Of a stretch of 64,000 nt of DNA, positions 1 to 64,000 are shown piece by piece. Position 1 is the stretch's first letter. Each line of letters begins with the position of its first letter. The stretch comes from Spongiibacter nanhainus (GTDB taxonomy: Bacteria; Pseudomonadota; Gammaproteobacteria; Pseudomonadales; Spongiibacteraceae). The stretch is taken from positions 3,003,001-3,067,000 of the forward strand of contig NZ_CP066167.1 in NCBI RefSeq assembly GCF_016132545.1, read 5' to 3'. The notes beneath the pieces are model-generated. The model was not told the origin of the DNA. It saw only the letters and a program-made list of their open reading frames with translations, and did no database searches. Both the position numbers and the translations under genes were made by a program.

Positions 1-173
1 TTGTTACCTGCAAATCTAGAATGGAGAGGATAGCGCCGCTCGGCACCAACCCCGCTGGCCGTCACCGTGGGCTTACCCAACATCTAGCGGCCGCTAAAAA
101 GCGACACGCAGCTTAAAAAAACCCTTCCCGAACTGCAACATAGACCGTATTTGAAAGAAATATGACGACACCC
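1..173. other. Chromosomal flank, no gene seen
   Basis: I see no convincing reading frame or RNA gene here. It is the only clearly non-island sequence left of the tRNA promoter. Confidence 0.5.
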
Positions 174-202
174 TTGCAAGGGAGAAAATCAGCCCCTATA
201 AT
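174..202 (+). promoter_or_regulatory. Promoter of the initiator tRNA gene
   Basis: A TTGCAA -35 box (174-179) and a perfect TATAAT -10 box (197-202) are separated by 17 bp. A GC-rich stretch follows the -10 box, as in stringently controlled stable-RNA promoters. The predicted transcript would carry a leader of about 105 nt before the tRNA. No other gene lies between promoter and tRNA. Confidence 0.8.
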
Positions 203-314
203 GCGCAGCCTCTGTCGGGGAGGCGCTTTAAAAAGTGCTGACGAAACCCACAGAAAAGGCAGTTAAATCTGCCGCAGCACGCTTTGACAGGCACGCTGAA
301 AATACCAGTTTTGA

Positions 315-397
<83 letters not shown>

Positions 398-402
398 AAG
401 GG

Positions 403-436
403 AGGCAGATCAGCAACTTAGCGATCTGCCTTTTTC
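403..436 (+). terminator. Rho-independent terminator after the tRNA
   Basis: A 9-bp stem (403-411 with 423-431) and an 11-nt loop are followed by a T run. It lies just inside attL, so the island supplies a replacement terminator for the tRNA. A hairpin of similar layout but different stem sequence lies beyond attR. Confidence 0.8.
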
Positions 437-632
437 GTTTCTGAAGTCTCAAATTTTCTCCCGTGACACTCCGTGACGTTTTCCGTGACGTTTTTGAACG
501 CTGACAAAATTCTCAGGCAAATTTTCTGACCTTCGGGCACCTTCTCGACTTAAGCGACTGCAAGGATGTATCTTTCAGAAATATGGACCTTGCAAAGAAC
601 CCTTACGTCTATCCTCAGCATAGAGCAACTCA

Positions 633-902
633 ATGAGCGAAAACCCTCAAATAGAGTACTCACAACTCTCTCAAGAAATCAGCTTCAGCAGCACGGTATT
701 GGCAATCGAAATCTATCGGCTCGAAAACCACGATTGCTGGCACTTAGAAGTGGTCGATGAGTACAGTAATTCAACGGTTTGGGACACAGCATTCCCAACA
801 GATGCTGAGGCGCTGGATGCGGCAAAGAGGAGTATCGCTGAAGAAGGTTACGAATCATTTATCGGCCCAGAGGGCGGCGAAGACAAAGAGGAATGGCTGT
901 AA
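633..902 (+). CDS. Hypothetical small acidic protein
   Basis: This encodes 89 residues and is strongly acidic, especially at the end (PEGGEDKEEW). The central part, including an EIYRLE segment and STVWD, resembles a family of short uncharacterised proteins often carried on proteobacterial mobile elements; that resemblance is from memory. No signal peptide, membrane segment or cysteine motif is seen. Two other overlapping frames at this place look like shadows. No function can be assigned. Confidence 0.55.
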   Translation: MSENPQIEYSQLSQEISFSSTVLAIEIYRLENHDCWHLEVVDEYSNSTVWDTAFPTDAEALDAAKRSIAEEGYESFIGPEGGEDKEEWL

Positions 903-1166
903 ATGTTGGTGGACATTCGCGGCGGCGTTCTACAACTTTAACGCCTCACTCTGCTTGGATTTAGCTAGATAAATTTGTTAGATTTTCTGAAACTGAGCCG
1001 TCATACCTATTGAATGCGAACAGTTCACCTTTTTCGCACAGAAGCCAAACAGCATACTAAAAATAACGTTTAAGCATTTTTAAATTTTCTATCCGTGTCA
1101 CTACTTGGCATATGTTGTGGGAAATTATCGACCTGAATAAAGCTATCCGAAGACCTATTGCGGGGC

Positions 1167-1373
1167 CTATAGATTTCGTTCGATGGTCAGCAATTCACCA
1201 ATTTCACAACCTAGATAGTCGCAGATTCTCTCCAGAGCTTCAAACTCTACTCTAACCGCGGTTTCGTGATAGAGGCGTGTAATTGTTCCTCTATTCACAC
1301 CAGTCTCTCTGGCAACGTCCGCTATCTTGAGGCGCTTCTCCCCAAGAATTGTCGAAAGATGGCACTTTATCAC
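1167..1373 (-). CDS. XRE/Cro-type helix-turn-helix regulator
   Basis: This is a 68-residue protein that is essentially one HTH_3-type DNA-binding domain, with the segment KIADVARETGVNRGTITRLY as the helix-turn-helix. It ends in a short acidic helix (CEIGELL). I chose the GTG at 1373 because a GGAG lies 5 nt upstream; a TTG-initiated extension to 1421 would add a Cys-rich tail unlike the family. It is divergent from the excisionase/integrase pair and may control it, which is inference. Confidence 0.75.
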   Translation of the reverse strand: MIKCHLSTILGEKRLKIADVARETGVNRGTITRLYHETAVRVEFEALERICDYLGCEIGELLTIERNL

Positions 1374-1505
1374 CGTCACTCCAGAACAAAATAACCCACA
1401 GGAGACCAAAAAGACTTGCAATGGGTCTTTTTGGTGTTATTATGATCTCCAGCAGATCATTATGATCTTCTAAAAATCTTTTCGACCCGTTGGAGTACTT
1501 CTATT

Positions 1506-1742
1506 ATGGCACACACTTACCTAACCACAGAAGAGTTGTCCGCACGCATCAAATACGACGTACGAACAATTCGCCAACAATTAAACGACAGTGTCCTTCT
1601 TGAGGGGAAGCACTACATAAAGCCATTCGGGCGACGCAAAATTCTGTACCTCTGGGAAGCAGTCGAGGAAGAAATGATTGGCCGTAAAAACGCTCCTGAG
1701 CTGGAGATCCCCATGGCAAACGGCGAGGTATGTCATGGGTAA
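1506..1742 (+). CDS. Excisionase-like DNA-binding protein
   Basis: This is a 78-residue basic protein. A winged-helix-like N-terminal half begins LTTEELSARIKYDVRTIRQQ, followed by a segment rich in Lys, Tyr and Arg (KHYIKPFGRRKILYLW). Short proteins of this kind, often ending in MANGxxCHG as here, sit directly upstream of tRNA-targeting integrases and are thought to set the direction of recombination. The last 8 bp overlap the integrase start, so the two are probably translationally coupled. Confidence 0.75.
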   Translation: MAHTYLTTEELSARIKYDVRTIRQQLNDSVLLEGKHYIKPFGRRKILYLWEAVEEEMIGRKNAPELEIPMANGEVCHG

Positions 1743-2973
1743 AGTCAGAGTACGGAAAGATACTGGAAAACTGCTGCTGGACTTCTCATTTAAAGGAACA
1801 CGGTTTCGGGAACATACGGCGCTAACCGATAGTATTCAGAATAGAAAGCAAGTAACGAAGCTACTAGAACGAGTCGAGGCCAAAATTAAACTCGGTGAGT
1901 TCAACTATGCTGATCACTTCCCCGGCAGCCCGAACGTCGAGAAGTTTTTAGCTCTTCAGTCGCCTCAAGATACCGTTGAGAGCAATTCCAACTTGGCGTC
2001 GGCTGCTAGGACACGTTCTGGGCAACGCGCCATCAAGTCCCCACGATTCAAAGACTTCGCCCTCCAATGGCAATCCGAGAAAAAGATCGAGTGGCGCGCG
2101 TCCCACGCTCGCAATGTCGACTGTATTCTCCACGGTTCCCTCATCGCTTTCTTTGGTGCCATGCGCCTGCATGAGATCACCAAGGCCGACATTCTGCGGT
2201 TTCGGACGGAGATGGCCACCAAGCCTGGCCGGGGTGGCGCACCCCAGCGCTCGCCCAAGACCGTTAACACCCATATGGCCATTCTGCGCGCCATTATGGA
2301 GGAAGCGTCGGAACGCTTTAGCTTTGATAACCCTTACAAGAACATCAAACCGCTTAAGCTCAAACGCAGCCATGTGGAGCCGTTCTCTCTAATAGAGGTG
2401 AACCAGATCATCTCGTCAGTGCGCAAAGACTATAAGAACTACTATTCTGTCCGCTTTTACTCAGGCATGCGCACCGGTGAGATCGACGGCCTGCGCTGGG
2501 AATACGTGGATTTCGAGCGCGGCTTGATCTCTATCCGCCAAACCCTGGTCCAAGGGAAAACGGAATACACCAAAACCGATGGCAGCCAACGGGATATCCC
2601 CATGCTAGGCCCGGTGCGCCAAGCTTTGGAGTCCCAACACCGCGCAACAGGCCACTTGAGCCCTTATGTCTTCTGCAATACCGACGGCAAGCCTCTGGAC
2701 CACAACAACGTCACAAAACGCGTGTGGTATCCCCTACTCCGCCACTTGAACCTCAAAAAGCGGCGTCCGTATCAAACCCGTCACACCGCGGCCACCTTAT
2801 TATTGGCCTCCGGAGAGAACCCCGAGTGGGTAGCGCGGTTTTTGGGGCACGCCAGTACCGATATGCTGTTTAAGGTTTACTCCCGTTATATCCCCAACCT
2901 GACCCGGATGGATGGCTCAGCCTTTGAGCAAATGCTGGGGGTTCAGGAAGCGTCAGCCCTGGAGGAGTCTTGA
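1735..2973 (+). CDS. Tyrosine site-specific integrase of the island
   Basis: This is a 412-residue tyrosine recombinase. The N-terminal 60 residues match the arm-type DNA-binding domain (DUF3596-like), followed by a core-binding SAM-like domain around 110-215 and the catalytic domain. Visible active-site residues are R246 (GMRTGE), R349 and H350 (YQTRHT), H372 (LGHAS) and the nucleophile Y382 (KVYSRY), ten residues after H372. I chose ATG 1735, preceded by GAGGT and inside the end of the excisionase gene. It should catalyse integration and excision at the tRNA-fMet att sites. Confidence 0.93.
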   Translation: MGKVRVRKDTGKLLLDFSFKGTRFREHTALTDSIQNRKQVTKLLERVEAKIKLGEFNYADHFPGSPNVEKFLALQSPQDTVESNSNLASAARTRSGQRAIKSPRFKDFALQWQSEKKIEWRASHARNVDCILHGSLIAFFGAMRLHEITKADILRFRTEMATKPGRGGAPQRSPKTVNTHMAILRAIMEEASERFSFDNPYKNIKPLKLKRSHVEPFSLIEVNQIISSVRKDYKNYYSVRFYSGMRTGEIDGLRWEYVDFERGLISIRQTLVQGKTEYTKTDGSQRDIPMLGPVRQALESQHRATGHLSPYVFCNTDGKPLDHNNVTKRVWYPLLRHLNLKKRRPYQTRHTAATLLLASGENPEWVARFLGHASTDMLFKVYSRYIPNLTRMDGSAFEQMLGVQEASALEES

Positions 2974-2974
2974 T

Positions 2975-3886
2975 ATGCCATTAATCCATTCCGAACTCTC
3001 CCTCACCCCACACCGTTCCGAGATACTGACCTCAAGGCGGCTGGAACGCTGCCAGTTTCGGGTGCTGGGCAGCCAAGACCAGTTAGACCGCTCCGGGCGA
3101 CCAACCCGGTACCTGCAGCTGGGGAATCTGGCGGGGACCGCCTTGTCCGCAATTCCGCTGGGTGGCAACCCCACGCCGCTTCACAGTGCCGATCACGGCG
3201 ACATCATTGAAGTCACTGGAGAGTTGTGTGCCTACCCGTCGCATTGGCGGCTGACGCCGGAGATCACCGCATTACCCCAGCGCCAGACGTTAAAACCTAC
3301 GGCGCTATTGCCTCGGGAATGGGTGCTACCGGCATTTCTTCCCGCACTCCGGGTGATGATCCGACATTGGTCGCGCTTGAGTACGCCAGCACTGCGTCAG
3401 TTCCTGAACAGTGTATTTGTCGACAGCAGTAATGCCATGGGAGTGTTAAATGCCCCTGGCAGCCTGCGGCACCACCACGCTTACCAAGGGGGCCTACTGG
3501 AGCACACAGCCGATATGTTGGTCCGTTACGGCGGCACCTATCCCAGCTCGCACAGTGATCGAGCGCGGGATATTGCCACTACTCTGATCATCGTCCACGA
3601 CCTGGGCAAGACCCTGACACTCGTGGGTGCTGACCGGGGCGCCACGCAGCCCCACGATATGGCGGCCTTAGAGCTGCTGGCCACTCCACTGGCGGAGCTG
3701 GAGATGTTCGATCCAACCTTGGCCAATATCCTCCGCGACTATTTTAAGCCCAGGCAGTGGTACCCCAAGACAGATCACCCGTCCTATGAGCTGGTATCCA
3801 GACTCGATAGACAAAGTGGCGCGAATGCACACCATTCGGCGGGCTGGCAGAGATCGATGCCACATCCACACAACAACGCGTCTTAG
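2975..3886 (+). CDS. TraI_2-like HD-domain protein
   Basis: This is a 303-residue protein starting one base after the integrase stop, with GGAGGAG upstream. The central part carries an HHHAYQGGLLEHT segment (about residues 168-180) and a later VHDLGK, together an HD-type metal site as in TraI_2/MobH relaxase-family proteins. Such genes often follow the integrase in genomic islands. The last 25 residues look unlike the family and may reflect a late frameshift. A role in DNA processing during transfer is possible but not shown. Confidence 0.65.
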   Translation: MPLIHSELSLTPHRSEILTSRRLERCQFRVLGSQDQLDRSGRPTRYLQLGNLAGTALSAIPLGGNPTPLHSADHGDIIEVTGELCAYPSHWRLTPEITALPQRQTLKPTALLPREWVLPAFLPALRVMIRHWSRLSTPALRQFLNSVFVDSSNAMGVLNAPGSLRHHHAYQGGLLEHTADMLVRYGGTYPSSHSDRARDIATTLIIVHDLGKTLTLVGADRGATQPHDMAALELLATPLAELEMFDPTLANILRDYFKPRQWYPKTDHPSYELVSRLDRQSGANAHHSAGWQRSMPHPHNNAS

Positions 3887-3961
3887 TCAGATCAGTAATT
3901 CAATAAGTTATTGTCAATGCAGGCCTTACCGCTATACGACTACCTCAACGAGGACGAATCC

Positions 3962-4303
3962 ATGACACACACTATCGATACACAGCAACAACAAGCGCTC
4001 AAGGCTCTCACTCAACAGCCAGACACCCTCTGCTATATGGAGGCGCTGGCCGACAAAGACCTTTCCGGACTGACTTGGACGATCTACGGGGTCCCTGACA
4101 GCAATCTAATTATCGTGAAGGCGATAGCGGGCTCCTTTGAAGTCCTGGCCTCCAGCCCCTCTACGGTGCTTTACCCCGCGATGGCAGAGCGGGTCTTTGG
4201 GATCGATGTTGAGGACCAAGCCCTGGCAGCACAGTTATCAGACCAACTGTGGGCCACGTACCAACGGGACTTTGAAAAGGCCCTACAGGGAGGACGTGAC
4301 TGA
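3962..4303 (+). CDS. Hypothetical island protein
   Basis: This encodes 113 residues, acidic and soluble, with no recognised domain. It starts a run of four overlapping genes: its stop overlaps the next start as TGATG. I preferred ATG 3962 (MTHTIDT) over an upstream start at 3911 because a GAGG lies about 9 nt before it. Co-translation with Phd-like proteins is the only functional clue. Confidence 0.6.
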   Translation: MTHTIDTQQQQALKALTQQPDTLCYMEALADKDLSGLTWTIYGVPDSNLIIVKAIAGSFEVLASSPSTVLYPAMAERVFGIDVEDQALAAQLSDQLWATYQRDFEKALQGGRD

Positions 4304-4554
4304 TGCGCCAGAAAACCATCACGATGGGGTACTACAGAAAAGCCCAAACCGCCATAGAGAGGAATATGCGCAACGGCATTGTGCGGCACTACGTGCTGAC
4401 ACACCGGGGCAAGGTCGCCGGGCATCTGCTGCGATTAGAGGACTACCTTGCTATGCAGCGTCGTATTGAGCTCAATCAGGTATGGGGAGAGGCCCTGCAG
4501 CGGTATCGCGAGGCCGGGATAACCGACAGCAACTTGCAGGGGGAATCAGAATGA
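4303..4554 (+). CDS. Phd/YefM-like small protein
   Basis: This encodes 83 residues. The central pattern VLTHRGKVAGHLLRLEDYLA resembles the Phd/YefM antitoxin core, in which a short strand pair is followed by a helix starting after LxxLEDY. The start overlaps the previous stop and the stop overlaps the next start. No RelE/Doc-type toxin gene is adjacent. It may be an orphan antitoxin or an island regulator; moderate to low certainty. Confidence 0.5.
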   Translation: MRQKTITMGYYRKAQTAIERNMRNGIVRHYVLTHRGKVAGHLLRLEDYLAMQRRIELNQVWGEALQRYREAGITDSNLQGESE

Positions 4555-4790
4555 TTTTGGAGTTACTACCCCTCAGTCGACTGAAGCGAGAACTGAAAAG
4601 AGTCGTCCGGCAGCTTGAGCGGGGCAATCCGGATATTTACATCATCTCCTGTAGAGATGAACGGGTAGCCTACGTGCTACGGCCTGAGCTGTTCCACGAG
4701 ATCATGCATCAGCTTGACCACGCTGAGCTTGAAAACGCCCTTCTCAAGAAAAAGGGTCTCTCCGATACAGAGCGAGGAAATACGAAATGA
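4551..4790 (+). CDS. Phd/YefM-like small protein, second copy
   Basis: This encodes 79 residues. PLSRLKRELKRVVRQLERGN followed by YIISCRDERVAYVLRPELF again follows the Phd/YefM pattern. It overlaps its neighbours on both sides by ATGA. The sequence is too different from the previous gene to be a recent duplicate. No toxin partner is seen, and the next gene is a zinc-finger protein. Confidence 0.5.
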   Translation: MILELLPLSRLKRELKRVVRQLERGNPDIYIISCRDERVAYVLRPELFHEIMHQLDHAELENALLKKKGLSDTERGNTK

Positions 4791-5029
4791 AGCACACCAC
4801 TCGGGTCACTGTTGAGCAGGACACCGTCACGGCGATCACCTGTGACGCATGCGGGCAGCGGTATGACGACGTTCTGGAAATGCAAGCCTTCGTGCATATT
4901 GTAAAAACGGGGGGATATGGCAGTATCTTTGGGGATGGCACCGCGCTGGAGTGTGACTTGTGTCAGCACTGCCTGCAAGCGCGGCTTGGGGATGCTCTAC
5001 GGCTTGAGAAACTGTCGGATAGGCTGTGA
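4787..5029 (+). CDS. Small zinc-finger-like protein
   Basis: This encodes 80 residues with two CxxC pairs (CDACG near residue 19 and CDLCQHC near residue 57), likely binding one zinc ion. It overlaps the previous gene by ATGA and ends the four-gene run. The family is not recognised; similar small CxxC proteins occur in integrative elements. A nucleic-acid or protein-binding role is plausible. Confidence 0.6.
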   Translation: MKHTTRVTVEQDTVTAITCDACGQRYDDVLEMQAFVHIVKTGGYGSIFGDGTALECDLCQHCLQARLGDALRLEKLSDRL

Positions 5030-5050
5030 GCCGACACCAAATAGAGGGTA

Positions 5051-5209
5051 ATGACTATGATAGAGTTAACGAGAGCACTGCTGGCGCTTTTGTTGGTCGC
5101 TAGCGCAATAAGCATCCCGCTGTTGTTCTGCATCAATGCCGAGCGGCTGAGCCGATTTTTGGAGCGGCGGTTTCCGGCGTGGGTAGAAGGCAAATCCGAA
5201 GAAAACTGA
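5051..5209 (+). CDS. Small single-pass membrane protein
   Basis: This encodes 52 residues, with GAGGG just upstream of the ATG. A hydrophobic helix (LLALLLVASAISIPLLF, residues about 10-26) is followed by a basic tail with RLSRFLERR. It follows the zinc-finger gene by 21 bp and is probably co-transcribed. No function is known. Confidence 0.5.
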   Translation: MTMIELTRALLALLLVASAISIPLLFCINAERLSRFLERRFPAWVEGKSEEN

Positions 5210-5218
5210 GCTAGGCGA

Positions 5219-5367
5219 TATTTCGTGCGGAAAAGTCGCTGGTTGGGCAATGGCACCTCCAACTGTTTCGACCAAACATTGCCGAGGAAAGATGCGATCC
5301 ATGTCTTCGGGAGGCTATCTTTGAGAAACTCCGCAATCTGGCTGTCGTAAAATCGAGACCTCCTCAT
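5219..5367 (-). pseudogene. Possible IS3 OrfA remnant
   Basis: On the minus strand, AAGGAG precedes an ATG that opens MRRSRFYDSQI. This closely resembles the start of many IS3-family OrfA proteins, but the resemblance stops after about 18 residues. It abuts the intact IS3 element at 5400-6678, so this may be debris of an older insertion. Confidence 0.3.
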
Positions 5368-5430
5368 AATTCGCTCCTTATGCGAGTATTGTAAAAGTCT
5401 GATCTTCCCCCGATAAAATGGATACCCATT

Positions 5431-6321
5431 TCAAAGTACTACACTGCGCTCATATTCTACTGGAGACATATACCCAATCCCCGAGTGTAACCGACATTCG
5501 TTATAAAATTTGTTGACGTACCGTGACAAAGCACTACGTAATGCCCTCACACCATTGAATGCGCTTCCTCGGATCAGCTCGGCCTTCAGGCTGTGGAAAA
5601 ACGACTCCATTCGAGCATTGTCAGTGCATTGGCCTGGCCGATTCACACTATGCCGGATACCTTTCGTTTTTAGTAATATCTGGAACTCGCCGTTCATATA
5701 TTCAATCCCTCTATCCGTATGAAATACGAGCCGCCCTCGAACGGGCTCCCGCTTTCTTAGCGCATATCTCATCGCAGACAGTGTGAGTTCAGAGTTCCGG
5801 CTATCTGATAACGACCAGCCCAATATTCGTCGCGAGTAGTAGTCCATTACTGTGGCTAAGTACTGCCACCGGCCATTCAATTTTAAATAGGTCACATCGC
5901 CAACCCACACTTGATCAATACCAGTTGGCTCTGCCATATCTCGCAATAGGTTCTTCCCTTGAGCTTTGAACCGCTTCAAGCCTGGCTGGCGCCGAGTGAC
6001 ACGCACAACACGACCTTTCAATCCTGCCACTCGCATTAGCCGCTCAACGCGCTTTCTGCCAACATAGATACCCATAGCCTGCAGCGCCTTATGCACTCTC
6101 GGACTACCATAACGACCATCACTTTTGTGGAAAATCTCTGTGATTCGCCTCAATAGCACTTGGTCTTGGCATTGACGCTTAGAGGCTTCGCGCTTTTCCC
6201 ATGCATAGAAACCACTTGGCGATACTTCCAACCAGCGGCAAAGCCTCGCCACGCCTAGTTCTCGGTATCTTTGGATGAATCCAAATCGTTCTGATGGCGT
6301 TCCGCAAGATACCGTTGCCAC
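5431..6321 (-). CDS. IS3-family transposase OrfB
   Basis: This is the DDE integrase-like catalytic part, 296 residues. An HTH_21-type segment (YRELGVARLCRWLEVSPSGF) precedes the rve domain. Catalytic residues are visible in GDVTYLK (first D), HTDRGIEY (second D) and [12 protein letters not shown] (E). The frame opens right at the A6G slippery site inside orfA, so it is probably made only as a -1 frameshift OrfAB fusion. The first codon here is a GTG without a clear ribosome site. Confidence 0.9.
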   Translation of the reverse strand: MATVSCGTPSERFGFIQRYRELGVARLCRWLEVSPSGFYAWEKREASKRQCQDQVLLRRITEIFHKSDGRYGSPRVHKALQAMGIYVGRKRVERLMRVAGLKGRVVRVTRRQPGLKRFKAQGKNLLRDMAEPTGIDQVWVGDVTYLKLNGRWQYLATVMDYYSRRILGWSLSDSRNSELTLSAMRYALRKREPVRGRLVFHTDRGIEYMNGEFQILLKTKGIRHSVNRPGQCTDNARMESFFHSLKAELIRGSAFNGVRALRSALSRYVNKFYNECRLHSGIGYMSPVEYERSVVL

Positions 6322-6626
6322 TTTTTTAGCAGCTCGTTCTCCTGCTTGAGCCGCTCATTTTCCTTTTTGAGTTGAGCATTTTCAGTTAGCGCCTTTGCAC
6401 TCGGCGTCCGCTTTTCCTTTATCAAAGAAACTCGCTTCTGACCATCACCCTGTAGTTTCCCTTCACGATACTCCTTTCTCCAACGAGACAACACAAAGGG
6501 ATGAATATCGAGCCCTTCGGCAACCGACTTTACTTGGATACCGTCTTTCAACGATAGCCGAACAGCCTTTACTTTAAAGTCCGTTGAATACTCCCACGTC
6601 TTTCGTGGCTTTGTATATTTTGGCAC
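6255..6626 (-). CDS. IS3-family OrfA
   Basis: This is a 123-residue HTH and leucine-zipper protein. Residues 10-60 form the transposase_8 helix-turn-helix (FKVKAVRLSLKDG, SVAEGLDIHPFVLSRWRKEY). A coiled coil (ENAQLKKENERLKQENELLKK) follows near residues 83-103. The slippery AAAAAAG lies at the ELLKK codons, where ribosomes can slip by -1 into orfB. Confidence 0.9.
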   Translation of the reverse strand: MPKYTKPRKTWEYSTDFKVKAVRLSLKDGIQVKSVAEGLDIHPFVLSRWRKEYREGKLQGDGQKRVSLIKEKRTPSAKALTENAQLKKENERLKQENELLKKWQRYLAERHQNDLDSSKDTEN

Positions 6627-6678
6627 CTCTGCACCTCCTGAGTTATCAGAAGGTATCCTTCAAACCGGGGGAACTACA

Positions 6679-6828
6679 GTCTCTACTCAAAACCTCGATT
6701 ATTTTTCGGGGCGATTACAAGAAGACCTCGGCACCGTTCATGGTTTCGATGGCTTTGTGCCGCAGTCACAGATTGTGTTGAGGGCGATGGCTCGGAAAAT
6801 TGCGTTTTTGCAGCGCGTTTTTGCTTAA
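6679..6828 (+). pseudogene. 3' fragment of an unknown gene cut by IS A
   Basis: An open frame runs from the right IS edge to a TAA at 6826 and would encode about 49 residues ending in MARKIAFLQRVFA. It has no start of its own, and the frame does not continue sensibly left of the IS. It looks like the tail of a gene destroyed by insertion and loss. Family unknown. Confidence 0.35.
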
Positions 6829-6846
6829 GCCCCTCGTCACTGAGAA

Positions 6847-7419
6847 TCACCACTCAAGGCGCTCTTTAAGGCTCTCGGCAAGAGCCCGATACCCTTGCTT
6901 ATTAAGGTGGACCAGGTCCGCCCGGTAAAGTTGGTTACGCCAGACATCTGTCAAAGAGTACAAATCCACCTGAACATACTCCGACTCTTTGATTTCAAGA
7001 AAAACATCGTGGACTCGACCTGTATGAGGGTTTGGTACAGCTAACAGCAGCACATTGACGCTGCTTTTCTCGGCAACGTTGAGCATTGAACGTATATGAC
7101 GAAGTGACTGTTCTGCGGGAATATTTCGGAGGAAGTCATTTATCCCCAGGCAAATTATCACGAGATCGGGATCTACCCGATTAATGGCGTTTTGAAACCT
7201 GCTCGACCCTTGGATCGCAGTATCACCAGGCACACCATCACTCAGAATTTCGATCCCTGTTAGCGCCGCCAAATATCGGGGATAACTGTACCCAGACCCG
7301 CCTACACCCGACGTCAAACTATCACCAAATGCCAGTATCTGAATTCGCTCGACAGGACGACCTGCATGATCGTCATTTACACTTAGACATCCAACACACC
7401 ATAGCGGACAAGTAGACAT
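6847..7419 (-). CDS. SGNH/GDSL hydrolase (TesA-like esterase)
   Basis: This is a 190-residue enzyme with the SGNH blocks in order: GDSLTSG (nucleophile Ser), GVPGDT (Gly), CLGINDF (Asn) and ADLVHLNKQGY (Asp/His). It is related to the lysophospholipase/thioesterase TesA. A cysteine-rich hydrophobic start (STCPLWCVGCLS) could be an export or lipoprotein signal, but the start is uncertain: GTG/TTG codons near 7458 would lengthen it, and no start has a good ribosome site. It could cleave esters or lipids at the envelope. Confidence 0.82.
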   Translation of the reverse strand: MSTCPLWCVGCLSVNDDHAGRPVERIQILAFGDSLTSGVGGSGYSYPRYLAALTGIEILSDGVPGDTAIQGSSRFQNAINRVDPDLVIICLGINDFLRNIPAEQSLRHIRSMLNVAEKSSVNVLLLAVPNPHTGRVHDVFLEIKESEYVQVDLYSLTDVWRNQLYRADLVHLNKQGYRALAESLKERLEW

Positions 7420-7575
7420 AAAAACCCGTGTTAACCATTCTTTAAAAAAATGTCCCACCAAAATAATTAACTCGTTATCAATGATATTTTTGCCACTTTC
7501 TACTTTCCACCACCATCCGTTATAAGCCGGTATATGATAGAATTTAGACTTCCCAGATTGGCTCGGACTATATAA

Positions 7576-8067
7576 ATGAACGACCGCGTTCGCTCGCTAC
7601 TATTCTTGAATGGATTTGGTTTAATAGCGTTTAGCTTGCTGATCGGCTGGGTTTGGTTTTTTGCCTTACTTGAACACATTGTTCTTTGGCCCTTCCCCAT
7701 CAACATTCCGGTCGATATTCCCGACGATGGTCGAGCGTGGCGTATGGCTCACATGGAAGCGATCACCCAGGGTCTTATGCTAATTGGCATAGCCGCCGCC
7801 GGGAAATATATACACCTTGGTACCCGCCAAACAAAATGGCTATTCTGGTCCGCGTTAACGGCCGCCTGGCTATTCACAATTCCTGCCGTTTTTAACGCGC
7901 TTTTTGGCACTCGAGGTCTGGCGTTTGGCGGCGGCCCCTTTAAGTCAGGTCTGGCCAATGACCTGATTTTTCTATCCGGCTATCCACCAATGATCGGCAT
8001 TCATATTATGATTGTGCTGGCGTTGCTGGGCCTATTTCGTGGCGTCAAAGCTTACTCATCAACCTAG
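7576..8067 (+). CDS. Membrane protein related to styrene oxide isomerase
   Basis: This is a 163-residue protein with four predicted membrane helices. The segment GRAWRMAHMEAITQGLMLIG is laid out like the StyC segment EGWKKAHSGPMLNGMMVI. Aligned on that His (H59), the StyC Asn is Gln65, and the StyC Asp and Tyr positions are Ala. So the fold and haem-ligand His may be kept while other active-site residues are lost. It stands alone on the plus strand, divergent from the esterase. It may be an isomerase for another epoxide or a non-catalytic relative. Confidence 0.6.
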   Translation: MNDRVRSLLFLNGFGLIAFSLLIGWVWFFALLEHIVLWPFPINIPVDIPDDGRAWRMAHMEAITQGLMLIGIAAAGKYIHLGTRQTKWLFWSALTAAWLFTIPAVFNALFGTRGLAFGGGPFKSGLANDLIFLSGYPPMIGIHIMIVLALLGLFRGVKAYSST

Positions 8068-8142
8068 CCAAGATGACTCCTGAATCTGAAAGATACTCTT
8101 GCTTACCGTGACCGGCTGTCATAACAGGATCACACTACAGAG

Positions 8143-8769
8143 CTAGACGGCTATTTTTCTTGCCTCTCCGATATACATATAACCCGTCACTTTCGGAAAG
8201 GTTTTCATATAACAGGTCTCCAGCGCTGTTATCTCAAAACCTGACGAGCCAATAAGTTTGGCGATCGAGCGGTTCAAGTGGCAGCCGCCCACCATTTTCT
8301 TCCACATCGGTGTTATGCGGTGCTGCCATTTTGCAACTCGGGTATGACTGGAATGCCCGTGTTCACAAAACAACAGCCGTCCATCCTGCTTCAACACACG
8401 GTGCATTTGCTGCAATGCCGCCTGCCAATCAGGGATCGTACAAAGGGTGTAGGTCAACACAATGGTATCGACACTCTGATCATCCAAAGGTATTTCCTCG
8501 CCTGGCAGGTCCAGCCATTCTACCCGTACCGGCGACTTTTTAAGATTCGCTTGAGCTTTTTGTCGCATGCCTTTTGACGGCTCCAGCCCCCAAACGAAAT
8601 CGACCCTGTCGGCGTTATAAAGTGGCAGATTGATACCACTTCCCATACCAACTTCTAGCACCACACCCGTTGCCTGGGGCACCACCTTCGCACGCTGCTC
8701 CATCACAGATCCGTGACTGCACAAAGTATCTAGCAAATGTGGAAGTATCTTATTGTCATATACACTCAT
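8143..8769 (-). CDS. Class I SAM-dependent methyltransferase
   Basis: This is a 208-residue Methyltransf_11-type protein. Motif I (VLEVGMGSGINL) lies near residue 37, followed by an acidic position at GLEPSKGM and the motif IV region DTIVLTYTLCTIPDW. It resembles the METTL7/phospholipid-methyltransferase-like branch. The substrate is unknown. It is the last gene of the long minus-strand series that starts near styC. Confidence 0.82.
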   Translation of the reverse strand: MSVYDNKILPHLLDTLCSHGSVMEQRAKVVPQATGVVLEVGMGSGINLPLYNADRVDFVWGLEPSKGMRQKAQANLKKSPVRVEWLDLPGEEIPLDDQSVDTIVLTYTLCTIPDWQAALQQMHRVLKQDGRLLFCEHGHSSHTRVAKWQHRITPMWKKMVGGCHLNRSIAKLIGSSGFEITALETCYMKTFPKVTGYMYIGEARKIAV

Positions 8770-8808
8770 GGAGAACTCGATATATAAGCGCTTCGGACTT
8801 AAGCCCAG

Positions 8809-10098
8809 TCAGTTGATGTCGATACGGGATGTTTCCGGCACAAAAAGAATGGCCAAAAACCCTATCAGCACAGAAATAAACATATAGGCCGATACGGCCA
8901 TAGAGGTACCAAAGGCATGATAAAGACTGGTAGCAATGACCGGCACGAAGGCGCCCCCAAATAACGTCCCGACCTGATAAGAGAGTGAATTACCGGTGTA
9001 GCGAACCCGGGTGGGGAAGAGCTCCGACAACAGCGCTGCTATTGGCGAGTACATCGCAGCCAACGCCAGCGCCAGCCCGATCAAGGCAACCCCCATAAGC
9101 CAAACATTCATGGTGTCGATCAGTAAAAAGAACGGAAATACCCACGCTAGCGCTGCTATTGAGCCGGCGATATAGATGCGACGGCGCCCCAAACGATCAG
9201 ACCAGGCAGCAAAAATCAGGCAGGTTAGCAACCACACTGCCGATGCTACCAATACCAGCGTCACCATGGTGGATTTGGCCATGCCAAGCACTCCGACCCC
9301 ATAGCTAAGTATGTAAGCAATCAGGACATAACCAATCATTGTGGTGCTGGAGTGGGCAAGGCCACCAGTAATGACGGGTCGCCAGTGGGATTTCAGCACC
9401 TCAAGAATAGGCAAGCGCTCGCCACTGGTATCGCGCCTTTTGGCGGAGGCATATATCGGTGTCTCTTCAATTTGAAGTCGGATTACTAGGCCTATGATGA
9501 CCAAGATGGCGCTCAGCAAAAATGGGACTCGCCAGCCCCACACCAGAAACTGGTCCTCAGGCACCAACGCCAATGCACCGAGAAAGGCAATGTTTGCGAG
9601 AATCAGACCAGCAGGTGTACCTATCTGGACAAAACCACCATATAGACCTCGACGGTTTGGCGGCGCATACTCCACCGCCATTAATACTGCACCACCCCAC
9701 TCGCCACCCACGCCGATCCCCTGGAAGATACGTAGTACGACCAACAATATTGGCGCCCAAATACCAATATCATGATAGGTTGGCAAACAGCCGATTAATA
9801 CGGTAGCGATACCCATACTGAGCAGACAGAACACCAGCATGCTCTTGCGGCCAACCCGGTCGCCAAAGTGCCCCACAACCAATCCTCCAATGGGCCTGGC
9901 AATGAAACCCACGGCAAAGGTCGAAAACGCTGCCAGCTGTCCGACCAAATCCGACACGTCGGGAAAAAACAGCGGAGCAAAGACCAACGCCGCCGCAGAC
10001 GCGTAGATAAAAAAGTCGTACCACTCAAAGGTGGTGCCAATAAAACTCGCAAGCAGGACTTTCCGAGCTTGGCGCTGTTGCTCTGTAGTCTGAGTCAT
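8809..10098 (-). CDS. MHS-family MFS transporter
   Basis: This is a 429-residue protein with 12 predicted membrane helices. GTTFEWYDFFIYASAA near the N-terminus and GHFGDRVGRKSML between helices 2 and 3 are signatures of the metabolite:H+ symporter branch (KgtP, ProP and ShiA relatives). Members import carboxylates, shikimate, betaines or aromatic acids. In this context an aromatic or organic acid is the likely substrate, which is inference. It sits 39 bp upstream of the methyltransferase gene. Confidence 0.88.
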   Translation of the reverse strand: MTQTTEQQRQARKVLLASFIGTTFEWYDFFIYASAAALVFAPLFFPDVSDLVGQLAAFSTFAVGFIARPIGGLVVGHFGDRVGRKSMLVFCLLSMGIATVLIGCLPTYHDIGIWAPILLVVLRIFQGIGVGGEWGGAVLMAVEYAPPNRRGLYGGFVQIGTPAGLILANIAFLGALALVPEDQFLVWGWRVPFLLSAILVIIGLVIRLQIEETPIYASAKRRDTSGERLPILEVLKSHWRPVITGGLAHSSTTMIGYVLIAYILSYGVGVLGMAKSTMVTLVLVASAVWLLTCLIFAAWSDRLGRRRIYIAGSIAALAWVFPFFLLIDTMNVWLMGVALIGLALALAAMYSPIAALLSELFPTRVRYTGNSLSYQVGTLFGGAFVPVIATSLYHAFGTSMAVSAYMFISVLIGFLAILFVPETSRIDIN

Positions 10099-10132
10099 TC
10101 ACTGAGCTCTTATGGTATATCTCTTTAAGGTG

Positions 10133-10669
10133 TTACCACTTCATCATTGGCAAGGGATTAAGTGGGTGCCTAACGAACCAACAGCACGACATTCGGACCA
10201 GCATTTTGTGGAAACCGGCATTGGGATACGTCTCTACTAACCGGGAGTATTTTGCTCGACTCAAACCGAACCTCACCAAGCCTTTAGAAAAGTCGACCAG
10301 ATCGGCTTTTCGGAAGAGTTCCACAAGGTAGGATGAAGCGGAATCCACGGGCCGAAGTTTGTGATGCTCCAGGATCATGGCACTGACTTCATCTGACCAG
10401 TCTTCAAGGCCGTGCTTTTCCAAGTACTGAACAGCAGGTGGCACAGAGGGCGGTAGGTAATCCAGTGTATTCGCCGTCCACAAACCAATATCGTGAAACG
10501 CCGCCGCAATGGCAATTTTGTGGCGGTCTTCTTCATCAGTGGCTTGCAATAAATCGCAGATCTCGGCCATACGAATGCAGTGATTCCGGTAACCAGGGAA
10601 GTCGCTACCGATGACCTCTCGGTAATCTTCAAGAATTTCGTCGATACGCTCGTTATATGTTTCTGACAC
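10133..10669 (-). CDS. HD-domain hydrolase
   Basis: This is a 178-residue HD-superfamily protein. The metal ligands appear as H30 (NHCIRMAEI), the doublet AAFHDIG near residue 60 and HH in LEHHKL near residue 105. Start is GTG 10669, with GAGGTC 8 nt upstream. HD proteins hydrolyse phosphoesters or oxygenate substrates, and this one cannot be narrowed. It lies in the minus-strand catabolic series, upstream of the transporter. Confidence 0.75.
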   Translation of the reverse strand: MSETYNERIDEILEDYREVIGSDFPGYRNHCIRMAEICDLLQATDEEDRHKIAIAAAFHDIGLWTANTLDYLPPSVPPAVQYLEKHGLEDWSDEVSAMILEHHKLRPVDSASSYLVELFRKADLVDFSKGLVRFGLSRAKYSRLVETYPNAGFHKMLVRMSCCWFVRHPLNPLPMMKW

Positions 10670-10769
10670 TTTAGTCTGACCTCGTTGTTTTTATTACAGG
10701 TCCCACTTAATTGCGCTGAATCCGCCTACTTCATGCAGGGTGAATTAATAGTGAGATATTCACCAACCA

Positions 10770-11162
10770 TCACTCCACCGCTGTAGAGTCGCTTAACGTG
10801 GCACCGTGAAAATGCACTTTCTCGCCCCCCAACAATGCACTGCCATAGATAAGTCTGTTGTCAAAGTTCACTAATAGCGTCACGTAGTCGCCGTAGTCCC
10901 TTTCGAACCACGCCAACATAAAGGTATTCTCATCGATTTCAAACGCCTTGTAAGGAAATGGCCCCCACCACTTATCGGGTTTGCTGCCTGATAAATAGCG
11001 GTAGCTTACTGCCCCATCTTTAAAGCGAAGGTTGTACTCCCTACCAGTTGTATAGCTGTAGGTGATGTCCTTACCGTCTAAGGCAGACGTCGGTTTCTTA
11101 AGATCGCCAGCCCAAGATGGCGTAACCATCAGCATCACGGCTATCAACGCTATCCGGACCAT
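10770..11162 (-). CDS. Exported MoaF/phenolic-acid-decarboxylase-like protein
   Basis: This encodes 130 residues. A signal peptide (MVRIALIAVMLMVTPSWA, cut after Ala) precedes a small beta-barrel-like domain. Patterns such as GKDITYSYTTGREYNLRF and MLAWFERDYGDYVTLLVNF resemble the calycin fold of MoaF and phenolic acid decarboxylases. It may bind a small aromatic ligand in the periplasm. A GGAGG near the end of paaY is its ribosome site, so the two genes are co-expressed. Function uncertain. Confidence 0.6.
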   Translation of the reverse strand: MVRIALIAVMLMVTPSWAGDLKKPTSALDGKDITYSYTTGREYNLRFKDGAVSYRYLSGSKPDKWWGPFPYKAFEIDENTFMLAWFERDYGDYVTLLVNFDNRLIYGSALLGGEKVHFHGATLSDSTAVE

Positions 11163-11164
11163 GA

Positions 11165-11785
11165 CTAAGAACCTCCACCCGCTTCGCGGTGTGACTGCAG
11201 CGGTTTATGATCAACCGACACCTTCAAGGTTGGGCGGTCCGGATCCCGCTCGGGCAACGCACTGACAGGTTTCATCGTTGTAATGCTCCGGCGCGCCAGC
11301 TGCATGTACTCCTCCGTACCCTTTGACTTCCATGCTATCTCGTCGTCTGATAGCTCTCGGATTAGACGTGCCGGGGACCCTGCGGCCAAATTCCCGGCTG
11401 GAACGACAAAACCTGACTTAATAAAGGAACACGCCGCAACAATAGCACTTTCGCCTATCTCGGCGTCGTCCATTACTACACTGTTCATACCGATCAAGGC
11501 ATTTTTGCGCACACAACAACCGTGAAGTACCGCACCGTGACCGACATGCCCATACTCCCCAACTACTACTTTTTTACCCGGAAAAGAATGGATCACGCAG
11601 GTATCCTGCACATTCGCACCATCGCCAATTTCTATTTGACCGAAATCGCCCCTGAGACAAGCTGCAGGACCGATGTAGCAGTTTTGACCCACGATGACAT
11701 CACCAATCAGTATTGCGTCCGGATGTACAAAGCTGGAGGGATGCACAACCGGAATGACGCCATCAATCTCATAGACTTTAGCCAT
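11165..11785 (-). CDS. paaY: PaaY, hexapeptide thioesterase of phenylacetate catabolism
   Basis: This is a 206-residue left-handed beta-helix protein of the gamma-carbonic-anhydrase/PaaY family. It follows E. coli PaaY closely: VHPDAILIGDVIVGQNCYIG, LRGDFGQIEIGDGANVQD, HVGHGAVLHGC and LIGMNSVVMDDAEIGE. Hexapeptide repeats cover residues about 20-150, with His ligands in VIHSF and GHVGHG. PaaY hydrolyses dead-end CoA thioesters and relieves CoA trapping. ATG 11785 is chosen; an upstream extension is not homologous. It is 28 kb from the main paa operon. Confidence 0.88.
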   Translation of the reverse strand: MAKVYEIDGVIPVVHPSSFVHPDAILIGDVIVGQNCYIGPAACLRGDFGQIEIGDGANVQDTCVIHSFPGKKVVVGEYGHVGHGAVLHGCCVRKNALIGMNSVVMDDAEIGESAIVAACSFIKSGFVVPAGNLAAGSPARLIRELSDDEIAWKSKGTEEYMQLARRSITTMKPVSALPERDPDRPTLKVSVDHKPLQSHREAGGGS

Positions 11786-11872
11786 AGTCGTCCTGTATGT
11801 AAGGCTTATACGATGCTCAAAAAAAACGCCCACTAAGGGGCGCACAACAGAGTCCTGGGCAGGTGGCGAGCA

Positions 11873-13273
11873 TTACTCGCCGCGCATACCCTCTTCCAAC
11901 AATGCTTCCATTTTGGGAATCGCTTGCTGAATTAGCTCGCCCATTGCCTGGATATTCTTCGCGACCTCCGGGTCTTCGAAATCCAGTAGCGGGCTAAACA
12001 AGTCAGTTCTTGCTTCATTGATCCACTTAACTACAGCAGGCTCAGTCAACCAGACCGCCATATTTTTGCTGTTCTGAAGCGCACAGCGCAGATAGTCTAT
12101 TTCCAGATATGGCAGAGGCACTGGGTGACACAGCTCGTTCTTGCGATCTTCGTCTGCCTCCACATTGCACTCGACGTTGCCGATAAAGCCGGCACTGTAG
12201 ACTTGCTGACACATCCGCACTGTTTGCAGCGTGATCGTATTGCCATCAAAGACCTTGGTATCGGCAACCTTGGGAAGGCCATCAGCAGCACAGTCGACAA
12301 ACACAGCGTTAGCCGGCGTGGGGTGGCTACCTTTGGACATCACCATCTCTTGAGGAGACACGGCCTCGAGGTAGCCCATGCGAACGATATTTTTGACGCG
12401 ACGCAATTGCTCCAGCTCGAGCTCAGTGAAAGTTGCACAGCGCCAGCGAGTAGGTTTGTGAGCGGGGTCCAGTTGTTTTATCAGTTCCCGATTATCGAGC
12501 CGGTTGTAGAAATCCCGGTAGTTCTCTGCCTCCAGCGCACACTCAAGAATACCGATAGCGTACTGCGTAACAGGATCGCTAAACTTGCGGCCGGGATCTA
12601 CGGTGAAGCGGTCAAACATCCACGCATCAGCAGGCATAATCCAGGTAATTCGATCAGGATCGATATCATTACTTAGCAGGAATAACACAGCGTCCATACC
12701 TGTCTTACCGGAACCGACAATCACGAAGTTGTCGTGGTAAGGAGCCACCCTCGGCAAATCGTTGACCGCAATCGCCTTCGCACCTTCGGCAACATCAAAA
12801 GTCGGAGGACGCTGTGATGGTACTGTTACATTCAGATAAGTGGAGTCGACAACTTTGCTTGTCTTGAACTGATATTCTTCGCCGCTAACAGTGTTTCTTG
12901 CCTTGCCAGTAACCTTGTCGTATTCACACATCGGAAGAAATTTAACCCGACCCGAAGGGATAAATCGACGGCGCATAACATTATCGAAGTACGCAACCAC
13001 TTCGCTGCCGCTAGCCAACTCGTAGCAGCCTTTATTCAGACCAAATTCATCTCGGCGATCACCGCCCAGTTCAGTGGAGTTTACACCGTAACAGGTAGAC
13101 GTCTGGTGTAGGCGGCAGAATGGGTAAACATAGTTCCAGTGACCACCGGGACGAAAATTCTTATCGACCATAATGATGGTCTTGTCACTGTGGGTAAGAA
13201 TCTCATCGGCAAAGGCCATGCCCATACCGCCAGCACCGACCACTAGATAATCAGCTTCTAATATTTCCGCCAT
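11873..13273 (-). CDS. FAD-dependent oxidoreductase, flavin-monooxygenase-like
   Basis: This is a 466-residue flavoprotein. An N-terminal Rossmann motif (VVGAGGMGMAFADEI) binds FAD and is followed by RPGGHWNYVYPFCRLHQ, reminiscent of flavin-containing monooxygenases. A second dinucleotide site (FVIVGSGKTGMDAVLFLL, near residue 185) would bind NAD(P)H. It is not a StyA-type styrene monooxygenase. It could oxygenate the primary substrate of the cluster, but that is inference from its place between paaY and the DUF1329/DUF1302 genes. Confidence 0.75.
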   Translation of the reverse strand: MAEILEADYLVVGAGGMGMAFADEILTHSDKTIIMVDKNFRPGGHWNYVYPFCRLHQTSTCYGVNSTELGGDRRDEFGLNKGCYELASGSEVVAYFDNVMRRRFIPSGRVKFLPMCEYDKVTGKARNTVSGEEYQFKTSKVVDSTYLNVTVPSQRPPTFDVAEGAKAIAVNDLPRVAPYHDNFVIVGSGKTGMDAVLFLLSNDIDPDRITWIMPADAWMFDRFTVDPGRKFSDPVTQYAIGILECALEAENYRDFYNRLDNRELIKQLDPAHKPTRWRCATFTELELEQLRRVKNIVRMGYLEAVSPQEMVMSKGSHPTPANAVFVDCAADGLPKVADTKVFDGNTITLQTVRMCQQVYSAGFIGNVECNVEADEDRKNELCHPVPLPYLEIDYLRCALQNSKNMAVWLTEPAVVKWINEARTDLFSPLLDFEDPEVAKNIQAMGELIQQAIPKMEALLEEGMRGE

Positions 13274-13630
13274 TCTGGATTCCTCACAAATACGTCTTTA
13301 TTTTTTAACAACTGCCTTTCGATACCGGTAAATCTTGTGAATACCGAATATAGCTCGGGCATACCATTCACTGAACGGGGGGTTGAGGTAAACTCGTTAA
13401 CGCCCCGATCACTAGTTTTATTCGGGCACTCGCCTTTCGCAACTATGGTGATAGTGTGTCCGCAAATTCGCTTACGCAACTGATCGGCAGTGCATCTTCC
13501 CTAGCAGGCAGTGCAAATTTTAAGCTCCCTGAGCGGGGTGGCAGACGGCATTTTCTTTGGCTAGGGCCACCATCGCGGCGCAAGCCGCCAGCAGGGCCCC
13601 CATAACTATCTGTTTTTATTGAATTTATTG
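13274..13630. other. Intergenic gap, no gene seen
   Basis: These 357 bp lie between the flavoprotein and DUF1329 genes on the same strand. A 27-codon minus-strand frame at 13520-13603 (MGALLAACAAMVALAKENAV...) is hydrophobic but has no ribosome site, so I do not call it. A promoter for the downstream minus-strand genes may lie here. Confidence 0.4.
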
Positions 13631-15001
13631 CTAATCCCGACCCAGCCTCTGCAGTGCTGCGTGGGTCAAGTAGTCGTGATAAATACTTTCGTCATTGGCT
13701 CGACTCCTGTGGCCACCCTCGAGCTCTTTGACCTGTTCAATACGGGTCATTCTGCCAGATTGGAACTCATAGGCATGCAAGTAGGTCCAGGACCAGTAGG
13801 GATGCTTTCCATCCATCACTTGCCTTTCGCCATCGTCGTAGAGGCTGTAGCACCCATCAAAAGAACGGAACTCATTCCCTTTTCGGTCGTAGGTTACCAT
13901 CGCGACCGGCATGCCGTTGCGCACATCAAACCATACGCGCTTTTTGCTTACCGGTGCCCGGGCAAAAGCAACGGGCTCAGCCTCACAAACAATCGTTTCA
14001 GGAACCAGCTCTACGACACTGTCAAAGAAGGTTTCATCCTCACCACCACCGTGAACATCATGCTCCCAATTTTCATGCTTGCCATTCCAGCCGCCCGAGA
14101 CCCCAGCCAATAATGGCTGACGCCCGATCACTTTGTAATTACCCCAGGTCAGCAACGGGTCACCCGCGGCCCAGGCGTCGGATAGATACAGCGCAGAACC
14201 TGGGACCAGCGGCTCGAAACGCTGATTTGTCGGAAACTGACGAATTCGGCGGAAGCTCGGTACATAGCCATAAAGGGTTGGGAATTCGTTCTGATCATAT
14301 GGCCAAATATTCAGATAGCTAGCGCCGCGCTCCGACTCAGGCGACAAATAAGCCACAGTGTTGTAGCGAAGCTTGTCTTCATGCCCGGGCCAGTAAGGTT
14401 TGGGATCCAAAGTCAAACGACCGACCGGCGCCAGCTCTGCCCAAACGAGATCGTATTCATAGTCAACGACACCATCCCGGCGGATGTCGTACTCTCGCAT
14501 GGCATACAGGCTTGCGTCGTGTCGCCCCCAGGACAGCGTCAGGCCGGCAAACAACTCTAAAGCGTCAGTAGTAGCCGGAAAGGGGTGACCGCCAATCCAG
14601 GGCTTACCGTCCTTTGTGACAACATTGCCTTTGTCGCTGAAGCGCGCTTTTCCCTGGTTGGATAGCGTCGCTTCCATGTATTCCCACGGTCCAAGCTTCA
14701 TCCAGTCCATGGTGGTAGGCAGCACTTTTAGCCGACGTCCCATATTTTTCACATGCTGGTACTTCGCTGGCTCTAGCAGGCCTTTTACTAACTCTACATT
14801 ATCCGCGGTAATGTAGTCCCCGGTCGAAATTTTACCTTTTGTGTAGTTGTCTATGGACAATAGCTCATCGGGATAGGCTTTCTCGATCGTCCCCGCTTTG
14901 TCTATGGCCGCCCACAGCGGAGACGTTAAACCGGCCCCCAGACCGGATGCCGCGTACTTGAGGAGTTTTCGCCTATCGATATCAAAAAGCCAATCTTTCA
15001 T
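13631..15001 (-). CDS. DUF1329 protein, Tat-exported (copy 1)
   Basis: This is a 456-residue protein. A twin-arginine signal (DRRKLLKYAASGLGAG) at residues 10-25 and then PLWAA suggest folded export to the periplasm. The rest matches DUF1329, with long Trp- and Tyr-rich beta segments (YEYDLVWAELAPVG, FRRIRQFPTNQRFEPL). DUF1329 proteins accompany DUF1302 outer-membrane proteins in clusters for hydrophobic substrates; the fold suggests a lipid-binding or outer-membrane role. I chose ATG 15001 because the GGAGGG upstream would be coding if 15013 were used. It is paralogous to 18265-19656. Confidence 0.85.
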   Translation of the reverse strand: MKDWLFDIDRRKLLKYAASGLGAGLTSPLWAAIDKAGTIEKAYPDELLSIDNYTKGKISTGDYITADNVELVKGLLEPAKYQHVKNMGRRLKVLPTTMDWMKLGPWEYMEATLSNQGKARFSDKGNVVTKDGKPWIGGHPFPATTDALELFAGLTLSWGRHDASLYAMREYDIRRDGVVDYEYDLVWAELAPVGRLTLDPKPYWPGHEDKLRYNTVAYLSPESERGASYLNIWPYDQNEFPTLYGYVPSFRRIRQFPTNQRFEPLVPGSALYLSDAWAAGDPLLTWGNYKVIGRQPLLAGVSGGWNGKHENWEHDVHGGGEDETFFDSVVELVPETIVCEAEPVAFARAPVSKKRVWFDVRNGMPVAMVTYDRKGNEFRSFDGCYSLYDDGERQVMDGKHPYWSWTYLHAYEFQSGRMTRIEQVKELEGGHRSRANDESIYHDYLTHAALQRLGRD

Positions 15002-15087
15002 ATAGCCCTCCACAAAAAAGCCGGCTACTACTATATAGCCGGCAAAGGGGTGATATTTGCATCACCCGTCCCACTGGGCAGAGTTGA

Positions 15088-17136
15088 TTACAGTTGATAG
15101 GTAAACCGCATACCCACTTCCTGTACGTGATCCAAGGCGCGAGTGAGGGTCTTGCTACCGTCACCATGCAGATCACCTGTTACATAGTTGTAGTAGAGGT
15201 CAACACTCATACCACTACCTGGGTTCCACTTGATAAGAGGCTGAGCCAGCAGGCCACCTTCTACATCGTATAGGAATGCCCACTCTGCAATAAACTTCCG
15301 GTTAGGCCATGGTTGGAAACCAGCAAATACCAAATAGTTCGCGCTGGAAATGCCATCTGGCGTTTTCGGCTCAGTATTACCAACGTTTCCGCCGTAGCCG
15401 TCCAGGTGCAGGCCCACCAGATCACTCTCACTGCGGTGCATGAACTGACCGACCAAGTAGGCTGCTGGGAAGCTCTCGCTCCATCTATGCCATTTTTCCG
15501 CCACCAGTGTAATGATGTACTCGTCGGTCTTCAGACCATCCTTGCCCAGATCCGGCGAGGTAAAGACACGCTCCGGCGTGTACTGCGCCTCCAGGTTCAG
15601 AATAATTTGGTTCCAAAATGAGTTGTTATCCTCGGTCTCGGTGACGTAACTAAGGCCTAAACCAAATACGTCCTCGCGATAGTAATCGCGTTGTAAGTTA
15701 CCGCGGATACTGCCACCAGAAGCAACAAAGAACGTGTTAAGCAGAGCGCGAGCTTCATCAACATTAGCCACTGGAGAAGCAAATACGTCACGAAGTGCAG
15801 GGAAATCCATGATCGCCGCATTGATAACATCGACACCATTGACGCGAACACTAGCAGCAGTAGCAAACCACTCTACGTCACTGTAGACACCACCAGGCCC
15901 GACGGTGAAGGGCGAATGGCTTAGCGCCTCGCCAACACTATCGTATAAGCGACAGAAGTTATCGTAGGGGTTTTGATCGCCACTGCAGCGCGGTTTCGCC
16001 AGGTAGCCGGTTTCTACAACAGTACCCAAGGTGCCACCCCAAGGTGTCAAGCCCTTCTCAATACCACTCTCAGCCCACCGGAATACACCGAGAGGGTTGT
16101 AGCGGCTAACATACATTGCCTGCCAGCCCCAGTTACCGTAGTCCCCTTTCAGGCGGAAACCACCGTCGAGCTTGCTGTCATAACCTCCGGAGTGGTAGTT
16201 ATCCAAAGGCTTATTGAACTGAGCGGGAATTACGTTGTAGGGCGTCCCCGGGTTGGGAAGAATGTCAGGCTGAAACTTACCAATAAAGCCATCGAACAGG
16301 ATATTTTGGGTCGCCTGCACAGTCGCACGCAAGGCCAACTTGGGTACCCGCTCATCTTCAAATTCCTCAATCCCACGATCAAGAATCAGGTGGCGGCGAA
16401 GATCCAAACCATTGGCCACGTCCAAGGTACGGAAGAAGATGGCCTGTCCCCAGGCGATCTGCTGGTTACCAAAGCGGAAATCGTATTTCCCCGACTTGTA
16501 GTTAATGATAAATGTTGGAAAATCGACCATGTAGTCTCGGCCGGCGAACTCCAGGGGATTGATATTGTCCCCATTTCGACCTTTAGCCTGGTAGAAATTG
16601 GTCTCTCCGGTATCCGCGTAGCGATCAAACCGGCCTTTAGCAATGCCGCCTTGATCGTTCATGACATCCATGGCGTCAAAGCCATCGTGTACAACCGGAT
16701 CAAAAACCGCACGCAATTTAACATTCAAACGCCACTGGCGATTGAAGCGCATATCCATCTCACCACTAAATCGCAAGTTGACCTGATTAAAGTCATAGTC
16801 TTCTGCGGTGGCGCGATCGTCTCGAATAATGGTGTCGTTGGTATCTAAAACAAATGGAAGCGCCGGGATCGGGGTAGTTCCCCATGGCCCACCACCCAAA
16901 TCAGGTGGCAAAAATGCCTGACGAGACACTTCCTCATTCTGGTAGGGGAATGCATTTTGGTTGTATGGGTTTTGATCGCTGTTTGTTTTAAACGCTGCAT
17001 CAATCCGAAACTGGCCCAAGAAGGTCGTCTTCTCGACAAGGCTCTCAATCAAACCCTCGGCATAAACGGAACTACTCAGCATCCCCCCAACGGAGAGCGC
17101 CAAGGCAGGAACCATGCCTCTATATCTCATTTTCAT
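15088..17136 (-). CDS. DUF1302 outer-membrane beta-barrel protein
   Basis: This is a 682-residue protein. A signal peptide (about residues 1-26, ending SSVYA) is followed by a DUF1302 domain rich in alternating aromatic strands (WRLNVKLRAVFDP, YDFRFGNQQIAWGQAIFFRT) and ending MRFTYQL, with an aromatic near the C-terminus as expected for an outer-membrane barrel. It probably admits a hydrophobic substrate. It lies between the two DUF1329 genes and the YCF48-like gene. Confidence 0.85.
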   Translation of the reverse strand: MKMRYRGMVPALALSVGGMLSSSVYAEGLIESLVEKTTFLGQFRIDAAFKTNSDQNPYNQNAFPYQNEEVSRQAFLPPDLGGGPWGTTPIPALPFVLDTNDTIIRDDRATAEDYDFNQVNLRFSGEMDMRFNRQWRLNVKLRAVFDPVVHDGFDAMDVMNDQGGIAKGRFDRYADTGETNFYQAKGRNGDNINPLEFAGRDYMVDFPTFIINYKSGKYDFRFGNQQIAWGQAIFFRTLDVANGLDLRRHLILDRGIEEFEDERVPKLALRATVQATQNILFDGFIGKFQPDILPNPGTPYNVIPAQFNKPLDNYHSGGYDSKLDGGFRLKGDYGNWGWQAMYVSRYNPLGVFRWAESGIEKGLTPWGGTLGTVVETGYLAKPRCSGDQNPYDNFCRLYDSVGEALSHSPFTVGPGGVYSDVEWFATAASVRVNGVDVINAAIMDFPALRDVFASPVANVDEARALLNTFFVASGGSIRGNLQRDYYREDVFGLGLSYVTETEDNNSFWNQIILNLEAQYTPERVFTSPDLGKDGLKTDEYIITLVAEKWHRWSESFPAAYLVGQFMHRSESDLVGLHLDGYGGNVGNTEPKTPDGISSANYLVFAGFQPWPNRKFIAEWAFLYDVEGGLLAQPLIKWNPGSGMSVDLYYNYVTGDLHGDGSKTLTRALDHVQEVGMRFTYQL

Positions 17137-17175
17137 GTTATTAGGTCCTCTCTATTCGACCGATCGTTATATTTT

Positions 17176-18192
17176 TTACTTAAATGGATTAAGAGAAAGA
17201 ATCCGTCCACTGTGGCCCACCGCCACGATATTCTTTGAAGAACCACGCTCACTGACTACTAAGCCGGCGTACCAGTTTAGGGAGATATCCAACGCGTCGA
17301 ATTCACGCCAGGTATTACCTTGATCAGTACTAACAACAGAAACGCGCTGTCCAATAGCAAAAATGTTACCGTCAGCATCACCCGCGATAGCAAACAGACT
17401 TGCCCGAGTTGATGTCGGCTTTGCCTGCCAGGATAAGCCGCCATCTCTCGAGATCAGCACCAGACCGGACTGCCCGGTGGCATAGCCGGTATCTCCATAG
17501 AACTTCAGGTCAAACAGTGTCGGCGCGATGACATCGCCCTTTTCTGGGTGTCGATAGGTGACTTCCCAGGTGTCCCCACCATCAGTGGAGGTCAACAGTT
17601 GACCGTATTCGCCGCCAATCAGAATGCGGTTATCAGCAAACACTTTGACGACATAGTTAGTAGGCTCATCCCGAATCACGGCGGTATCGCCGGCACCAGA
17701 ATCGTACAGAGGCGCCCAATCCGGCCTTAACAGCTCCCAGGATTGACCCGCATCTGTTGATCGCATCAACGTGCCAAATGCACCAACCGCTATTGCCAGG
17801 CCTCGCTCATTCATGTCGACGCCCAGCAGGCGCATGCGAGCGTCGGAACCAATCTGCTTCCAGCCCTTCCAGCCTACGTTGACAACAACTTCTCCTAACT
17901 GACCGACAGCAACAGCGCCTTTCTTAGTGAGTGCAATGCTGGTAAGTGCAAGATTTGTGTCGGCGTTCTCTCTATTCCAAGTCTCACCCCCGTCGGTGGA
18001 CTTCATTACCAGCCCCGCCTCGCCAACCGCGTAGCCCATCTTCCCCATCATTTCGACGTCATAGAGCCGATCGGTGGGTGTCTGCGTCGAGATCAAGGTT
18101 CCCTCACTGGCAGTGGCTGAAACAGACAGCATGCCTAAGGTCGCAACCAGTAATACCAAGATCGTTGTTTTAGGAGATGAAATAATTCTCAT
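17176..18192 (-). CDS. Exported YCF48-like beta-propeller protein
   Basis: This is a 338-residue protein. A signal peptide is cleaved near VSATASEG. Repeated BNR/YCF48 blades follow with Asp-box-like SxDxGxTW motifs: STDGGETWNRE, STDAGQSWELL, STDGGDTWEVT, SRDGGLSWQAK and STDQGNTWREF. Related proteins are assembly or stability factors. In DUF1302/DUF1329/RND clusters a YCF48 protein recurs and probably works in the periplasm beside the exporter; its exact job is unknown. Confidence 0.85.
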   Translation of the reverse strand: MRIISSPKTTILVLLVATLGMLSVSATASEGTLISTQTPTDRLYDVEMMGKMGYAVGEAGLVMKSTDGGETWNRENADTNLALTSIALTKKGAVAVGQLGEVVVNVGWKGWKQIGSDARMRLLGVDMNERGLAIAVGAFGTLMRSTDAGQSWELLRPDWAPLYDSGAGDTAVIRDEPTNYVVKVFADNRILIGGEYGQLLTSTDGGDTWEVTYRHPEKGDVIAPTLFDLKFYGDTGYATGQSGLVLISRDGGLSWQAKPTSTRASLFAIAGDADGNIFAIGQRVSVVSTDQGNTWREFDALDISLNWYAGLVVSERGSSKNIVAVGHSGRILSLNPFK

Positions 18193-18264
18193 CTAACTCT
18201 CCCCTTCGTTATAAGAATGGCTAGCACCGACAAACGGGTGCTAGCCATAAGCGCAAACCTACGT

Positions 18265-19656
18265 TTACGCACGACCCAGTGACTGCAGAGCCTGCTGGGT
18301 ACAGTAGGTCTCGAACAACCAGTCTTCATCGATCTGGAAGAGAGACTCTGTGCCTACGCCTTTTTTGGCGTGGTGAGTTTTCGACATCCGCTTGTTCTGG
18401 TGGTCGTAGATCATTACATATGTCCATGACCATGCTGGGGTTTTACCATCAGCACTGAGAACAACACGATTGCCGTCTGCGCCACCACCAACAAATTGAC
18501 CGAAGGCCATTTCGAAGTTAGCCCAGAGCTTTCCTTGACGGTCATAACGCATACAACCACAAGGCACACTGTTACGAGCGTCAGCAAACACCTGTTTCTT
18601 GCTTACCGGTGAACGCGGGTATCCCACTGGCTCACACTCTGTCACGATCACATCAGGACACATTTCATATTCTGTTTCCCAGAACTTAGGATTATTTGCC
18701 TGAGTTACTGGCTCCCAGTTATCGTCAGTGCTACCAAAATTACCGTTACAGGCCAGCAGCATAGGCTTGCGGTCAGTAATTTTGTGGTTGCCCCAGGTCA
18801 GGTACGGGTCGCCCGCGGCCCAAGGGTCGGTCAGGAACCAGGTAGCACCGGGAATCAGCGGTTCAAAGCGCTGGTTAGCCGGGAACTGACGAACACGACG
18901 GAACTCAGGAAGGTAACCGTACAGATCGGGGATTTTGTTCTGGTCGTACGCCCAGTTACTCAAGAATGACGTACCGCGAACGTCTTGTGAGTTACTGAAG
19001 TAAACACACTGGCGACGAATTTCGTTGTCGTACCCACGGAATACTTTGCGGTCTGTACGAGCCTGCATTTGCAGCTCTACCCACTGGAAGTCGTACTCGT
19101 ATTCCAGACCGCCGTCTGCGCCGTAGTCCCACTGCCGGATCGCATAGGTGTTTGCGTCGGCACGGCCCCAGCTCATTGCCATGTTGGCCCAGATTTCCTT
19201 ACCATTTTTGGGGCTTGTGAAAGGTAGACCACCACCCCAGGCCTTGCCCGCGTCATCGACAACGTTGCCGTTGCTATCAAACTTACCGCTGCGACCTTCA
19301 GCGAGGTTGCGCTTCATGGCTTCGTAGTAGGAGTTATTGAACAACTGACGCAAGTCAGTGGTTGGCGCACGTATTTTAATTCGGCGCCCTTCATTGAGAA
19401 TCTGGTCATAAATAGAAGGGTCGAGCAGGTGCTTGGCATGCTCTACGTTATCAGCCGTGAGGTAATCACCGACACTGATTTGACCCTTTGTCTGATCTTC
19501 TACTGAATACAACTCGTCAGGGTATGCCTTTAAAAGATTGAGGTCTTTTGCCATTACTTTTTCCAATGGCATCAGGACCCCAGCGGCCGCACCTGCGGCC
19601 ATCCCCTTGAGGAGCTGCCGCCGGCTAAAGTTCATATCGTATTTACGAATGTGCAT
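18265..19656 (-). CDS. DUF1329 protein, Tat-exported (copy 2)
   Basis: This is a 463-residue paralogue of the protein at 13631-15001, sharing TKGQISVGDYLTADNVEHAK and FRRVRQFPANQRFEPLIPG. A twin-arginine signal (FSRRQLLKGMAAGAAAGVL) begins near residue 10. ATG 19656 is supported by GGAGGT 5 nt upstream; an inner ATG at 19635 would remove seven residues before the signal. The two copies bracket the DUF1302 and YCF48 genes, so they may be used together or for different substrates. Confidence 0.87.
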   Translation of the reverse strand: MHIRKYDMNFSRRQLLKGMAAGAAAGVLMPLEKVMAKDLNLLKAYPDELYSVEDQTKGQISVGDYLTADNVEHAKHLLDPSIYDQILNEGRRIKIRAPTTDLRQLFNNSYYEAMKRNLAEGRSGKFDSNGNVVDDAGKAWGGGLPFTSPKNGKEIWANMAMSWGRADANTYAIRQWDYGADGGLEYEYDFQWVELQMQARTDRKVFRGYDNEIRRQCVYFSNSQDVRGTSFLSNWAYDQNKIPDLYGYLPEFRRVRQFPANQRFEPLIPGATWFLTDPWAAGDPYLTWGNHKITDRKPMLLACNGNFGSTDDNWEPVTQANNPKFWETEYEMCPDVIVTECEPVGYPRSPVSKKQVFADARNSVPCGCMRYDRQGKLWANFEMAFGQFVGGGADGNRVVLSADGKTPAWSWTYVMIYDHQNKRMSKTHHAKKGVGTESLFQIDEDWLFETYCTQQALQSLGRA

Positions 19657-19741
19657 TACTACCTCCAGATTTATTCTTTAAAGTGACCACATTACATGTG
19701 CCGCCTGCGGCCGGACGGATTCTTCTTACCAACCTAAGTAA

Positions 19742-22231
19742 CTACACGCTGCTCGTATTAAGGCTAGGCTGTTGCTTCACAGCACCCCGCTCAGTGTTGC
19801 CTGCAGCTTCTTCTTCGTTGTACCAGGAGAGGTCGATACTTTCCCCGACCATCAAGTCGTTACGTGTGACAAACTTGGGCTTGACGATATAGACGATCAA
19901 CGGCAGCACCAGCAGCGCCAGCACCATGTTGATCAACATTACCGAGGACAGCAGCAGGCCCATGTCTGCCATAAATTTGAGATCCGACAGGAAGTACCAG
20001 GGCAGGATGCCCACCAACATAATCGAGGCGGTAAACATAATCGCCTTACCGGTAGTGGTCAGCGCTTCAACAATCGCCTTCTCCCAGTTTTCGCCCTGCG
20101 CACCATATTCCTCACAGATTCTGGATAGCAGGTAGATACCGTAGTCGATGCCCACACCAACACCGAGCACCGCCACCATGACCGAGTTGATATCCAAGCC
20201 AATACCGAGCAAATGCATTGCCGCGGTCAGATAGAAATTAGCCAAGACAACCGGGATAAGCAGAACAATCGACGCCACAAATGACTTGTAAGCAAATGAA
20301 GCGATAAAAAAGATCGCTACACAGGCCAGCCCCAGCATGATCCACTCGTAGCGTTTGACCACCTGGTTCTGAGCTTCCTGCAGGGCGATGGTACCTGATG
20401 CCATGCGGACATTGATGGTATCGTGATCGCCGCCAACTTCTGCTACAGCCTTACGGGCTGCGGCCAGGGCCTTGTCAATCGTTTCCTGCTTGTTGTCCCG
20501 ATAGAACAGCGATACGGCACTGTGCTGGAACTGGAAGTCGGTCACGTCGGCGAAGTTCAGCGGGTTTTGCCCAAAGGCAACTGCCACACCCGCCGCGTTA
20601 ACCGCTCGGTCTGTGGGGTCCAACGTCAGCCACGCGGGATGACCGCCGGAGTATAGACGCGAACCTTCTTCCATGAAGTCAGAGAAGCTGCGGGTTGCCT
20701 TAGCCGGGTTCTCACCACTCATAACGCTTCGAACAATGGCCTTGGAAACCTCATAGGCTTCTCGGCTCCGAGCTGCGCGAGCCTGAACGTTATCCGGATC
20801 TTTAGACTCCAGAATGATCTCCAACGAGTTAACACCAGGGAAGTGATCGTTAACATCTCGGGTACCGACGTTAAAGTCAGAATCGTTCCACAGCAGGTTA
20901 CTACCCTCAGTCGGGTTACCGATGGCAACCTGCCGCGACACAATAATCACCACAACAGATACGACAGCCACCACGGTTGCCACCATCCGAGTGCGCTTTT
21001 TGTTGCCGGTGATGAGGGCACCCACCGCGGTCAACACCTTCTTTTGCATACCGTGAATGCCTTTATCACTCACATCGCCACCAGTTATGGTGTCGATATT
21101 TTTCGGTGTAGGCATGTAAGACAACAGTACGGCGATCAGCATCACGCCAGTGGGAATGAGGAAGAAGGCCCAGAAGCCACAGAACAAAGCAAAGCGCTGC
21201 ATCGCTGGAATGGGCGCGACGCCGATACAGAGGATAGCCAGGGTATCGGTGATAATACCGAACACACTGGGCGCCATCATCACTGCCAGGGTCGCCTCGG
21301 AGGCCAGCCTGCGGTCTTTGAGCTCATGAAAGACCTCATAGAAGCGCTCGGTATATTGCACGCAGTGGGAGAAGGATCGCGCTATCAGCAGCAGCGGCAC
21401 CACCATCAGCAGAGGCTCGATGGGGGATTCTAGCCAACCCACCAGACCAAAGCCCCAAATAGCGGCGACAATACTACAGATAATTGGCGTGGCAATGCCC
21501 GCAAGGTTGCGCATATAGAACACTAGCGCCAACAGCAGCAAGCCAACGGTAACCGCAAAGATGGTATAAGTCTGCTCCTGAAGCAGGTAGATCCAACCAG
21601 TCAGGATAGGTTGACCCACTACACGGATCGCGTGCTCCCCATCACTTGCGGCCTCGGCAAGCTTGCGCACTTCAGCAAACACATGACCGTAGTCCAACAA
21701 GTGCTCATGGAAACCGGCGCGAATCAGAGTGGCCTTCTCATCAGAGGAGACAAGATAGGTGCGCGCCATCGGCGAGCGCTCCACGCGCCGGCGCAAATCC
21801 TGCAACTCGGCCTCGCCTTCCGGAATGCGATCCCCCATCAGAGGCTGCATCTCCACGCCCATTGACGTAGCTTCGGCGTAATTGGCTTTTTCAGTGGTGA
21901 TCGAAATAATCCGGTCGTGGTCCACGCCCTCGATTAAGTCGATGTCCCGAGTGAGATCCCAAACTTTTTGCAGCGTGTCTTCGTTATAGATCAGCTCTCC
22001 ATCAGTCCGCTTGACCATCACGGTTACAGTCAAGGGGTTACCAAAATTGGGGTGATCTTTGAAAGTCTGAACAAAGGCATCATCCGCAGGCAATAGGTCG
22101 GCAAAAATCGTTCTGATATCGACCTTGGGAACACCCAACGCAAAGAAGATGGTGATGATTAAAAAGGTAAACGCCACATACGCGCGCTTGGCCATCACCC
22201 ACTTTGCAATTTTAAAACGTAAATTATCCAT
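19742..22231 (-). CDS. RND/MMPL-superfamily transporter
   Basis: This is an 829-residue inner-membrane protein with the two-fold MMPL architecture. One helix is near residues 17-35, followed by a large periplasmic domain (40-220) and five helices (about 220-400). A seventh helix (near 420), a second periplasmic domain and five more helices (about 635-790) follow. The segment GVGVGIDYGIYLLSR in the second half carries the conserved Asp-Tyr of this group. It is hopanoid-transporter-like rather than AcrB-like. It probably moves a hydrophobic compound between membranes with the DUF1329/DUF1302/YCF48 proteins. Confidence 0.87.
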   Translation of the reverse strand: MDNLRFKIAKWVMAKRAYVAFTFLIITIFFALGVPKVDIRTIFADLLPADDAFVQTFKDHPNFGNPLTVTVMVKRTDGELIYNEDTLQKVWDLTRDIDLIEGVDHDRIISITTEKANYAEATSMGVEMQPLMGDRIPEGEAELQDLRRRVERSPMARTYLVSSDEKATLIRAGFHEHLLDYGHVFAEVRKLAEAASDGEHAIRVVGQPILTGWIYLLQEQTYTIFAVTVGLLLLALVFYMRNLAGIATPIICSIVAAIWGFGLVGWLESPIEPLLMVVPLLLIARSFSHCVQYTERFYEVFHELKDRRLASEATLAVMMAPSVFGIITDTLAILCIGVAPIPAMQRFALFCGFWAFFLIPTGVMLIAVLLSYMPTPKNIDTITGGDVSDKGIHGMQKKVLTAVGALITGNKKRTRMVATVVAVVSVVVIIVSRQVAIGNPTEGSNLLWNDSDFNVGTRDVNDHFPGVNSLEIILESKDPDNVQARAARSREAYEVSKAIVRSVMSGENPAKATRSFSDFMEEGSRLYSGGHPAWLTLDPTDRAVNAAGVAVAFGQNPLNFADVTDFQFQHSAVSLFYRDNKQETIDKALAAARKAVAEVGGDHDTINVRMASGTIALQEAQNQVVKRYEWIMLGLACVAIFFIASFAYKSFVASIVLLIPVVLANFYLTAAMHLLGIGLDINSVMVAVLGVGVGIDYGIYLLSRICEEYGAQGENWEKAIVEALTTTGKAIMFTASIMLVGILPWYFLSDLKFMADMGLLLSSVMLINMVLALLVLPLIVYIVKPKFVTRNDLMVGESIDLSWYNEEEAAGNTERGAVKQQPSLNTSSV

Positions 22232-22381
22232 ATCCGCACTACTTTGTATGTTTATTTATCCGCCACACACCACTTGCAGTCACCCAAGGAGAAGGCAGCT
22301 TATACCCAGAGTGTCTACCACCGACGCCCGAAGAGCCTATTCCACTGTGCAAATCGAGTGACATAATGTGCACCACCGGCC

Positions 22382-23410
22382 CTATTCGCTGACCCGAACG
22401 ATAGATTTACCGATATTACGCCCCTCGAAGAGCTCCCTCAGAGCGGTAGGCGCATTCTCGAGACCTTTCGTTACATGCTCCACAGGCTTGACGGCGCCCA
22501 ACTTTATCCATGCCGTCATCTCCTGCAGAAACTCCCGATGCACATCGGTGTGCAAGTAATCCAATACCAGCGACCCCTCTACGCGGAGTCGTTTCAGCAG
22601 TATCTCGTTTAGCACCGCCATGGTGCGATCATGCCCACCTGGTAATTCCATCATTGAGTAAAGTGCCATCAAGCCACACACCGCGATGCGACCATTGATA
22701 GCCATATAGGGGAACGCTGCATCGAAGCTGAAGCCACCGGCAGAGACCACCATCGCGTTGATACCACCATCAATGGATCGGCCTATTTTCGCTGCCAAAT
22801 CCTTATCGGTATGCTTGAAGCAGTCGGAGTACCCCATCGAGGCAACGGCAAGCTCGCACTTTTCATCGGAGCCTGCAGTCCCAAATACACGCCCACCTTT
22901 CAGCTTGGCGATTTGGCCAATCATTTGACCCAACGCGCCGGCAGCGGCACTGCAAAAAACTGCATCTCCAGGCTTAATATTTAGGACATTCCGATTTGCG
23001 AGGTAAGCACCAAAACCGGCCGCGCCAAGAGAACCAAGCATATAAGATGGCGAGGGCACATCAGGGTCAATCTTATGAATATCTTTACCGGTACTGATGT
23101 GGTAATCCTTCCACCCCCACAGACCGTAAACGTACTCTTCCTCGTTATAACCCTCTAAATTTGAGGCTATAATTCGACCCACTGTCGCACCATACATAAC
23201 ATCACCAATATCAATTGGCTTTGCCTGCTCGGATACTTTTTTTACTTTGGAGAAAAGATAAGGGTCCATTCCCAGCCACACAGTTTGTATTAGAACCTCA
23301 CCCTCACCTGGCTCTCTAATACTTGCTTCCTCTAGCTTGAAACACTTCTCTGTGGGAATTTGAAAACGCGGCCGCTCCTTGAGCACCACACACCTATTAA
23401 GCATCGACAT
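22382..23410 (-). CDS. MDR-family NADP-dependent oxidoreductase
   Basis: This is a 342-residue zinc-independent medium-chain dehydrogenase/reductase, closest to the leukotriene B4 dehydrogenase/CurA branch. The N-terminal catalytic fold contains LGMDPYLFSKV. A nucleotide-binding motif (AAAGALGQMIGQIAKLKGGRVFG) lies near residue 155. It probably reduces an enone or enal with NADPH. It lies between the RND exporter and an AraC gene on the same strand. Confidence 0.85.
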   Translation of the reverse strand: MSMLNRCVVLKERPRFQIPTEKCFKLEEASIREPGEGEVLIQTVWLGMDPYLFSKVKKVSEQAKPIDIGDVMYGATVGRIIASNLEGYNEEEYVYGLWGWKDYHISTGKDIHKIDPDVPSPSYMLGSLGAAGFGAYLANRNVLNIKPGDAVFCSAAAGALGQMIGQIAKLKGGRVFGTAGSDEKCELAVASMGYSDCFKHTDKDLAAKIGRSIDGGINAMVVSAGGFSFDAAFPYMAINGRIAVCGLMALYSMMELPGGHDRTMAVLNEILLKRLRVEGSLVLDYLHTDVHREFLQEMTAWIKLGAVKPVEHVTKGLENAPTALRELFEGRNIGKSIVRVSE

Positions 23411-23662
23411 AGCATTTACCTCTTATTAGCTTTTTGCTAAGGATGCACTTAGGTCAAAAAACCGACGTAGCTAGCTGTGCATTTGGGGTGACAATTAGTG
23501 CGGGATTGGAGATCCCCAACAAGGGGGAAAATCGCTAAAAATATTGCGAATCCAGTTAGGGCATTGCCTAACAATTACCAGAATAAATCAGCCGCAAAAA
23601 AGGGGAGTAAAACACCGGCTGCGTGAATATACAGCAGCGTAGCCAGCATAAAAAGCGACCGA

Positions 23663-24649
23663 CTATTTACAGGAAGCAATCCTGAATTCGCTTGGCGTTT
23701 TACCAAACTGCGATTTAAATAGACGCGTGAATGTCGCGTATTCGCTAAACCCTGAGTCAAACGCAATATCAGTTATTTTTCTATTTTTTTGCTGATTGTC
23801 GAGCAGTGTCCGCATGGCCGCTTCGAGCCTAATCTCTCTAATCAATTTAACCGGTGTTGTATCAATCTCTTCGAATAACATATACAGAGAACGGCGAGAC
23901 ATACACATAGCTGAAGCCAATTCATCAGGGCCGAAATCACTGTTAGACAGGTTGCGGATGATATGATCTCTGGCTTTATTCAAACGGGGATCTTCAAAGG
24001 ATTTCACACCGATTTGCTCGGCGGATCGATACAGGAGCTTTGTAATCATTACCTGCACAGCATCCAAAACCGTTGCCACATCCTCTTCCTCGTCCTCTCG
24101 GTTGGCAGCAGTAAGCGCCATCAGAGTGCCCAACACTGAGCGGGAGGAAGCCCCCTTGTAGAGAGTAGTGCCACAGATAGATTCGGAGATATGCTCCCAG
24201 CCTGCACAATAGCTGTGCGGCAACATAAGCACTGCGAACTTGGCACCTTCTGACATCTCAATCTTGTAAGGTCGCGCACTGTCGCAAACCGATGCCTGAC
24301 CAGGGCTCAGGATACAACTGTTCTTATCCTGCTCCAGTCTTAAACTGCCATTGAGCTGCCACATTATTTTAATCAGGCCATCGTCGGTGAGCTCTGACAA
24401 ATGGCGAGTTCTCTTTACGTGTCCTGCAGGTGCTTTGATAAGGCTGAGGCTTGATGAACCGACTTCTTGAGCTGATATTTCTGCAGAGAAATCTCGAGAG
24501 CTACCGTTCTTGAATTCCAGCCACGGAAAGTTGTCACGAACGAAATCTTTCCACTCTTTAAAACAACTTACGCTTCTGACAACGGTGGGCTGCCAGCCTA
24601 ATGTAGAGATAGCGCTTTCAGCTGCAAGCTGATTCTTCGGGACATTCAT
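23663..24649 (-). CDS. AraC-family transcriptional regulator
   Basis: This is a 328-residue protein. The N-terminal 200 residues form an AraC_binding_2-like (FeaR-type) sensor domain. Two helix-turn-helix motifs follow at the C-terminus (GPDELASAMCMSRRSLYMLF and KITDIAFDSGFSEYATFTRLFKSQFG). FeaR/AlkS-like members activate amine, alkane and aromatic side-chain genes. Its place next to styC suggests it activates the minus-strand series in response to the substrate or an intermediate. Confidence 0.88.
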   Translation of the reverse strand: MNVPKNQLAAESAISTLGWQPTVVRSVSCFKEWKDFVRDNFPWLEFKNGSSRDFSAEISAQEVGSSSLSLIKAPAGHVKRTRHLSELTDDGLIKIMWQLNGSLRLEQDKNSCILSPGQASVCDSARPYKIEMSEGAKFAVLMLPHSYCAGWEHISESICGTTLYKGASSRSVLGTLMALTAANREDEEEDVATVLDAVQVMITKLLYRSAEQIGVKSFEDPRLNKARDHIIRNLSNSDFGPDELASAMCMSRRSLYMLFEEIDTTPVKLIREIRLEAAMRTLLDNQQKNRKITDIAFDSGFSEYATFTRLFKSQFGKTPSEFRIASCK

Positions 24650-24760
24650 AACACACCTTTTTGATATTTATTAGGATATTTTAAGTGTCGTCAACTAACT
24701 ATTACTTTCTTACTCAGCCGGCCCCACCACACTGAGACCGGCCTTATTACTTATCGTGCT

Positions 24761-25249
24761 TTATGCCGCTTTCTGCCTAGCCTGCTTTAGAGCAGCCAAG
24801 CCGATAACAGCAAGCGCCCACAATGCCAGCACACCAAACAGGTAAGCAGGAGCCAGACCCAAGAAGCTGAAGACACCACCTTCACCAAGATGGCTGTCCG
24901 CGAAGGCCAACGCTCTGTTATCACTGAGGTTACCGAAGAAGTAGAAGCCCACATTCGACCAACCGTCGAGAATGATGATAGCACCTAACAGCTTGGCTTT
25001 CTTTGCTGCAAAATCCAGGTGAGGCAAAACGACAGCAATGGCGATCACCATCATACCGTTGAGCATCGGCCCCGAGTGCGCCTTCTTCCAGCCTTCAGGC
25101 GTTCCAGGCATATCAAACTCGAGAATGTATCCCGGGATAATCTCGAAGCCCCCGACTATACTCATCCAGTAAAACACACCAAACAACAAGGCCGAGCACA
25201 TCATCAAAGCCCCGTGCCCTAGCATTTTTACCTGAAACGATTGTGGCAT
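24761..25249 (-). CDS. styC: Styrene oxide isomerase
   Basis: This is a 162-residue four-helix membrane enzyme that isomerises styrene oxide to phenylacetaldehyde. It is very close to Pseudomonas StyC, for example GGFEIIPGYILEFDMPGTPE, AHSGPMLNGMMVIA and LDGWSNVGFYFFGNLS. I chose ATG 25249, with GGGGAG 6 nt upstream. With this start the haem-ligand His, the Asn, the Asp and the Tyr fall at H58, N64, D95 and Y103, matching residue numbers I recall for the structurally characterised enzyme. An earlier start at 25267 adds six residues. No styAB genes are adjacent. Confidence 0.93.
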   Translation of the reverse strand: MPQSFQVKMLGHGALMMCSALLFGVFYWMSIVGGFEIIPGYILEFDMPGTPEGWKKAHSGPMLNGMMVIAIAVVLPHLDFAAKKAKLLGAIIILDGWSNVGFYFFGNLSDNRALAFADSHLGEGGVFSFLGLAPAYLFGVLALWALAVIGLAALKQARQKAA

Positions 25250-25692
25250 TATTTTCTCCCCACTCATTTATTCGATTTATGGTTTAATCAGCATCATGGT
25301 TACCGCTTATAGCAGCCGACGCCTGCCGGCTGAACAGGGGTCAAACAGACTCACCTAGTAAGCTACTAACACATGGTAAAAACCATAACACAATTCATTA
25401 TATTAGTGTAAAGGTTTTTTTCTGTATCATTTTAGTATTCTTAATTAGTATAAAAACACCTTGTTTATGCAAAACAAGGTCAAAAAAGGTCTTTCTAGCA
25501 ATTTTCGCGACTCATCAAGTCTGCATTCACTCATTACAAACACGCCTCACGCACGGTATCGAATTGAGCGGGCAGCGACTCACAAAAATCAATAAAGAGC
25601 TTTAGGTCAAGGACTTAGGAGTACAGTGGCGCTAGAATTGCCACAAAACGGAACTGCATAAACAAGCGCAGCGACCAGGGGAGAGGAAGGGG
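25250..25692. other. styC upstream region
   Basis: This gene-free, AT-rich stretch contains the presumed styC promoter on the minus strand and a strong inverted repeat at 25458-25480. No coding region or RNA gene is recognised. Confidence 0.5.
25458..25480. repeat. Perfect 9-bp inverted repeat upstream of styC
   Basis: ACCTTGTTT (25458-25466) and AAACAAGGT (25472-25480) are separated by 5 bp. On the minus strand the hairpin is followed by GTTTTTA, so it could be a terminator for leftward read-through. As it lies about 200 bp before styC, it could also be a regulator site. Confidence 0.55.
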
Positions 25693-25738
25693 AAAAAAGC
25701 CGCCAGACGCGTGCGCTGGGGTTGTTCGAACTGGCGGC
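25693..25738 (-). terminator. Terminator of the aldehyde dehydrogenase operon
   Basis: GCCGCCAG (25699-25706) pairs with CTGGCGGC (25731-25738). On the minus strand the stem is followed by six T residues (25698-25693). The leftward operon ending at 27011 would reach this hairpin directly if IS element B (25751-27006) were absent. Confidence 0.75.
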
Positions 25739-25813
25739 AAACGGGAATAGTGATCCTGCCCGCCACTGATGGACACCCTGTTAAGCGAGTAAACTACGCG
25801 ACAGAGGTGAACT

Positions 25814-26113
25814 ATGACAAGCAAGACAGGAACCAAGAAGAAGAGCCGCAGACAGCACTCGCCGGAGTTTCGGGCGGAAGCACTGGCCTTGGCCGAGAAG
25901 GTCGGCATCTCCAAAGCAGCGCAGGAACTCGGGCTCCACAGTTCGCAGCTCTATGGCTGGAGATCAAGGGCCAGGACAAAGCGAGATCAAAGCGATCTGG
26001 AGCAGAGTCAGGCAGCAGAGATTGCGCGGCTGAAACGCCGATTGGCTGAGCAGGAAGAGGAGCTAGCCATCGTAAAAAAGGCGGCCACATACTTCGCCAA
26101 GAGCCTGAAGTGA
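25814..26113 (+). CDS. IS3-family OrfA
   Basis: This is a 99-residue protein with a transposase_8 helix-turn-helix ([33 protein letters not shown]) and a C-terminal coiled coil ([24 protein letters not shown]). The slippery AAAAAAG falls at the VKKA codons; a -1 slip enters the orfB frame and gives an OrfAB fusion. Its stop overlaps the orfB GTG start by GTGA, so orfB might also be made alone. Confidence 0.92.
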
Positions 26114-26976
26114 AGTATGTGTTTATGGGTGAACATCAGGGCATTTTTGGGATTTCGGCAATGTGCCGGGTACTCCAGGTCTCCCGTAGCGGGTTCTATG
26201 CCTGGCGCCATCGAGAGAACCATCCTTCGCCCCGGCGGCGTCGCCGGGAACAACTCGATAAAGCCGTCAATGAGGCGTTTGACGCTCGCAAAGGTCGCTC
26301 AGGATCACCCAGGTTAGTTCACGATCTTGCAGATGCGGGGCACTACCACGATCGGAAAACCATCGCTGACAGCATGCGGCGACAGGGATTACGGGCCAAG
26401 GCAGCGAAGAAGTTCAAGGCGACCACAAACTCCCGGCATAACCTGCCGGTAGCGCCCAATTTGTTGCAACAGGACTTTACGGCCACCGCGCCGAATCAGA
26501 AGTACGTGGGCGACATCACGTACCTTTGGACTGGAGAGGGCTGGTTATACCTGGCAGTCGTAATCGACCTGTACTCGCGGCTGGTTGTGGGCTGGGCCAT
26601 GTCGGAGCGAATGACTGCGCAGTTGGTTTGTGATGCGCTACAGATGGCCCTGTGGCGACGCCGCATGCCAACCGGAGTTATTGTTCACTCAGATCGCGGC
26701 AGCCAGTACTGTTCCGGCTCCTATCAGCAGCTAATCAAGGAACGCGGCTTGCTGTGCAGCATGAGTGCGAAGGGTAACTGTTACGACAATGCCTGCGCCG
26801 AGAGCTTTTTCCACTCTCTAAAAGTGGAGGCCATTCACGGTGAGCGATTCGCCACGCGCGAGGAGATGCGGCAAACCGTATTCGAGTACATCGAAGTGGA
26901 TTACAATCGAACCCGCCGACACAGTGCCAACGGCTTTATTAGCCCAGAAGCATTTGAGGCAAAAAACGTCGCTTAA
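26110..26976 (+). CDS. IS3-family transposase OrfB
   Basis: This is a 288-residue DDE transposase. An HTH_21 segment ([20 protein letters not shown]) is followed by the rve core with GDITYLW (first D), [10 protein letters not shown] (second D) and [13 protein letters not shown] (E). It is complete, with no visible lesion, so the element is probably active. Confidence 0.93.
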
Positions 26977-27010
26977 TAACGTGTCCACTGTTGGCGGGCA
27001 GGATCATAGC

Positions 27011-28492
27011 TTAATCAGTAACGACGGTAACGACCTTCTCCTCGGTGTAGGCCAGCACACCGGCCAATCCGCACTCTCGGCCGATACCACTTTGCTTCAC
27101 GCCACCCCAGGGCAAGCGAGCATCAATGGGTGCCCAGCAATTCACACCCACAGCGCCGGCTCTCACTCGCTTGGCCAGGCGGTGAGCCCGCTTAACATCA
27201 CTGGTCCAAATCGTGGCACCTAGGCCGTAGACAGTACCGTTGGCGACCTCAACGGCCTCATCCTCGTCCTTGAAAGAGATAATGGTGGCCACAGGCCCAA
27301 AAATCTCTTCCTGGGCGATCACCATGTCGTTTGTGGCACCACCAAATACGGTTGGCTTAACAAACCAGCCTTGTTCATAAGTGCTCTCGCCACCCGCCAA
27401 CAGCTTGGCGCCAGACTCAACGCCTATGCGAATGTAGTTGTTAACCCGATCCAGCTGTACTTTCTTCGCCACCGGCCCCATCTGTACACCGTCATCGCCC
27501 GGGTTACCCACCACAATGCTCTTGGCGACTTCAGCCAGTCGCGCCGAAAACTCCTCGGCGATATCTTCGTGCACGAGAATTCTCGAGCCCGCCGCACAAA
27601 TCTGCCCTTGGTTGAAGAAGATACCCATTGCACATCCGGCAACAGCCTCGTCGAGATTAGCATCGGAGTACACGACTTGCGGGCTCTTGCCGCCTAACTC
27701 CAGGGACACCCGCTTAAAGTCTTCAACCGCTTCACGCTGGATCTGCTGCCCCACAGCTGGACTGCCTGTGAAGGTAATTTTGTCGACATCGGGATGACGC
27801 ACCAGCGCAGAGCCAATCGTTGACCCAGACCCAGTAACGACATTTACAACACCATCAGGGAACCCCGCTTCTTTGGCGAGCTTCGCCAAGTGCAGGGCCG
27901 ACATAGGCGTCTCTTCAGAGGGCTTGATGACAACGGTACAACCCGCGGCCAACAGAGGCGCCACCTTCCAGCAGGTAATCATGAAAGGCGTGTTCCAGGG
28001 TACGATAGCACCGACAACACCTACCGCCTCGTGGACGGTGTAAGACAAGGTCGGGCGCCCCAGGTATCCGGGGGTTGGGATCGTTCGACCCTCTAGCTTA
28101 TCTGCCCAACCCGCTGAAGTCCGGATAGTTTGTATGGCATTAGGCAGATCCAGAATGCGCGGCTCCATTGGCACACGACCGATACATGCCGCATCCATAT
28201 CCGCCAGCAGGTCGGCATCACGCTCTACAAGGTCCGCCAACTTGTTCAGCAGACAACCGCGATCGTAACCGCTCAGGGCTGACCACTCGCCTTGATCGAA
28301 CTGCAATCGCGCCGCCGCGACGGCAGCATTAACATCTTCTGCACCACCGAAAGAATACGAGGCCAGCACGGTCTCATCGACCGGGTTGATCAACTCACGT
28401 CGACCGCCATCCACCGACTCCACATCTGCGCCATTGATGAAGTGGCACATGGCTTTCGGGAGGCTTGAAATTCCAGTTTGTTCTATACCCAC
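27011..28492 (-). CDS. Aldehyde dehydrogenase, probably phenylacetaldehyde dehydrogenase
   Basis: This is a 493-residue NAD(P)-dependent aldehyde dehydrogenase. The general base Glu is in VSLELGGKSP (near 260), and the nucleophile Cys is in NQGQICAAGSR (near 294). The nucleotide-binding pattern FTGSPAVGQQI is present. Next to styC and paaK, oxidation of phenylacetaldehyde to phenylacetate (StyD/FeaB role) is the best inference. Start GTG 28492 has GGAG 8 nt upstream. IS element B sits just after its stop codon. Confidence 0.88.
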   Translation of the reverse strand: MGIEQTGISSLPKAMCHFINGADVESVDGGRRELINPVDETVLASYSFGGAEDVNAAVAAARLQFDQGEWSALSGYDRGCLLNKLADLVERDADLLADMDAACIGRVPMEPRILDLPNAIQTIRTSAGWADKLEGRTIPTPGYLGRPTLSYTVHEAVGVVGAIVPWNTPFMITCWKVAPLLAAGCTVVIKPSEETPMSALHLAKLAKEAGFPDGVVNVVTGSGSTIGSALVRHPDVDKITFTGSPAVGQQIQREAVEDFKRVSLELGGKSPQVVYSDANLDEAVAGCAMGIFFNQGQICAAGSRILVHEDIAEEFSARLAEVAKSIVVGNPGDDGVQMGPVAKKVQLDRVNNYIRIGVESGAKLLAGGESTYEQGWFVKPTVFGGATNDMVIAQEEIFGPVATIISFKDEDEAVEVANGTVYGLGATIWTSDVKRAHRLAKRVRAGAVGVNCWAPIDARLPWGGVKQSGIGRECGLAGVLAYTEEKVVTVVTD

Positions 28493-28615
28493 AGCTAAAT
28501 CTCCGCATTATTATTAGCGTACGATTGTGACAGTGGACATTTCACCGCAATTTCAGAGGGGCAACTTTCTAGCGAGTGCACTTACGATGATAATCCGTGC
28601 AAAGGCTTTGCCGCC

Positions 28616-28930
28616 CTACCCTTGAACAACCTCATTGATCTGCATCGCCGGAGAGATATCAGTATAGTTTTTTACATCGGCCAGAATCTCCTTCTGCACA
28701 GACGAAAAAGCCGTCATAAAGGCCTGCTGACTCGGCGAATAAATATGGCAGGCAGCAATTACCCCAGGCTCACTGCCTGGCGCCGGACCGCTAACCCCTT
28801 TATCAATCTCATACTTTAAACACGCCTCACCCAGCAGACTCTTGATCATCGGCAGGTGCTGCTCGGCGTAGTATTGGTGATCAAACTTGCCGCCTTCCTT
28901 GTTTTTGTAAGTAATACTGACCTTTATCAT
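28616..28930 (-). CDS. EthD-family protein
   Basis: This is a 104-residue EthD-domain (ferredoxin-like alpha-beta barrel) protein. It starts MIKVSITYKNKEGGKFDHQY and has the conserved AEQHLPMIK segment. Members act as small dimeric enzymes or helpers in ether and aromatic degradation. It is 13 bp from the thiolase-like gene, so the two are co-transcribed. Its precise role here is unknown. Confidence 0.78.
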   Translation of the reverse strand: MIKVSITYKNKEGGKFDHQYYAEQHLPMIKSLLGEACLKYEIDKGVSGPAPGSEPGVIAACHIYSPSQQAFMTAFSSVQKEILADVKNYTDISPAMQINEVVQG

Positions 28931-28943
28931 TGGTATACCTCAA

Positions 28944-30161
28944 CTAGCTTTCTGTGATTTTTTCCAAGATTATGGCCACGCCCTGACCATTCTCTGACGA
29001 CGCAGCACACAAGGCATATCGCCCCTGCGTTGTGTGCAAACGATTAAGAGCAGTGACCACCAGGCGGGCCGATGAGGCGCCGGCGGCCTCACCTATCGTC
29101 AAATCCCCCCCATTGGCGTTGAATTTTGGCGATGCCAATGGCAAGTCCAGCTCCCGCATGATGCAAAGCGCCTCAACTGCGCAAACCTCGTTAACTTCAA
29201 ATAAGTCCATATCGGCACTGGATAAACCACTCGCCGCGAACACCGCTGTGATGGCGTCCAGGCAATAGGGGCGATCACTATCGACAGGAGTCTCGGTAGT
29301 GGCATGAGCAATGATCTTTACGCGGGGCCGCAAACGCACAGCCTGGATAGCGGAATCAGAGGCCAACAACAGGCAGCAGGCGCCTTCCGCTGCTAACGAG
29401 AACCCCTGCCCCACGCCAATATTGACGCGATCTTGATCCGATACTGGAGCCAATGGCTGGCTGGCCTGTCTGACAGCGATTTCCAGCTCATCATCACTAA
29501 AATAGTGACCTGAAGAAGAGTCACCGGACTTGTACACCATGCACTCACGGTCAAAAAATCCGCGACGACGCGCATCCAAGGCCTTTTCTATCGCCGACAG
29601 CGTATAGGCGTCTCGAGTATCGTTGGAAATCTCATAACGCCGGCTCAACCGCGCGCGACGATCAACTTTCTCGGTCATATTGACAACAAAGTAACCGCCG
29701 TTTCGCACATCAGGATGCACGGGTATTTTCTTGACACTCTCGGCCTCAGACCCCGTGCCAGCACCGGATATTAGCGATGAATCAACACCCGCTGCGCCAC
29801 CAACCCCTCCGACTACTGTAAATCGGCGCAGGCCCGCGGCTATATCGAGGTATGCCTGACCAACAGCCGCCAGGCCAGAGCAATAGGAAAAATTCAACGA
29901 CTTGGCCGGCACTGTGGCTTTAATGGCCGTACCAGACAGGTATTCGGTGACAAACTTCCCGAATTCGGGAACGGCCGAGAATTTTTTATTGTTGGAACCG
30001 ATGTACAAACCGTCTACGCTGCCCCAATCCAGCGACGCGTTCCTCCTCGTCATATCCCGCAAAGGTAGCGCCGCCAGGCTGGCCATGGATAAGCTATGAA
30101 AATAGCTATTTACATTAGCAAAAGGTGTTCGTACGGCCCCACATATGTAAGCCGAATTCAT
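28944..30161 (-). CDS. Thiolase-like protein with altered active site
   Basis: This is a 405-residue thiolase-fold protein. The acyl-carrying Cys is kept (C94 in SLNFSYCSGLAAVG) and a C-terminal Cys is present (C385 in YALCAASSENGQG). The NEAF motif reads NEVCA. The usual GHP loop reads GGDLTIGEAAGASSAR, so the catalytic His is replaced by Glu358. It is therefore unlikely to be a normal beta-ketothiolase; acyl binding or an unusual Claisen-type reaction is possible. It lies 5 bp after paaK. Confidence 0.75.
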   Translation of the reverse strand: MNSAYICGAVRTPFANVNSYFHSLSMASLAALPLRDMTRRNASLDWGSVDGLYIGSNNKKFSAVPEFGKFVTEYLSGTAIKATVPAKSLNFSYCSGLAAVGQAYLDIAAGLRRFTVVGGVGGAAGVDSSLISGAGTGSEAESVKKIPVHPDVRNGGYFVVNMTEKVDRRARLSRRYEISNDTRDAYTLSAIEKALDARRRGFFDRECMVYKSGDSSSGHYFSDDELEIAVRQASQPLAPVSDQDRVNIGVGQGFSLAAEGACCLLLASDSAIQAVRLRPRVKIIAHATTETPVDSDRPYCLDAITAVFAASGLSSADMDLFEVNEVCAVEALCIMRELDLPLASPKFNANGGDLTIGEAAGASSARLVVTALNRLHTTQGRYALCAASSENGQGVAIILEKITES

Positions 30162-30166
30162 ATGAG

Positions 30167-31477
30167 TTATCGGTAGTCGTGGACGCGCTTAGCTTTGCCT
30201 TCGGAGCGCGCAAGACCTTCACCGCCGACCAGCTTGACCTTTATGGATATCCCCACATAAGTCTTGACCAGATGCTTTAAGCGAGCCATCACCTCATCCT
30301 TCCCAGACTCGTCGAGCTCACTAGACTCAGGGTTTAGCTCAACCGACACCGTGACCATATCGAGGTTACCGTCTTTGCTGACCTCAATGAGATAGATGGG
30401 CGCCAGCTCGGGGACCTGCAACAGCAGCTCTTCAATTTGCGTGGGAAAAACATTGACTCCGCGGATAATAAGCATATCGTCAGAGCGGCCTGTGATCTTG
30501 CCGATACGACGCATACCGCGAGCCGTGGGCTCCAGCAACTTGGTTAAGTCCCGAGTGCGGTAACGGATAACCGGGAAAGCCTCTTTGGTCAAAGAGGTAA
30601 ATACCAGCTCCCCCTCCTCACCATCGGGCAATACCTCACCGGTTGCAGGGTCGATAATCTCCGGATAGAAATGATCTTCCCAGATGACCGGGCCATCTTT
30701 GGTCTCGACACACTCACTGGCTACGCCGGGCCCCATGACTTCAGACAGACCATAGATGTCAACTGCATCGATACCTGCCCGCTCCTCAATTTCTTGGCGC
30801 ATTGCATTGGTCCAGGGCTCGGCACCGAAGATACCGATTTCCAGACTGGTGGTCTTGGGATCAATGCCCTGACGCTCAAATTCCTCGATCAGATTGAGCA
30901 TGTAAGACGGCGTCACCATGATGATGCGGGGCTTAAAGTCTTGAATAAGCTGCACTTGCTTTTCAGTCTGACCACCGGACATAGGGACAACCGTACAACC
31001 CAGCCGCTCGGCACCGTAGTGTGCACCGAGACCGCCAGTGAACAGGCCGTAACCGTAGGCTATGTGGATAATATCGCCGGGTTTGCCACCAGCAGCGCGA
31101 ATACTGCGCGCCACCAAATCCGCCCAGTTATTGATGTCGTTTTTGGTGTAGCCAACGACCGTGGGCTTACCCGTGGTACCACTGGAGGCATGAATACGCG
31201 CCACTTCTTCACGCGGCACGGCAAACAGACCAAAGGGATAGTTGTCCCGTAAATCCTGCTTTACGAGGAACGGGAATTTACTCAGGTCAGACAGTGAATT
31301 CAGGTCACTGGGCGAGACACCGGCTTCATCAAACTTTTGCTTGTAGAACGGCACATTGTTGTAAGCCCGCTCCAAAGTCTGCTTTAAGCGCTGCAACTGC
31401 AATGCAGCCAACTCTTCTCGCTCGGCAGTTTCAATCGGCTCCACCAGCGCCTTTGCGGCTTGGGCTCCAATAGACAT
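30167..31477 (-). CDS. paaK: Phenylacetate-CoA ligase
   Basis: This is a 436-residue adenylate-forming enzyme that makes phenylacetyl-CoA from phenylacetate, ATP and CoA. The AMP-binding P-loop reads HASSGTTGKPTVVGYT. Other family motifs are IYGLSEVMGPGVASEC, YRTRDLTKLL, RIGKITGRSDDMLIIRGVNV and the C-terminal lysine region EGKAKRVHDYR. ATG 31477 has GGAGG 8 nt upstream. It heads an apparent operon with the thiolase-like, EthD and aldehyde dehydrogenase genes. Confidence 0.93.
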   Translation of the reverse strand: MSIGAQAAKALVEPIETAEREELAALQLQRLKQTLERAYNNVPFYKQKFDEAGVSPSDLNSLSDLSKFPFLVKQDLRDNYPFGLFAVPREEVARIHASSGTTGKPTVVGYTKNDINNWADLVARSIRAAGGKPGDIIHIAYGYGLFTGGLGAHYGAERLGCTVVPMSGGQTEKQVQLIQDFKPRIIMVTPSYMLNLIEEFERQGIDPKTTSLEIGIFGAEPWTNAMRQEIEERAGIDAVDIYGLSEVMGPGVASECVETKDGPVIWEDHFYPEIIDPATGEVLPDGEEGELVFTSLTKEAFPVIRYRTRDLTKLLEPTARGMRRIGKITGRSDDMLIIRGVNVFPTQIEELLLQVPELAPIYLIEVSKDGNLDMVTVSVELNPESSELDESGKDEVMARLKHLVKTYVGISIKVKLVGGEGLARSEGKAKRVHDYR

Positions 31478-31673
31478 ACATGTTCCTCCTTTTTTGAAGG
31501 AACTTTGCATGATTTCAAGCAACCACACGTCGCATCGCGTGCAGCGGGTAAATCAATGGGTGCAAAAGAAGGCGACAAAACGCGCGGCGTACGTGAAGGC
31601 ATTGCTCACGTAGAACCGCGCTAAAATTGATTAAATTACGGCTAAGGTTTTGATTCTAATCGCTTTAGCACGA

Positions 31674-32438
31674 TCAAAACTTGCCATTGGAGTTTTGCCA
31701 CTGATCTCGCGGCAGCACCGCCTCGACGACATCCCAATGCTCGACAATGCCACCGCCCTCAAGCCGAAACATATCATAGAAAGCGACTTCGTCACCGTTA
31801 AATACACCCTCAGTCACTATCAAGACAAAATCGCCTTTACCCAGCACTTTATGAATCGTGCCGTATTTCACCTCAATACCCTCGGCTTGCCACTGTGTGA
31901 ATGCCTCGATCAAGCCACCTAGACCGTCGCGAACCAAAGGGTGATGCTGGAGATATTTGTCGCCAATGTAGTCTCCAGCCTTCGATAAATCGCCGGCCAT
32001 CAACACATTTTCGACAAAGCCCTTAGCAATACGCTTGTTATCCTCTAGGCTGGCGTCATCGCCACTTATATTCTCCTGACCATCCAGCAGCGTACGACCA
32101 CTGGGATTGGGCGGTGCCAATTCCTGGGCCGCGTCCCAGTGCTCTACAATTTTGTCGCCTTCGAACCGGAAGATATCGAAAACAGCCCGCGGCACGCCGA
32201 TTTCAATCTCACTGTGAGCAACAACATAGTCGCCATCTTCAAATACTCGTTTTGTCGACACGCTTGCAAAGCCATTAGGCAAAGACTGTATAAACTCCTT
32301 AAATCCTCCCGGTCCATCGGCAACCATCAAGTTGTGCTGGGTGTATGTCTGGGAATCAATAACCGACAAAGCCTCTATATCCTTTGTCTCTATCGCCTTT
32401 AGCAGATTTACTACCTGCTCCTCACGCTTAGTCGTCAT
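31674..32438 (-). CDS. Tandem SnoaL/NTF2-like protein
   Basis: This is a 254-residue protein made of two similar SnoaL-like (NTF2-fold) domains. Residues about 5-105 contain YTQHNLMVADGPGGFKEFI and FRFEGDKIVEHWD. Residues about 130-245 contain YLQHHPLVRDGLGGLIEAF and FRLEGGGIVEHWDVVE. The second half looks like a duplication of the first. Such proteins bind or isomerise small hydrophobic compounds; the ligand is unknown. A candidate Rrf2 operator lies about 100 bp upstream. Confidence 0.82.
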   Translation of the reverse strand: MTTKREEQVVNLLKAIETKDIEALSVIDSQTYTQHNLMVADGPGGFKEFIQSLPNGFASVSTKRVFEDGDYVVAHSEIEIGVPRAVFDIFRFEGDKIVEHWDAAQELAPPNPSGRTLLDGQENISGDDASLEDNKRIAKGFVENVLMAGDLSKAGDYIGDKYLQHHPLVRDGLGGLIEAFTQWQAEGIEVKYGTIHKVLGKGDFVLIVTEGVFNGDEVAFYDMFRLEGGGIVEHWDVVEAVLPRDQWQNSNGKF

Positions 32439-32534
32439 ACGACATCTCCTTTAACCAATAGAACACCTTCGATCAACAGAACAGCGTGGCCCACGGGTTG
32501 CGAGCCAAACTTACTGCCCCTATATGCCATCAAT

Positions 32535-32555
32535 ATGTAGCTTTTTATGTTACAT
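32535..32555. promoter_or_regulatory. Candidate Rrf2 operator 1
   Basis: ATGTA (32535-32539) and TACAT (32551-32555) are separated by 11 bp. It lies just upstream of the SnoaL-like gene. The same 5-11-5 palindrome occurs at 33016-33036 and 33150-33170. Confidence 0.6.
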
Positions 32556-32571
32556 TTTGTGGCAAATTTTT

Positions 32572-32997
32572 TTACGCGCGCTCACGCTGCTGCACAGAAC
32601 CCACAAGATCCGCAACAGTATATCGAGCCAGCGCATCGCGGAAGGCATCAAAGCCCTCCTGCAAAATCACGTCCAGAATCCCCCCTATACTTCGGCCCAC
32701 CGGACACGCCGGATTGGGCGAAGTATGGATCTTTAACATATCGTCGACCTCACTTACCGCATCCAGAACATCGGCAAGGGAGATGGCTGATGCCGAGCGC
32801 AGCAACCTTGCGCCGCCGGCAGTACCACGATCAATGGTGACCAGGGAGGCCTGAGTTAATGCTGCCAACAATTTTCGAATAACAACCGGATTGGTGCCGA
32901 CACTCCCTGCCAATACCGAGGACGACACCGGCTCCCCGTCGTGGAGATGGAGCACGGTAAGAACGTGTACCGCTACTGAAAACCGAGTGTTACTCAC
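32572..32997 (-). CDS. Rrf2-family transcriptional regulator
   Basis: This is a 141-residue winged-helix Rrf2 protein (FSVAVHVLTVLHL, then SSVLAGSVGTNPVVIRKLLA as the recognition region). Only one Cys is seen (CPVGR), so it lacks the three-Cys cluster of NsrR/IscR and is more like YwnA types. Start GTG 32997 has GAGG 6 nt upstream; a TTG at 33009 is less likely. Three palindromes around it suggest self-regulation and control of both neighbours. Confidence 0.85.
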   Translation of the reverse strand: MSNTRFSVAVHVLTVLHLHDGEPVSSSVLAGSVGTNPVVIRKLLAALTQASLVTIDRGTAGGARLLRSASAISLADVLDAVSEVDDMLKIHTSPNPACPVGRSIGGILDVILQEGFDAFRDALARYTVADLVGSVQQRERA

Positions 32998-33015
32998 TGT
33001 GTACCTCAATTCAAT

Positions 33016-33036
33016 ATGTACTAATTATAGTTACAT
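33016..33036. promoter_or_regulatory. Candidate Rrf2 operator 2
   Basis: ATGTA (33016-33020), 11 bp, TACAT (33032-33036). It lies 19-39 bp before the Rrf2 start codon, as expected for autorepression. Confidence 0.65.
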
Positions 33037-33149
33037 ATAAAACAAACGTCAACACACCTACAGACTTAAATGGCTGCAGCGATCACCTGCGGAACAGTTA
33101 ATAAAACGCCAACTCCCTCACATATTTCTTGATACACATTTGTATTGTT

Positions 33150-33170
33150 ATGTATTTTTTTGTGCTACAT
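33150..33170. promoter_or_regulatory. Candidate Rrf2 operator 3
   Basis: ATGTA (33150-33154), 11 bp, TACAT (33166-33170). It lies about 160 bp before the secreted-protein gene in the 330-bp Rrf2/secreted-protein gap, which otherwise shows no gene. Confidence 0.6.
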
Positions 33171-33327
33171 TTAGGCTTGGCTGTTAATTAGCCAAGCAAG
33201 GTTGCGCATCGTTGATGCTTGGCCTTACTTGTCACTAACAGACATGGCTAGTCGTGACGCCACTAATTAACACGCGCGCACAGACTGACCAAAACCATAT
33301 AAAGGCATCGCTTTTGAGGATAAAAAC

Positions 33328-33777
33328 ATGGTATTTAAAAAAGTTAAGATTTTTGCTGCCGCTCTGGCTCTGTGCTTTAGCGCCAACATTAGCCACGCGC
33401 AAACACCTGGTCTGGCCGGCTTGCTGATTCAATTCAACCAACTGTCAGGATCGCTGCCAGCAATTCCGGGATTAGATTCACTATTAGGCACTGTTGCTGC
33501 AGCCAATAGCCAGTTGTTGCAAGCGATTATTCCGCTTTCTAACAATGTCCCAGTTCTAGGCACTGTCGTTGGCGGTGTTGTGCCGATTGGTACACAACTC
33601 ACTGCTGTAGCGCTTCCCATACTGCTGAACCCACCAAGCGATCAGTCAGGCATTCAAGCCCTGCTTACGACCGACTTGACCAGCCTGCTGGACCTGAGTT
33701 CGCTGCTGCCCGGCGCCTCTACAGACTTCCTGGTGCTGCCCGCCCTGCCCATTATCCCAGACCTGGTAGAACTATAG
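33328..33777 (+). CDS. Small secreted hydrophobic protein
   Basis: This encodes 149 residues. A clear signal peptide (KKVKIFAAALALCFSANISHA) is followed by a Leu-, Pro- and Gly-rich chain without charged clusters (LLIQFNQLSGSLPAIPG, VLGTVVGGVVPIG) and no cysteines. It ends DLVEL. The family is not recognised. It precedes tatA, alkB and the rubredoxins on the same strand, so an envelope role in hydrophobic-substrate uptake is conceivable. Confidence 0.65.
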   Translation: MVFKKVKIFAAALALCFSANISHAQTPGLAGLLIQFNQLSGSLPAIPGLDSLLGTVAAANSQLLQAIIPLSNNVPVLGTVVGGVVPIGTQLTAVALPILLNPPSDQSGIQALLTTDLTSLLDLSSLLPGASTDFLVLPALPIIPDLVEL

Positions 33778-33861
33778 AGCGGGCCTAAAGATGTCAATGT
33801 GTTGGGTATAGGCAGCTTCCCTGCCTACCCATAGCTACAGAAATAATAAAGGAGTCACGTT

Positions 33862-34071
33862 GTGGGACTTGGCGGAATCAGTATCTGGCAACTTCTAATC
33901 ATCCTGGCGATTGTCGCCATGCTATTTGGCACCAAAAGGCTAGGCAGCATTGGCAGTGATCTGGGTTCGGCAATCAAAGGTTTTAAGAAGAGCCTGAATG
34001 GGAGCCCTCAGGATGAGATAAGTAATCCAGCAGCCTCCCTTGAAGCCTCTGACAACACCTCCAAACATTGA
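33862..34071 (+). CDS. tatA: TatA/E-family translocase subunit
   Basis: This is a 69-residue protein starting at GTG 33862, with AAAGGAG upstream. It has the TatA layout: a short helix ([22 protein letters not shown]) with the FGTKRL hinge, an amphipathic helix ([15 protein letters not shown]) and a polar tail. It probably supplements the host Tat system; the island encodes two Tat substrates (the DUF1329 proteins) but no TatB or TatC. Confidence 0.88.
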
Positions 34072-34079
34072 TATATTAG

Positions 34080-34102
34080 ACGTTCCCGTCCGGGAACGTT
34101 TT
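34080..34102 (+). terminator. Terminator after tatA
   Basis: An 8-bp stem ACGTTCCC/GGGAACGT (34080-34087 and 34092-34099) with a 4-nt loop is followed by T residues. It separates tatA from alkB, so alkB needs its own promoter in the following 240 bp. Confidence 0.75.
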
Positions 34103-34343
34103 CCCTATTTTTTAAATGTATCTTTACCAGATCTGTCTTCCGACCAGTCACCGGGATATAGCTTAACTCGCCACCTCTTCACTAGACGCCTAGCTCATTA
34201 CTATTTCGCCCAGCATTGGTTGGTCCATTAAATATTTCGCGATTGTGATACGGCGTTCGCTATCGGGATAGAGGGCGAGCAACCAAGCTCTTACCATCTA
34301 TTTTGAATTGGCTGCTTTCTTGTCGAATAAGACGGTAATAACT

Positions 34344-35519
34344 ATGACTGAATCAAACCCTTCGATTTCCACATCCCGCTTAAATACTAAGGATTCCAAG
34401 CGCTACCTTTGGTGGCTCCCGCTATTTATTGCTGTATCACCGGTAGTGGGTATAAAACTCTATGAGTCGACCGGCAGTGCCTGGTTTGCTTGGTTCACTC
34501 CAATACTCTGGTATTTCTTTGTCCCTCTCGGTGATTTTATTTTTGGTAGGGACGACGCTAATTATAGCGATGACCTGGCCCCTAAAATCGAGTCCGATAA
34601 CTATTATAAATGGCTGGTTTTTCTATCTGTGCCATTGTTCTTTTTTACTTGGCTTTACGCAGCATGGTGGATAGCTACTCAATCGGCGGGAATCGTCGAC
34701 TATATTGGCATTACGCTGGGCGTAGCCCTGACCAACGGCCTTGCTTTAGTCGTTGGACACGAGCTGGGGCACAAGAACAATCGGCTGGAAAAAAACCTAG
34801 CAAAATGGGTGCTCGCTGTGCCTGCTTATGGACACTTCTCAGCCGAGCACAATCGCGGTCACCACAAAGACGTAGCCACACCGGACGACCCCGCGTCTGC
34901 CAGATTGGGCGAGTCCTTGTATCATTTTGTACTCCGGGAAATCCCCGGCGCATTCATCCGCGCCTTCCATGACGAAGCGGTGCGGCTTGAACGCAAAGGA
35001 AAATCTAGCCTAAGCCCAGACAACCAGATACTGCAGTCATTCTTTATAACGGCAATTCTTTATGGCTACGCACTTTACAGCTGGGGGCCAATCCTCATTC
35101 CCTTCATTGTGATTTCCACCCTCTGGGGCTGGCAGTTTCTCTCCACATCAAACTACATCGAGCACTATGGCTTGCTGCGCCAAAAACAAGCCGATGGTCG
35201 ATACGAGAGAACGCGCCCGGAACACTCCTGGAATGCCGACTTCATCGTCTCCAACCTAGTTACCTATCACCTTCAAAGACACTCGGATCACCACGCCCGG
35301 CCTACGCGTCGTTATCAAGTGTTGCGCAGCGACAATGCTCCAGAATTACCGACAGGTTACGCAGGATGTTTCACCTTGGCCTATTTCACGCCTCTATGGC
35401 GGAAAATCATGGATCCAAAAGTACTTAGCGTCTATGACGGCGACATCACTAAAGCCAACCTTGACCCAAGTAAACGCGCGAAACTCATTGAGCAGTATGG
35501 GGGTAATGGAAATGGCTAA
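34344..35519 (+). CDS. alkB: AlkB-type membrane di-iron alkane monooxygenase
   Basis: This is a 391-residue integral membrane hydroxylase with six predicted helices. All histidine boxes are present: HELGHK (near 148), EHNRGHH (near 175), NYIEHYG (near 270) and LQRHSDHH (near 312). It inserts oxygen into alkanes or alkyl side chains and can epoxidise terminal alkenes, with electrons from rubredoxin. ATG 34344 is chosen; a TTG at 34308 is less likely. Two rubredoxin genes follow, the first overlapping its stop. No rubredoxin reductase is in the window. Confidence 0.93.
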   Translation: MTESNPSISTSRLNTKDSKRYLWWLPLFIAVSPVVGIKLYESTGSAWFAWFTPILWYFFVPLGDFIFGRDDANYSDDLAPKIESDNYYKWLVFLSVPLFFFTWLYAAWWIATQSAGIVDYIGITLGVALTNGLALVVGHELGHKNNRLEKNLAKWVLAVPAYGHFSAEHNRGHHKDVATPDDPASARLGESLYHFVLREIPGAFIRAFHDEAVRLERKGKSSLSPDNQILQSFFITAILYGYALYSWGPILIPFIVISTLWGWQFLSTSNYIEHYGLLRQKQADGRYERTRPEHSWNADFIVSNLVTYHLQRHSDHHARPTRRYQVLRSDNAPELPTGYAGCFTLAYFTPLWRKIMDPKVLSVYDGDITKANLDPSKRAKLIEQYGGNGNG

Positions 35520-35679
35520 ATATCAGTGCCCGGGCTGCGAGTATACCTACGACGAGACAAAGGGAAACGACTTCGAGGGATTTCCTGCCGGTACAAAATG
35601 GCAGGACATACCAGAAGAGTGGTCATGCCCCGACTGCTCAGTGAGAGACAAACCGGACTTTATCAAAATAGCTGACTGA
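35512..35679 (+). CDS. Rubredoxin 1
   Basis: This is a 55-residue rubredoxin with two iron-binding pairs, CPGC (near 6-9) and CPDC (near 39-42), and the family segment [16 protein letters not shown]. The start overlaps the end of alkB by 8 bp. It should pass electrons to AlkB. Confidence 0.92.
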
Positions 35680-35687
35680 GGGGTCTC

Positions 35688-35849
35688 ATGGCGAAATACG
35701 AATGCATCGTTTGCGGATTTGTATACGACGAAGACGAGGGACTTCCTGACGACGGCATACCTCCAGGCACAAAGTGGGAGGATATTCCCGACGATTGGAC
35801 CTGCTACGACTGTAGTTGCCCGAAATCTGATTTTGAATTACTAGAATAA
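35688..35849 (+). CDS. Rubredoxin 2
   Basis: This is a 53-residue rubredoxin starting [18 protein letters not shown], with CIVC and CYDC as iron ligands and [16 protein letters not shown] before the second pair. It lies 8 bp after rubredoxin 1 and ends near SDFELLE. In alkane systems one rubredoxin of a pair is often the true electron carrier and the other cannot replace it; which is which cannot be read here. Confidence 0.92.
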
Positions 35850-35867
35850 CTATTGGAATAACACGAC

Positions 35868-37979
35868 ATGTTTAATCCCAAGATAACGACGTTTACAGTA
35901 ACTTTGTTAGCTATAGGTGGCTGCTCAATATCACTGGATCGTTTTTTTTCACCATCAGAAGAAGGTTCTGCAGACGATGTAAACTGGGCTTACCACGGTA
36001 ATACACGATACGAAGAAAGATATTCTCTGTTATCAGATATTAATACCGACAATGTTCATAAGCTCGGCTTGGCGTGGTACTTCGACCTTCCGGAGAACCG
36101 CGGACAAGAGGCAACACCATTGATAGTGGATGGCGTGATGTACACCACGTCAGCATGGAATCACGTACACGCCCTCGCAGCTGACAGCGGTGAAGTGCTC
36201 TGGGAGTTCGACCCTGAGGTGCCTAAAACATCCGGTGCTAAGGGGTGCTGCGACGCTGTAACGCGAGGACTCGCCTATTCAGATGGAAAATTATACCAGG
36301 GCACCCTCGACGGCCGCCTTATCGCACTGGATGCGGCTAGCGGGAGCAAAATCTGGGAAGTCACCACCGTCGACACAACGTATAACTATACTATCACCGG
36401 TGCACCGCGCGTTGCCCGTGGCAAAGTGTACATTGGCAATGGCGGTGCAGAGTATGGCGTGCGCGGCTATATCTCCGCTTACAACGCAGAAAGCGGTGAA
36501 CTGGCATGGCGTTTCTATACCGTACCGGGCACCACCAGTTCGGCCCAGGGCGTAGAACCTGGGGAGCTGATGTCAACAACCTGGTCTGAAAGCGACACTA
36601 ACCTTGAAAAAGGAGGCACTGTCTGGGACAGCATCGTCTACGATCCCGATACCAATAGCATCATTTTCGGCGTTGGCAACGGCTCGCCCTGGAACCCCAA
36701 TATCCGCTCGCCGGGTGGGGGTGACAATTTATTCCTGTCGTCAATTGTGTCTGTCGACGCTGATACTGGGGAGTATCGCTGGCACTATCAGACAACACCG
36801 GGCGAAGCATGGGATTTCACCGCAACGCAGCCCATCATTCTAACTACCATGATATTCCAAGGCGCCGAGCGAAAAGTCGCTATTCAGGCGCCAAAGAATG
36901 GATTTCTTTACATCATAGACCGCACCAATGGACAGCTGTTGTCGGCGGATAAATTTGTCGATGTTAACTGGGCCTCACATGTGGACATTGAAAGCGGTCG
37001 TCCTATAGTGAACCCCGAAGCTGAGTACTGGAAAACCGGAAAACCAGCGCTGGTAAAACCATCGTGGATGGGGGGACATAACTGGCACCCCATGGCCCTG
37101 AATCCAGACTCCAAAGTTATTTATATCCCCACACAGGAAACAGCCTTTCCCTATTTGGCTGAGGACGAGCAAACACCCTCAAAACTTGCTGTTAACCTCG
37201 GTGTCGACACCAAAGCTGCCAACTTGCCTGATGACCCGGCGGTAATTCAAGCAGTAAAGGATGCGACAAGCGGCGCGCTGTTGGCTCGGGATCTGAAAAC
37301 TGGCAAAGATCTCTGGCGAGTCGAATACCCAGGAATATCCAACGGTGGCGTGCTGGCTACCAAAGGTGGCCTGATTTTTCAGGGCGTAGCAACGGGCTTT
37401 GTTAATGCCTATGACGCCGGTACCGGACAGCGCCTCTGGCGCTTCAACGCCCAAACCGGGGTTGTGGCACCGCCGGTTAGCTACAAAGTTAATGGTGAGC
37501 AGTATATCGCCGTCAACGCGGGCTGGGGCGGCATTATGCCACTCATGACAGGTATTCTTACCCAGGACGCGGCCAACTCCTATCCAGTCAACAGAAGCCG
37601 CTTACTGGTCTTTAAACTGAATGGCAGCGAAAGCTTGCCTGTTGTCGAGAACAAGCAGATCGAAATACCCAAACCGACGGAAAACATAGATGAACAACAA
37701 GTGCAGAAGGGGTTTGAAATCTATGACCGCTACTGCACACCCTGCCACGGAGGGGGCGCTGTGGGCGGTGGCGTAATTCCCGACCTTCGCTTTTCTGGGC
37801 TCAGTCAATCCAGTGAAGCATGGGCTGCTGTCGTGTTAGATGGCGCTCTTGAAAATCGCGGCATGATTTCCTTCCGAGACGAACTCAGTCGCACCGAGGC
37901 GGAAAGCGTCAGGCAATACATACTGGACCGTATTCGTTTTGCCAACCAGATTAATGATACAACCCGCCCACCCAGGTAA
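35868..37979 (+). CDS. PQQ-dependent quinohaemoprotein alcohol dehydrogenase
   Basis: This is a 703-residue periplasmic lipoprotein (lipobox LAIGGC, Cys19). A PQQ beta-propeller contains the vicinal disulfide C127-C128 (KGCCDA) and WDFTATQPI with the catalytic-Asp region. A C-terminal cytochrome c domain carries the haem motif CTPCH (623-627). It oxidises alcohols to aldehydes and feeds electrons to the respiratory chain. Following alkB and rubredoxins, it likely oxidises the AlkB product alcohol. PQQ synthesis genes are not in the window. Confidence 0.9.
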   Translation: MFNPKITTFTVTLLAIGGCSISLDRFFSPSEEGSADDVNWAYHGNTRYEERYSLLSDINTDNVHKLGLAWYFDLPENRGQEATPLIVDGVMYTTSAWNHVHALAADSGEVLWEFDPEVPKTSGAKGCCDAVTRGLAYSDGKLYQGTLDGRLIALDAASGSKIWEVTTVDTTYNYTITGAPRVARGKVYIGNGGAEYGVRGYISAYNAESGELAWRFYTVPGTTSSAQGVEPGELMSTTWSESDTNLEKGGTVWDSIVYDPDTNSIIFGVGNGSPWNPNIRSPGGGDNLFLSSIVSVDADTGEYRWHYQTTPGEAWDFTATQPIILTTMIFQGAERKVAIQAPKNGFLYIIDRTNGQLLSADKFVDVNWASHVDIESGRPIVNPEAEYWKTGKPALVKPSWMGGHNWHPMALNPDSKVIYIPTQETAFPYLAEDEQTPSKLAVNLGVDTKAANLPDDPAVIQAVKDATSGALLARDLKTGKDLWRVEYPGISNGGVLATKGGLIFQGVATGFVNAYDAGTGQRLWRFNAQTGVVAPPVSYKVNGEQYIAVNAGWGGIMPLMTGILTQDAANSYPVNRSRLLVFKLNGSESLPVVENKQIEIPKPTENIDEQQVQKGFEIYDRYCTPCHGGGAVGGGVIPDLRFSGLSQSSEAWAAVVLDGALENRGMISFRDELSRTEAESVRQYILDRIRFANQINDTTRPPR

Positions 37980-38087
37980 TTGCAGCTATCAGCATAGCCC
38001 GCCGCCAGGCTGACTGTGCTGTTGACAACAGTCTCGGTTGAAGATTATTGTCTTTTCCTGCTGTCTATTTTTCAGATAATAATTAGC

Positions 38088-39095
38088 ATGAAAAATATCG
38101 AACGAATAATGACGCCCGTCTTCGACGGTAGCCGCGACCCGACGGAAGCATGTACTCGAGTAGGCGATGTCTATCAGCCGCACAAACTGGATTTATGCCA
38201 ATCGAGCGAGCAACTTGAAGCTCGAATGAAGCATGTCGATATAAAGTCTACATCCTTAAGCAGATTAGAATATAAAGCTCGCATTCATATTGAATCGGAA
38301 CCTTTCAAGAACTTTTATCTAGTCATGCTACCCACTTCCGGGCAATTCCAAGTTAGCCAAGACAATATTGAGGGGCTCTCCACCACACAATCGCCCGTTA
38401 TTCTCGACACCAACAAGAAAATTGATATGCGCTGGTCGAGGGAATGCAGCAATTTGATATACAAGATCAATCGGCCTCTTTTGGAAAGCGTGCTGATGGA
38501 CACCTATTATATAGACGCCCACGGCCCCATCGAATTCAACACGCAGCAGCAAGGAATGAGCGAGCTCAAAAACTTTTCAGCCATGTTAAAAAATATTCTT
38601 ATCGACAACCCATTGCTCGACGACATGGCCAAAAACAAAGAGCTGTTTGAGAAAATTGAGCAGGTATTGGCACTGTCACTGCTATCCTGCCCCAACAGCT
38701 ACTCAGAACGGATACTTAATGGCAAATACCATATACAGCCACGTTCAGTAGTCAAAGCCAAAGAATTTATGGAAGAGCACTATGCGGAGAAGCTTTCTGT
38801 TATCGATATTGCCAAGCAAGTAGGCGTTAGCGCTCGGAGCCTTCAAAAAGGTTTCCAGCAATTTGAGCATACCAGCCCAATGCTTTATCTACGCAAGCTG
38901 CGCTTGAGAAGGGCAAGGGAACTCATTATGTTCTCTCACAGCCAAGGGGCAGACATAAAAATATCAGACATTGCCATGCGCTGTGGTTTTTATCACTTTG
39001 GGCATTTTAGCAAGCTTTATGTTAACGCGTTTGGTGAGACACCATCGTCGACGATCTCGGCGTCTCCATCAAGGCAGAATATCGTTAAGAAATAG
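38088..39095 (+). CDS. AraC-family transcriptional regulator
   Basis: This is a 335-residue regulator. An AraC_binding_2-like N-terminal domain (about 30-210) precedes two helix-turn-helix motifs (KLSVIDIAKQVGVSARSLQK and ISDIAMRCGFYHFGHFSKLY). It follows the alcohol dehydrogenase gene and converges on paaI. It is the probable activator of the alkB module. The start is uncertain: no ATG near 38088 has a strong ribosome site, and 38109 is possible. Confidence 0.82.
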   Translation: MKNIERIMTPVFDGSRDPTEACTRVGDVYQPHKLDLCQSSEQLEARMKHVDIKSTSLSRLEYKARIHIESEPFKNFYLVMLPTSGQFQVSQDNIEGLSTTQSPVILDTNKKIDMRWSRECSNLIYKINRPLLESVLMDTYYIDAHGPIEFNTQQQGMSELKNFSAMLKNILIDNPLLDDMAKNKELFEKIEQVLALSLLSCPNSYSERILNGKYHIQPRSVVKAKEFMEEHYAEKLSVIDIAKQVGVSARSLQKGFQQFEHTSPMLYLRKLRLRRARELIMFSHSQGADIKISDIAMRCGFYHFGHFSKLYVNAFGETPSSTISASPSRQNIVKK

Positions 39096-39149
39096 ACAAG
39101 TCGACAACTAACGACCCTGTCCATTAATCCCGCTTCTCTGCATTAAGCG

Positions 39150-39590
39150 TTAAAGCAAAGTCGCATTGACCTGATAAGACTTACCCCGCATTAAAGCGAC
39201 TAGTTCGCCGTCGCTCCGCTCTATGCGCACATCGTAAACCCCGGTCCTTTTTCCTCTGGAGACCTCAGACGCTTTTGCGACCAATGCATCACCTAGAATG
39301 GCGGGCTTCATATATTCGATGGAACAACCCTGAGCAACGGTGACAGCATTGTAAGTATTACAGGCAAAGGCGAATGCGGAATCGGCCAGGGTAAAAATAT
39401 AGCCGCCATGGCAATTGCCATGGCCCTGGACCATATAATCCTTGACCGTCATCGTGATAACAACATTACCCGGAGTCACCGACACTAGTTCCATACCCAA
39501 GTGCGCGGTGGCTGCATCCCGCTCGCCCAAGACACGAGCACACTCTTCCGCAATTTTCTGTTTTTCGTGGGAATCTGCCAAATTCTTCAC
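39150..39590 (-). CDS. paaI: PaaI hotdog thioesterase
   Basis: This is a 146-residue hotdog-fold acyl-CoA thioesterase. The active-site region GHGNCHGGYIFTLADSAFAF matches PaaI, including the catalytic Asp. It hydrolyses phenylacetyl-CoA and hydroxylated derivatives that stall. It is the last gene of the paaZGJABCDEI operon, 28 bp after paaE. Confidence 0.9.
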   Translation of the reverse strand: MKNLADSHEKQKIAEECARVLGERDAATAHLGMELVSVTPGNVVITMTVKDYMVQGHGNCHGGYIFTLADSAFAFACNTYNAVTVAQGCSIEYMKPAILGDALVAKASEVSRGKRTGVYDVRIERSDGELVALMRGKSYQVNATLL

Positions 39591-39618
39591 CTATCGATCA
39601 ACTCACTTACCGGGAGCA

Positions 39619-40710
39619 TTACTTCTCGTCAAAGCTCACGACGACTTTGTCAGAAATCGGGTGTGCCTGGCAGGTCAGGATAAAGCCCCGTTCGATATCA
39701 CTTTGCTCCAGGCCGTGGGTAATATCCTGGTCTACTTCGCCCTCAACCAGAAGTGCCTTGCAGGTCGAACATACACCGCCCTTGCAGCTATAGGGCAATT
39801 CCATGCCACTGTTCATGCCGGCGTCGAGAATATTCTCACCATCTGCGGTCAGCTCCAGAGAGCTGGCGCGACCGTCAAAGATGATAGTCACATCACTGCT
39901 CTTACCGGCGAATTTCTTGGCGCGGGCATGATGCTTCTCGACCACGCGGCTGGCATCTTCAGCCGACGCACCGAACAACTCGTAGCGGATCGAGTCATCA
40001 CTGACGCCAATCGCCCGGAGGCCGCGGGATACCTCTGAGATCATCGACTCTGGACCACAGATAAAGTATTCATTGAAGCTCTCAAGATTGATCAGTGACT
40101 GCCCCAATAGCTGACCTTTTTTGTTGTCTATGCGGCCATTAAGCAAATCCACGCCCTGATCTTCACGACTGAGGATGTTGATCCATTGAAAGCGTGTCAG
40201 GTATTTGTTTTTCAGAAAGCTCAGCGCGTTGCGGAACATAATGGTGTTGGTACGCTGATTGCCGTAGATCAGCGTTACTGTACTATTTTCTTCGACTTCC
40301 AATACGGTCTTAACATTGGAGAGGATCGGTGTAATGCCACTGCCTGAGGCAATGAACAGGTAATTCTTGTGATTGCCGGCATCTACATTGGCGCTAAAGT
40401 TACCCTGAGGAGGCATCACTTCGATAGCGCTACCAGCAGTCAATTTGTCGTTGGCGAAGTTGGAAAATTTACCACCCTCTACGCGCTTGACGGCGATCTG
40501 CATCCTCTCATCGTTGACGCCAGAGCAAATAGAATACGACCGTTGTACCAGCTCACCGTCTATGTCGGTTCGCAGGGTCAGGTATTGGCCGGGCTTGTAC
40601 TTAAAAATGTCAGCCTGGCTTTCGTTTAGATCAAATCCGATTACAACAGCAGAATCTGTTTCTTTATCAACGCTCGATATTTTCAACGGCGTAAATGCTT
40701 TGGTATTCAT
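39619..40710 (-). CDS. paaE: Phenylacetyl-CoA epoxidase reductase subunit
   Basis: This is a 363-residue iron-sulfur flavoprotein. The FAD-binding ferredoxin-reductase domain comes first (RSYSICSG), followed by an NADPH-binding domain (LFIASGSGITPILS, FICGPESMI). A C-terminal 2Fe-2S plant-type ferredoxin domain ends it (CKGGVCSTCKA with a later Cys in LTCQAH). It feeds electrons from NADPH to the PaaA di-iron centre. Confidence 0.94.
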   Translation of the reverse strand: MNTKAFTPLKISSVDKETDSAVVIGFDLNESQADIFKYKPGQYLTLRTDIDGELVQRSYSICSGVNDERMQIAVKRVEGGKFSNFANDKLTAGSAIEVMPPQGNFSANVDAGNHKNYLFIASGSGITPILSNVKTVLEVEENSTVTLIYGNQRTNTIMFRNALSFLKNKYLTRFQWINILSREDQGVDLLNGRIDNKKGQLLGQSLINLESFNEYFICGPESMISEVSRGLRAIGVSDDSIRYELFGASAEDASRVVEKHHARAKKFAGKSSDVTIIFDGRASSLELTADGENILDAGMNSGMELPYSCKGGVCSTCKALLVEGEVDQDITHGLEQSDIERGFILTCQAHPISDKVVVSFDEK

Positions 40711-40737
40711 CTTACCAATTCTCTTTTTAGCGGTATT

Positions 40738-41280
40738 TTACAAATTTTTAAAATAGTCAAAGGGTTCAAGGCAGCTATTACATTGGTAAAGCGCTTTACA
40801 GGCCGTAGACCCAAAGTGACTGACCAGTTTCACGTTAGTCGACTCACAGTGAGGGCAGGCGATGCCGATATCGTCGGGCTGACAAGGCGCTATACCAAAT
40901 TCAGCCAGCTTTCTCTTGGCATCGGCTGATAGCCAACTGGTGGACCACGCGGGGTTTAAACGCTGTTCAACGCGCACCCCCGTATGCCCTGCCTCTCGAA
41001 GGCAGGACTGGATATCTTCGGCCATGGTGTTTATTGCCGGACAACCAGAATAGGTTGGTGTAATCACCACCACGAGCTCACCGTCTTGTTGTTGCACATC
41101 CTGCAGAACCCCGAGCTCCCAGATACTGATAGCCGGTACCTCGGGATCTTTTACAACATCCAACAGGCCCCAGATATGACCAAGCTCCGACTCGCGCCGG
41201 CGCTGCCGGCGCTGAAACTCTTCCTCGGGCAATAGAGGAATAAGATTGGACTCAGTGGTGTGCTTATCTGCCTCGTTCAT
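40738..41280 (-). CDS. paaD: PaaD, Fe-S maturation factor of the epoxidase
   Basis: This is a 180-residue MIP18/DUF59-family protein. The N-terminal domain (DVVKDPEVPAISIWELGVLQ ... TYSGCPAIN) is followed by a zinc-ribbon tail with two CxxC pairs (CPHC, CNSC). It is needed for cluster maturation in the PaaABCE complex. ATG 41280 is chosen over a longer frame that overlaps paaC. Confidence 0.92.
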   Translation of the reverse strand: MNEADKHTTESNLIPLLPEEEFQRRQRRRESELGHIWGLLDVVKDPEVPAISIWELGVLQDVQQQDGELVVVITPTYSGCPAINTMAEDIQSCLREAGHTGVRVEQRLNPAWSTSWLSADAKRKLAEFGIAPCQPDDIGIACPHCESTNVKLVSHFGSTACKALYQCNSCLEPFDYFKNL

Positions 41281-41290
41281 CACCCCGGCC

Positions 41291-42055
41291 TTACCATTCG
41301 CATCCTGGGTAAGCGCGCTGTACGAACTGAAGTTCCGATAGCAGATGGCCCAAGTGCTCGGTGTGATAGCCTGTACGACCACCTTTGACTTCCCAACCCT
41401 GATTGGGGAGAGAAACAGTTGCCTGCTCGCACATTGCTGTTACAGCGCTGTGCCACTGGGACTCGAGAGCGCGCCGGTCGACAGCAACGCCCTTTTCCAG
41501 CAGCGCCAACTCCAAGGCGTCCATCTCGAACAGCTCCTTGGTGTATCCCGCCAAATCACCCAGGGCACTCTGCAGACGCTGATGACTCTCTTCAGTACCT
41601 TGCCCCAGGCGCAACATCCACTCCTTGCTGCGACGCAAATGGTAGCGGGTTTCCTTTATCGACTTTTGTGCGATGGCAGACAGTGTGTCGTCATTGGAGT
41701 CGATCATTGCATTGAGAAAGAGGGTCTCGAACTCATCTAACAGGTACTGCCGAGCCAATGCGAAGGCAAAGTCCCCACGCGGCAGCTCGTAAATCAATAA
41801 GTTGGTGAACTCCCGGCAATCCCTCTGGTAAGCAAGGCTGTCTTCAGTGGCGCCTTGACCCAGCAGTTCCGCGCCGTAACTAAGGTAGTTGCGGGCGCGG
41901 CCAATGTAGTCCAAGGCCACATTGGTCAATGCCAGGTCTTCTTCCAGAAACGGCCCATTACTACACCACTCACTCAGGCGGTGACCGTGAATCAGGGCGT
42001 CGTCACCAAGGCGCACAGCATAAATAGCCGTATCATTTGTCGATATATCTGTCAT
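41291..42055 (-). CDS. paaC: Phenylacetyl-CoA epoxidase structural subunit PaaC
   Basis: This is a 254-residue ferritin-like subunit that pairs with PaaA. Family segments include RLGDDALIHGHRLSEWCS and KETRYHLRRSKEWMLRLGQGT. It supports PaaA but lacks a full di-iron site. I chose ATG 42055; a GTG at 42067 overlaps the paaB stop (ATGTGA) and is possible. Confidence 0.93.
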   Translation of the reverse strand: MTDISTNDTAIYAVRLGDDALIHGHRLSEWCSNGPFLEEDLALTNVALDYIGRARNYLSYGAELLGQGATEDSLAYQRDCREFTNLLIYELPRGDFAFALARQYLLDEFETLFLNAMIDSNDDTLSAIAQKSIKETRYHLRRSKEWMLRLGQGTEESHQRLQSALGDLAGYTKELFEMDALELALLEKGVAVDRRALESQWHSAVTAMCEQATVSLPNQGWEVKGGRTGYHTEHLGHLLSELQFVQRAYPGCEW

Positions 42056-42063
42056 GGTACGGC

Positions 42064-42354
42064 TCACATGTTTTTAACTTTTTTGGGCAGTTGATAGTGC
42101 GTCGCATGCCGGTAGGGCTTATCGTCCAGCGGGTCGTAGAAGCTTTCGCAGTCGCTTTCCTGTGATGCACAAATATCAGAGGAATTGACCACCCAGATGC
42201 TGACTCCTTCGCTGCGGCGGGTATAGACGTCCCTTGCATACTCCAATGCTTGCTCCGCATCCTCGGCGTGCAGACTACCTACATGTTTGTGATCGAGGCC
42301 CCGACGTGAGCGGATAAACACCTCAAACAACTTCATATTGCTGTTGTTACTCAT
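42064..42354 (-). CDS. paaB: Phenylacetyl-CoA epoxidase subunit PaaB
   Basis: This is a 96-residue PaaB protein starting MSNNSNMKLFEVFIRSRRGL, with the usual SLHAEDAEQALEYARDVYTRR segment and C-terminal YDPLDDKPYRHATHY. PaaB bridges catalytic heterodimers in the PaaABC complex. It lies 18 bp after paaA. Confidence 0.94.
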   Translation of the reverse strand: MSNNSNMKLFEVFIRSRRGLDHKHVGSLHAEDAEQALEYARDVYTRRSEGVSIWVVNSSDICASQESDCESFYDPLDDKPYRHATHYQLPKKVKNM

Positions 42355-42372
42355 CTTCTTTATCTCCGCCCC

Positions 42373-43338
42373 TTACACCGAAGCCTTTTTCTTTGCTTCA
42401 TAGGCTTCGATAGCCTCTCTTACCCATGCACCTTCTTCATGGGCACGGCGATGGTGAGCTAGACGATCACGATTACAGGGACCGCTGCCACTGATTACTT
42501 GATAGAACTCTTCCCAATCGATCTCACCAAAATCGTAGTGACCTCGCTCCTCGTTCCAACGCAGATCGGGGTCAGGCAAGGTCAAGCCAATGGCCTCTGC
42601 CTGCTCAATGCTTTGATCGACAAACTTTTGCCGCAGCTCATCATTGGACTGGCGCTTGATCTTCCAGGTCATCGACTGACCGGAGTGCTCGGAATCGGAA
42701 TCGTGAGGACCAAACATCATCAGTGACGGCCACCAGAAGCGATTAACCGCATCTTGTGCCATCGCTTTCTGCTCGTCGCTACCTTCCATCAGGGTCATCA
42801 AAATGTGGTAGCCCTGGCGCTGATGGAAGCTTTCCTCTTTACAGATGCGAACCATGCCGCGGGCGTAGGGGCCGTAAGAAGTGCGCTGCAAGGACACTTG
42901 GTTAACAATGGCAGCACCGTCAACCAACCAGCCGATCGCACCCATATCAGCCCAGGTCAGTGAGGGGTAGTTAAAAATAGAAGCGTACTTCGCCGCGCCA
43001 GTATGGAGGTTGTGTATCAGCTCTTCACGAGTGATACCCAGTGTTTCCGCGGCACTGTACAGATACAGACCATGGCCGGCTTCGTCCTGGACTTTAGCCA
43101 ACAACACCGCTTTGCGATGGAGTGACGGCGCCCGGGTAATCCAGTTGCCCTCGGGCTGCATACCGATAACTTCCGAATGAGCATGCTGAGAAATCTGACG
43201 AATCAGGTTCTTGCGGTAGGCTTCGGGCATCCAATCTTTTGGCTCGATCTTCTCTTCATTGTCGATACGAGTTTGAAAGTCGGCTTCCAAAGTAGCGGCA
43301 TCAGTCGCACGATGCATATCAGTACTAGATAAACTCAT
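42373..43338 (-). CDS. paaA: Phenylacetyl-CoA epoxidase catalytic subunit PaaA
   Basis: This is a 321-residue ferritin-like di-iron subunit that epoxidises the ring of phenylacetyl-CoA. Iron-ligand segments are [12 protein letters not shown] and [13 protein letters not shown]. The substrate-binding N-terminal region includes [23 protein letters not shown] 43338 has GAGAGG upstream; a longer frame would run into paaJ. Confidence 0.95.
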
Positions 43339-43351
43339 ATTTTTTCCTCTC

Positions 43352-44569
43352 TCAGTCGGAAACACGTTCGATAACAAGGGCGATTCCCTGACCAACACCA
43401 ATACACATAGTGCATAGGGCAAATCGCTTCTGCTTCTGTACCAACTCATACATGGCTGTCGAAACCAATCTCGCGCCACTCATTCCCAAGGGGTGGCCCA
43501 GCGCGATGGCACCACCATTGGGATTTATTCTCGGGTCATCGTCTTTCAGGCCCAGAGCCCGAATGACCGCCAATCCCTGAGAAGCAAACGCTTCGTTGAG
43601 TTCGATGACATCCATATCATCTATGCTCAGCCCTACTAACTTGAGGACTTTTTTAGAGGCTTCGTAAGGTCCGAAGCCCATGATTTTGGGTTCCAATCCA
43701 CTGGACGCCATACCGAGTATTTTTGCTTTTGGTGTCAGGCCGTGTTTACGCACGCCCTCAGCAGAGGCGATAAGCAATGCACACGCACCGTCGTTAACTC
43801 CGGATGCATTACCGGCTGTTACTGAGCCGTTATCACGAAACGGCGTAGGCAAACTCGAAAGCTTTTCGTAGGTGGTTTGCGGACGAATGTGCTCATCTTT
43901 GTCGACAACAACCGGCTCACCTTTGCGCTGCGGAATTATCACCGGACAGATTTCCGCATCGAAACGCCCCGCCTGCTGCGCGGCATGCGCTTTCGCATGA
44001 GAGCGCACTGCAAAGGCATCCTGATCGGCTCGGCTGATATCAAACGCTGCGGCCACGTTTTCAGCCGTCTCCGGCATCGAATCGATACCGTATTGATCCT
44101 TTAACTTTTTGTTGACGAAGCGCCAGCCAATAGTGGTATCGAAAACTTCCGCGCGCCGGTCAAAGGCTGAAGTGGCTTTAGGCATAACGAAGGGTGCACG
44201 AGACATCGACTCCACACCGCCGGCGATCGCCAGATTAATCTCGCCAGCGCGTATTGCCCGCGCCGCGGTTCCCACTGCATCGAGACCGGACCCACAGAGC
44301 CGATTGATCGTTGTGCCCGGGACAGCGCTGGGCAACCCGGCAAGCAGTGAAGACATCCGCGCCACATTGCGGTTATCTTCTCCCGCCTGATTGGCGCAGC
44401 CGTAAAATACATCGTCAACCTGTTCCCAGTTGACGCTCGTGTTGCGTTCCATCAGTGCCTTCATTGGGACGGCGCCAAGGTCGTCAGCGCGTACTTCAGC
44501 GAGGGCACCACCATAACGCCCTATCGCTGTGCGCTGCGCGTCACAAATGTAGGCTACTAGCGGATCCAT
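43352..44569 (-). CDS. paaJ: 3-oxoadipyl-CoA/3-oxo-5,6-dehydrosuberyl-CoA thiolase
   Basis: This is a 405-residue type I thiolase. The active Cys is in [12 protein letters not shown], the catalytic His in [16 protein letters not shown], and the second Cys in [12 protein letters not shown]. In the paa pathway it releases acetyl-CoA twice. It has an intact active site, unlike the thiolase-like protein at 28944-30161. ATG 44569 has GGAGAG upstream. Confidence 0.93.
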
Positions 44570-44606
44570 CTTTTCTCTCCGGTATTCATCGTTATCGTTG
44601 AAGCGC

Positions 44607-45398
44607 TCAGCGCCCGACAAAAGACGGTTTGCGCTTGTTCATAAACGCATCGACGCCTTCTTTATAGTCTTCTGTTTGCCCGGCAGCCCTCATTAACTCT
44701 TTCTCCAGCTCTAGCTGTTGATCGAGACTATTGGTCGCAGAGGCAGACAGTGCCTGCTTGGTAAAGGCAAAGCCCTTGGTTGGCTGGGTGGCCAATTGCG
44801 TTGCCAGTTTTGTGGCGGTTTCCTGCAGCGCGTCATCATCCGCCACGTCCCAAATCATTCCCCACTGCTGAGCTTGCTCCGCAGAGATTTTAGGGCCTAA
44901 CATGGCGATCGCTTTTGCCCGTGGCAGACCCACTAAGCGGGGCAATGACCAAGTGCCACCGGAATCGGGGATAAGACCCAGCTTGCAGAAGGACTCAATG
45001 AAGTTGGCGGAGCGCGCCGCAATCACGATGTCGCAGGCAAAAGCGATGTTGGCTCCGGCACCGGCAGCAACACCGTTAACGGCGCAGATCACCGGCTTTT
45101 CCATTGTGGTGATCAGGCGAATCATGGGGTTGTAGTATTTCTCCACAGACTCCCCCAAGTCCGGTGCCGCGTCGCCGGGTGACACCGCGCGATCGTTCAA
45201 GTCCTGACCAGCACAGAAGCCCCGGCCTTCGCCGGTTAGCAGCACACAGCGTATCGATTCATCCTCGGCGCATTTGGTCAGCGCCTCCCTGAACTCCAGA
45301 TGCATGTCGACAGTGAAACTGTTCAATGTTTCCGGGCGATTCAGGGTGATAAACCCCACGCCAGACTCAACACTAAAACGAATATTTTTATAATCCAT
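44607..45398 (-). CDS. paaG: PaaG, ring-epoxide isomerase
   Basis: This is a 263-residue crotonase-fold enzyme that turns ring-1,2-epoxyphenylacetyl-CoA into the oxepin and later shifts a double bond. It has GRGFCAGQDLND (oxyanion hole) and LGLIPDSGGTWSLPRLVG with the catalytic-Asp region. ATG 45398 has GGGAGGCGA upstream; the upstream extension is not part of the family. Confidence 0.92.
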   Translation of the reverse strand: MDYKNIRFSVESGVGFITLNRPETLNSFTVDMHLEFREALTKCAEDESIRCVLLTGEGRGFCAGQDLNDRAVSPGDAAPDLGESVEKYYNPMIRLITTMEKPVICAVNGVAAGAGANIAFACDIVIAARSANFIESFCKLGLIPDSGGTWSLPRLVGLPRAKAIAMLGPKISAEQAQQWGMIWDVADDDALQETATKLATQLATQPTKGFAFTKQALSASATNSLDQQLELEKELMRAAGQTEDYKEGVDAFMNKRKPSFVGR

Positions 45399-45415
45399 TG
45401 CTCGCCTCCCAATTA

Positions 45416-47458
45416 TTAAACGTCGCGACGCTCTACCAGGGTCAATATGTCGTACAACGCTACGGCTTCGTCGTTCTGGTTCACGACCTCTACAGCCCAT
45501 TGCACGACACCATTGGGTTTTTCATCACCGCGTTGCGCTTTTTTGATCTTCTTTTTAACCGTCAGCTTGGCTTGGATTGTTTCACCAATGCCGACGGGCT
45601 CGATAAACCGAAGACTTTCCAAGCCGTAGTTGGCGATAACCGGCCCCTTGCCCGGATCGACAAACAGTCCGGCAGCCGCAGAAATAACAAAGTAGCCGTG
45701 CGCTACCCGCTTACCGAAGAAGGAATCCTGTGCGGCGATTTCATCGAAGTGAGCGTAGAAATGGTCGCCACTCAAACAACCGAAGTTAACAATGTCCGCT
45801 TCTGTCACTGTGCGACGGTGGGTGACCAAGGTCTCGCCAATAACCAGGTCTTCAAAGTATTTACGGAAGGGGTGAACACCGTCAGTCTGCAACTCGGCAC
45901 CCCGGTGATACTCCGATGTCACCGCGGTTAGCGAGCGTGGTGAGCCCTGGATGGCGGTACGCTGCATGTAGTGCTTAACCGCGCGCAGACCACCCAACTC
46001 TTCACCGCCACCGGCGCGGCCGGGACCACCATGCACCAGCGGCATCAGCGGCGAGCCGTGACCGGTGGACTCTTTGGCGCAGTCGCGATTCAGAATCAAC
46101 ATACGACCGTGCCAAGCGGCAGCCGAGGTCACCAGCTTTTTGGTTTCAGCGTCATCAAAGCTGTACACAGAAGCCACCAGACTGCCCTTGCCTAGCTGGG
46201 CAATTTTAATAGCGTCATCCAACTCGTCGTAGGGCATGACCGTGGTAACCGGACCAAAGGCTTCCACCTCATGGACCAGGGTTTTCTCAAAGGGCTTGTC
46301 GCAGTACAACACCGTCTTGGGATAGAAGGCGCCTTTTTCTTTATCGGCACCCACCACCTCAAAATCGTCACTGCCGCCGTGCACGATCTCGCACTCCTGA
46401 GCCAGCTTGGCAACCTGCTCTTTCACGTCCTGAACCTGATCGCGGCTGATCAAGGCCCCCATACGGACACCGTCCTGGGAGGCATCACCCATAGCGATTT
46501 TGTCGAGCTTTGCAGCGAGGCCATCGACAACAGCTTTGACTTTTTCCCGGGGAACAATAACCCGGCGGATAGCGGTACACTTCTGCCCCGCCTTGATGGT
46601 CATTTCCTTGCTGATTTCCTTCAGAAAAAGCTCAAACTCAGGATCATCTTCGCTAACCGACTCGCCGAGAATGGCCGCGTTGAGGGAGTCCGCCTCCATC
46701 GTGAAGGGGATGGAATTGGCAATAATATTGGGGTGGGTACGTAGTTTGCGCCCAGTGCTGGCAGAACCGGTAAAGGTGACAACGTCCTGTTCGCCCAGAT
46801 GCTCCAACAGGTCACCAACAGAACCACAGATAATCTGAATAGCGCCCTCGGGGAAGAAGCCGCCTTCCACCATATCCCGCACCATCGCCTCCGACAGGTA
46901 GGCACTTGGGGTAGCGGGCTTGATAATCACCGGCACGCCCGCGATTAGACTCGGAGCGATTTTTTCCAACATGCCCCAGCAGGGGAAGTTAAATGCGTTG
47001 ATATGAACCGACACACCAGGCTTGGAGGTCAGAATATGGCGCCCCAAGAATGAGCCGTGCTTGGACAGCTGCTCGGTGTCACCTTCAACCAGAACAGTGT
47101 CGTTGGGCAGTTCGCGGTTTGCCAGGCTGGCATAGGAAAACACCGTGCCCAACCCGCCTTCGATATCAACCCAACCATCCGCGCGGGTCGCGCCGGTCTG
47201 AGTGGAAATCTCATAGTACTTTTCTTTGTCGGCAATCAGCGCTTTCGCCATATTTTTCAGCGCCGTGGCTCGCTCGTGGAAGGTCATTGCTCTCAGCGCG
47301 CTACCACCGACATCCCGCCCGTAGCGCACCACCTCGCCAAAGTCGATGCCGTCACTGCTGACATGACAAACCGTGGCACCAGTAATGGCGTTAAAGGTTT
47401 CAACACCCTGGCTGGCACCTTCATGCCACTTGCCGCAAACGTAGCTATTGAGCTTCAT
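45416..47458 (-). CDS. paaZ: PaaZ, oxepin-CoA hydrolase/semialdehyde dehydrogenase
   Basis: This is a 680-residue bifunctional enzyme. The N-terminal aldehyde dehydrogenase domain (1-520) has the nucleophile Cys in [11 protein letters not shown] and the base Glu in FTMEADSLN. The C-terminal MaoC-type hydratase domain (about 535-670) has the catalytic pair in [14 protein letters not shown] and GKRVAHGYF. It opens the oxepin ring and oxidises the aldehyde. ATG 47458 has GGAG 8 nt upstream. It is the first gene of the operon. Confidence 0.95.
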
Positions 47459-47645
47459 AAAATTGACTCCACTGCGCAAATTTCACTTTTTATTGGCAGC
47501 GCACCCACTGCGTTACAACGCATAAACGGTGGGGATGCACCCTGTCTCATCACTTTATGATACATAATTTGTACCTATAGACAAGTTTTCTGTAATATAT
47601 AGAGCAACAAAAAGATGGCAAGCCGACAGGTTCAGGGGGCCCAAA
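47459..47645. promoter_or_regulatory. Divergent paa promoter region
   Basis: These 187 bp separate paaZ (leftward) and the hydratase/dehydrogenase fusion (rightward). A rightward promoter TTGTAC (47569-47574), 16 bp, TGTAAT (47591-47596) is plausible. Binding sites for the paaX product are expected here but I could not identify one with confidence. Confidence 0.5.
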
Positions 47646-49766
47646 ATGGCAAACGAAAACACGGTATTTGAAATAGAATCAGCAAGTTACGAGCTATTTG
47701 GTGGCATCGCTAAGGTCGCCATCAGCAACCCTCCTATCAATGCCATTTCCGCCTCTGTTCGGCGCACGATCCTTGCCGCTCTCGCCAAGGCAGAGGCAGA
47801 TAACGCCGCTTTGGTACTGCTCTACTGCCAAGGCAACACCTACATTGCCGGCGCCGATATATCCGAGTTCGGCAAACCTCAGGCCTACCCAGAACTACCG
47901 GACGTCATCGCCGCTATTGAGAACTCAACAATCCCGGTGTTGGTCGCCATGCACGGCAATGCCCTTGGCGGCGGACTGGAAATTGCCATGGCCGGCCATT
48001 ACCGGGCCGCGCTGACTGGCACCAAGTTGGGTCTACCGGAAGTAAACCTCGGCATCCTTCCCGGCTCCGGGGGAACACAGCGGCTACCGAGATTGGTGGG
48101 TGCCGAAAAAGCGCTGAGCATGATCCTGAGCGGAAAGCCAATAAGCACCCAGGACGCAAAAGACAGCGGCCTGATAGATGCCGTTATCGAGGGCGAATGG
48201 CCCGGGGCCGCCATCGACTATGCTGGCAAGCTGCTAGCCAGCGGCCCCAGCCCCCGACGCACCGGCGAGCTTTCCGTTGCCAATGCCAACGCCGAGATTT
48301 TTGCCAAAGCGCGTGAAAAACAGAGCAACAGCGGCAACCGGCTACTGGCACCCAACTACATTATCGACCTGGTGGAGTTAGCCTCCCAAAGCGACATTGC
48401 GCTAGGCCAGCAGCAGGAGAGAGAGCGCTTTCTTGAATGCCGCGCCTCTCGGGGATCACAATCTCTTCGGCACCTGTTCTTTGCCGAGCGGACCGCTGCC
48501 AAACCCAAAGGCATCGATAGCGATGTGAAGCCCAGAAGTATCGAGAACGTCGCCGTTATTGGCGCCGGGACCATGGGCGGCGGTATCGCAATGTGCTTCG
48601 CGACGGCCGGCTATAAGGTCACACTGGTTGAGTTAAGCGAAGAAAACCTACAGCGCGGACTCAGCACCATCGGCAAGAACTACCAGAAGGGTGTGGATCG
48701 AGGTATTAGCTCCCAAAGCAAAGCCGACGCGGCATTGTCACGGATAACCGGCACCACCCAGATGGAAGACGTCGCCAGCGCCGACCTGGTTGTGGAAGCC
48801 ACCTTTGAGAGCATGGAAGTGAAGCACAGTGTGTTCGCCAAACTGGACGCGCACTGCAAGCCCGGTTGCATCATGGCCACCAATACCTCCTACCTGGACA
48901 TCAATGAGATGGCCGCCGCTACCAGCCGACCGCAAGACGTTATTGGCGCCCATTTCTTTAGCCCTGCCCACATCATGAAACTGCTGGAAGTAGTGCGGGC
49001 CGATAAGACCGCCCCGGATGCGGTCAAGACGCTGATGCAGGTCGCTAAACGTATAGGCAAAACCCCAGTCACCGTCGGCGTTTGCTACGGCTTCGTCGGC
49101 AACCGCATGCTGCAAAAATACGCCCGCCAGGCGCAACTGTTATTGGTGGAAGGGGCGACGCCCAAGCAAATCGACAGCGCCATCAAGGAATGGGGCATGG
49201 CCATGGGGCCGCTGTCAGTAGCCGACCTGGCCGGTCTGGATATTAGCTACTTCTCCCGCCGTAACCAAGGTATTGAAGTTGGCAGCCTACCCGAGTGCTC
49301 GGTACCCGATGAACTGGTTGACGAAAAGCGCCTGGGCCGAAAAACCGGGGCTGGTTTTTATCAATACGATCCCGACAGCGGCAAGCAATCTGAAGACCCT
49401 TACGTTATCGAAAAAATTCAGGCTCACGCCAAAAAATGGGGCATCCCCCAGCGCCAAATCAGTGACGAGGAAATCGCCGACCGCTTAATACTCGCGCTTG
49501 TAAATGAGGGGGCAAAGATACTGCAAGAAGGCATCGCCGACCGGGCCAGCGATATCGATGTTGTCTACGTCAACGGCTACGGCTTTCCCCGCTGGCGCGG
49601 TGGGCCGATGTTTTATGCTGAGACCTATGGGCTTGCCAATGCCGTTGCCAGAATGCGGCAATTCCAAGAGCAAACCGGCGACGACTTTTGGCAACCCGCG
49701 CCGCTACTTTGCAAAGCGGCAGAAAGCGACGCAGGCACACTGGAAATTGGCAAGATCGCCGATTGA
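47646..49766 (+). CDS. Enoyl-CoA hydratase/3-hydroxyacyl-CoA dehydrogenase fusion
   Basis: This is a 706-residue bifunctional beta-oxidation enzyme of the FadJ/peroxisomal type. The crotonase domain (1-200) has NTYIAGADISEF, GGGLEIAMAGHYR and PEVNLGILPGSGGTQRLPRL. The NAD-binding domain (about 300-480) has VAVIGAGTMGGGIAM and GAHFFSPAHIMKLLEVV, and two C-terminal dehydrogenase domains follow. No separate paaF or paaH is present, so this protein probably does both steps. It diverges from paaZ and precedes paaX. Confidence 0.92.
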   Translation: MANENTVFEIESASYELFGGIAKVAISNPPINAISASVRRTILAALAKAEADNAALVLLYCQGNTYIAGADISEFGKPQAYPELPDVIAAIENSTIPVLVAMHGNALGGGLEIAMAGHYRAALTGTKLGLPEVNLGILPGSGGTQRLPRLVGAEKALSMILSGKPISTQDAKDSGLIDAVIEGEWPGAAIDYAGKLLASGPSPRRTGELSVANANAEIFAKAREKQSNSGNRLLAPNYIIDLVELASQSDIALGQQQERERFLECRASRGSQSLRHLFFAERTAAKPKGIDSDVKPRSIENVAVIGAGTMGGGIAMCFATAGYKVTLVELSEENLQRGLSTIGKNYQKGVDRGISSQSKADAALSRITGTTQMEDVASADLVVEATFESMEVKHSVFAKLDAHCKPGCIMATNTSYLDINEMAAATSRPQDVIGAHFFSPAHIMKLLEVVRADKTAPDAVKTLMQVAKRIGKTPVTVGVCYGFVGNRMLQKYARQAQLLLVEGATPKQIDSAIKEWGMAMGPLSVADLAGLDISYFSRRNQGIEVGSLPECSVPDELVDEKRLGRKTGAGFYQYDPDSGKQSEDPYVIEKIQAHAKKWGIPQRQISDEEIADRLILALVNEGAKILQEGIADRASDIDVVYVNGYGFPRWRGGPMFYAETYGLANAVARMRQFQEQTGDDFWQPAPLLCKAAESDAGTLEIGKIAD

Positions 49767-49919
49767 TGGTAGCAACACCGATGCGGTGATCGACTTTGAG
49801 CGATGATTTTCTTACACTTTATCGCTAAGTCAGTCTGATCACTATCTCAAGGAAGACGACACGCTTTTATTCTAAACCGCGCCTTTGCGGTCTACCACAT
49901 TACAAGATGTGAGCCAGGA

Positions 49920-50852
49920 ATGCCCAAAAATAATACCGACAACACCTTGGAAGAATGGGTTGAGCACTACATTAAAACGGAGGAGCCACGCTCCAAATCA
50001 CTGATCATCTCCGTCTTTGGTGATGCCATATCGCCGTACTCAGAAGGGATCTGGCTGGGCGAGCTGATTCAACTGATGGAGGCCTTTGATATCAACGAGC
50101 GTCTGGTGCGCACCAACGCATTTAGGCTCTCCGACGAAGGCTGGCTCACCTCCCAAAAGCAGGGTCGACGCAGTTTTTATTCTCTCACACAATCCGGCAC
50201 CCGCCGCTTTGAATCGGCCTACAAGCATATCTATCAGTCCTACAACATCGACTGGGATGGGCAGTGGACACTGGTTATCCTGCAAAAGAACTTCGAGGCC
50301 ACTACAGAGCGCACTGAACTGCGCAAAGAGCTGGAGTGGAACGGCTTTAGTCTGCTATCAAACGGGGTATTCCTGCACCCACTGGCGAGCCTGGATACTG
50401 CAAGACAGATCGTTGAGCGCAACGGCTACCAGGACCTGGCGCTGATCTTCAGGGCCCGCTCGATTGAGGATTCCGATGATTTCAGTAACAAGCAAAAGAT
50501 CCGCGACAGCTGGAATCTGGGAGAAGTCAAAGAGCGCTATTTAAAGTTTATCGCCGACTTTAAACCTGCCTCCAAACTGCTTAAAAAGAGTAAGCTAACA
50601 CCACAACTGGCATTTCAGTTACAGACGCTAATGATCCACTCCTTCCGTCGCGCCAACCTCCACGACCCCCTGCTGCCAAACGAGCTGCTTCCCCACGACT
50701 GGCCCCACAACGAAGCCTTTGAGTTGTGCAAAAGCGTTTATCACGTAACCTGCGAGCAAGCCCACCGCTATGTCCGCGAAACCACCACCATCGATACCCG
50801 CTCAAATAGTGGCGACCGACTGAACATCGCAGTGAAAGACCGGTTTAAATAG
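49920..50852 (+). CDS. paaX: PaaX, phenylacetyl-CoA-responsive repressor
   Basis: This is a 310-residue PaaX-family regulator. An N-terminal winged helix contains SKSLIISVFGDAISPYSEGI and RTNAFRLSDEGWLTSQKQGRRSFYSLT. The PaaX central and C-terminal domains follow (YNIDWDGQWTLVIL, LPNELLPHDWPHNEAFELC). PaaX represses paa operons until phenylacetyl-CoA binds. It is about 150 bp downstream of the fusion gene on the same strand. Confidence 0.93.
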   Translation: MPKNNTDNTLEEWVEHYIKTEEPRSKSLIISVFGDAISPYSEGIWLGELIQLMEAFDINERLVRTNAFRLSDEGWLTSQKQGRRSFYSLTQSGTRRFESAYKHIYQSYNIDWDGQWTLVILQKNFEATTERTELRKELEWNGFSLLSNGVFLHPLASLDTARQIVERNGYQDLALIFRARSIEDSDDFSNKQKIRDSWNLGEVKERYLKFIADFKPASKLLKKSKLTPQLAFQLQTLMIHSFRRANLHDPLLPNELLPHDWPHNEAFELCKSVYHVTCEQAHRYVRETTTIDTRSNSGDRLNIAVKDRFK

Positions 50853-50870
50853 CCATATCCTATGCGGCAA

Positions 50871-51086
50871 TCATTGGCTGCGGGAGCTTAGGTGGCCAGC
50901 CAGAAACCGCTGTGTAGCAGTGATAACCGGCTGCGGCTTTGCTTTGTGGAGCATATGGCCACAACTTGGTATAATCGAAAGCTCCGCCGAGAGACCTGAC
51001 TTCTCAGTGATTAACCTGGTCGAGGCCACCGCCCCATACTCATCATTATCGTCAAAAATGGCGAGTATCCCACCCTTCACAACCAA
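50871..51086 (-). pseudogene. C-terminal fragment of an alpha/beta hydrolase
   Basis: About 68 residues remain: GILAIFDDNDEYGAVAS (the acid-residue strand) and IPSCGHMLHKAKPQPV (the catalytic His loop) then a terminal helix. In-frame stops lie just upstream and no nucleophile-Ser segment is present, so this is the tail of a lost hydrolase gene. Confidence 0.55.
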
Positions 51087-51194
51087 CTACCTACTCAAAC
51101 AGCCGGCAGGGTATATCTGTATGAGAACTTTTTCAGCAGCGACCAGTGAGCCATATTAAGGGAAGTAAGGACGATACGGACGCAAGTAGGCCAC

Positions 51195-51991
51195 ATGGCC
51201 GAAGGTATTTTTTTGAACGACCTATTTTCGCTCGGCGAAAAGCTACCCTGGCAAGCCAGCATCGTCCTTGCTGCTGTCAGTTATTTCCTATTCCACCAGT
51301 TAGCGTTGATCCCGCCTGTCACCGGCGTAGAGGCACTTGGCCAGAGCGCAACCTGGCAAGTTGCAAAATTCGTCAGCACAGCACTCCAGTACGCCGCTAC
51401 CTTTGCACTGTGTTTTGGCGCTGTCACTTCCTTCGTCAAATCCCGCGGCAACGCCCGCCACCTCGACCTTATCAAGCTCAAGCGGGCTCAACATCAATCA
51501 CTATCTTGAAGGCAATTCGAACAGCTCACTGCAGCTATATTTCGGGAACAAGGCTATGTAGTCAAAGAGCGAGGTGGGAGCACAGGAGATGGCGGCATAG
51601 AAACAGTTTAGAGAAAGGGTACCGAAAAATACTTCGTCCAGTGCAAACACTGGCGAGCGCAACGAGTCGGAGTTCCCGTTGCGCTCGAACTTTATGGCCT
51701 CATGTCGGCTGAGGGCGCCATCGGCGGGTTTATCGTCACTACCGGCACGTTTACCACCGATACTGAGCGTTTCGTCTCCGGTCGCAACATCACACTGCTT
51801 GACGGAAAGATGCTTAAGAAACACTTTGGCAAGTCACATTAGAAGGCTCCCGTTGCTGCCCCTACCTCCCTCGGCTGTCCTAGATGCAACCAAAGAATGG
51901 AAATGCGCATTGCCAAGAAGGGTGCGAATATCGGTGAGCAATTTTGGGGTGCGCTAGTTTTCCCAAATGCCGTGGCACTCGCAATGTGTAA
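51195..51991 (+). pseudogene. Decayed Mrr-type membrane-anchored restriction endonuclease
   Basis: One reading frame encodes two membrane helices (LPWQASIVLAAVSYFLFHQL, ATFALCFGAVTSFVKSRG) and an Mrr-like nuclease core (QFEQLTAAIFREQGYVVKE, GDGGI, KYFVQCKHWRAQRVGVPVAL). It ends in a zinc ribbon (CPRCNQRMEMRIAKKGANIG). It is broken by in-frame stops at 51507 (TGA), 51609 (TAG) and 51840 (TAG). A one-base loss near 51945 splits the ribbon; in the next frame CASFPKCRGTRN completes it. The intact family cleaves foreign, often modified, DNA. Confidence 0.8.
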
Positions 51992-52037
51992 TTCAGCAAA
52001 CCGTGAACATGGTAATCTAAAAAGAGCGATTAGGTCG

Positions 52038-52187
52038 CTCACAGTGCGTGTATTCGGATACGAGCGTGAAGCAGAGAAGTGGCTGAATAAACCCTTTAGT
52101 CAACTTGAGAGCAAGACGCCTCTATATACGATAAATTCAGATGGAAGCGCACAGCTCGTTAAGCGTCGTACTGTAGCCGTTCTTCAA
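52038..52187 (+). pseudogene. Possible Xre/MbcA/ParS-type antitoxin fragment
   Basis: The frame reads VFGYEREAEKWLNKPFSQLE and then KTPLYTINSDGSAQLV. This resembles the toxin-binding end of MbcA/ParS antitoxins, where WLN-P is followed by G-TPL. No N-terminal DNA-binding part precedes it, and its end overlaps the next gene on the other strand. Probably a remnant. Confidence 0.4.
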
Positions 52188-52632
52188 AATAGTCGCGGAC
52201 ACTTCGCCAATCCGGGAAACTTTTACTACCAAATAAGACCAGCTCACCACCAAAGTGCTCCTGCCCCTTTCCTGACGGCATATCATCAACGAGGTAATCG
52301 CCACGATTCAGATGCTTGTGGGGCGTAATGATCAGGTTTTCTACTACCTCCATACCCAAATGCCTTTCTACCCAAAGACGCTTTTCTGAGTAGCTGTGAG
52401 AGTTCTGTATTGACGGCGCAGTCAGGATGAAAACCGCCGTCTCTGGGTGATTATGTAGCCATCGGTACGAGTCAATAGCGCCTGGAAGTGGATCCAAATC
52501 TACGTACAGGCCTGGCTCACTCTGCGGGAACGCTAGATCAGGGAATCTTGCCTTATGCCGAGCGAACCCCGTCTTGTAGTCGCAGAGCACATGATCCATA
52601 TCAACGTATATTATGGTCTTATCAAAATGCAC
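52159..52632 (-). CDS. 5'(3')-deoxyribonucleotidase-like HAD phosphatase
   Basis: This is a 157-residue protein of the NT5C family (PF06941-like). The HAD nucleophile motif is YVDMDHVLCDYKTGF, with Asp-x-Asp. Motif II follows at VFILTAPS, a Lys in SEKRLWVERHLG, and the acidic motif at DYLVDDMPSGKG. It dephosphorylates deoxynucleoside monophosphates. It stands alone in the decayed region; dNMP depletion is a known defence theme, but no such role is shown here. Confidence 0.82.
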   Translation of the reverse strand: MHFDKTIIYVDMDHVLCDYKTGFARHKARFPDLAFPQSEPGLYVDLDPLPGAIDSYRWLHNHPETAVFILTAPSIQNSHSYSEKRLWVERHLGMEVVENLIITPHKHLNRGDYLVDDMPSGKGQEHFGGELVLFGSKSFPDWRSVRDYFEERLQYDA

Positions 52633-53207
52633 TCTTCCCCTCTAGATTCTCGTTACTAACCAACATTGGAAGTTTAGATCTTTTTGCTTTAGAGATAATT
52701 AGCGCAAGGTTCATTCGCTTTGGGATTTCTCAACAGCCCTCCCGCAAGAGGATTTTCAAAGCCTAGTCGACCAAGAAACGGCGCCGACATCAATGTAAAT
52801 CCGAATATAGCAGCATATTCGGGTTGGAATGCCAAAATCCCAAACTGATTTGATCGCACATAAGCCAGCAGGACGTGATATCTCGCCCTTTTAACTATCA
52901 AAATGTGACCGAAGGTCACGTCTCCCGTTCGTTATTACCCTGCGCCCGATGGGGTACCCTCTTCTTAATCACTGATGTAGTGCAAACATGCGGCGAGTTT
53001 TGATCCATGGAGCTGTTCTTAGACCAGGGATTAGGGTGTCACTAAGATAATCACCGCACAATCCGTGCTAGGCACGCATTCTTGCCACACCACACCACCA
53101 TGTCATAATGAAACGATCGATCCAGCACCAAGCAGTTTTAACTGAACAAACGCAGTTGCAGGCTTACACTGATGAGCTAACACCCGATAGTAGAACGGAG
53201 CAATAGC
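52633..53207. other. 575-bp gap, no firm gene
   Basis: I recognise no conserved gene. A 32-codon frame (53108-53206, MKRSIQHQAVLTEQTQLQAY...) ends one base before the next start and could be a leader peptide or debris. Confidence 0.4.
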
Positions 53208-53510
53208 ATGACAACGGAGTATAGGTTGGTTGTGAGCCTGCCCTCAGATGTACACCAATTGGTCCTTGCTGCAGCTGAGCTATCGGGTACAACAATTGAT
53301 CAGTTTGTCTTGGATGCCGTTGTTTCAAAGGCGCACGCAGTGACACGGCACTCGACAAAGATCGAACTGACAATGGAGAGTGCAAACGAGATACTCAGCG
53401 CTTTAGATAGCGAACCCAGCCCTCCGGCCGCCTTGAAAGATGCAGCTCGACGATTTAAGGCTGCGGGACTCAGCGCCACTCTAGATTTAGATAGTGAAGA
53501 CGATAAATAA
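53208..53510 (+). CDS. Orphan TacA-like (DUF1778) antitoxin
   Basis: This is a 100-residue protein. The ribbon-helix-helix part reads YRLVVSLPSDVHQLVLAAAE, then LSGTTIDQFVLDAVVSKAHA, as in DUF1778/TacA antitoxins. An extended C-terminal arm that would wrap a GNAT toxin follows. A GGAGCAA ribosome site is present. No acetyltransferase gene follows within reach, so the antitoxin is orphaned or now a solo repressor. Confidence 0.7.
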   Translation: MTTEYRLVVSLPSDVHQLVLAAAELSGTTIDQFVLDAVVSKAHAVTRHSTKIELTMESANEILSALDSEPSPPAALKDAARRFKAAGLSATLDLDSEDDK

Positions 53511-53761
53511 TGCCATAGACAGGCCTTCGTGAAGGTTCCACCCATTGAAGCGCCTCGGAATACGGCGCGATAACAGCATTCCCCTGCCAGCAATGCAGTA
53601 TTGGATTATCCATTTTCCCACTAGGCAAGCTTACTGCTAGTTCCCTTATGTAGCAAAAAGCGTCAAAAAATCTTGACGTCCGCGCATCGCCCAGACACTA
53701 TATATTTATACAGTAATCATGCAATAAGACGGACTCCATCTAGACGCCCTGGAAAGTAGCT

Positions 53762-54229
53762 ATGGTCAGTGATCAAAAATCTAATAGCCATTCCTCACCG
53801 GTTAGCGACGAGGCCGTTTGCAACACTGCCACAGTAGCCGGTAATGACAGCTCTATTGCGGTTTTTACACTTGGTGAAATGCGAATGGCTGGCCTTGATG
53901 TGCCCGTCCCATTTACCAACGAGCCTGACGACCGCTTGTTGACGGTATCAATACCCATCGCGGAGCGATTGGCTGCTCGGATCCTGGATAGCTGGGCGGC
54001 GCCTCAAGATGAGGTAAAACAGCTTTTAGGGGCGCTTTCTCGAGACGAACTGCGCTATGTCCTGCTGATTGATCAGCTTACCCGCGTACTTTCCCTGCAG
54101 CCTGAATCGTATCTGTTTCAAGACAACACCTACCTGGACGGGCAGACGCCTTGGTCATTGATAGCCGACGGCAACGCCAAACGAGTACACGCCTATCTTG
54201 CTCACCAGGTGTTCTCTGGAGGCTGGTGA
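53762..54229 (+). CDS. Hypothetical protein with antitoxin-like C-terminus
   Basis: This is a 155-residue acidic protein. The end, YLDGQTPWSLIADGNAKRVH, is reminiscent of the toxin-binding domain of MbcA/ParS-type antitoxins (G-TP, then I-DG). The N-terminal part has no recognised fold. No RES-domain toxin is adjacent. It lies just upstream of the metallophosphoesterase gene, 28 bp apart on the same strand. Confidence 0.5.
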   Translation: MVSDQKSNSHSSPVSDEAVCNTATVAGNDSSIAVFTLGEMRMAGLDVPVPFTNEPDDRLLTVSIPIAERLAARILDSWAAPQDEVKQLLGALSRDELRYVLLIDQLTRVLSLQPESYLFQDNTYLDGQTPWSLIADGNAKRVHAYLAHQVFSGGW

Positions 54230-54257
54230 TCATGCTCCTACATCGACATCATTTCTC

Positions 54258-55007
54258 ATGAAACTCCTCGTACTTAGTGACCTACATCTTGAATTTGGTC
54301 CGCTTGAGGTCGATTCAGGCTATGCAGATGTCGTCGTGCTGGCTGGTGACATCCATTTAAAAACGCGGGGCGTTGAGTGGGCAAAGGAGACGTTTCCTAA
54401 TCAACCGGTAGTCATGGTATTAGGAAATCATGAGTACTATGGCGAGAAGTACCCAAACCTACTTGAAAAGGCGAAAATCGCCGCACAAGACTCAAACGTT
54501 CGCGTACTTGAAAACGAATCCATAGAAATCAATGGGGTACGCTTCCTTGGCTGCACACTATGGACGGACCTTCGCCTACAAGGAGATCCTCGAATGGCTG
54601 GGTATTTCTGTCAGCAGGAAATGACCGATTTTAAAAAAATTCGTGTCGCTCCCCGCTATTCTAAACTTAGCCCTGTTTCCATGACTCGCATCCACGAAAA
54701 ATCCCTCTCTTGGTTGCGGACGCAACTCCAAACTCCCTTTTCTGGGAAAACGGTAGTGGTCACTCATCACGCGCCGTCGGCTAGGTCGATCTCTGAGGCA
54801 CACCGCGAAGAACTTACGTCAGCTGCTTACGCGAGTCATTTAGACGACGTCGTGGAAACTTCATCTGCGTCACTCTGGGTACACGGTCACCTCCACAACA
54901 GCAGTGATTACACACTGAGTAATACACGAGTAGTTTGCAATCCGCGTGGCTATTTACCCGATGAGCTCAATCCAAATTTTGAGACGAACTATGTTGTGGA
55001 GGTGTAA
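54258..55007 (+). CDS. Calcineurin-like metallophosphoesterase
   Basis: This is a 249-residue metallophosphoesterase with all five motifs: LSDLHLE, VVLAGDIH, LGNHEYY, VVTHHAP and VHGHLHNSSDY. It hydrolyses phosphoesters using two metal ions. ATG 54258 starts directly at MKLLVLSDLH; an upstream frame at 54198 overlaps the previous gene. The substrate is unknown; single-gene members are common on islands. Confidence 0.85.
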   Translation: MKLLVLSDLHLEFGPLEVDSGYADVVVLAGDIHLKTRGVEWAKETFPNQPVVMVLGNHEYYGEKYPNLLEKAKIAAQDSNVRVLENESIEINGVRFLGCTLWTDLRLQGDPRMAGYFCQQEMTDFKKIRVAPRYSKLSPVSMTRIHEKSLSWLRTQLQTPFSGKTVVVTHHAPSARSISEAHREELTSAAYASHLDDVVETSSASLWVHGHLHNSSDYTLSNTRVVCNPRGYLPDELNPNFETNYVVEV

Positions 55008-55129
55008 ATCTGCAGTTGCCACTGAGGACTCTTCACAACATTACCTATGCAACGAGCGAGATGGAAATAAGGATTCACGCTTGCGAGCTATATCTTTAGC
55101 CTACTTACTTTTAAAGATGCGAAGCTAGT

Positions 55130-55540
55130 TTAATTGCAGGTTTTGTTAATTTGATCATCCTTGATGTTCAATCGCACTGAAAAGGCAAAAAGGCCTCCAG
55201 TTAGAACCACAAAAGAGATCAAAACCCCGAGCGTACCCGCACTGACATTGGGGATTATCGCCATTAGGGACAGGTTAGCTGACGCTAGAACTAGCGAAAT
55301 GAAGAACAATACACATAGCATTAGCTTAAGTAATATATAAAGATACTCTGTTTTCGATCTCTGGGGCGTTTTACTTGTATAGGAATCCAAATAAATAGAT
55401 CCTTGATCAGAGGAAGCAAGCACCTTTGGCAGCATGATTTTAGCTATCTTATTATCGACTGGGTCAGAAAATAGATTAATATTGCTCATTCTATTCTGCG
55501 AAAGGAATAAAACATTTCCCTCTTTCTTTACTTTTTTCAC
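55130..55540 (-). CDS. Two-helix membrane protein, partner of XRE regulator
   Basis: This is a 136-residue protein. A polar N-terminal half (residues 1-65) precedes two membrane helices (LLKLMLCVLFFISLVLASAN and GTLGVLISFVVLTGGLFAFS). Its GTG start overlaps the XRE gene end as ATGTGA, and GGAGG lies upstream, so the two are coupled. The family is not recognised. Confidence 0.65.
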   Translation of the reverse strand: MKKVKKEGNVLFLSQNRMSNINLFSDPVDNKIAKIMLPKVLASSDQGSIYLDSYTSKTPQRSKTEYLYILLKLMLCVLFFISLVLASANLSLMAIIPNVSAGTLGVLISFVVLTGGLFAFSVRLNIKDDQINKTCN

Positions 55541-55962
55541 ATAACCTCCCGCCCATCTGAACTCGAGGCTGGCGCCCCCTCTCTAGGCATCAGCTCATTC
55601 AAATAATTCTGATACGCTTCTGCCACGAGCTCGATTCTCTGCCTCTCTTCAATCTGTTGGCCGGTCGTTTTCAACAATTTTCTGATTAATTTCTCAGACT
55701 TCACAAGAATATCAGTATCAATCGAACCAACACGAGATTTCCGGGGAATGGTTCCCGGGCCTTCCATCACCCAGTATGGATCGACGTCATACGTCCGACA
55801 AATCGTGATCAGCAGGTCGGCCGGTATTTTGCGGTCCCCCTTCTCATAGTTCTGGAGGGCCCGTAGCGAGATACCCACAGAATCAGAAAACGATTTTTGC
55901 GTCTGCATAGACTGCCCACGAATCGCTGAGATTCGCGCGCCGACCTGAATTTGATCTGTCAT
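55537..55962 (-). CDS. XRE-family transcriptional regulator
   Basis: This is a 141-residue protein with an N-terminal HTH_3 domain (GARISAIRGQSMQTQKSFSD, VGISLRALQNYEKGDRKIPA, then YDVDPYWVMEG as in phage-type repressors). The C-terminal tail contains a helical segment (IEERQRIELVAEAYQNYLNE). ATG 55962 with AAGG upstream is preferred over longer starts. It is divergent from the gene at 56096, and a perfect palindrome lies between them. Confidence 0.85.
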   Translation of the reverse strand: MTDQIQVGARISAIRGQSMQTQKSFSDSVGISLRALQNYEKGDRKIPADLLITICRTYDVDPYWVMEGPGTIPRKSRVGSIDTDILVKSEKLIRKLLKTTGQQIEERQRIELVAEAYQNYLNELMPREGAPASSSDGREVM

Positions 55963-55967
55963 TTGCC

Positions 55968-56004
55968 TTGACAACCACCCATTTGTGCGTATATATGTAC
56001 ATAT
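55968..56004 (+). promoter_or_regulatory. Divergent promoter with 12-bp palindrome
   Basis: TTGACA (55968-55973) and TATATG (55992-55997), 18 bp apart, form a rightward promoter. The perfect palindrome ATATGTACATAT (55993-56004) overlaps its -10 box, so it is a likely operator of the XRE protein encoded next to it. Confidence 0.6.
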
Positions 56005-56095
56005 GAGCAACACCTGGCAGGTAATGTAACCCGATGTGCACGGAATATTGTAGCAAAAAAACATAGGGCGGTTTATTTAGCGCGGGGCTGGTGAA

Positions 56096-56965
56096 ATGAA
56101 AAAGGAATACTATGTCGATGGGGAGCAATCCCACTCATGTGTCGAGGTCTTCAGCAGTGAGGACGCCTTTGGCCAACCCATTTCGATCGCTTTTGCCCAG
56201 CTTTGGCCTCAAAGTTCTACGTTGAGAGAGTTCGATCACGAATGGCTGGAGTTCGACGAGAGAGACGTCGGTTGTCGAATAAGGAATAAAACCGCTAGGT
56301 CTATCGAAAATGCTTGCACCGACTTCGTGAAAACGTTCTATCCGGGTTGTGGTGTTGGCGTAAAATTGAAAAATCTAATCGCCAAAGACTGCACAAAGCA
56401 GAGAAATCAGCGCACTGTGTTGATGCTAACTGGCGACGATAATCACGATATCTCCGACAAATTATCTTTGGCGGTTTCCTTTGTAGGAGAGAGGCTGATA
56501 CAAAAACAAGGGGATTTGTTTTTCTCGGACAGCGTCAGCGGATTAAGCGTAGCAGACATTACCTTTCTTATGGACCACGTCGATAAAATCAGAATGGCTC
56601 TTTCTGGTTCCAAAATCACGCACCCATTCGCACTAGAAACGTTTGGGCCCGACCCGAGGGTTAGCGCTTTCTCAGGTCGCTTTGACGAATTTGAGTTCGA
56701 GCTTCCGGCTGCCGAGGAAGTTAGCGGTACGGCCACGGTGGATGGCTTCCGAGGGCATCATAACTTGGTGTATCTATCAATAATGGATGTCGATACGGTC
56801 GTTGATGCCTCCAAGACATTCGTTATCCACGATACGAAAATGTTGAAATTGATTACCGAAGCGAAACACCATGACGCGCACCTGAAGTATGTCGCGGATA
56901 AAATTTTTGAAAAAACGCCTGATAAACCCACATTCATACTAAAATCTGTCGAAATAATGAGATAA
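56096..56965 (+). CDS. Unknown island protein beside the giant recombinase
   Basis: This is a 289-residue soluble protein, not recognised. The N-terminal half has scattered Cys (SCVEV, CRIRNK, ACTDF, CGVGVK, CTKQRN). The C-terminal half is acidic and beta-rich (RFDEFEFELPAAEE, VYLSIMDVDTVVDASKTFVI). It converges with the giant recombinase-like gene (stop to stop, 14 bp) and diverges from the XRE gene. Confidence 0.65.
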   Translation: MKKEYYVDGEQSHSCVEVFSSEDAFGQPISIAFAQLWPQSSTLREFDHEWLEFDERDVGCRIRNKTARSIENACTDFVKTFYPGCGVGVKLKNLIAKDCTKQRNQRTVLMLTGDDNHDISDKLSLAVSFVGERLIQKQGDLFFSDSVSGLSVADITFLMDHVDKIRMALSGSKITHPFALETFGPDPRVSAFSGRFDEFEFELPAAEEVSGTATVDGFRGHHNLVYLSIMDVDTVVDASKTFVIHDTKMLKLITEAKHHDAHLKYVADKIFEKTPDKPTFILKSVEIMR

Positions 56966-56979
56966 TATTGAATCGCAAA

Positions 56980-59900
56980 TTACACCGATGACGAAGGTGG
57001 TGGTTGTTTAGTCGTTATTTTTTCTTGCTTGGTGCAAGCCAACGTGATCAGCAAACTTCCCGTTGCCAAAAATACTACTGCCAGCTGGTAGGCGTTCCGA
57101 ACTACGCCGTCATTGTTAGGACGAAAAATCAGCGCACCGTAATCAAAAATTCGTCCATTCCTCTCATCAACCTCGCGATTGAATACATCCAGTTGAAGCG
57201 GCTTTCCTGATTCATGAAAACTCCGTATTGGGCGGACTTTGAATTTATAGTCTTGAAGCAATTGCGTTACGAGAGGATCATCGTTCGAAACAGTGACATC
57301 GAATTGACTCTCTGAAATACCAAGAATGTCAAAACTCGCCCTCACTATCTCACAATGTCTCCCGTGACTCATTTTTATCATTCTCGTCATGCCCAGCAGC
57401 AGAGGCAATTCGTCGAAAGACGGTAACTGGATATCTGGTGAAGGTATTTCCAACTCGGTATTGCCCGCCAGCTCGAGAATTCGATCCCACGCAGAATCGT
57501 TGATGTAATGCAGCATCGCGTTCGGTGACTCCTCACCTTTGAACCATGCGTTTTCTCCGCGCTTTTTAAATCGCATCACACGATTGGCCGCATCAAAATT
57601 GGCCTGAATATCGTTGGCAAATCCCGGTTCTAACGACAGTAACTTCGCGGCTTGCGGGTAAGATCGTCCCTGCGACACGAGTCGGAGGAGCTTGAGTGTC
57701 AGCAAAAGCGTCGGTTTGCTAAAGCAAATTTGCGGTGGATTAACCGGAGCCTCTTGCTGTACGTGTTCAAAATCGCAAGTGTTGACCATACCTTTAATAA
57801 CGAGAGCCCGCCCTGTTTTGACCGGGGTCAGGGCGTCGGCCCATTCTGTGACAAGGTGATTATAATTTTTCAGGCCCGATGAAGGACCGCTGTGTCCCAT
57901 CAAACGTGACAAGCCCATGGAAGAGCGGATGGATACATCTACATTTTGGCCCAGTACCAGCTGCCTCAATTGATCAGTATTAATATGCTTGCATATCATC
58001 CGTGACGTCGGTGTTTCGAATCCCAACAGAATTGGCGCCACCTGGTTGTGAAACGCATGGCGGCAATGGTGCGTTGTCAGCGACTGGCTGCCGGTAATGG
58101 CGCGCAGTATTGATGTCAGCGTCTCCTGGATTTCCTGACAAACCGCAGCCTGTATCACTCTGCCTGATCGGTTCTCGCAAAGCAGGGGCATGTTCTTCTC
58201 AAGGCCAGCTAGGCTGTCATAGTTAGCAAGAACACGGTCGACCAACGCTTTCTCGCGTTGTGTCAGCACGAATAGGAGAGGAACTGCTCGTCGACTACTT
58301 GATCGCTTCAGCTGCCGAATTTGGTTGTCTCTCACAAGAACCCAAGTATAACCCTGCCATTGGCACCAGTCTTGACGACGAAGGCCAATCGCTTCACCCC
58401 CGCGAAGTCCAAACCTGAATGTTAAAAGGAGCACAAAGCCAAGGTAGAGAGCGAGTTGCTCGTTTGATTTATAGGCATGGTCGATAAAGTCTAGGCACGC
58501 GAGGTATTCCTTTTCACTGAAGCAGCCGGGGCTCACACTGCGATGGTTATCATCGGTGTTTATTTCAGACCAGTCTGGCCTTTGAATGCCAAATCTCTCC
58601 GCCCATCTGTGAAACGATTTCAGCCTCTTACCAAAATAACCCACCTCCCTGTCTCGTTCTCGCCGCGACGTTGCCATGTCATGATACAAGTCCGTGATCG
58701 ATTCCGAATCCATGGATAAAAGGTCGTGAGCATAGGCCAAACCCTGAAAAGCCAACCGAAGCGTACTGAAATAATTTTGGATTGTTCTTTTGGCGTACGG
58801 TCTGTGATGCTTTCCGCGCCCCTGCCCCTCTCGAATCACATGACTGATCCAATGAGCCATCATCTGAATCGTGGAGCTCACGCGCCCGAGATACGAATTA
58901 CACAGCTCATCTATTGCCTTGGCACAGTGTTTAGCAGATCTTTTTTCGTATCTATTGAGGGTAGTGGTCACGGCGTCATAAAACGCTTTCGCGTTGTCCT
59001 GGAGCGTTGCCGTATCGGCCACATACCCCGTGCGCTGACTTAAACTGAATTCATGCGTTTGAGTTCCAGTTAGAACATCCTGCGGTAGTTTCACGCAGAC
59101 GCCATGCCTCAGTCGAAGAAAGTCGGCCCAGTTAAGGCTCGTTGGTGGCATCCTTTCGCTTAATGCCGCAGCTACCATCCCTGGCAATTGGACGAGATTA
59201 GCCTGTTCAACGATTTTCGTCAGTCGCTTGATGAATGTTGATACGGAAAATGCTGCTATATCCTCTTCGGGCCAAAGTTCGAGTATGAGCGGACGCAGTT
59301 CTTTCGGTATTGGTAATGACGCGATATCAGGCAGTCTAGAGTTCGAGATACCAAACTGTAGCAGAGATGCGATTTTGTAGCCGATTTCGTGCCGCTGAAC
59401 TGGCTCTAGGAAATCATCGGTTTGCCATTCTTCGCTGTACTCAAAAAAGTAAGATTTCCGGTGTTGAACCAGCCGGAAGTTCTTCCCTTGTACCACATCC
59501 AGTAAGAGGCGATGGTAGCTCAACCGCTTTTGTATGCAAATCAGTGTTGCGCCAAGGATGAGCGCCTGTGTTTTATTGACGAGCCCTTTATGAATGGTTT
59601 CATTCGTTCTCTCGGCCCAAGCCTTTGCCCGCTTGTACCGGTCAAGGTCTTCAGGCAAGCTTTGCTGTACAAGGTTTCGCTCCTCTTTTCGCTTGAGCAT
59701 TCTTTTTCGGATAGACCGAGTATGTTTGCTGCCACGGGTCTTCAAGAATTGTTCAAGGGCACTGAATCTGATCCCTGCATCGGGGTGCGGTAACCCGTTC
59801 TCTCGTTTAAGTAGTCTGGTTGCAAGTGTTTCTATTTCTGATGGTTCGAAGTCTTCGAGTGATCTTTCGCCGATAAAAAGCGTGATCTCCTTCAGAGCAA

Positions 59901-62376
59901 TTCTTCGAGCGCTCTTGTAGCGCTCTCGCCGTTTCCGGCGTCGCTCTCTGATTCCGAATAAAGTGGGTTCGTCGTATCCCGGAGCCGTCTTAGTAGGGCC
60001 CGCGTACCCCGGGAGAATCGCCGGAGCGCGGATGACCGAAAATTTTAGCGCGTCATAAACACCGTTGTAAGTATCGCGATACCGATCGGCATCATCAATC
60101 CAGCATCTCGGGGAGTAGTCCCCATAACTCGCGCCTCCGCGCTCTGAGTGCCCCATCCAGCCATCGAGGGTATCGATGGGAATGCCTGCACGACTGAGTT
60201 GCTGCGAGTATCTGTGTCGAAACAGATTCGGTGGAAGCGACCAGGTCACTAGTGGCAGACCGAGGGCGTCGGAGTCAGAGGATTGATGCCAGCAAAGCTG
60301 CTCGTCTAAAAAGAAAAATAGGGGAAGGGCACACTCTGAACCGCTCAGAACCAGATGAATATTCTCAGCGAGTTCGGGTTTATATGACGCTATGGTGACG
60401 GCCAGCATCGCGAGATAGTTTAGGTATGCCTGCACCAGCACAATTAATTTGTCGGGCAAGGGAACCATTCGACCATCGTGGCGTTCGTCATCCGACTTGT
60501 CGTTGATATAGATGCAGCGGAACCTGAGATTTAAGTGCGCTAAAGACTCAAAAGGGGATTTAAGATATCGGCTACCTGTGCCCGCGTACAACGCCAGCAA
60601 GCAATATTGTGTATATCGGTTATGGAAGCTCACCAAATCATTGGCTTGAGCCACCAAGGATGCGGCGTGTGAGATACCTTCAAGGAGTACCGACTCTAGC
60701 GGTGCGAGCATGCTACCGAGCAGTAGTGTCCATTCATCAACCCCCTCCATCACCACTGGCCGGTCCAAGCCCTTGGCAATCGTTGTCACGTCCCAATTGG
60801 CATAACCGCAAGCCGCAGGTAAGCCGCTTTGCGGGGAGGCGGTCACCATTCGAGCGAAATGCGAGTCTCCAGTAATCTGAAAAGCTCGCTGCGACGCGAC
60901 CTGCCCCAACTTACCACTGGTGACACGCGGGAATCGTTCTCTGGCAATGGCATCGAACCACATTGTCATCTTGGTGGTAGGATTGATGGTACGCCAAAGC
61001 TGGCCTAGCGACGTCACACTTCCTATCTGAGCAGAGAGAGCGCTTTCCAGTACATGACTGACATCGGAGGAGAGTGCGATCCGAATAGTTCCGACAAACG
61101 GCCTTACTTGCGATCGCTGCTTTTCTGTTTCCGGTCGCCAGTAACTGCTTCGAGTCGGTGACAGCCGTTGCATATGGCGGCAATCTGGCGTGATACTCCA
61201 GTTGACCCCGAGTGAGTTATCGATAGTGATTCGCTCGGCGTGGAACAGTGACTCGCCAACAGTTGTTGCAATCTTGGTGATAGCCGCCCCCAGCGATAGC
61301 ACAGGGTCACCAGAGCAGATCGCTCCTGCCATCCACGCATTGACCTGCTCGATCTCTGGGGGCAAGAGTTTGTCCCAACTCCAGGGTAGAAACTGAGATT
61401 CTTCAGCGGAGTACAAGAAAACCGATCGAGAAGTCAGTGCCTGCTCTTCTTCGGTATCAGAGATATCGACTTCGACAAGTACATCGTCAGGCGCGTCCTC
61501 GCCATTTTCAGGCAGTCCCTGGAGAGTCAGTACACCTGGCAGGTCTGAGTCAGTTAATGGAACAGACTCATTGGCCATTCCCTCAATAGCGGTGTAGGGC
61601 CCCGGAATATCGATATCTGCTGAGAGCGGGAGTGGGCTGTTGTTACCCTCGGCAATTAAAATCAGGCTGTTTAGGAATGCTTTCTCTGAATCCGAGGCTG
61701 CAGTCGAAAGTGCCTTTGCAGATTGTTTGACCGCGTAGGTGAACCACTGGAAGGTCTTGGGGTACCCCTTCGTTTCGTGGCGAGCTTGGGTTAGAAGGTT
61801 ATCAACTAGCTCCCATTTTGGATCAATCTGGTCCAGGATGAGATGTCGAGACGCTTGACTTATGGATTTGTCTGCAATGTTCCCTTTTTCTGCAATACGA
61901 ATCGCCGTCTGGATGATCAACCAGAGCCGCAAACGCTGCCGACTGGTCGTAATAGCATCCGAGGCGCCATCCGACCTCGGGTTCACGACCATGGCGAGCA
62001 GGAAAAATCGAGTTTTCAGTGGCGAAAACTCGGCTTTTGTTCCGGATGCAGGTTTACCCTTGTGGGAAATGGGAGAATCGGCTCTGTGGATGTACTCAGC
62101 CGACTTCAACGCCAAAGAGAATTTCCAAAGTCGGCTGACTATGGGCCGATCGGCCCAATCTGATAAGATTGACTGCGAAATCGGTTGTGCGAACTCATTA
62201 GCAAAGTTGTGGATCGTGCGCGGATCGTCGGGCCGCCCCATACAGAAATATGCAATTTCAAGCTCTGGGTGCATCCCCGCACTGGCTGCCCAGGCCGAAA
62301 TGCCATCATAGGCCCTCGGTAGCCCGAAGGTCACAGGGTTTTCGTCTTGGCTGTGACACTTCTCCGTTTTGTCCAT
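56980..62376 (-). CDS. Giant protein with two tyrosine-recombinase-like domains
   Basis: This encodes 1798 residues. Domain 1 (about 570-770) has R603 (GTGSRYLKS), R720 and H721 (NLFRHRYSQQL, with N717 where His is usual), H743 (WMGHSERG) and Y751/Y754. Domain 2 (about 1120-1515) has a SAM-like core part, then R1325 (FGLRGGEAIGLR), a likely Lys near 1357, H1436 and R1439 (THHCRHAF), H1495 (LMGHSG) and Y1505. So domain 2 has the full R-K-H-R-H-Y set and domain 1 a partial one. A hydrophobic segment (1764-1781) lies near the end. It starts 125 bp from attR, so a role in island movement is likely but unproven. Confidence 0.8.
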   Translation of the reverse strand: MDKTEKCHSQDENPVTFGLPRAYDGISAWAASAGMHPELEIAYFCMGRPDDPRTIHNFANEFAQPISQSILSDWADRPIVSRLWKFSLALKSAEYIHRADSPISHKGKPASGTKAEFSPLKTRFFLLAMVVNPRSDGASDAITTSRQRLRLWLIIQTAIRIAEKGNIADKSISQASRHLILDQIDPKWELVDNLLTQARHETKGYPKTFQWFTYAVKQSAKALSTAASDSEKAFLNSLILIAEGNNSPLPLSADIDIPGPYTAIEGMANESVPLTDSDLPGVLTLQGLPENGEDAPDDVLVEVDISDTEEEQALTSRSVFLYSAEESQFLPWSWDKLLPPEIEQVNAWMAGAICSGDPVLSLGAAITKIATTVGESLFHAERITIDNSLGVNWSITPDCRHMQRLSPTRSSYWRPETEKQRSQVRPFVGTIRIALSSDVSHVLESALSAQIGSVTSLGQLWRTINPTTKMTMWFDAIARERFPRVTSGKLGQVASQRAFQITGDSHFARMVTASPQSGLPAACGYANWDVTTIAKGLDRPVVMEGVDEWTLLLGSMLAPLESVLLEGISHAASLVAQANDLVSFHNRYTQYCLLALYAGTGSRYLKSPFESLAHLNLRFRCIYINDKSDDERHDGRMVPLPDKLIVLVQAYLNYLAMLAVTIASYKPELAENIHLVLSGSECALPLFFFLDEQLCWHQSSDSDALGLPLVTWSLPPNLFRHRYSQQLSRAGIPIDTLDGWMGHSERGGASYGDYSPRCWIDDADRYRDTYNGVYDALKFSVIRAPAILPGYAGPTKTAPGYDEPTLFGIRERRRKRRERYKSARRIALKEITLFIGERSLEDFEPSEIETLATRLLKRENGLPHPDAGIRFSALEQFLKTRGSKHTRSIRKRMLKRKEERNLVQQSLPEDLDRYKRAKAWAERTNETIHKGLVNKTQALILGATLICIQKRLSYHRLLLDVVQGKNFRLVQHRKSYFFEYSEEWQTDDFLEPVQRHEIGYKIASLLQFGISNSRLPDIASLPIPKELRPLILELWPEEDIAAFSVSTFIKRLTKIVEQANLVQLPGMVAAALSERMPPTSLNWADFLRLRHGVCVKLPQDVLTGTQTHEFSLSQRTGYVADTATLQDNAKAFYDAVTTTLNRYEKRSAKHCAKAIDELCNSYLGRVSSTIQMMAHWISHVIREGQGRGKHHRPYAKRTIQNYFSTLRLAFQGLAYAHDLLSMDSESITDLYHDMATSRRERDREVGYFGKRLKSFHRWAERFGIQRPDWSEINTDDNHRSVSPGCFSEKEYLACLDFIDHAYKSNEQLALYLGFVLLLTFRFGLRGGEAIGLRRQDWCQWQGYTWVLVRDNQIRQLKRSSSRRAVPLLFVLTQREKALVDRVLANYDSLAGLEKNMPLLCENRSGRVIQAAVCQEIQETLTSILRAITGSQSLTTHHCRHAFHNQVAPILLGFETPTSRMICKHINTDQLRQLVLGQNVDVSIRSSMGLSRLMGHSGPSSGLKNYNHLVTEWADALTPVKTGRALVIKGMVNTCDFEHVQQEAPVNPPQICFSKPTLLLTLKLLRLVSQGRSYPQAAKLLSLEPGFANDIQANFDAANRVMRFKKRGENAWFKGEESPNAMLHYINDSAWDRILELAGNTELEIPSPDIQLPSFDELPLLLGMTRMIKMSHGRHCEIVRASFDILGISESQFDVTVSNDDPLVTQLLQDYKFKVRPIRSFHESGKPLQLDVFNREVDERNGRIFDYGALIFRPNNDGVVRNAYQLAVVFLATGSLLITLACTKQEKITTKQPPPSSSV

Positions 62377-62461
62377 TGATCTTAAGTGACCTGTATTCCA
62401 ATCGTTCTTATCCTTGATACCCCCTTATAAATGCTTATACAAGCTATTTTATGTATTTTTG

Positions 62462-62478
62462 GTACAATTAATATGTAC
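62462..62478. repeat. Palindrome between attR and the giant gene
   Basis: GTACA (62462-62466) and TGTAC (62474-62478) flank an AT-rich 7-bp core. It lies 85 bp upstream of the giant gene start and 23 bp from attR, so it could be an operator or a recombinase arm site. Confidence 0.45.
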
Positions 62479-62500
62479 TAATATCGCCATTCTCATAACC

Positions 62501-62523
62501 TCCTGCCCCCGCTACCAACAAGA
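62501..62523 (+). repeat. attR: distal attachment site
   Basis: An exact 23-bp copy of 375-397. Immediately before it (62492-62500) lies CTCATAACC, identical to the tRNA anticodon-loop segment 347-355, with the intervening 19 bp of the tRNA missing. Confidence 0.9.
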
Positions 62524-62527
62524 TGAA

Positions 62528-62562
62528 AGGCGAATCAAGCACTTAGCTGATTCGCCTTTTTT
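62528..62562 (+). terminator. Terminator beyond attR
   Basis: A 12-bp stem with one bulged A (62528-62540 with 62546-62557) is followed by a T run. Outside the island, this is probably the original terminator of the tRNA transcript before insertion. Confidence 0.75.
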
Positions 62563-62566
62563 GTTT

Positions 62567-62772
62567 GGCTCTACCCCATAAACGGGGGATGGCACTCATC
62601 TCACCCTGTTAATTACACCGTCCCATCCGCAGTGGGCCAGCACTCGCAGTCTGTAATTCTCAAAGTTTCGGCTCTACCCCATAAACGGGGGATGGCACTC
62701 ATCTCACCCTGTTAATTACACCGTCCCATCCGCAGTGGGCCAGCACTCGCAGTCTGTAATTCTCAAAGTTTC
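62567..62772. repeat. 103-bp tandem duplication at an IS end
   Basis: 62567-62669 and 62670-62772 are identical. The unit contains the left inverted repeat of the ISL3-family element plus the last codons of its transposase. The duplicated end may act as a second, alternative IS terminus. Confidence 0.93.
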
Positions 62773-63892
62773 TAAAACCATACGCTCGCCGCGAGATCAT
62801 TTCCATTTTGTTGTGGAAGCCTTCGGTGATGCCGTTGCTTTTGGTAAAGCGCCACATCGCCACTATCGGCTGTAACCAGGACCGCAAGGTGCGGGCTAGT
62901 GCGTGTAATGGGCTGGCCTCTAACTGCTCAACCAACGCGACGAAGGCCGGCAAACGGGCTTCGGCTTTCTTCCGCGTCAGGGTCTTGAGCAACACAAAGC
63001 GCACCAGCCGCTGCTTGGCAAGATACAGCGCCTGCAACACCGGGTAATCCGCCAAGTAACGCATCAGATTGGCATGCTGCTCATCACCCAGGCGCCACTT
63101 GTGACGACGCATCAGGCTGATCAGCCCTCGGTTCTTGCGCCCCTCCGGGTCGTGTTGCTGCCAGACCTTCAGGAAATGCTGATTGATCAATCTCACCACA
63201 TGAAATCGATCGGCCACAATCGTGGCGTTGGGGAAGTAACGGCGGGCAATGCTACGGTAGGTCTCTGACAAATCCATCACCACCACCTGGACCTGCTCTC
63301 TACCTTGTAAACCCCGTAAATAGCGGCGCAGGCTGGGTTCCGAGCGCCCGAGCTTAACGTCAAAGACCTTGTGGTTCCTCAGGTCTGCAAAGGTCGTGGC
63401 ATAGCCGCTCTTGCGGGTAAAGAAGTGCTCATCGATGCCCAGTACCCGGGGACAATAGCGACGATCTCCCTCGGACCGCTTCTGGCCAATATGGTGCTGA
63501 TACCAGCGTTCAACCGTCGCTGGGCTGATGCGGTGCGTCAGGGACAACTTGCGCTGGGTGACACCCCCGTCGTGCGCCTCGAAGACCTCCAAGCGATACG
63601 CCTCGGAGGCCCGATAACGCGGTCGTATCCCAACAAATGAGTGGCGGAAATACCGTCGGCACCCCTGGCAGTGGTATTTGGGCACCCGCAGGTGCAAGGT
63701 CAGAATCTGGTTGCCCTGACGGGTATGCTTGATGGTCCGCTGGTAGGTCGCCTTGATCCGCAAGCCCGCCCCCTGGCAGTGCTTACAGGGCGGCCTGATA
63801 CTCGGCTTGGCCCACACCTCAATACCCTGTATGCGCACGACCCGTTCAATCTCAAGGCCCGGTAGGCCTATAATCATTCCTGCGTGGGACAT
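62699..63892 (-). CDS. ISL3-family transposase
   Basis: This is a 397-residue DDE transposase. An N-terminal zinc-ribbon (PPCKHCQGAGLR, YHCQGCRRYFRHSF) and a helix-turn-helix (THRISPATVERWYQHHIG) precede the DDE_Tnp_ISL3 core. Catalytic positions are in LGIDEHFFTRK, VVMDLSETYRSIARRYFPNA and, near the C-terminus, TKSNGITEGFHNKMEM. The gene is intact, so the element may be active. Confidence 0.92.
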   Translation of the reverse strand: MSHAGMIIGLPGLEIERVVRIQGIEVWAKPSIRPPCKHCQGAGLRIKATYQRTIKHTRQGNQILTLHLRVPKYHCQGCRRYFRHSFVGIRPRYRASEAYRLEVFEAHDGGVTQRKLSLTHRISPATVERWYQHHIGQKRSEGDRRYCPRVLGIDEHFFTRKSGYATTFADLRNHKVFDVKLGRSEPSLRRYLRGLQGREQVQVVVMDLSETYRSIARRYFPNATIVADRFHVVRLINQHFLKVWQQHDPEGRKNRGLISLMRRHKWRLGDEQHANLMRYLADYPVLQALYLAKQRLVRFVLLKTLTRKKAEARLPAFVALVEQLEASPLHALARTLRSWLQPIVAMWRFTKSNGITEGFHNKMEMISRRAYGFRNFENYRLRVLAHCGWDGVINRVR

Positions 63893-64000
63893 CGGTAGTC
63901 TCCATTAAACTGTTTCGTCGCAAATTCAGTTTAATGAATGCCGGTGTCCCCCGTTTATGATGAAGAGCCATCTCGACTTCCTCACATCTGACCTTCGGGC

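Follow-up and report, generated by a model that had tools for sequence, protein, structure and literature searches.

The window, i.e. the entire stretch of 64,000 nucleotides of Spongiibacter nanhainus DNA that was analyzed, contains a tRNA-integrating genomic island which begins at an initiator tRNA-Met gene (315-391) and ends at the sequence CTCATAACC (62492-62500), with the intact tRNA gene and an integrase gene at one end and a repeat of a tRNA fragment at the other. The features concerned are listed below in window coordinates.

315..391, plus strand: tRNA-Met(CAT) gene of the initiator type, with attL at its anticodon loop.
461..489, plus strand: three CCGTGAC direct repeats (at 461, 471 and 483), candidate integrase arm sites by motif reading.
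527..538, plus strand: TGACCTTCGGGC motif, inverted with respect to the CCGAAGGTC of the tRNA and located ≈150 bp past the tRNA half, by motif reading.
1678..2973, plus strand: ordinary tyrosine integrase gene, the partner at the tRNA end, reading inward.
56096..56965, plus strand: convergent gene encoding 289 aa, of a family kept beside the 3' end of the tandem gene.
56980..62376, minus strand: tandem recombinase gene, a single open reading frame of 1798 aa.
57814..58518, minus strand: domain 2 of the tandem protein (ORF residues 1287-1521), with R1325, K1357, H1436, R1439, H1495 and Y1505.
59974..60693, minus strand: domain 1 of the tandem protein (ORF residues 562-801), with R603, K627, N717, R720, H743 and Y751.
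62462..62478: inverted repeat GTACA-7-TGTAC on the island side of the terminus, immediately next to it; the arms of the repeat covary between families.
62492..62500: attR core CTCATAACC, corresponding to the anticodon loop and part of the stem of the initiator tRNA-Met, and forming the distal terminus.
62501..62517, plus strand: displaced 3' portion of the tRNA-Met gene, beyond attR, with 19 nt missing next to the core.

The tandem gene reads inward from position 62376, and the ordinary integrase gene is located beside the tRNA-Met gene, ≈54 kb away at the opposite island end, as had been proposed in an earlier, sequence-only reading of this DNA. At the distal terminus CTCATAACC is joined to TCCTGCCCCCGCTACCA, at 115 bp from the ATG of the tandem gene, and the attR recognized in that reading is real. 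Motifs similar to TGACCTTCGGGC are present in most of the genomes of the genus that were looked at.

The product of the tandem gene consists, in this order, of an N-terminal region, a putative pseudo-recombinase domain (domain 1), a linker region, a predicted catalytic domain (domain 2) and a C-terminal region. A search of the own 4.08-Mb genome (E ≤ 0.01) placed the tandem ORF at one position only. Comparison of the whole 1798-aa protein with PF00589 gave 35.1 bits over two stretches (cut-off 27.1), and the individual domain stretches remained below the gathering score, with E 2.8e-4 for domain 1, whose best stretch covers only 30 residues, and E 6.6e-5 for domain 2. NCBIfam models identified XerD/XerC-like sequence at residues 1190-1443, and outside domains 1 and 2 the protein comprises long regions without any Pfam match.

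Matches to the window protein were obtained in 18 of 293 related genomes (protein search, E ≤ 1e-10), and full-length copies of the window type among these relatives number ten, that of the window included (G000, G001, G003, G004 twice, G007, G010 twice, G013 and G250). A collection of species genomes was scanned with two profile-derived peptide patterns, an approach that finds only loci containing either of the two, and this returned 32 loci, all titled Gammaproteobacteria except one labelled only Pseudomonadota. Carriers include Zhongshania, Spongiibacter, Marinobacter, Halomonas, Vreelandella, Thalassolituus, Denitrificimonas, Marinospirillum and others. Among 369 genomes drawn from across the class, matches at E ≤ 1e-10 were present in eight, one of them the own genome. 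The genomes searched represent mainly one order. Bacteria carrying the tandem gene are mostly marine and salt-loving. A phage origin was rejected on the basis that a phage collection gave no match at E ≤ 1e-3 and that viral contigs contained no match to the exact peptide patterns. The small island of G009 was discarded as a minimal element without integrase, its tandem gene being cut (1010 aa) and adjoined by IS21; the neighbouring gene is IS21 istB according to NCBIfam, and the 508-aa gene beside istB is probably istA.

Thirty full-length proteins, including that of the window, were aligned, with the omission of all ORFs of 1700 aa or less and of L079, L080, L081, L089 and L092, which represent the same places as G003, G004, G001, G004 and G013, respectively. 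ORF residue numbers as used here equal the alignment residue number plus one (the alignment thus shows R1324, K1356, H1435, R1438, H1494 and Y1504 in domain 2, and R602, K626, N716, R719, H742 and Y750 in domain 1). That these 30 proteins share one layout rules out a chance or annotation artefact, and the 1798-aa ORF is a real single polypeptide. All six R-K-H-R-H-Y columns of domain 2 are conserved in 30/30 proteins, and each of the residues previously assigned to this set is present. In domain 1 the R-K-N-R-H residues are found in 30/30, with Asn taking the place of the HxxR His in every row, and the Tyr (Y751) occurs in 27/30, being replaced by Trp in L085, L096 and L109; Y754, present in 13/30, is not conserved. 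The residues of the 'partial set' that had been read in domain 1 (R603, N717, R720, H743 and Y751/Y754) are all there, but K627 had been overlooked, and the set is therefore more complete (R, K, N, R, H, Y) than described. Considering that 11 of the 12 catalytic columns are invariant across the 30 proteins, and that the 24 rows retained for the half-by-half comparison and for modelling (near-copies being dropped) show 32-63% identity to the window protein, the two catalytic sets are conserved far beyond chance.

On distant islands and plasmids, domain profiles located domains 1 and 2 in two adjacent genes on the same strand, and eleven such pairs were used, with domain-1 proteins of 743-875 aa and domain-2 proteins of 995-1144 aa. 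A relative of the window integrase shares the fetched region with 6/11 of these split pairs (G169, G285, G170 contig 38, G175, G138 and L029) and is faced by the pair in five of the six regions, the pair and the integrase of G169 being on one strand. Four other fused proteins were found (G263, 1755 aa; G114, 1756 aa; G233, 1916 aa; G123, 1350 aa), and in each case the fused gene is faced by an integrase relative located further on; in G233 the coordinates place this integrase ≈81 kb away, next to an elongator tRNA-Met gene, and a second integrase relative is located directly behind the fused gene. These 11 pairs and four fusions were aligned with 14 of the 30 window-family rows, together with one Sulfuricurvum protein (domain 1 only) that is outside the count of 15. 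Domain 1 of the 15 distant relatives has R, K, R and H in 15/15, with Asn at the His position in 13 and Tyr in two, and its nucleophile position is occupied by Tyr in 1/15 and by F, L, W or M in 14/15. The Tyr of domain 2 is found in all 14 alignable relatives (that of G123 being cut before the last two columns), and the HxxR His is Tyr or Gln in 4/15. In a tree of 28 proteins (G123 left out), which is unrooted and in which G233 has a long branch, one branch parts the fused from the split forms (support 95/92), and a single fusion or fission is therefore sufficient.

Domain 1 is probably a pseudo-recombinase, since only one of the 15 distant relatives has retained the Tyr of this domain; judged by its residues it could also be active, because the window's own family keeps this Tyr in most proteins. 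A covalent recombinase dimer with two catalytic domains, as suggested in the sequence-only reading, nevertheless appears very improbable: the invariant R, K, R and H and the frequent Tyr in domain 1 of the window family are in its favour, but it would have to accommodate the Asn at the HxxR His position in all 30 proteins, the three Trp substitutions and the residues other than Tyr in 14/15 distant domain-1 proteins. The accompanying suggestion of one regulatory and one catalytic half gains support, as the nucleophile is kept by domain 2 but has disappeared from domain 1 in the wider family.

Structures of both halves were predicted with AlphaFold2 from 24-row alignments and compared with the PDB, XerD having been proposed earlier as the reference fold. 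The C half (pLDDT 80.9, pTM 0.66) matched 33 PDB chains in Foldseek at E ≤ 0.001, with XerH at 7e-6, and the 50 matches listed out of 121 are all tyrosine recombinases. The N half was modelled with moderate confidence (pLDDT 75.4, pTM 0.50) and gave no Foldseek match in the PDB at E ≤ 0.001; its best matches are XerA, XerH, the Tn1549 integrase, XerD and type IB topoisomerases, the lowest E being 0.007, with a probability of 1.00 for XerA, and the twelve best matches being XerA, XerH and the Tn1549 integrase (E 0.007-0.09, probability 0.60-1.00). Based on these Foldseek matches both halves are predicted to be recombinase-like, the first with less certainty, in line with the earlier proposal of two such domains in one polypeptide. 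By its catalytic set and fold, domain 2 is a member of the tyrosine recombinase superfamily. Sequence profiles of each half, likewise proposed earlier, were also compared with the PDB: that of the N half retrieved only XerD (E ≈0.6), beside one unrelated chain, and that of the C half retrieved no PDB chain at E ≤ 1.

G001, G007, G250 and two islands of G010 show the order found in the window, with integrase and tandem gene face to face. The islands of G001 and G010 are in arrays, with the intact tRNA gene further out, and G250 is of a different family. In 20/29 loci, two of which (L115 and L141) are one place, the fetched DNA contains an initiator-type tRNA (GGG-CTCATAA-CCC) ahead of the integrase. 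An integrase relative was detected in 21/21 tandem-bearing genomes searched, these being the genomes of 21 of the 32 pattern-scan loci (the genome of L081 is G001); 19/21 contain one at ≥ 60% identity, and the relatives in the L085 and L088 genomes reach only 54% and 51%. Among the 293 relatives, an integrase of at least 60% identity occurs in 10 genomes (in G003 as a fragment) and a window-type tandem gene in 10, nine being common to both; the exceptions are G020 (70% complete), with the integrase and no tandem gene found, and G009, with a cut tandem gene and no such integrase. A search for an empty site with the right-flank DNA matched only the own genome among 18. Neither the split pair nor the integrase as a regular companion had been part of the sequence-only reading.

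The family of the convergent gene (≈290 aa) is tail to tail with the tandem gene in 21/37 loci, and the contig ends there in some of the other 16. The 289-aa protein of the window has no Pfam or NCBIfam match at E ≤ 1 and no PADLOC match at E ≤ 0.01, and its L097 homologue gives a weak NCBIfam match (E 0.002) that is far below the cut-off of the model.

For analysis of the distal terminus, 32 genes with a 5' part were considered, corresponding to 11 places in G genomes and 21 new contig loci; L090, L098, L101, L107 and L108, being without the 5' part, were set aside, as was L102, which is the same place as G009. In 25 of these 32 genes GGTTATGAG, the reverse complement of CTCATAACC, is present 35-187 bp before the start, at exactly 109 bp in 12 cases, at 111-115 bp in eight, at 185-187 bp in four and at 35 bp in one, for which a start codon further upstream was taken. 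The survey of homologues proposed in the sequence-only reading thus upholds the link of the tandem gene to island ends. Five other genes have the terminus elsewhere, at 712 bp (L085), 2.5 kb (L104), 3.6 kb (L093), 6.8 kb (L097) or beyond the 3' end (L084), and none was found at L095 and L099 (contig end). The ORF of L085 starts late, at alignment residue 69. Among four distant islands tested within 1500 bp, only G233 has a corresponding terminus, CAGCATTATGAA, which is the same part of its own tRNA and is located 178 bp before the gene; no clear anticodon-core terminus was seen in G285, G169 and G123. It has to be considered that the tandem gene may be an independent, transposon-like passenger of the Tn554 or SE kind, placed near attR by chance and unrelated to island movement. 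Large recombinases are found at one end of SE, GInt and Tn554 elements (PMC10214605), and some tandem copies are indeed kilobases away from the terminus, but the spacing to the island's own terminus is regular and the gene nearly always co-occurs with the integrase of the opposite end, which makes a passenger very doubtful.

The inverted repeat, whose centre is 30 bases away from the terminus, has 5-bp arms and a 7-bp spacer. This spacer length would be expected of a tyrosine-recombinase core. After 31 termini had been collapsed to 24 distinct ones, 91 of 120 position pairs were complementary (76%), the next best centre reaching 47%; shuffled termini gave a mean of 68/120, and 0/2000 shuffles attained 91, with shuffling made at the best centre tried and relatedness ignored. 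In one pair of columns each of the four Watson-Crick pairings occurs. The repeat could instead be an operator of the tandem gene. A protein bound at the terminus might act mainly as a regulator (a repressor, or a synapsis or directionality factor) that uses the recombinase fold without cutting. Such a regulatory role would suit a gene adjoining a palindrome-like repeat, a domain 1 without a conserved nucleophile in relatives and the long regions free of Pfam matches, and is still quite unlikely, as the conserved catalytic set of domain 2, including its Tyr in all alignable distant relatives, would not be expected in a protein that does not cut.

Normal integration of an island into a tRNA gene should leave the displaced half of that gene complete outside attR. 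Of the 31 termini, 29 adjoin an outer tRNA half that is incomplete or missing, with the inner boundary CTCATAACC unchanged. The half is complete in two cases (L082 and L088), is short on the core side by exactly 5 nt in 13, by 8 nt in one, 16 nt in three, 18 nt in two, 19 nt in four (among them the window) and 23 nt in one, and is not recognizable in five of the 31; as the termini were located by a search for the core, those with a damaged core are under-counted. Of 18 genomes of the genus 16 were searched, and each of these has a single match to the exact initiator-tRNA pattern; recombination of attL with a damaged attR would therefore damage the only initiator tRNA copy. In G001 one island near C9:240300 occupies this tRNA but is without the tandem gene; its attR is intact, and it shows no repeat of this kind.

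The loss at attR may be due to the tandem protein taking an active part, to the integrase, or to the decay of islands unable to leave. If the tandem protein were responsible, it might, after ordinary integration, cut at the terminus such that the adjoining tRNA half is lost; with the outer half-site of the integrase destroyed and excision breaking the only initiator tRNA gene, the island would be kept. Such end-trimming would agree with the retained inner boundary, with the recurrent loss of the very same 5 nt, with the single initiator tRNA and with the intact attR of the tandem-free island, but two tandem-bearing islands have an intact half, the under-counting of damaged cores affects the tally, the loss could also be selected decay of islands unable to excise or the work of the integrase, and the control is one island only and of another kind. 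It is accordingly rated as unlikely. A further proposal, to which we also assign only a small chance, is that the fused pair owns the distal terminus and that an asymmetric reaction with the integrase costs the host part of its displaced tRNA; the island would then addict its host, since excision would destroy the only initiator tRNA gene of the cell.

Elements with several recombinases provide the context for the reading preferred here, in which integrase and tandem protein move the island jointly. The Gamma-Mobile-Trio (GmtX, GmtY, GmtZ) characterizes gammaproteobacterial islands which, like that of the window, contain more than one recombinase protein. It was ruled out, as the GmtY model NF040693 (441 positions) gave weak matches that exceeded the cut-off in 0/6 genomes or records, none being at the tandem gene; the window protein itself matched no Gmt family of NCBIfam at E ≤ 1. 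XerC and XerD form a heteromeric synapse with alternately active subunits, which may serve as a model. XerC/XerD and phage-type tRNA integrases resemble domain 2 in fold and catalytic residues, but here one chain contains both domains, one of them without a conserved nucleophile in relatives. In published work, judged by titles and abstract openings, nothing relevant to a protein with two such recombinase domains was found.

SEs contain three recombinase-like genes (intA, tfp and intB) and srap in one operon at one end, and the likeness to the window extends to an ordinary integrase, a recombinase-fold protein without the catalytic motif, a large catalytic recombinase and a small extra gene (PMC10214605). 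The present system differs in that the integrase is encoded at the far island end, with the remaining two recombinases joined into a single protein. A comparison of domain-1 and domain-2 HMMs and of the window integrase with IntA, Tfp and IntB of SE-6945, the one SE used, gave nothing at E < 0.01 with filters off. GInt islands, according to the part of their description considered here, have a four-gene operon, ginABCD, at one end, and share with the window three recombinase-like proteins, one of which (GinC) is without part of the motif, as well as att variants after excision, but their named insertion sites are protein genes (PMC5385486) and that of the window is the initiator tRNA-Met gene. 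No four-gene operon is present at one end here; the distinction from GInt is drawn from the described layout. An SE or GInt element with one operon is ruled out by the position of the integrase at the far island end. Because the layout differs and kinship to SE-6945 was not found, SE membership is not claimed: the window system appears to resemble SE/GInt elements without detectably being a member. By position, the convergent protein may be guessed to be the counterpart of Srap or GinD. In the Tn554 family (TnpA, TnpB, TnpC) and in RIT elements several recombinases act together, one being abnormally long in Tn554-like elements (PMC3414803). These are separate adjacent genes, whereas the window has a fused pair and an integrase at the far island end; a self-contained RIT/Tn554 element of three, or two, adjacent recombinase genes does not agree with a single fused gene and an integrase ≈54 kb away.

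The mechanism that we tentatively prefer, at a little under an even chance, is taken from what is described for SE and GInt elements (PMC10214605, PMC5385486), and supposes that the island is moved by the integrase and the tandem protein together, with three recombinase domains at two ends and a pseudo-/active pair at the distal end. In this scheme the ordinary integrase would work at the tRNA end, with the anticodon-loop core of the initiator tRNA gene as its substrate, and would probably bind the three direct repeats beside this core. The tandem protein may be a built-in heterodimer, in which domain 1 would be a DNA-holding pseudo-recombinase and a certain nucleophile would come from domain 2 alone. 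The inverted repeat adjoining the terminus would be the binding site of this protein, which together with the integrase would synapse attL and attR (or attP and attB). Only some of the four subunits of this synapse would then be able to cut, similar to the way proposed for Tfp, IntA and IntB of SEs. DNA binding, catalysis, the composition of the synapse and the link to the bases lost at attR are all inferred.

Multi-recombinase elements such as SE, GInt, RIT and Tn554 were already known; here the odd partner is fused to the active one, which fixes a one-to-one pairing and points to a DNA site. In place of one odd protein there is now a two-ended recombination system that is conserved, has a regular partner and a defined DNA site, and leaves a scar at attR. 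The presence of the fused pair at one island end and of the integrase at the other bears on the question why some elements need a recombinase-fold protein without a full active site, and suggests that a fused pseudo-/active recombinase and an ordinary integrase constitute a two-ended machine for moving or locking islands. Should the tandem protein cause the losses at attR, islands would have a means of locking themselves into an essential gene.

Past the initiator tRNA gene into which the island is inserted, the window contains a repeat cassette:

461-538, three repeats in direct orientation and, after them, TGACCTTCGGGC, which is an inverted copy of CCGAAGGTC from the tRNA.

A similar cassette is present downstream of the initiator tRNA in most of the genus genomes examined, including some for which an integrase was not found within the DNA fetched. 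The tandem-gene island of genome G250 (891646-944620; loci L118 and L040-L041) is bordered on both flanks by ≈370 bp of host-like DNA, which comprises a tRNA, a spacer, a second tRNA-Met and a terminator, and which looks as if it had been duplicated upon integration. In Vreelandella alkaliphila (locus L104, 6963-7410), a unit of ≈149 bp, beginning each time with the tRNA 3' end, occurs three times outside the terminus.

Immediately outside attR, the distal island end, the window harbours an ISL3-family insertion sequence (62566-63970), ≈100 bp of whose end is repeated. A transposase resembling that of this element adjoins the tandem gene on its outer side at both of the copies in G010, and sequence resembling the end of the element is found close to the site in G003 and G009.

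Split pairs, with domains 1 and 2 encoded by adjacent genes, are also present in the window's own genus (L065-L066, L067 and L068, in G007 contig 2, G002 and G003), a related integrase not being found in the DNA fetched for these loci. On a Sulfuricurvum plasmid (L027, 4969-11866), four large genes are adjacent (about 430, 787, 717 and 354 aa), the second of which (787 aa) matches domain 1.

The island further carries:

54198-55007, metallophosphoesterase gene matching PADLOC candidate PDC-S10 (E 2.5e-15).

The cargo at 8800-49800, whose ORF clusters are partly common to the G001 island, looks catabolic in character, the eight ORFs scanned including DUF1302, DUF1329, MMPL, a PQQ dehydrogenase with cytochrome, an aldehyde dehydrogenase-MaoC fusion and a 3-hydroxyacyl-CoA dehydrogenase.
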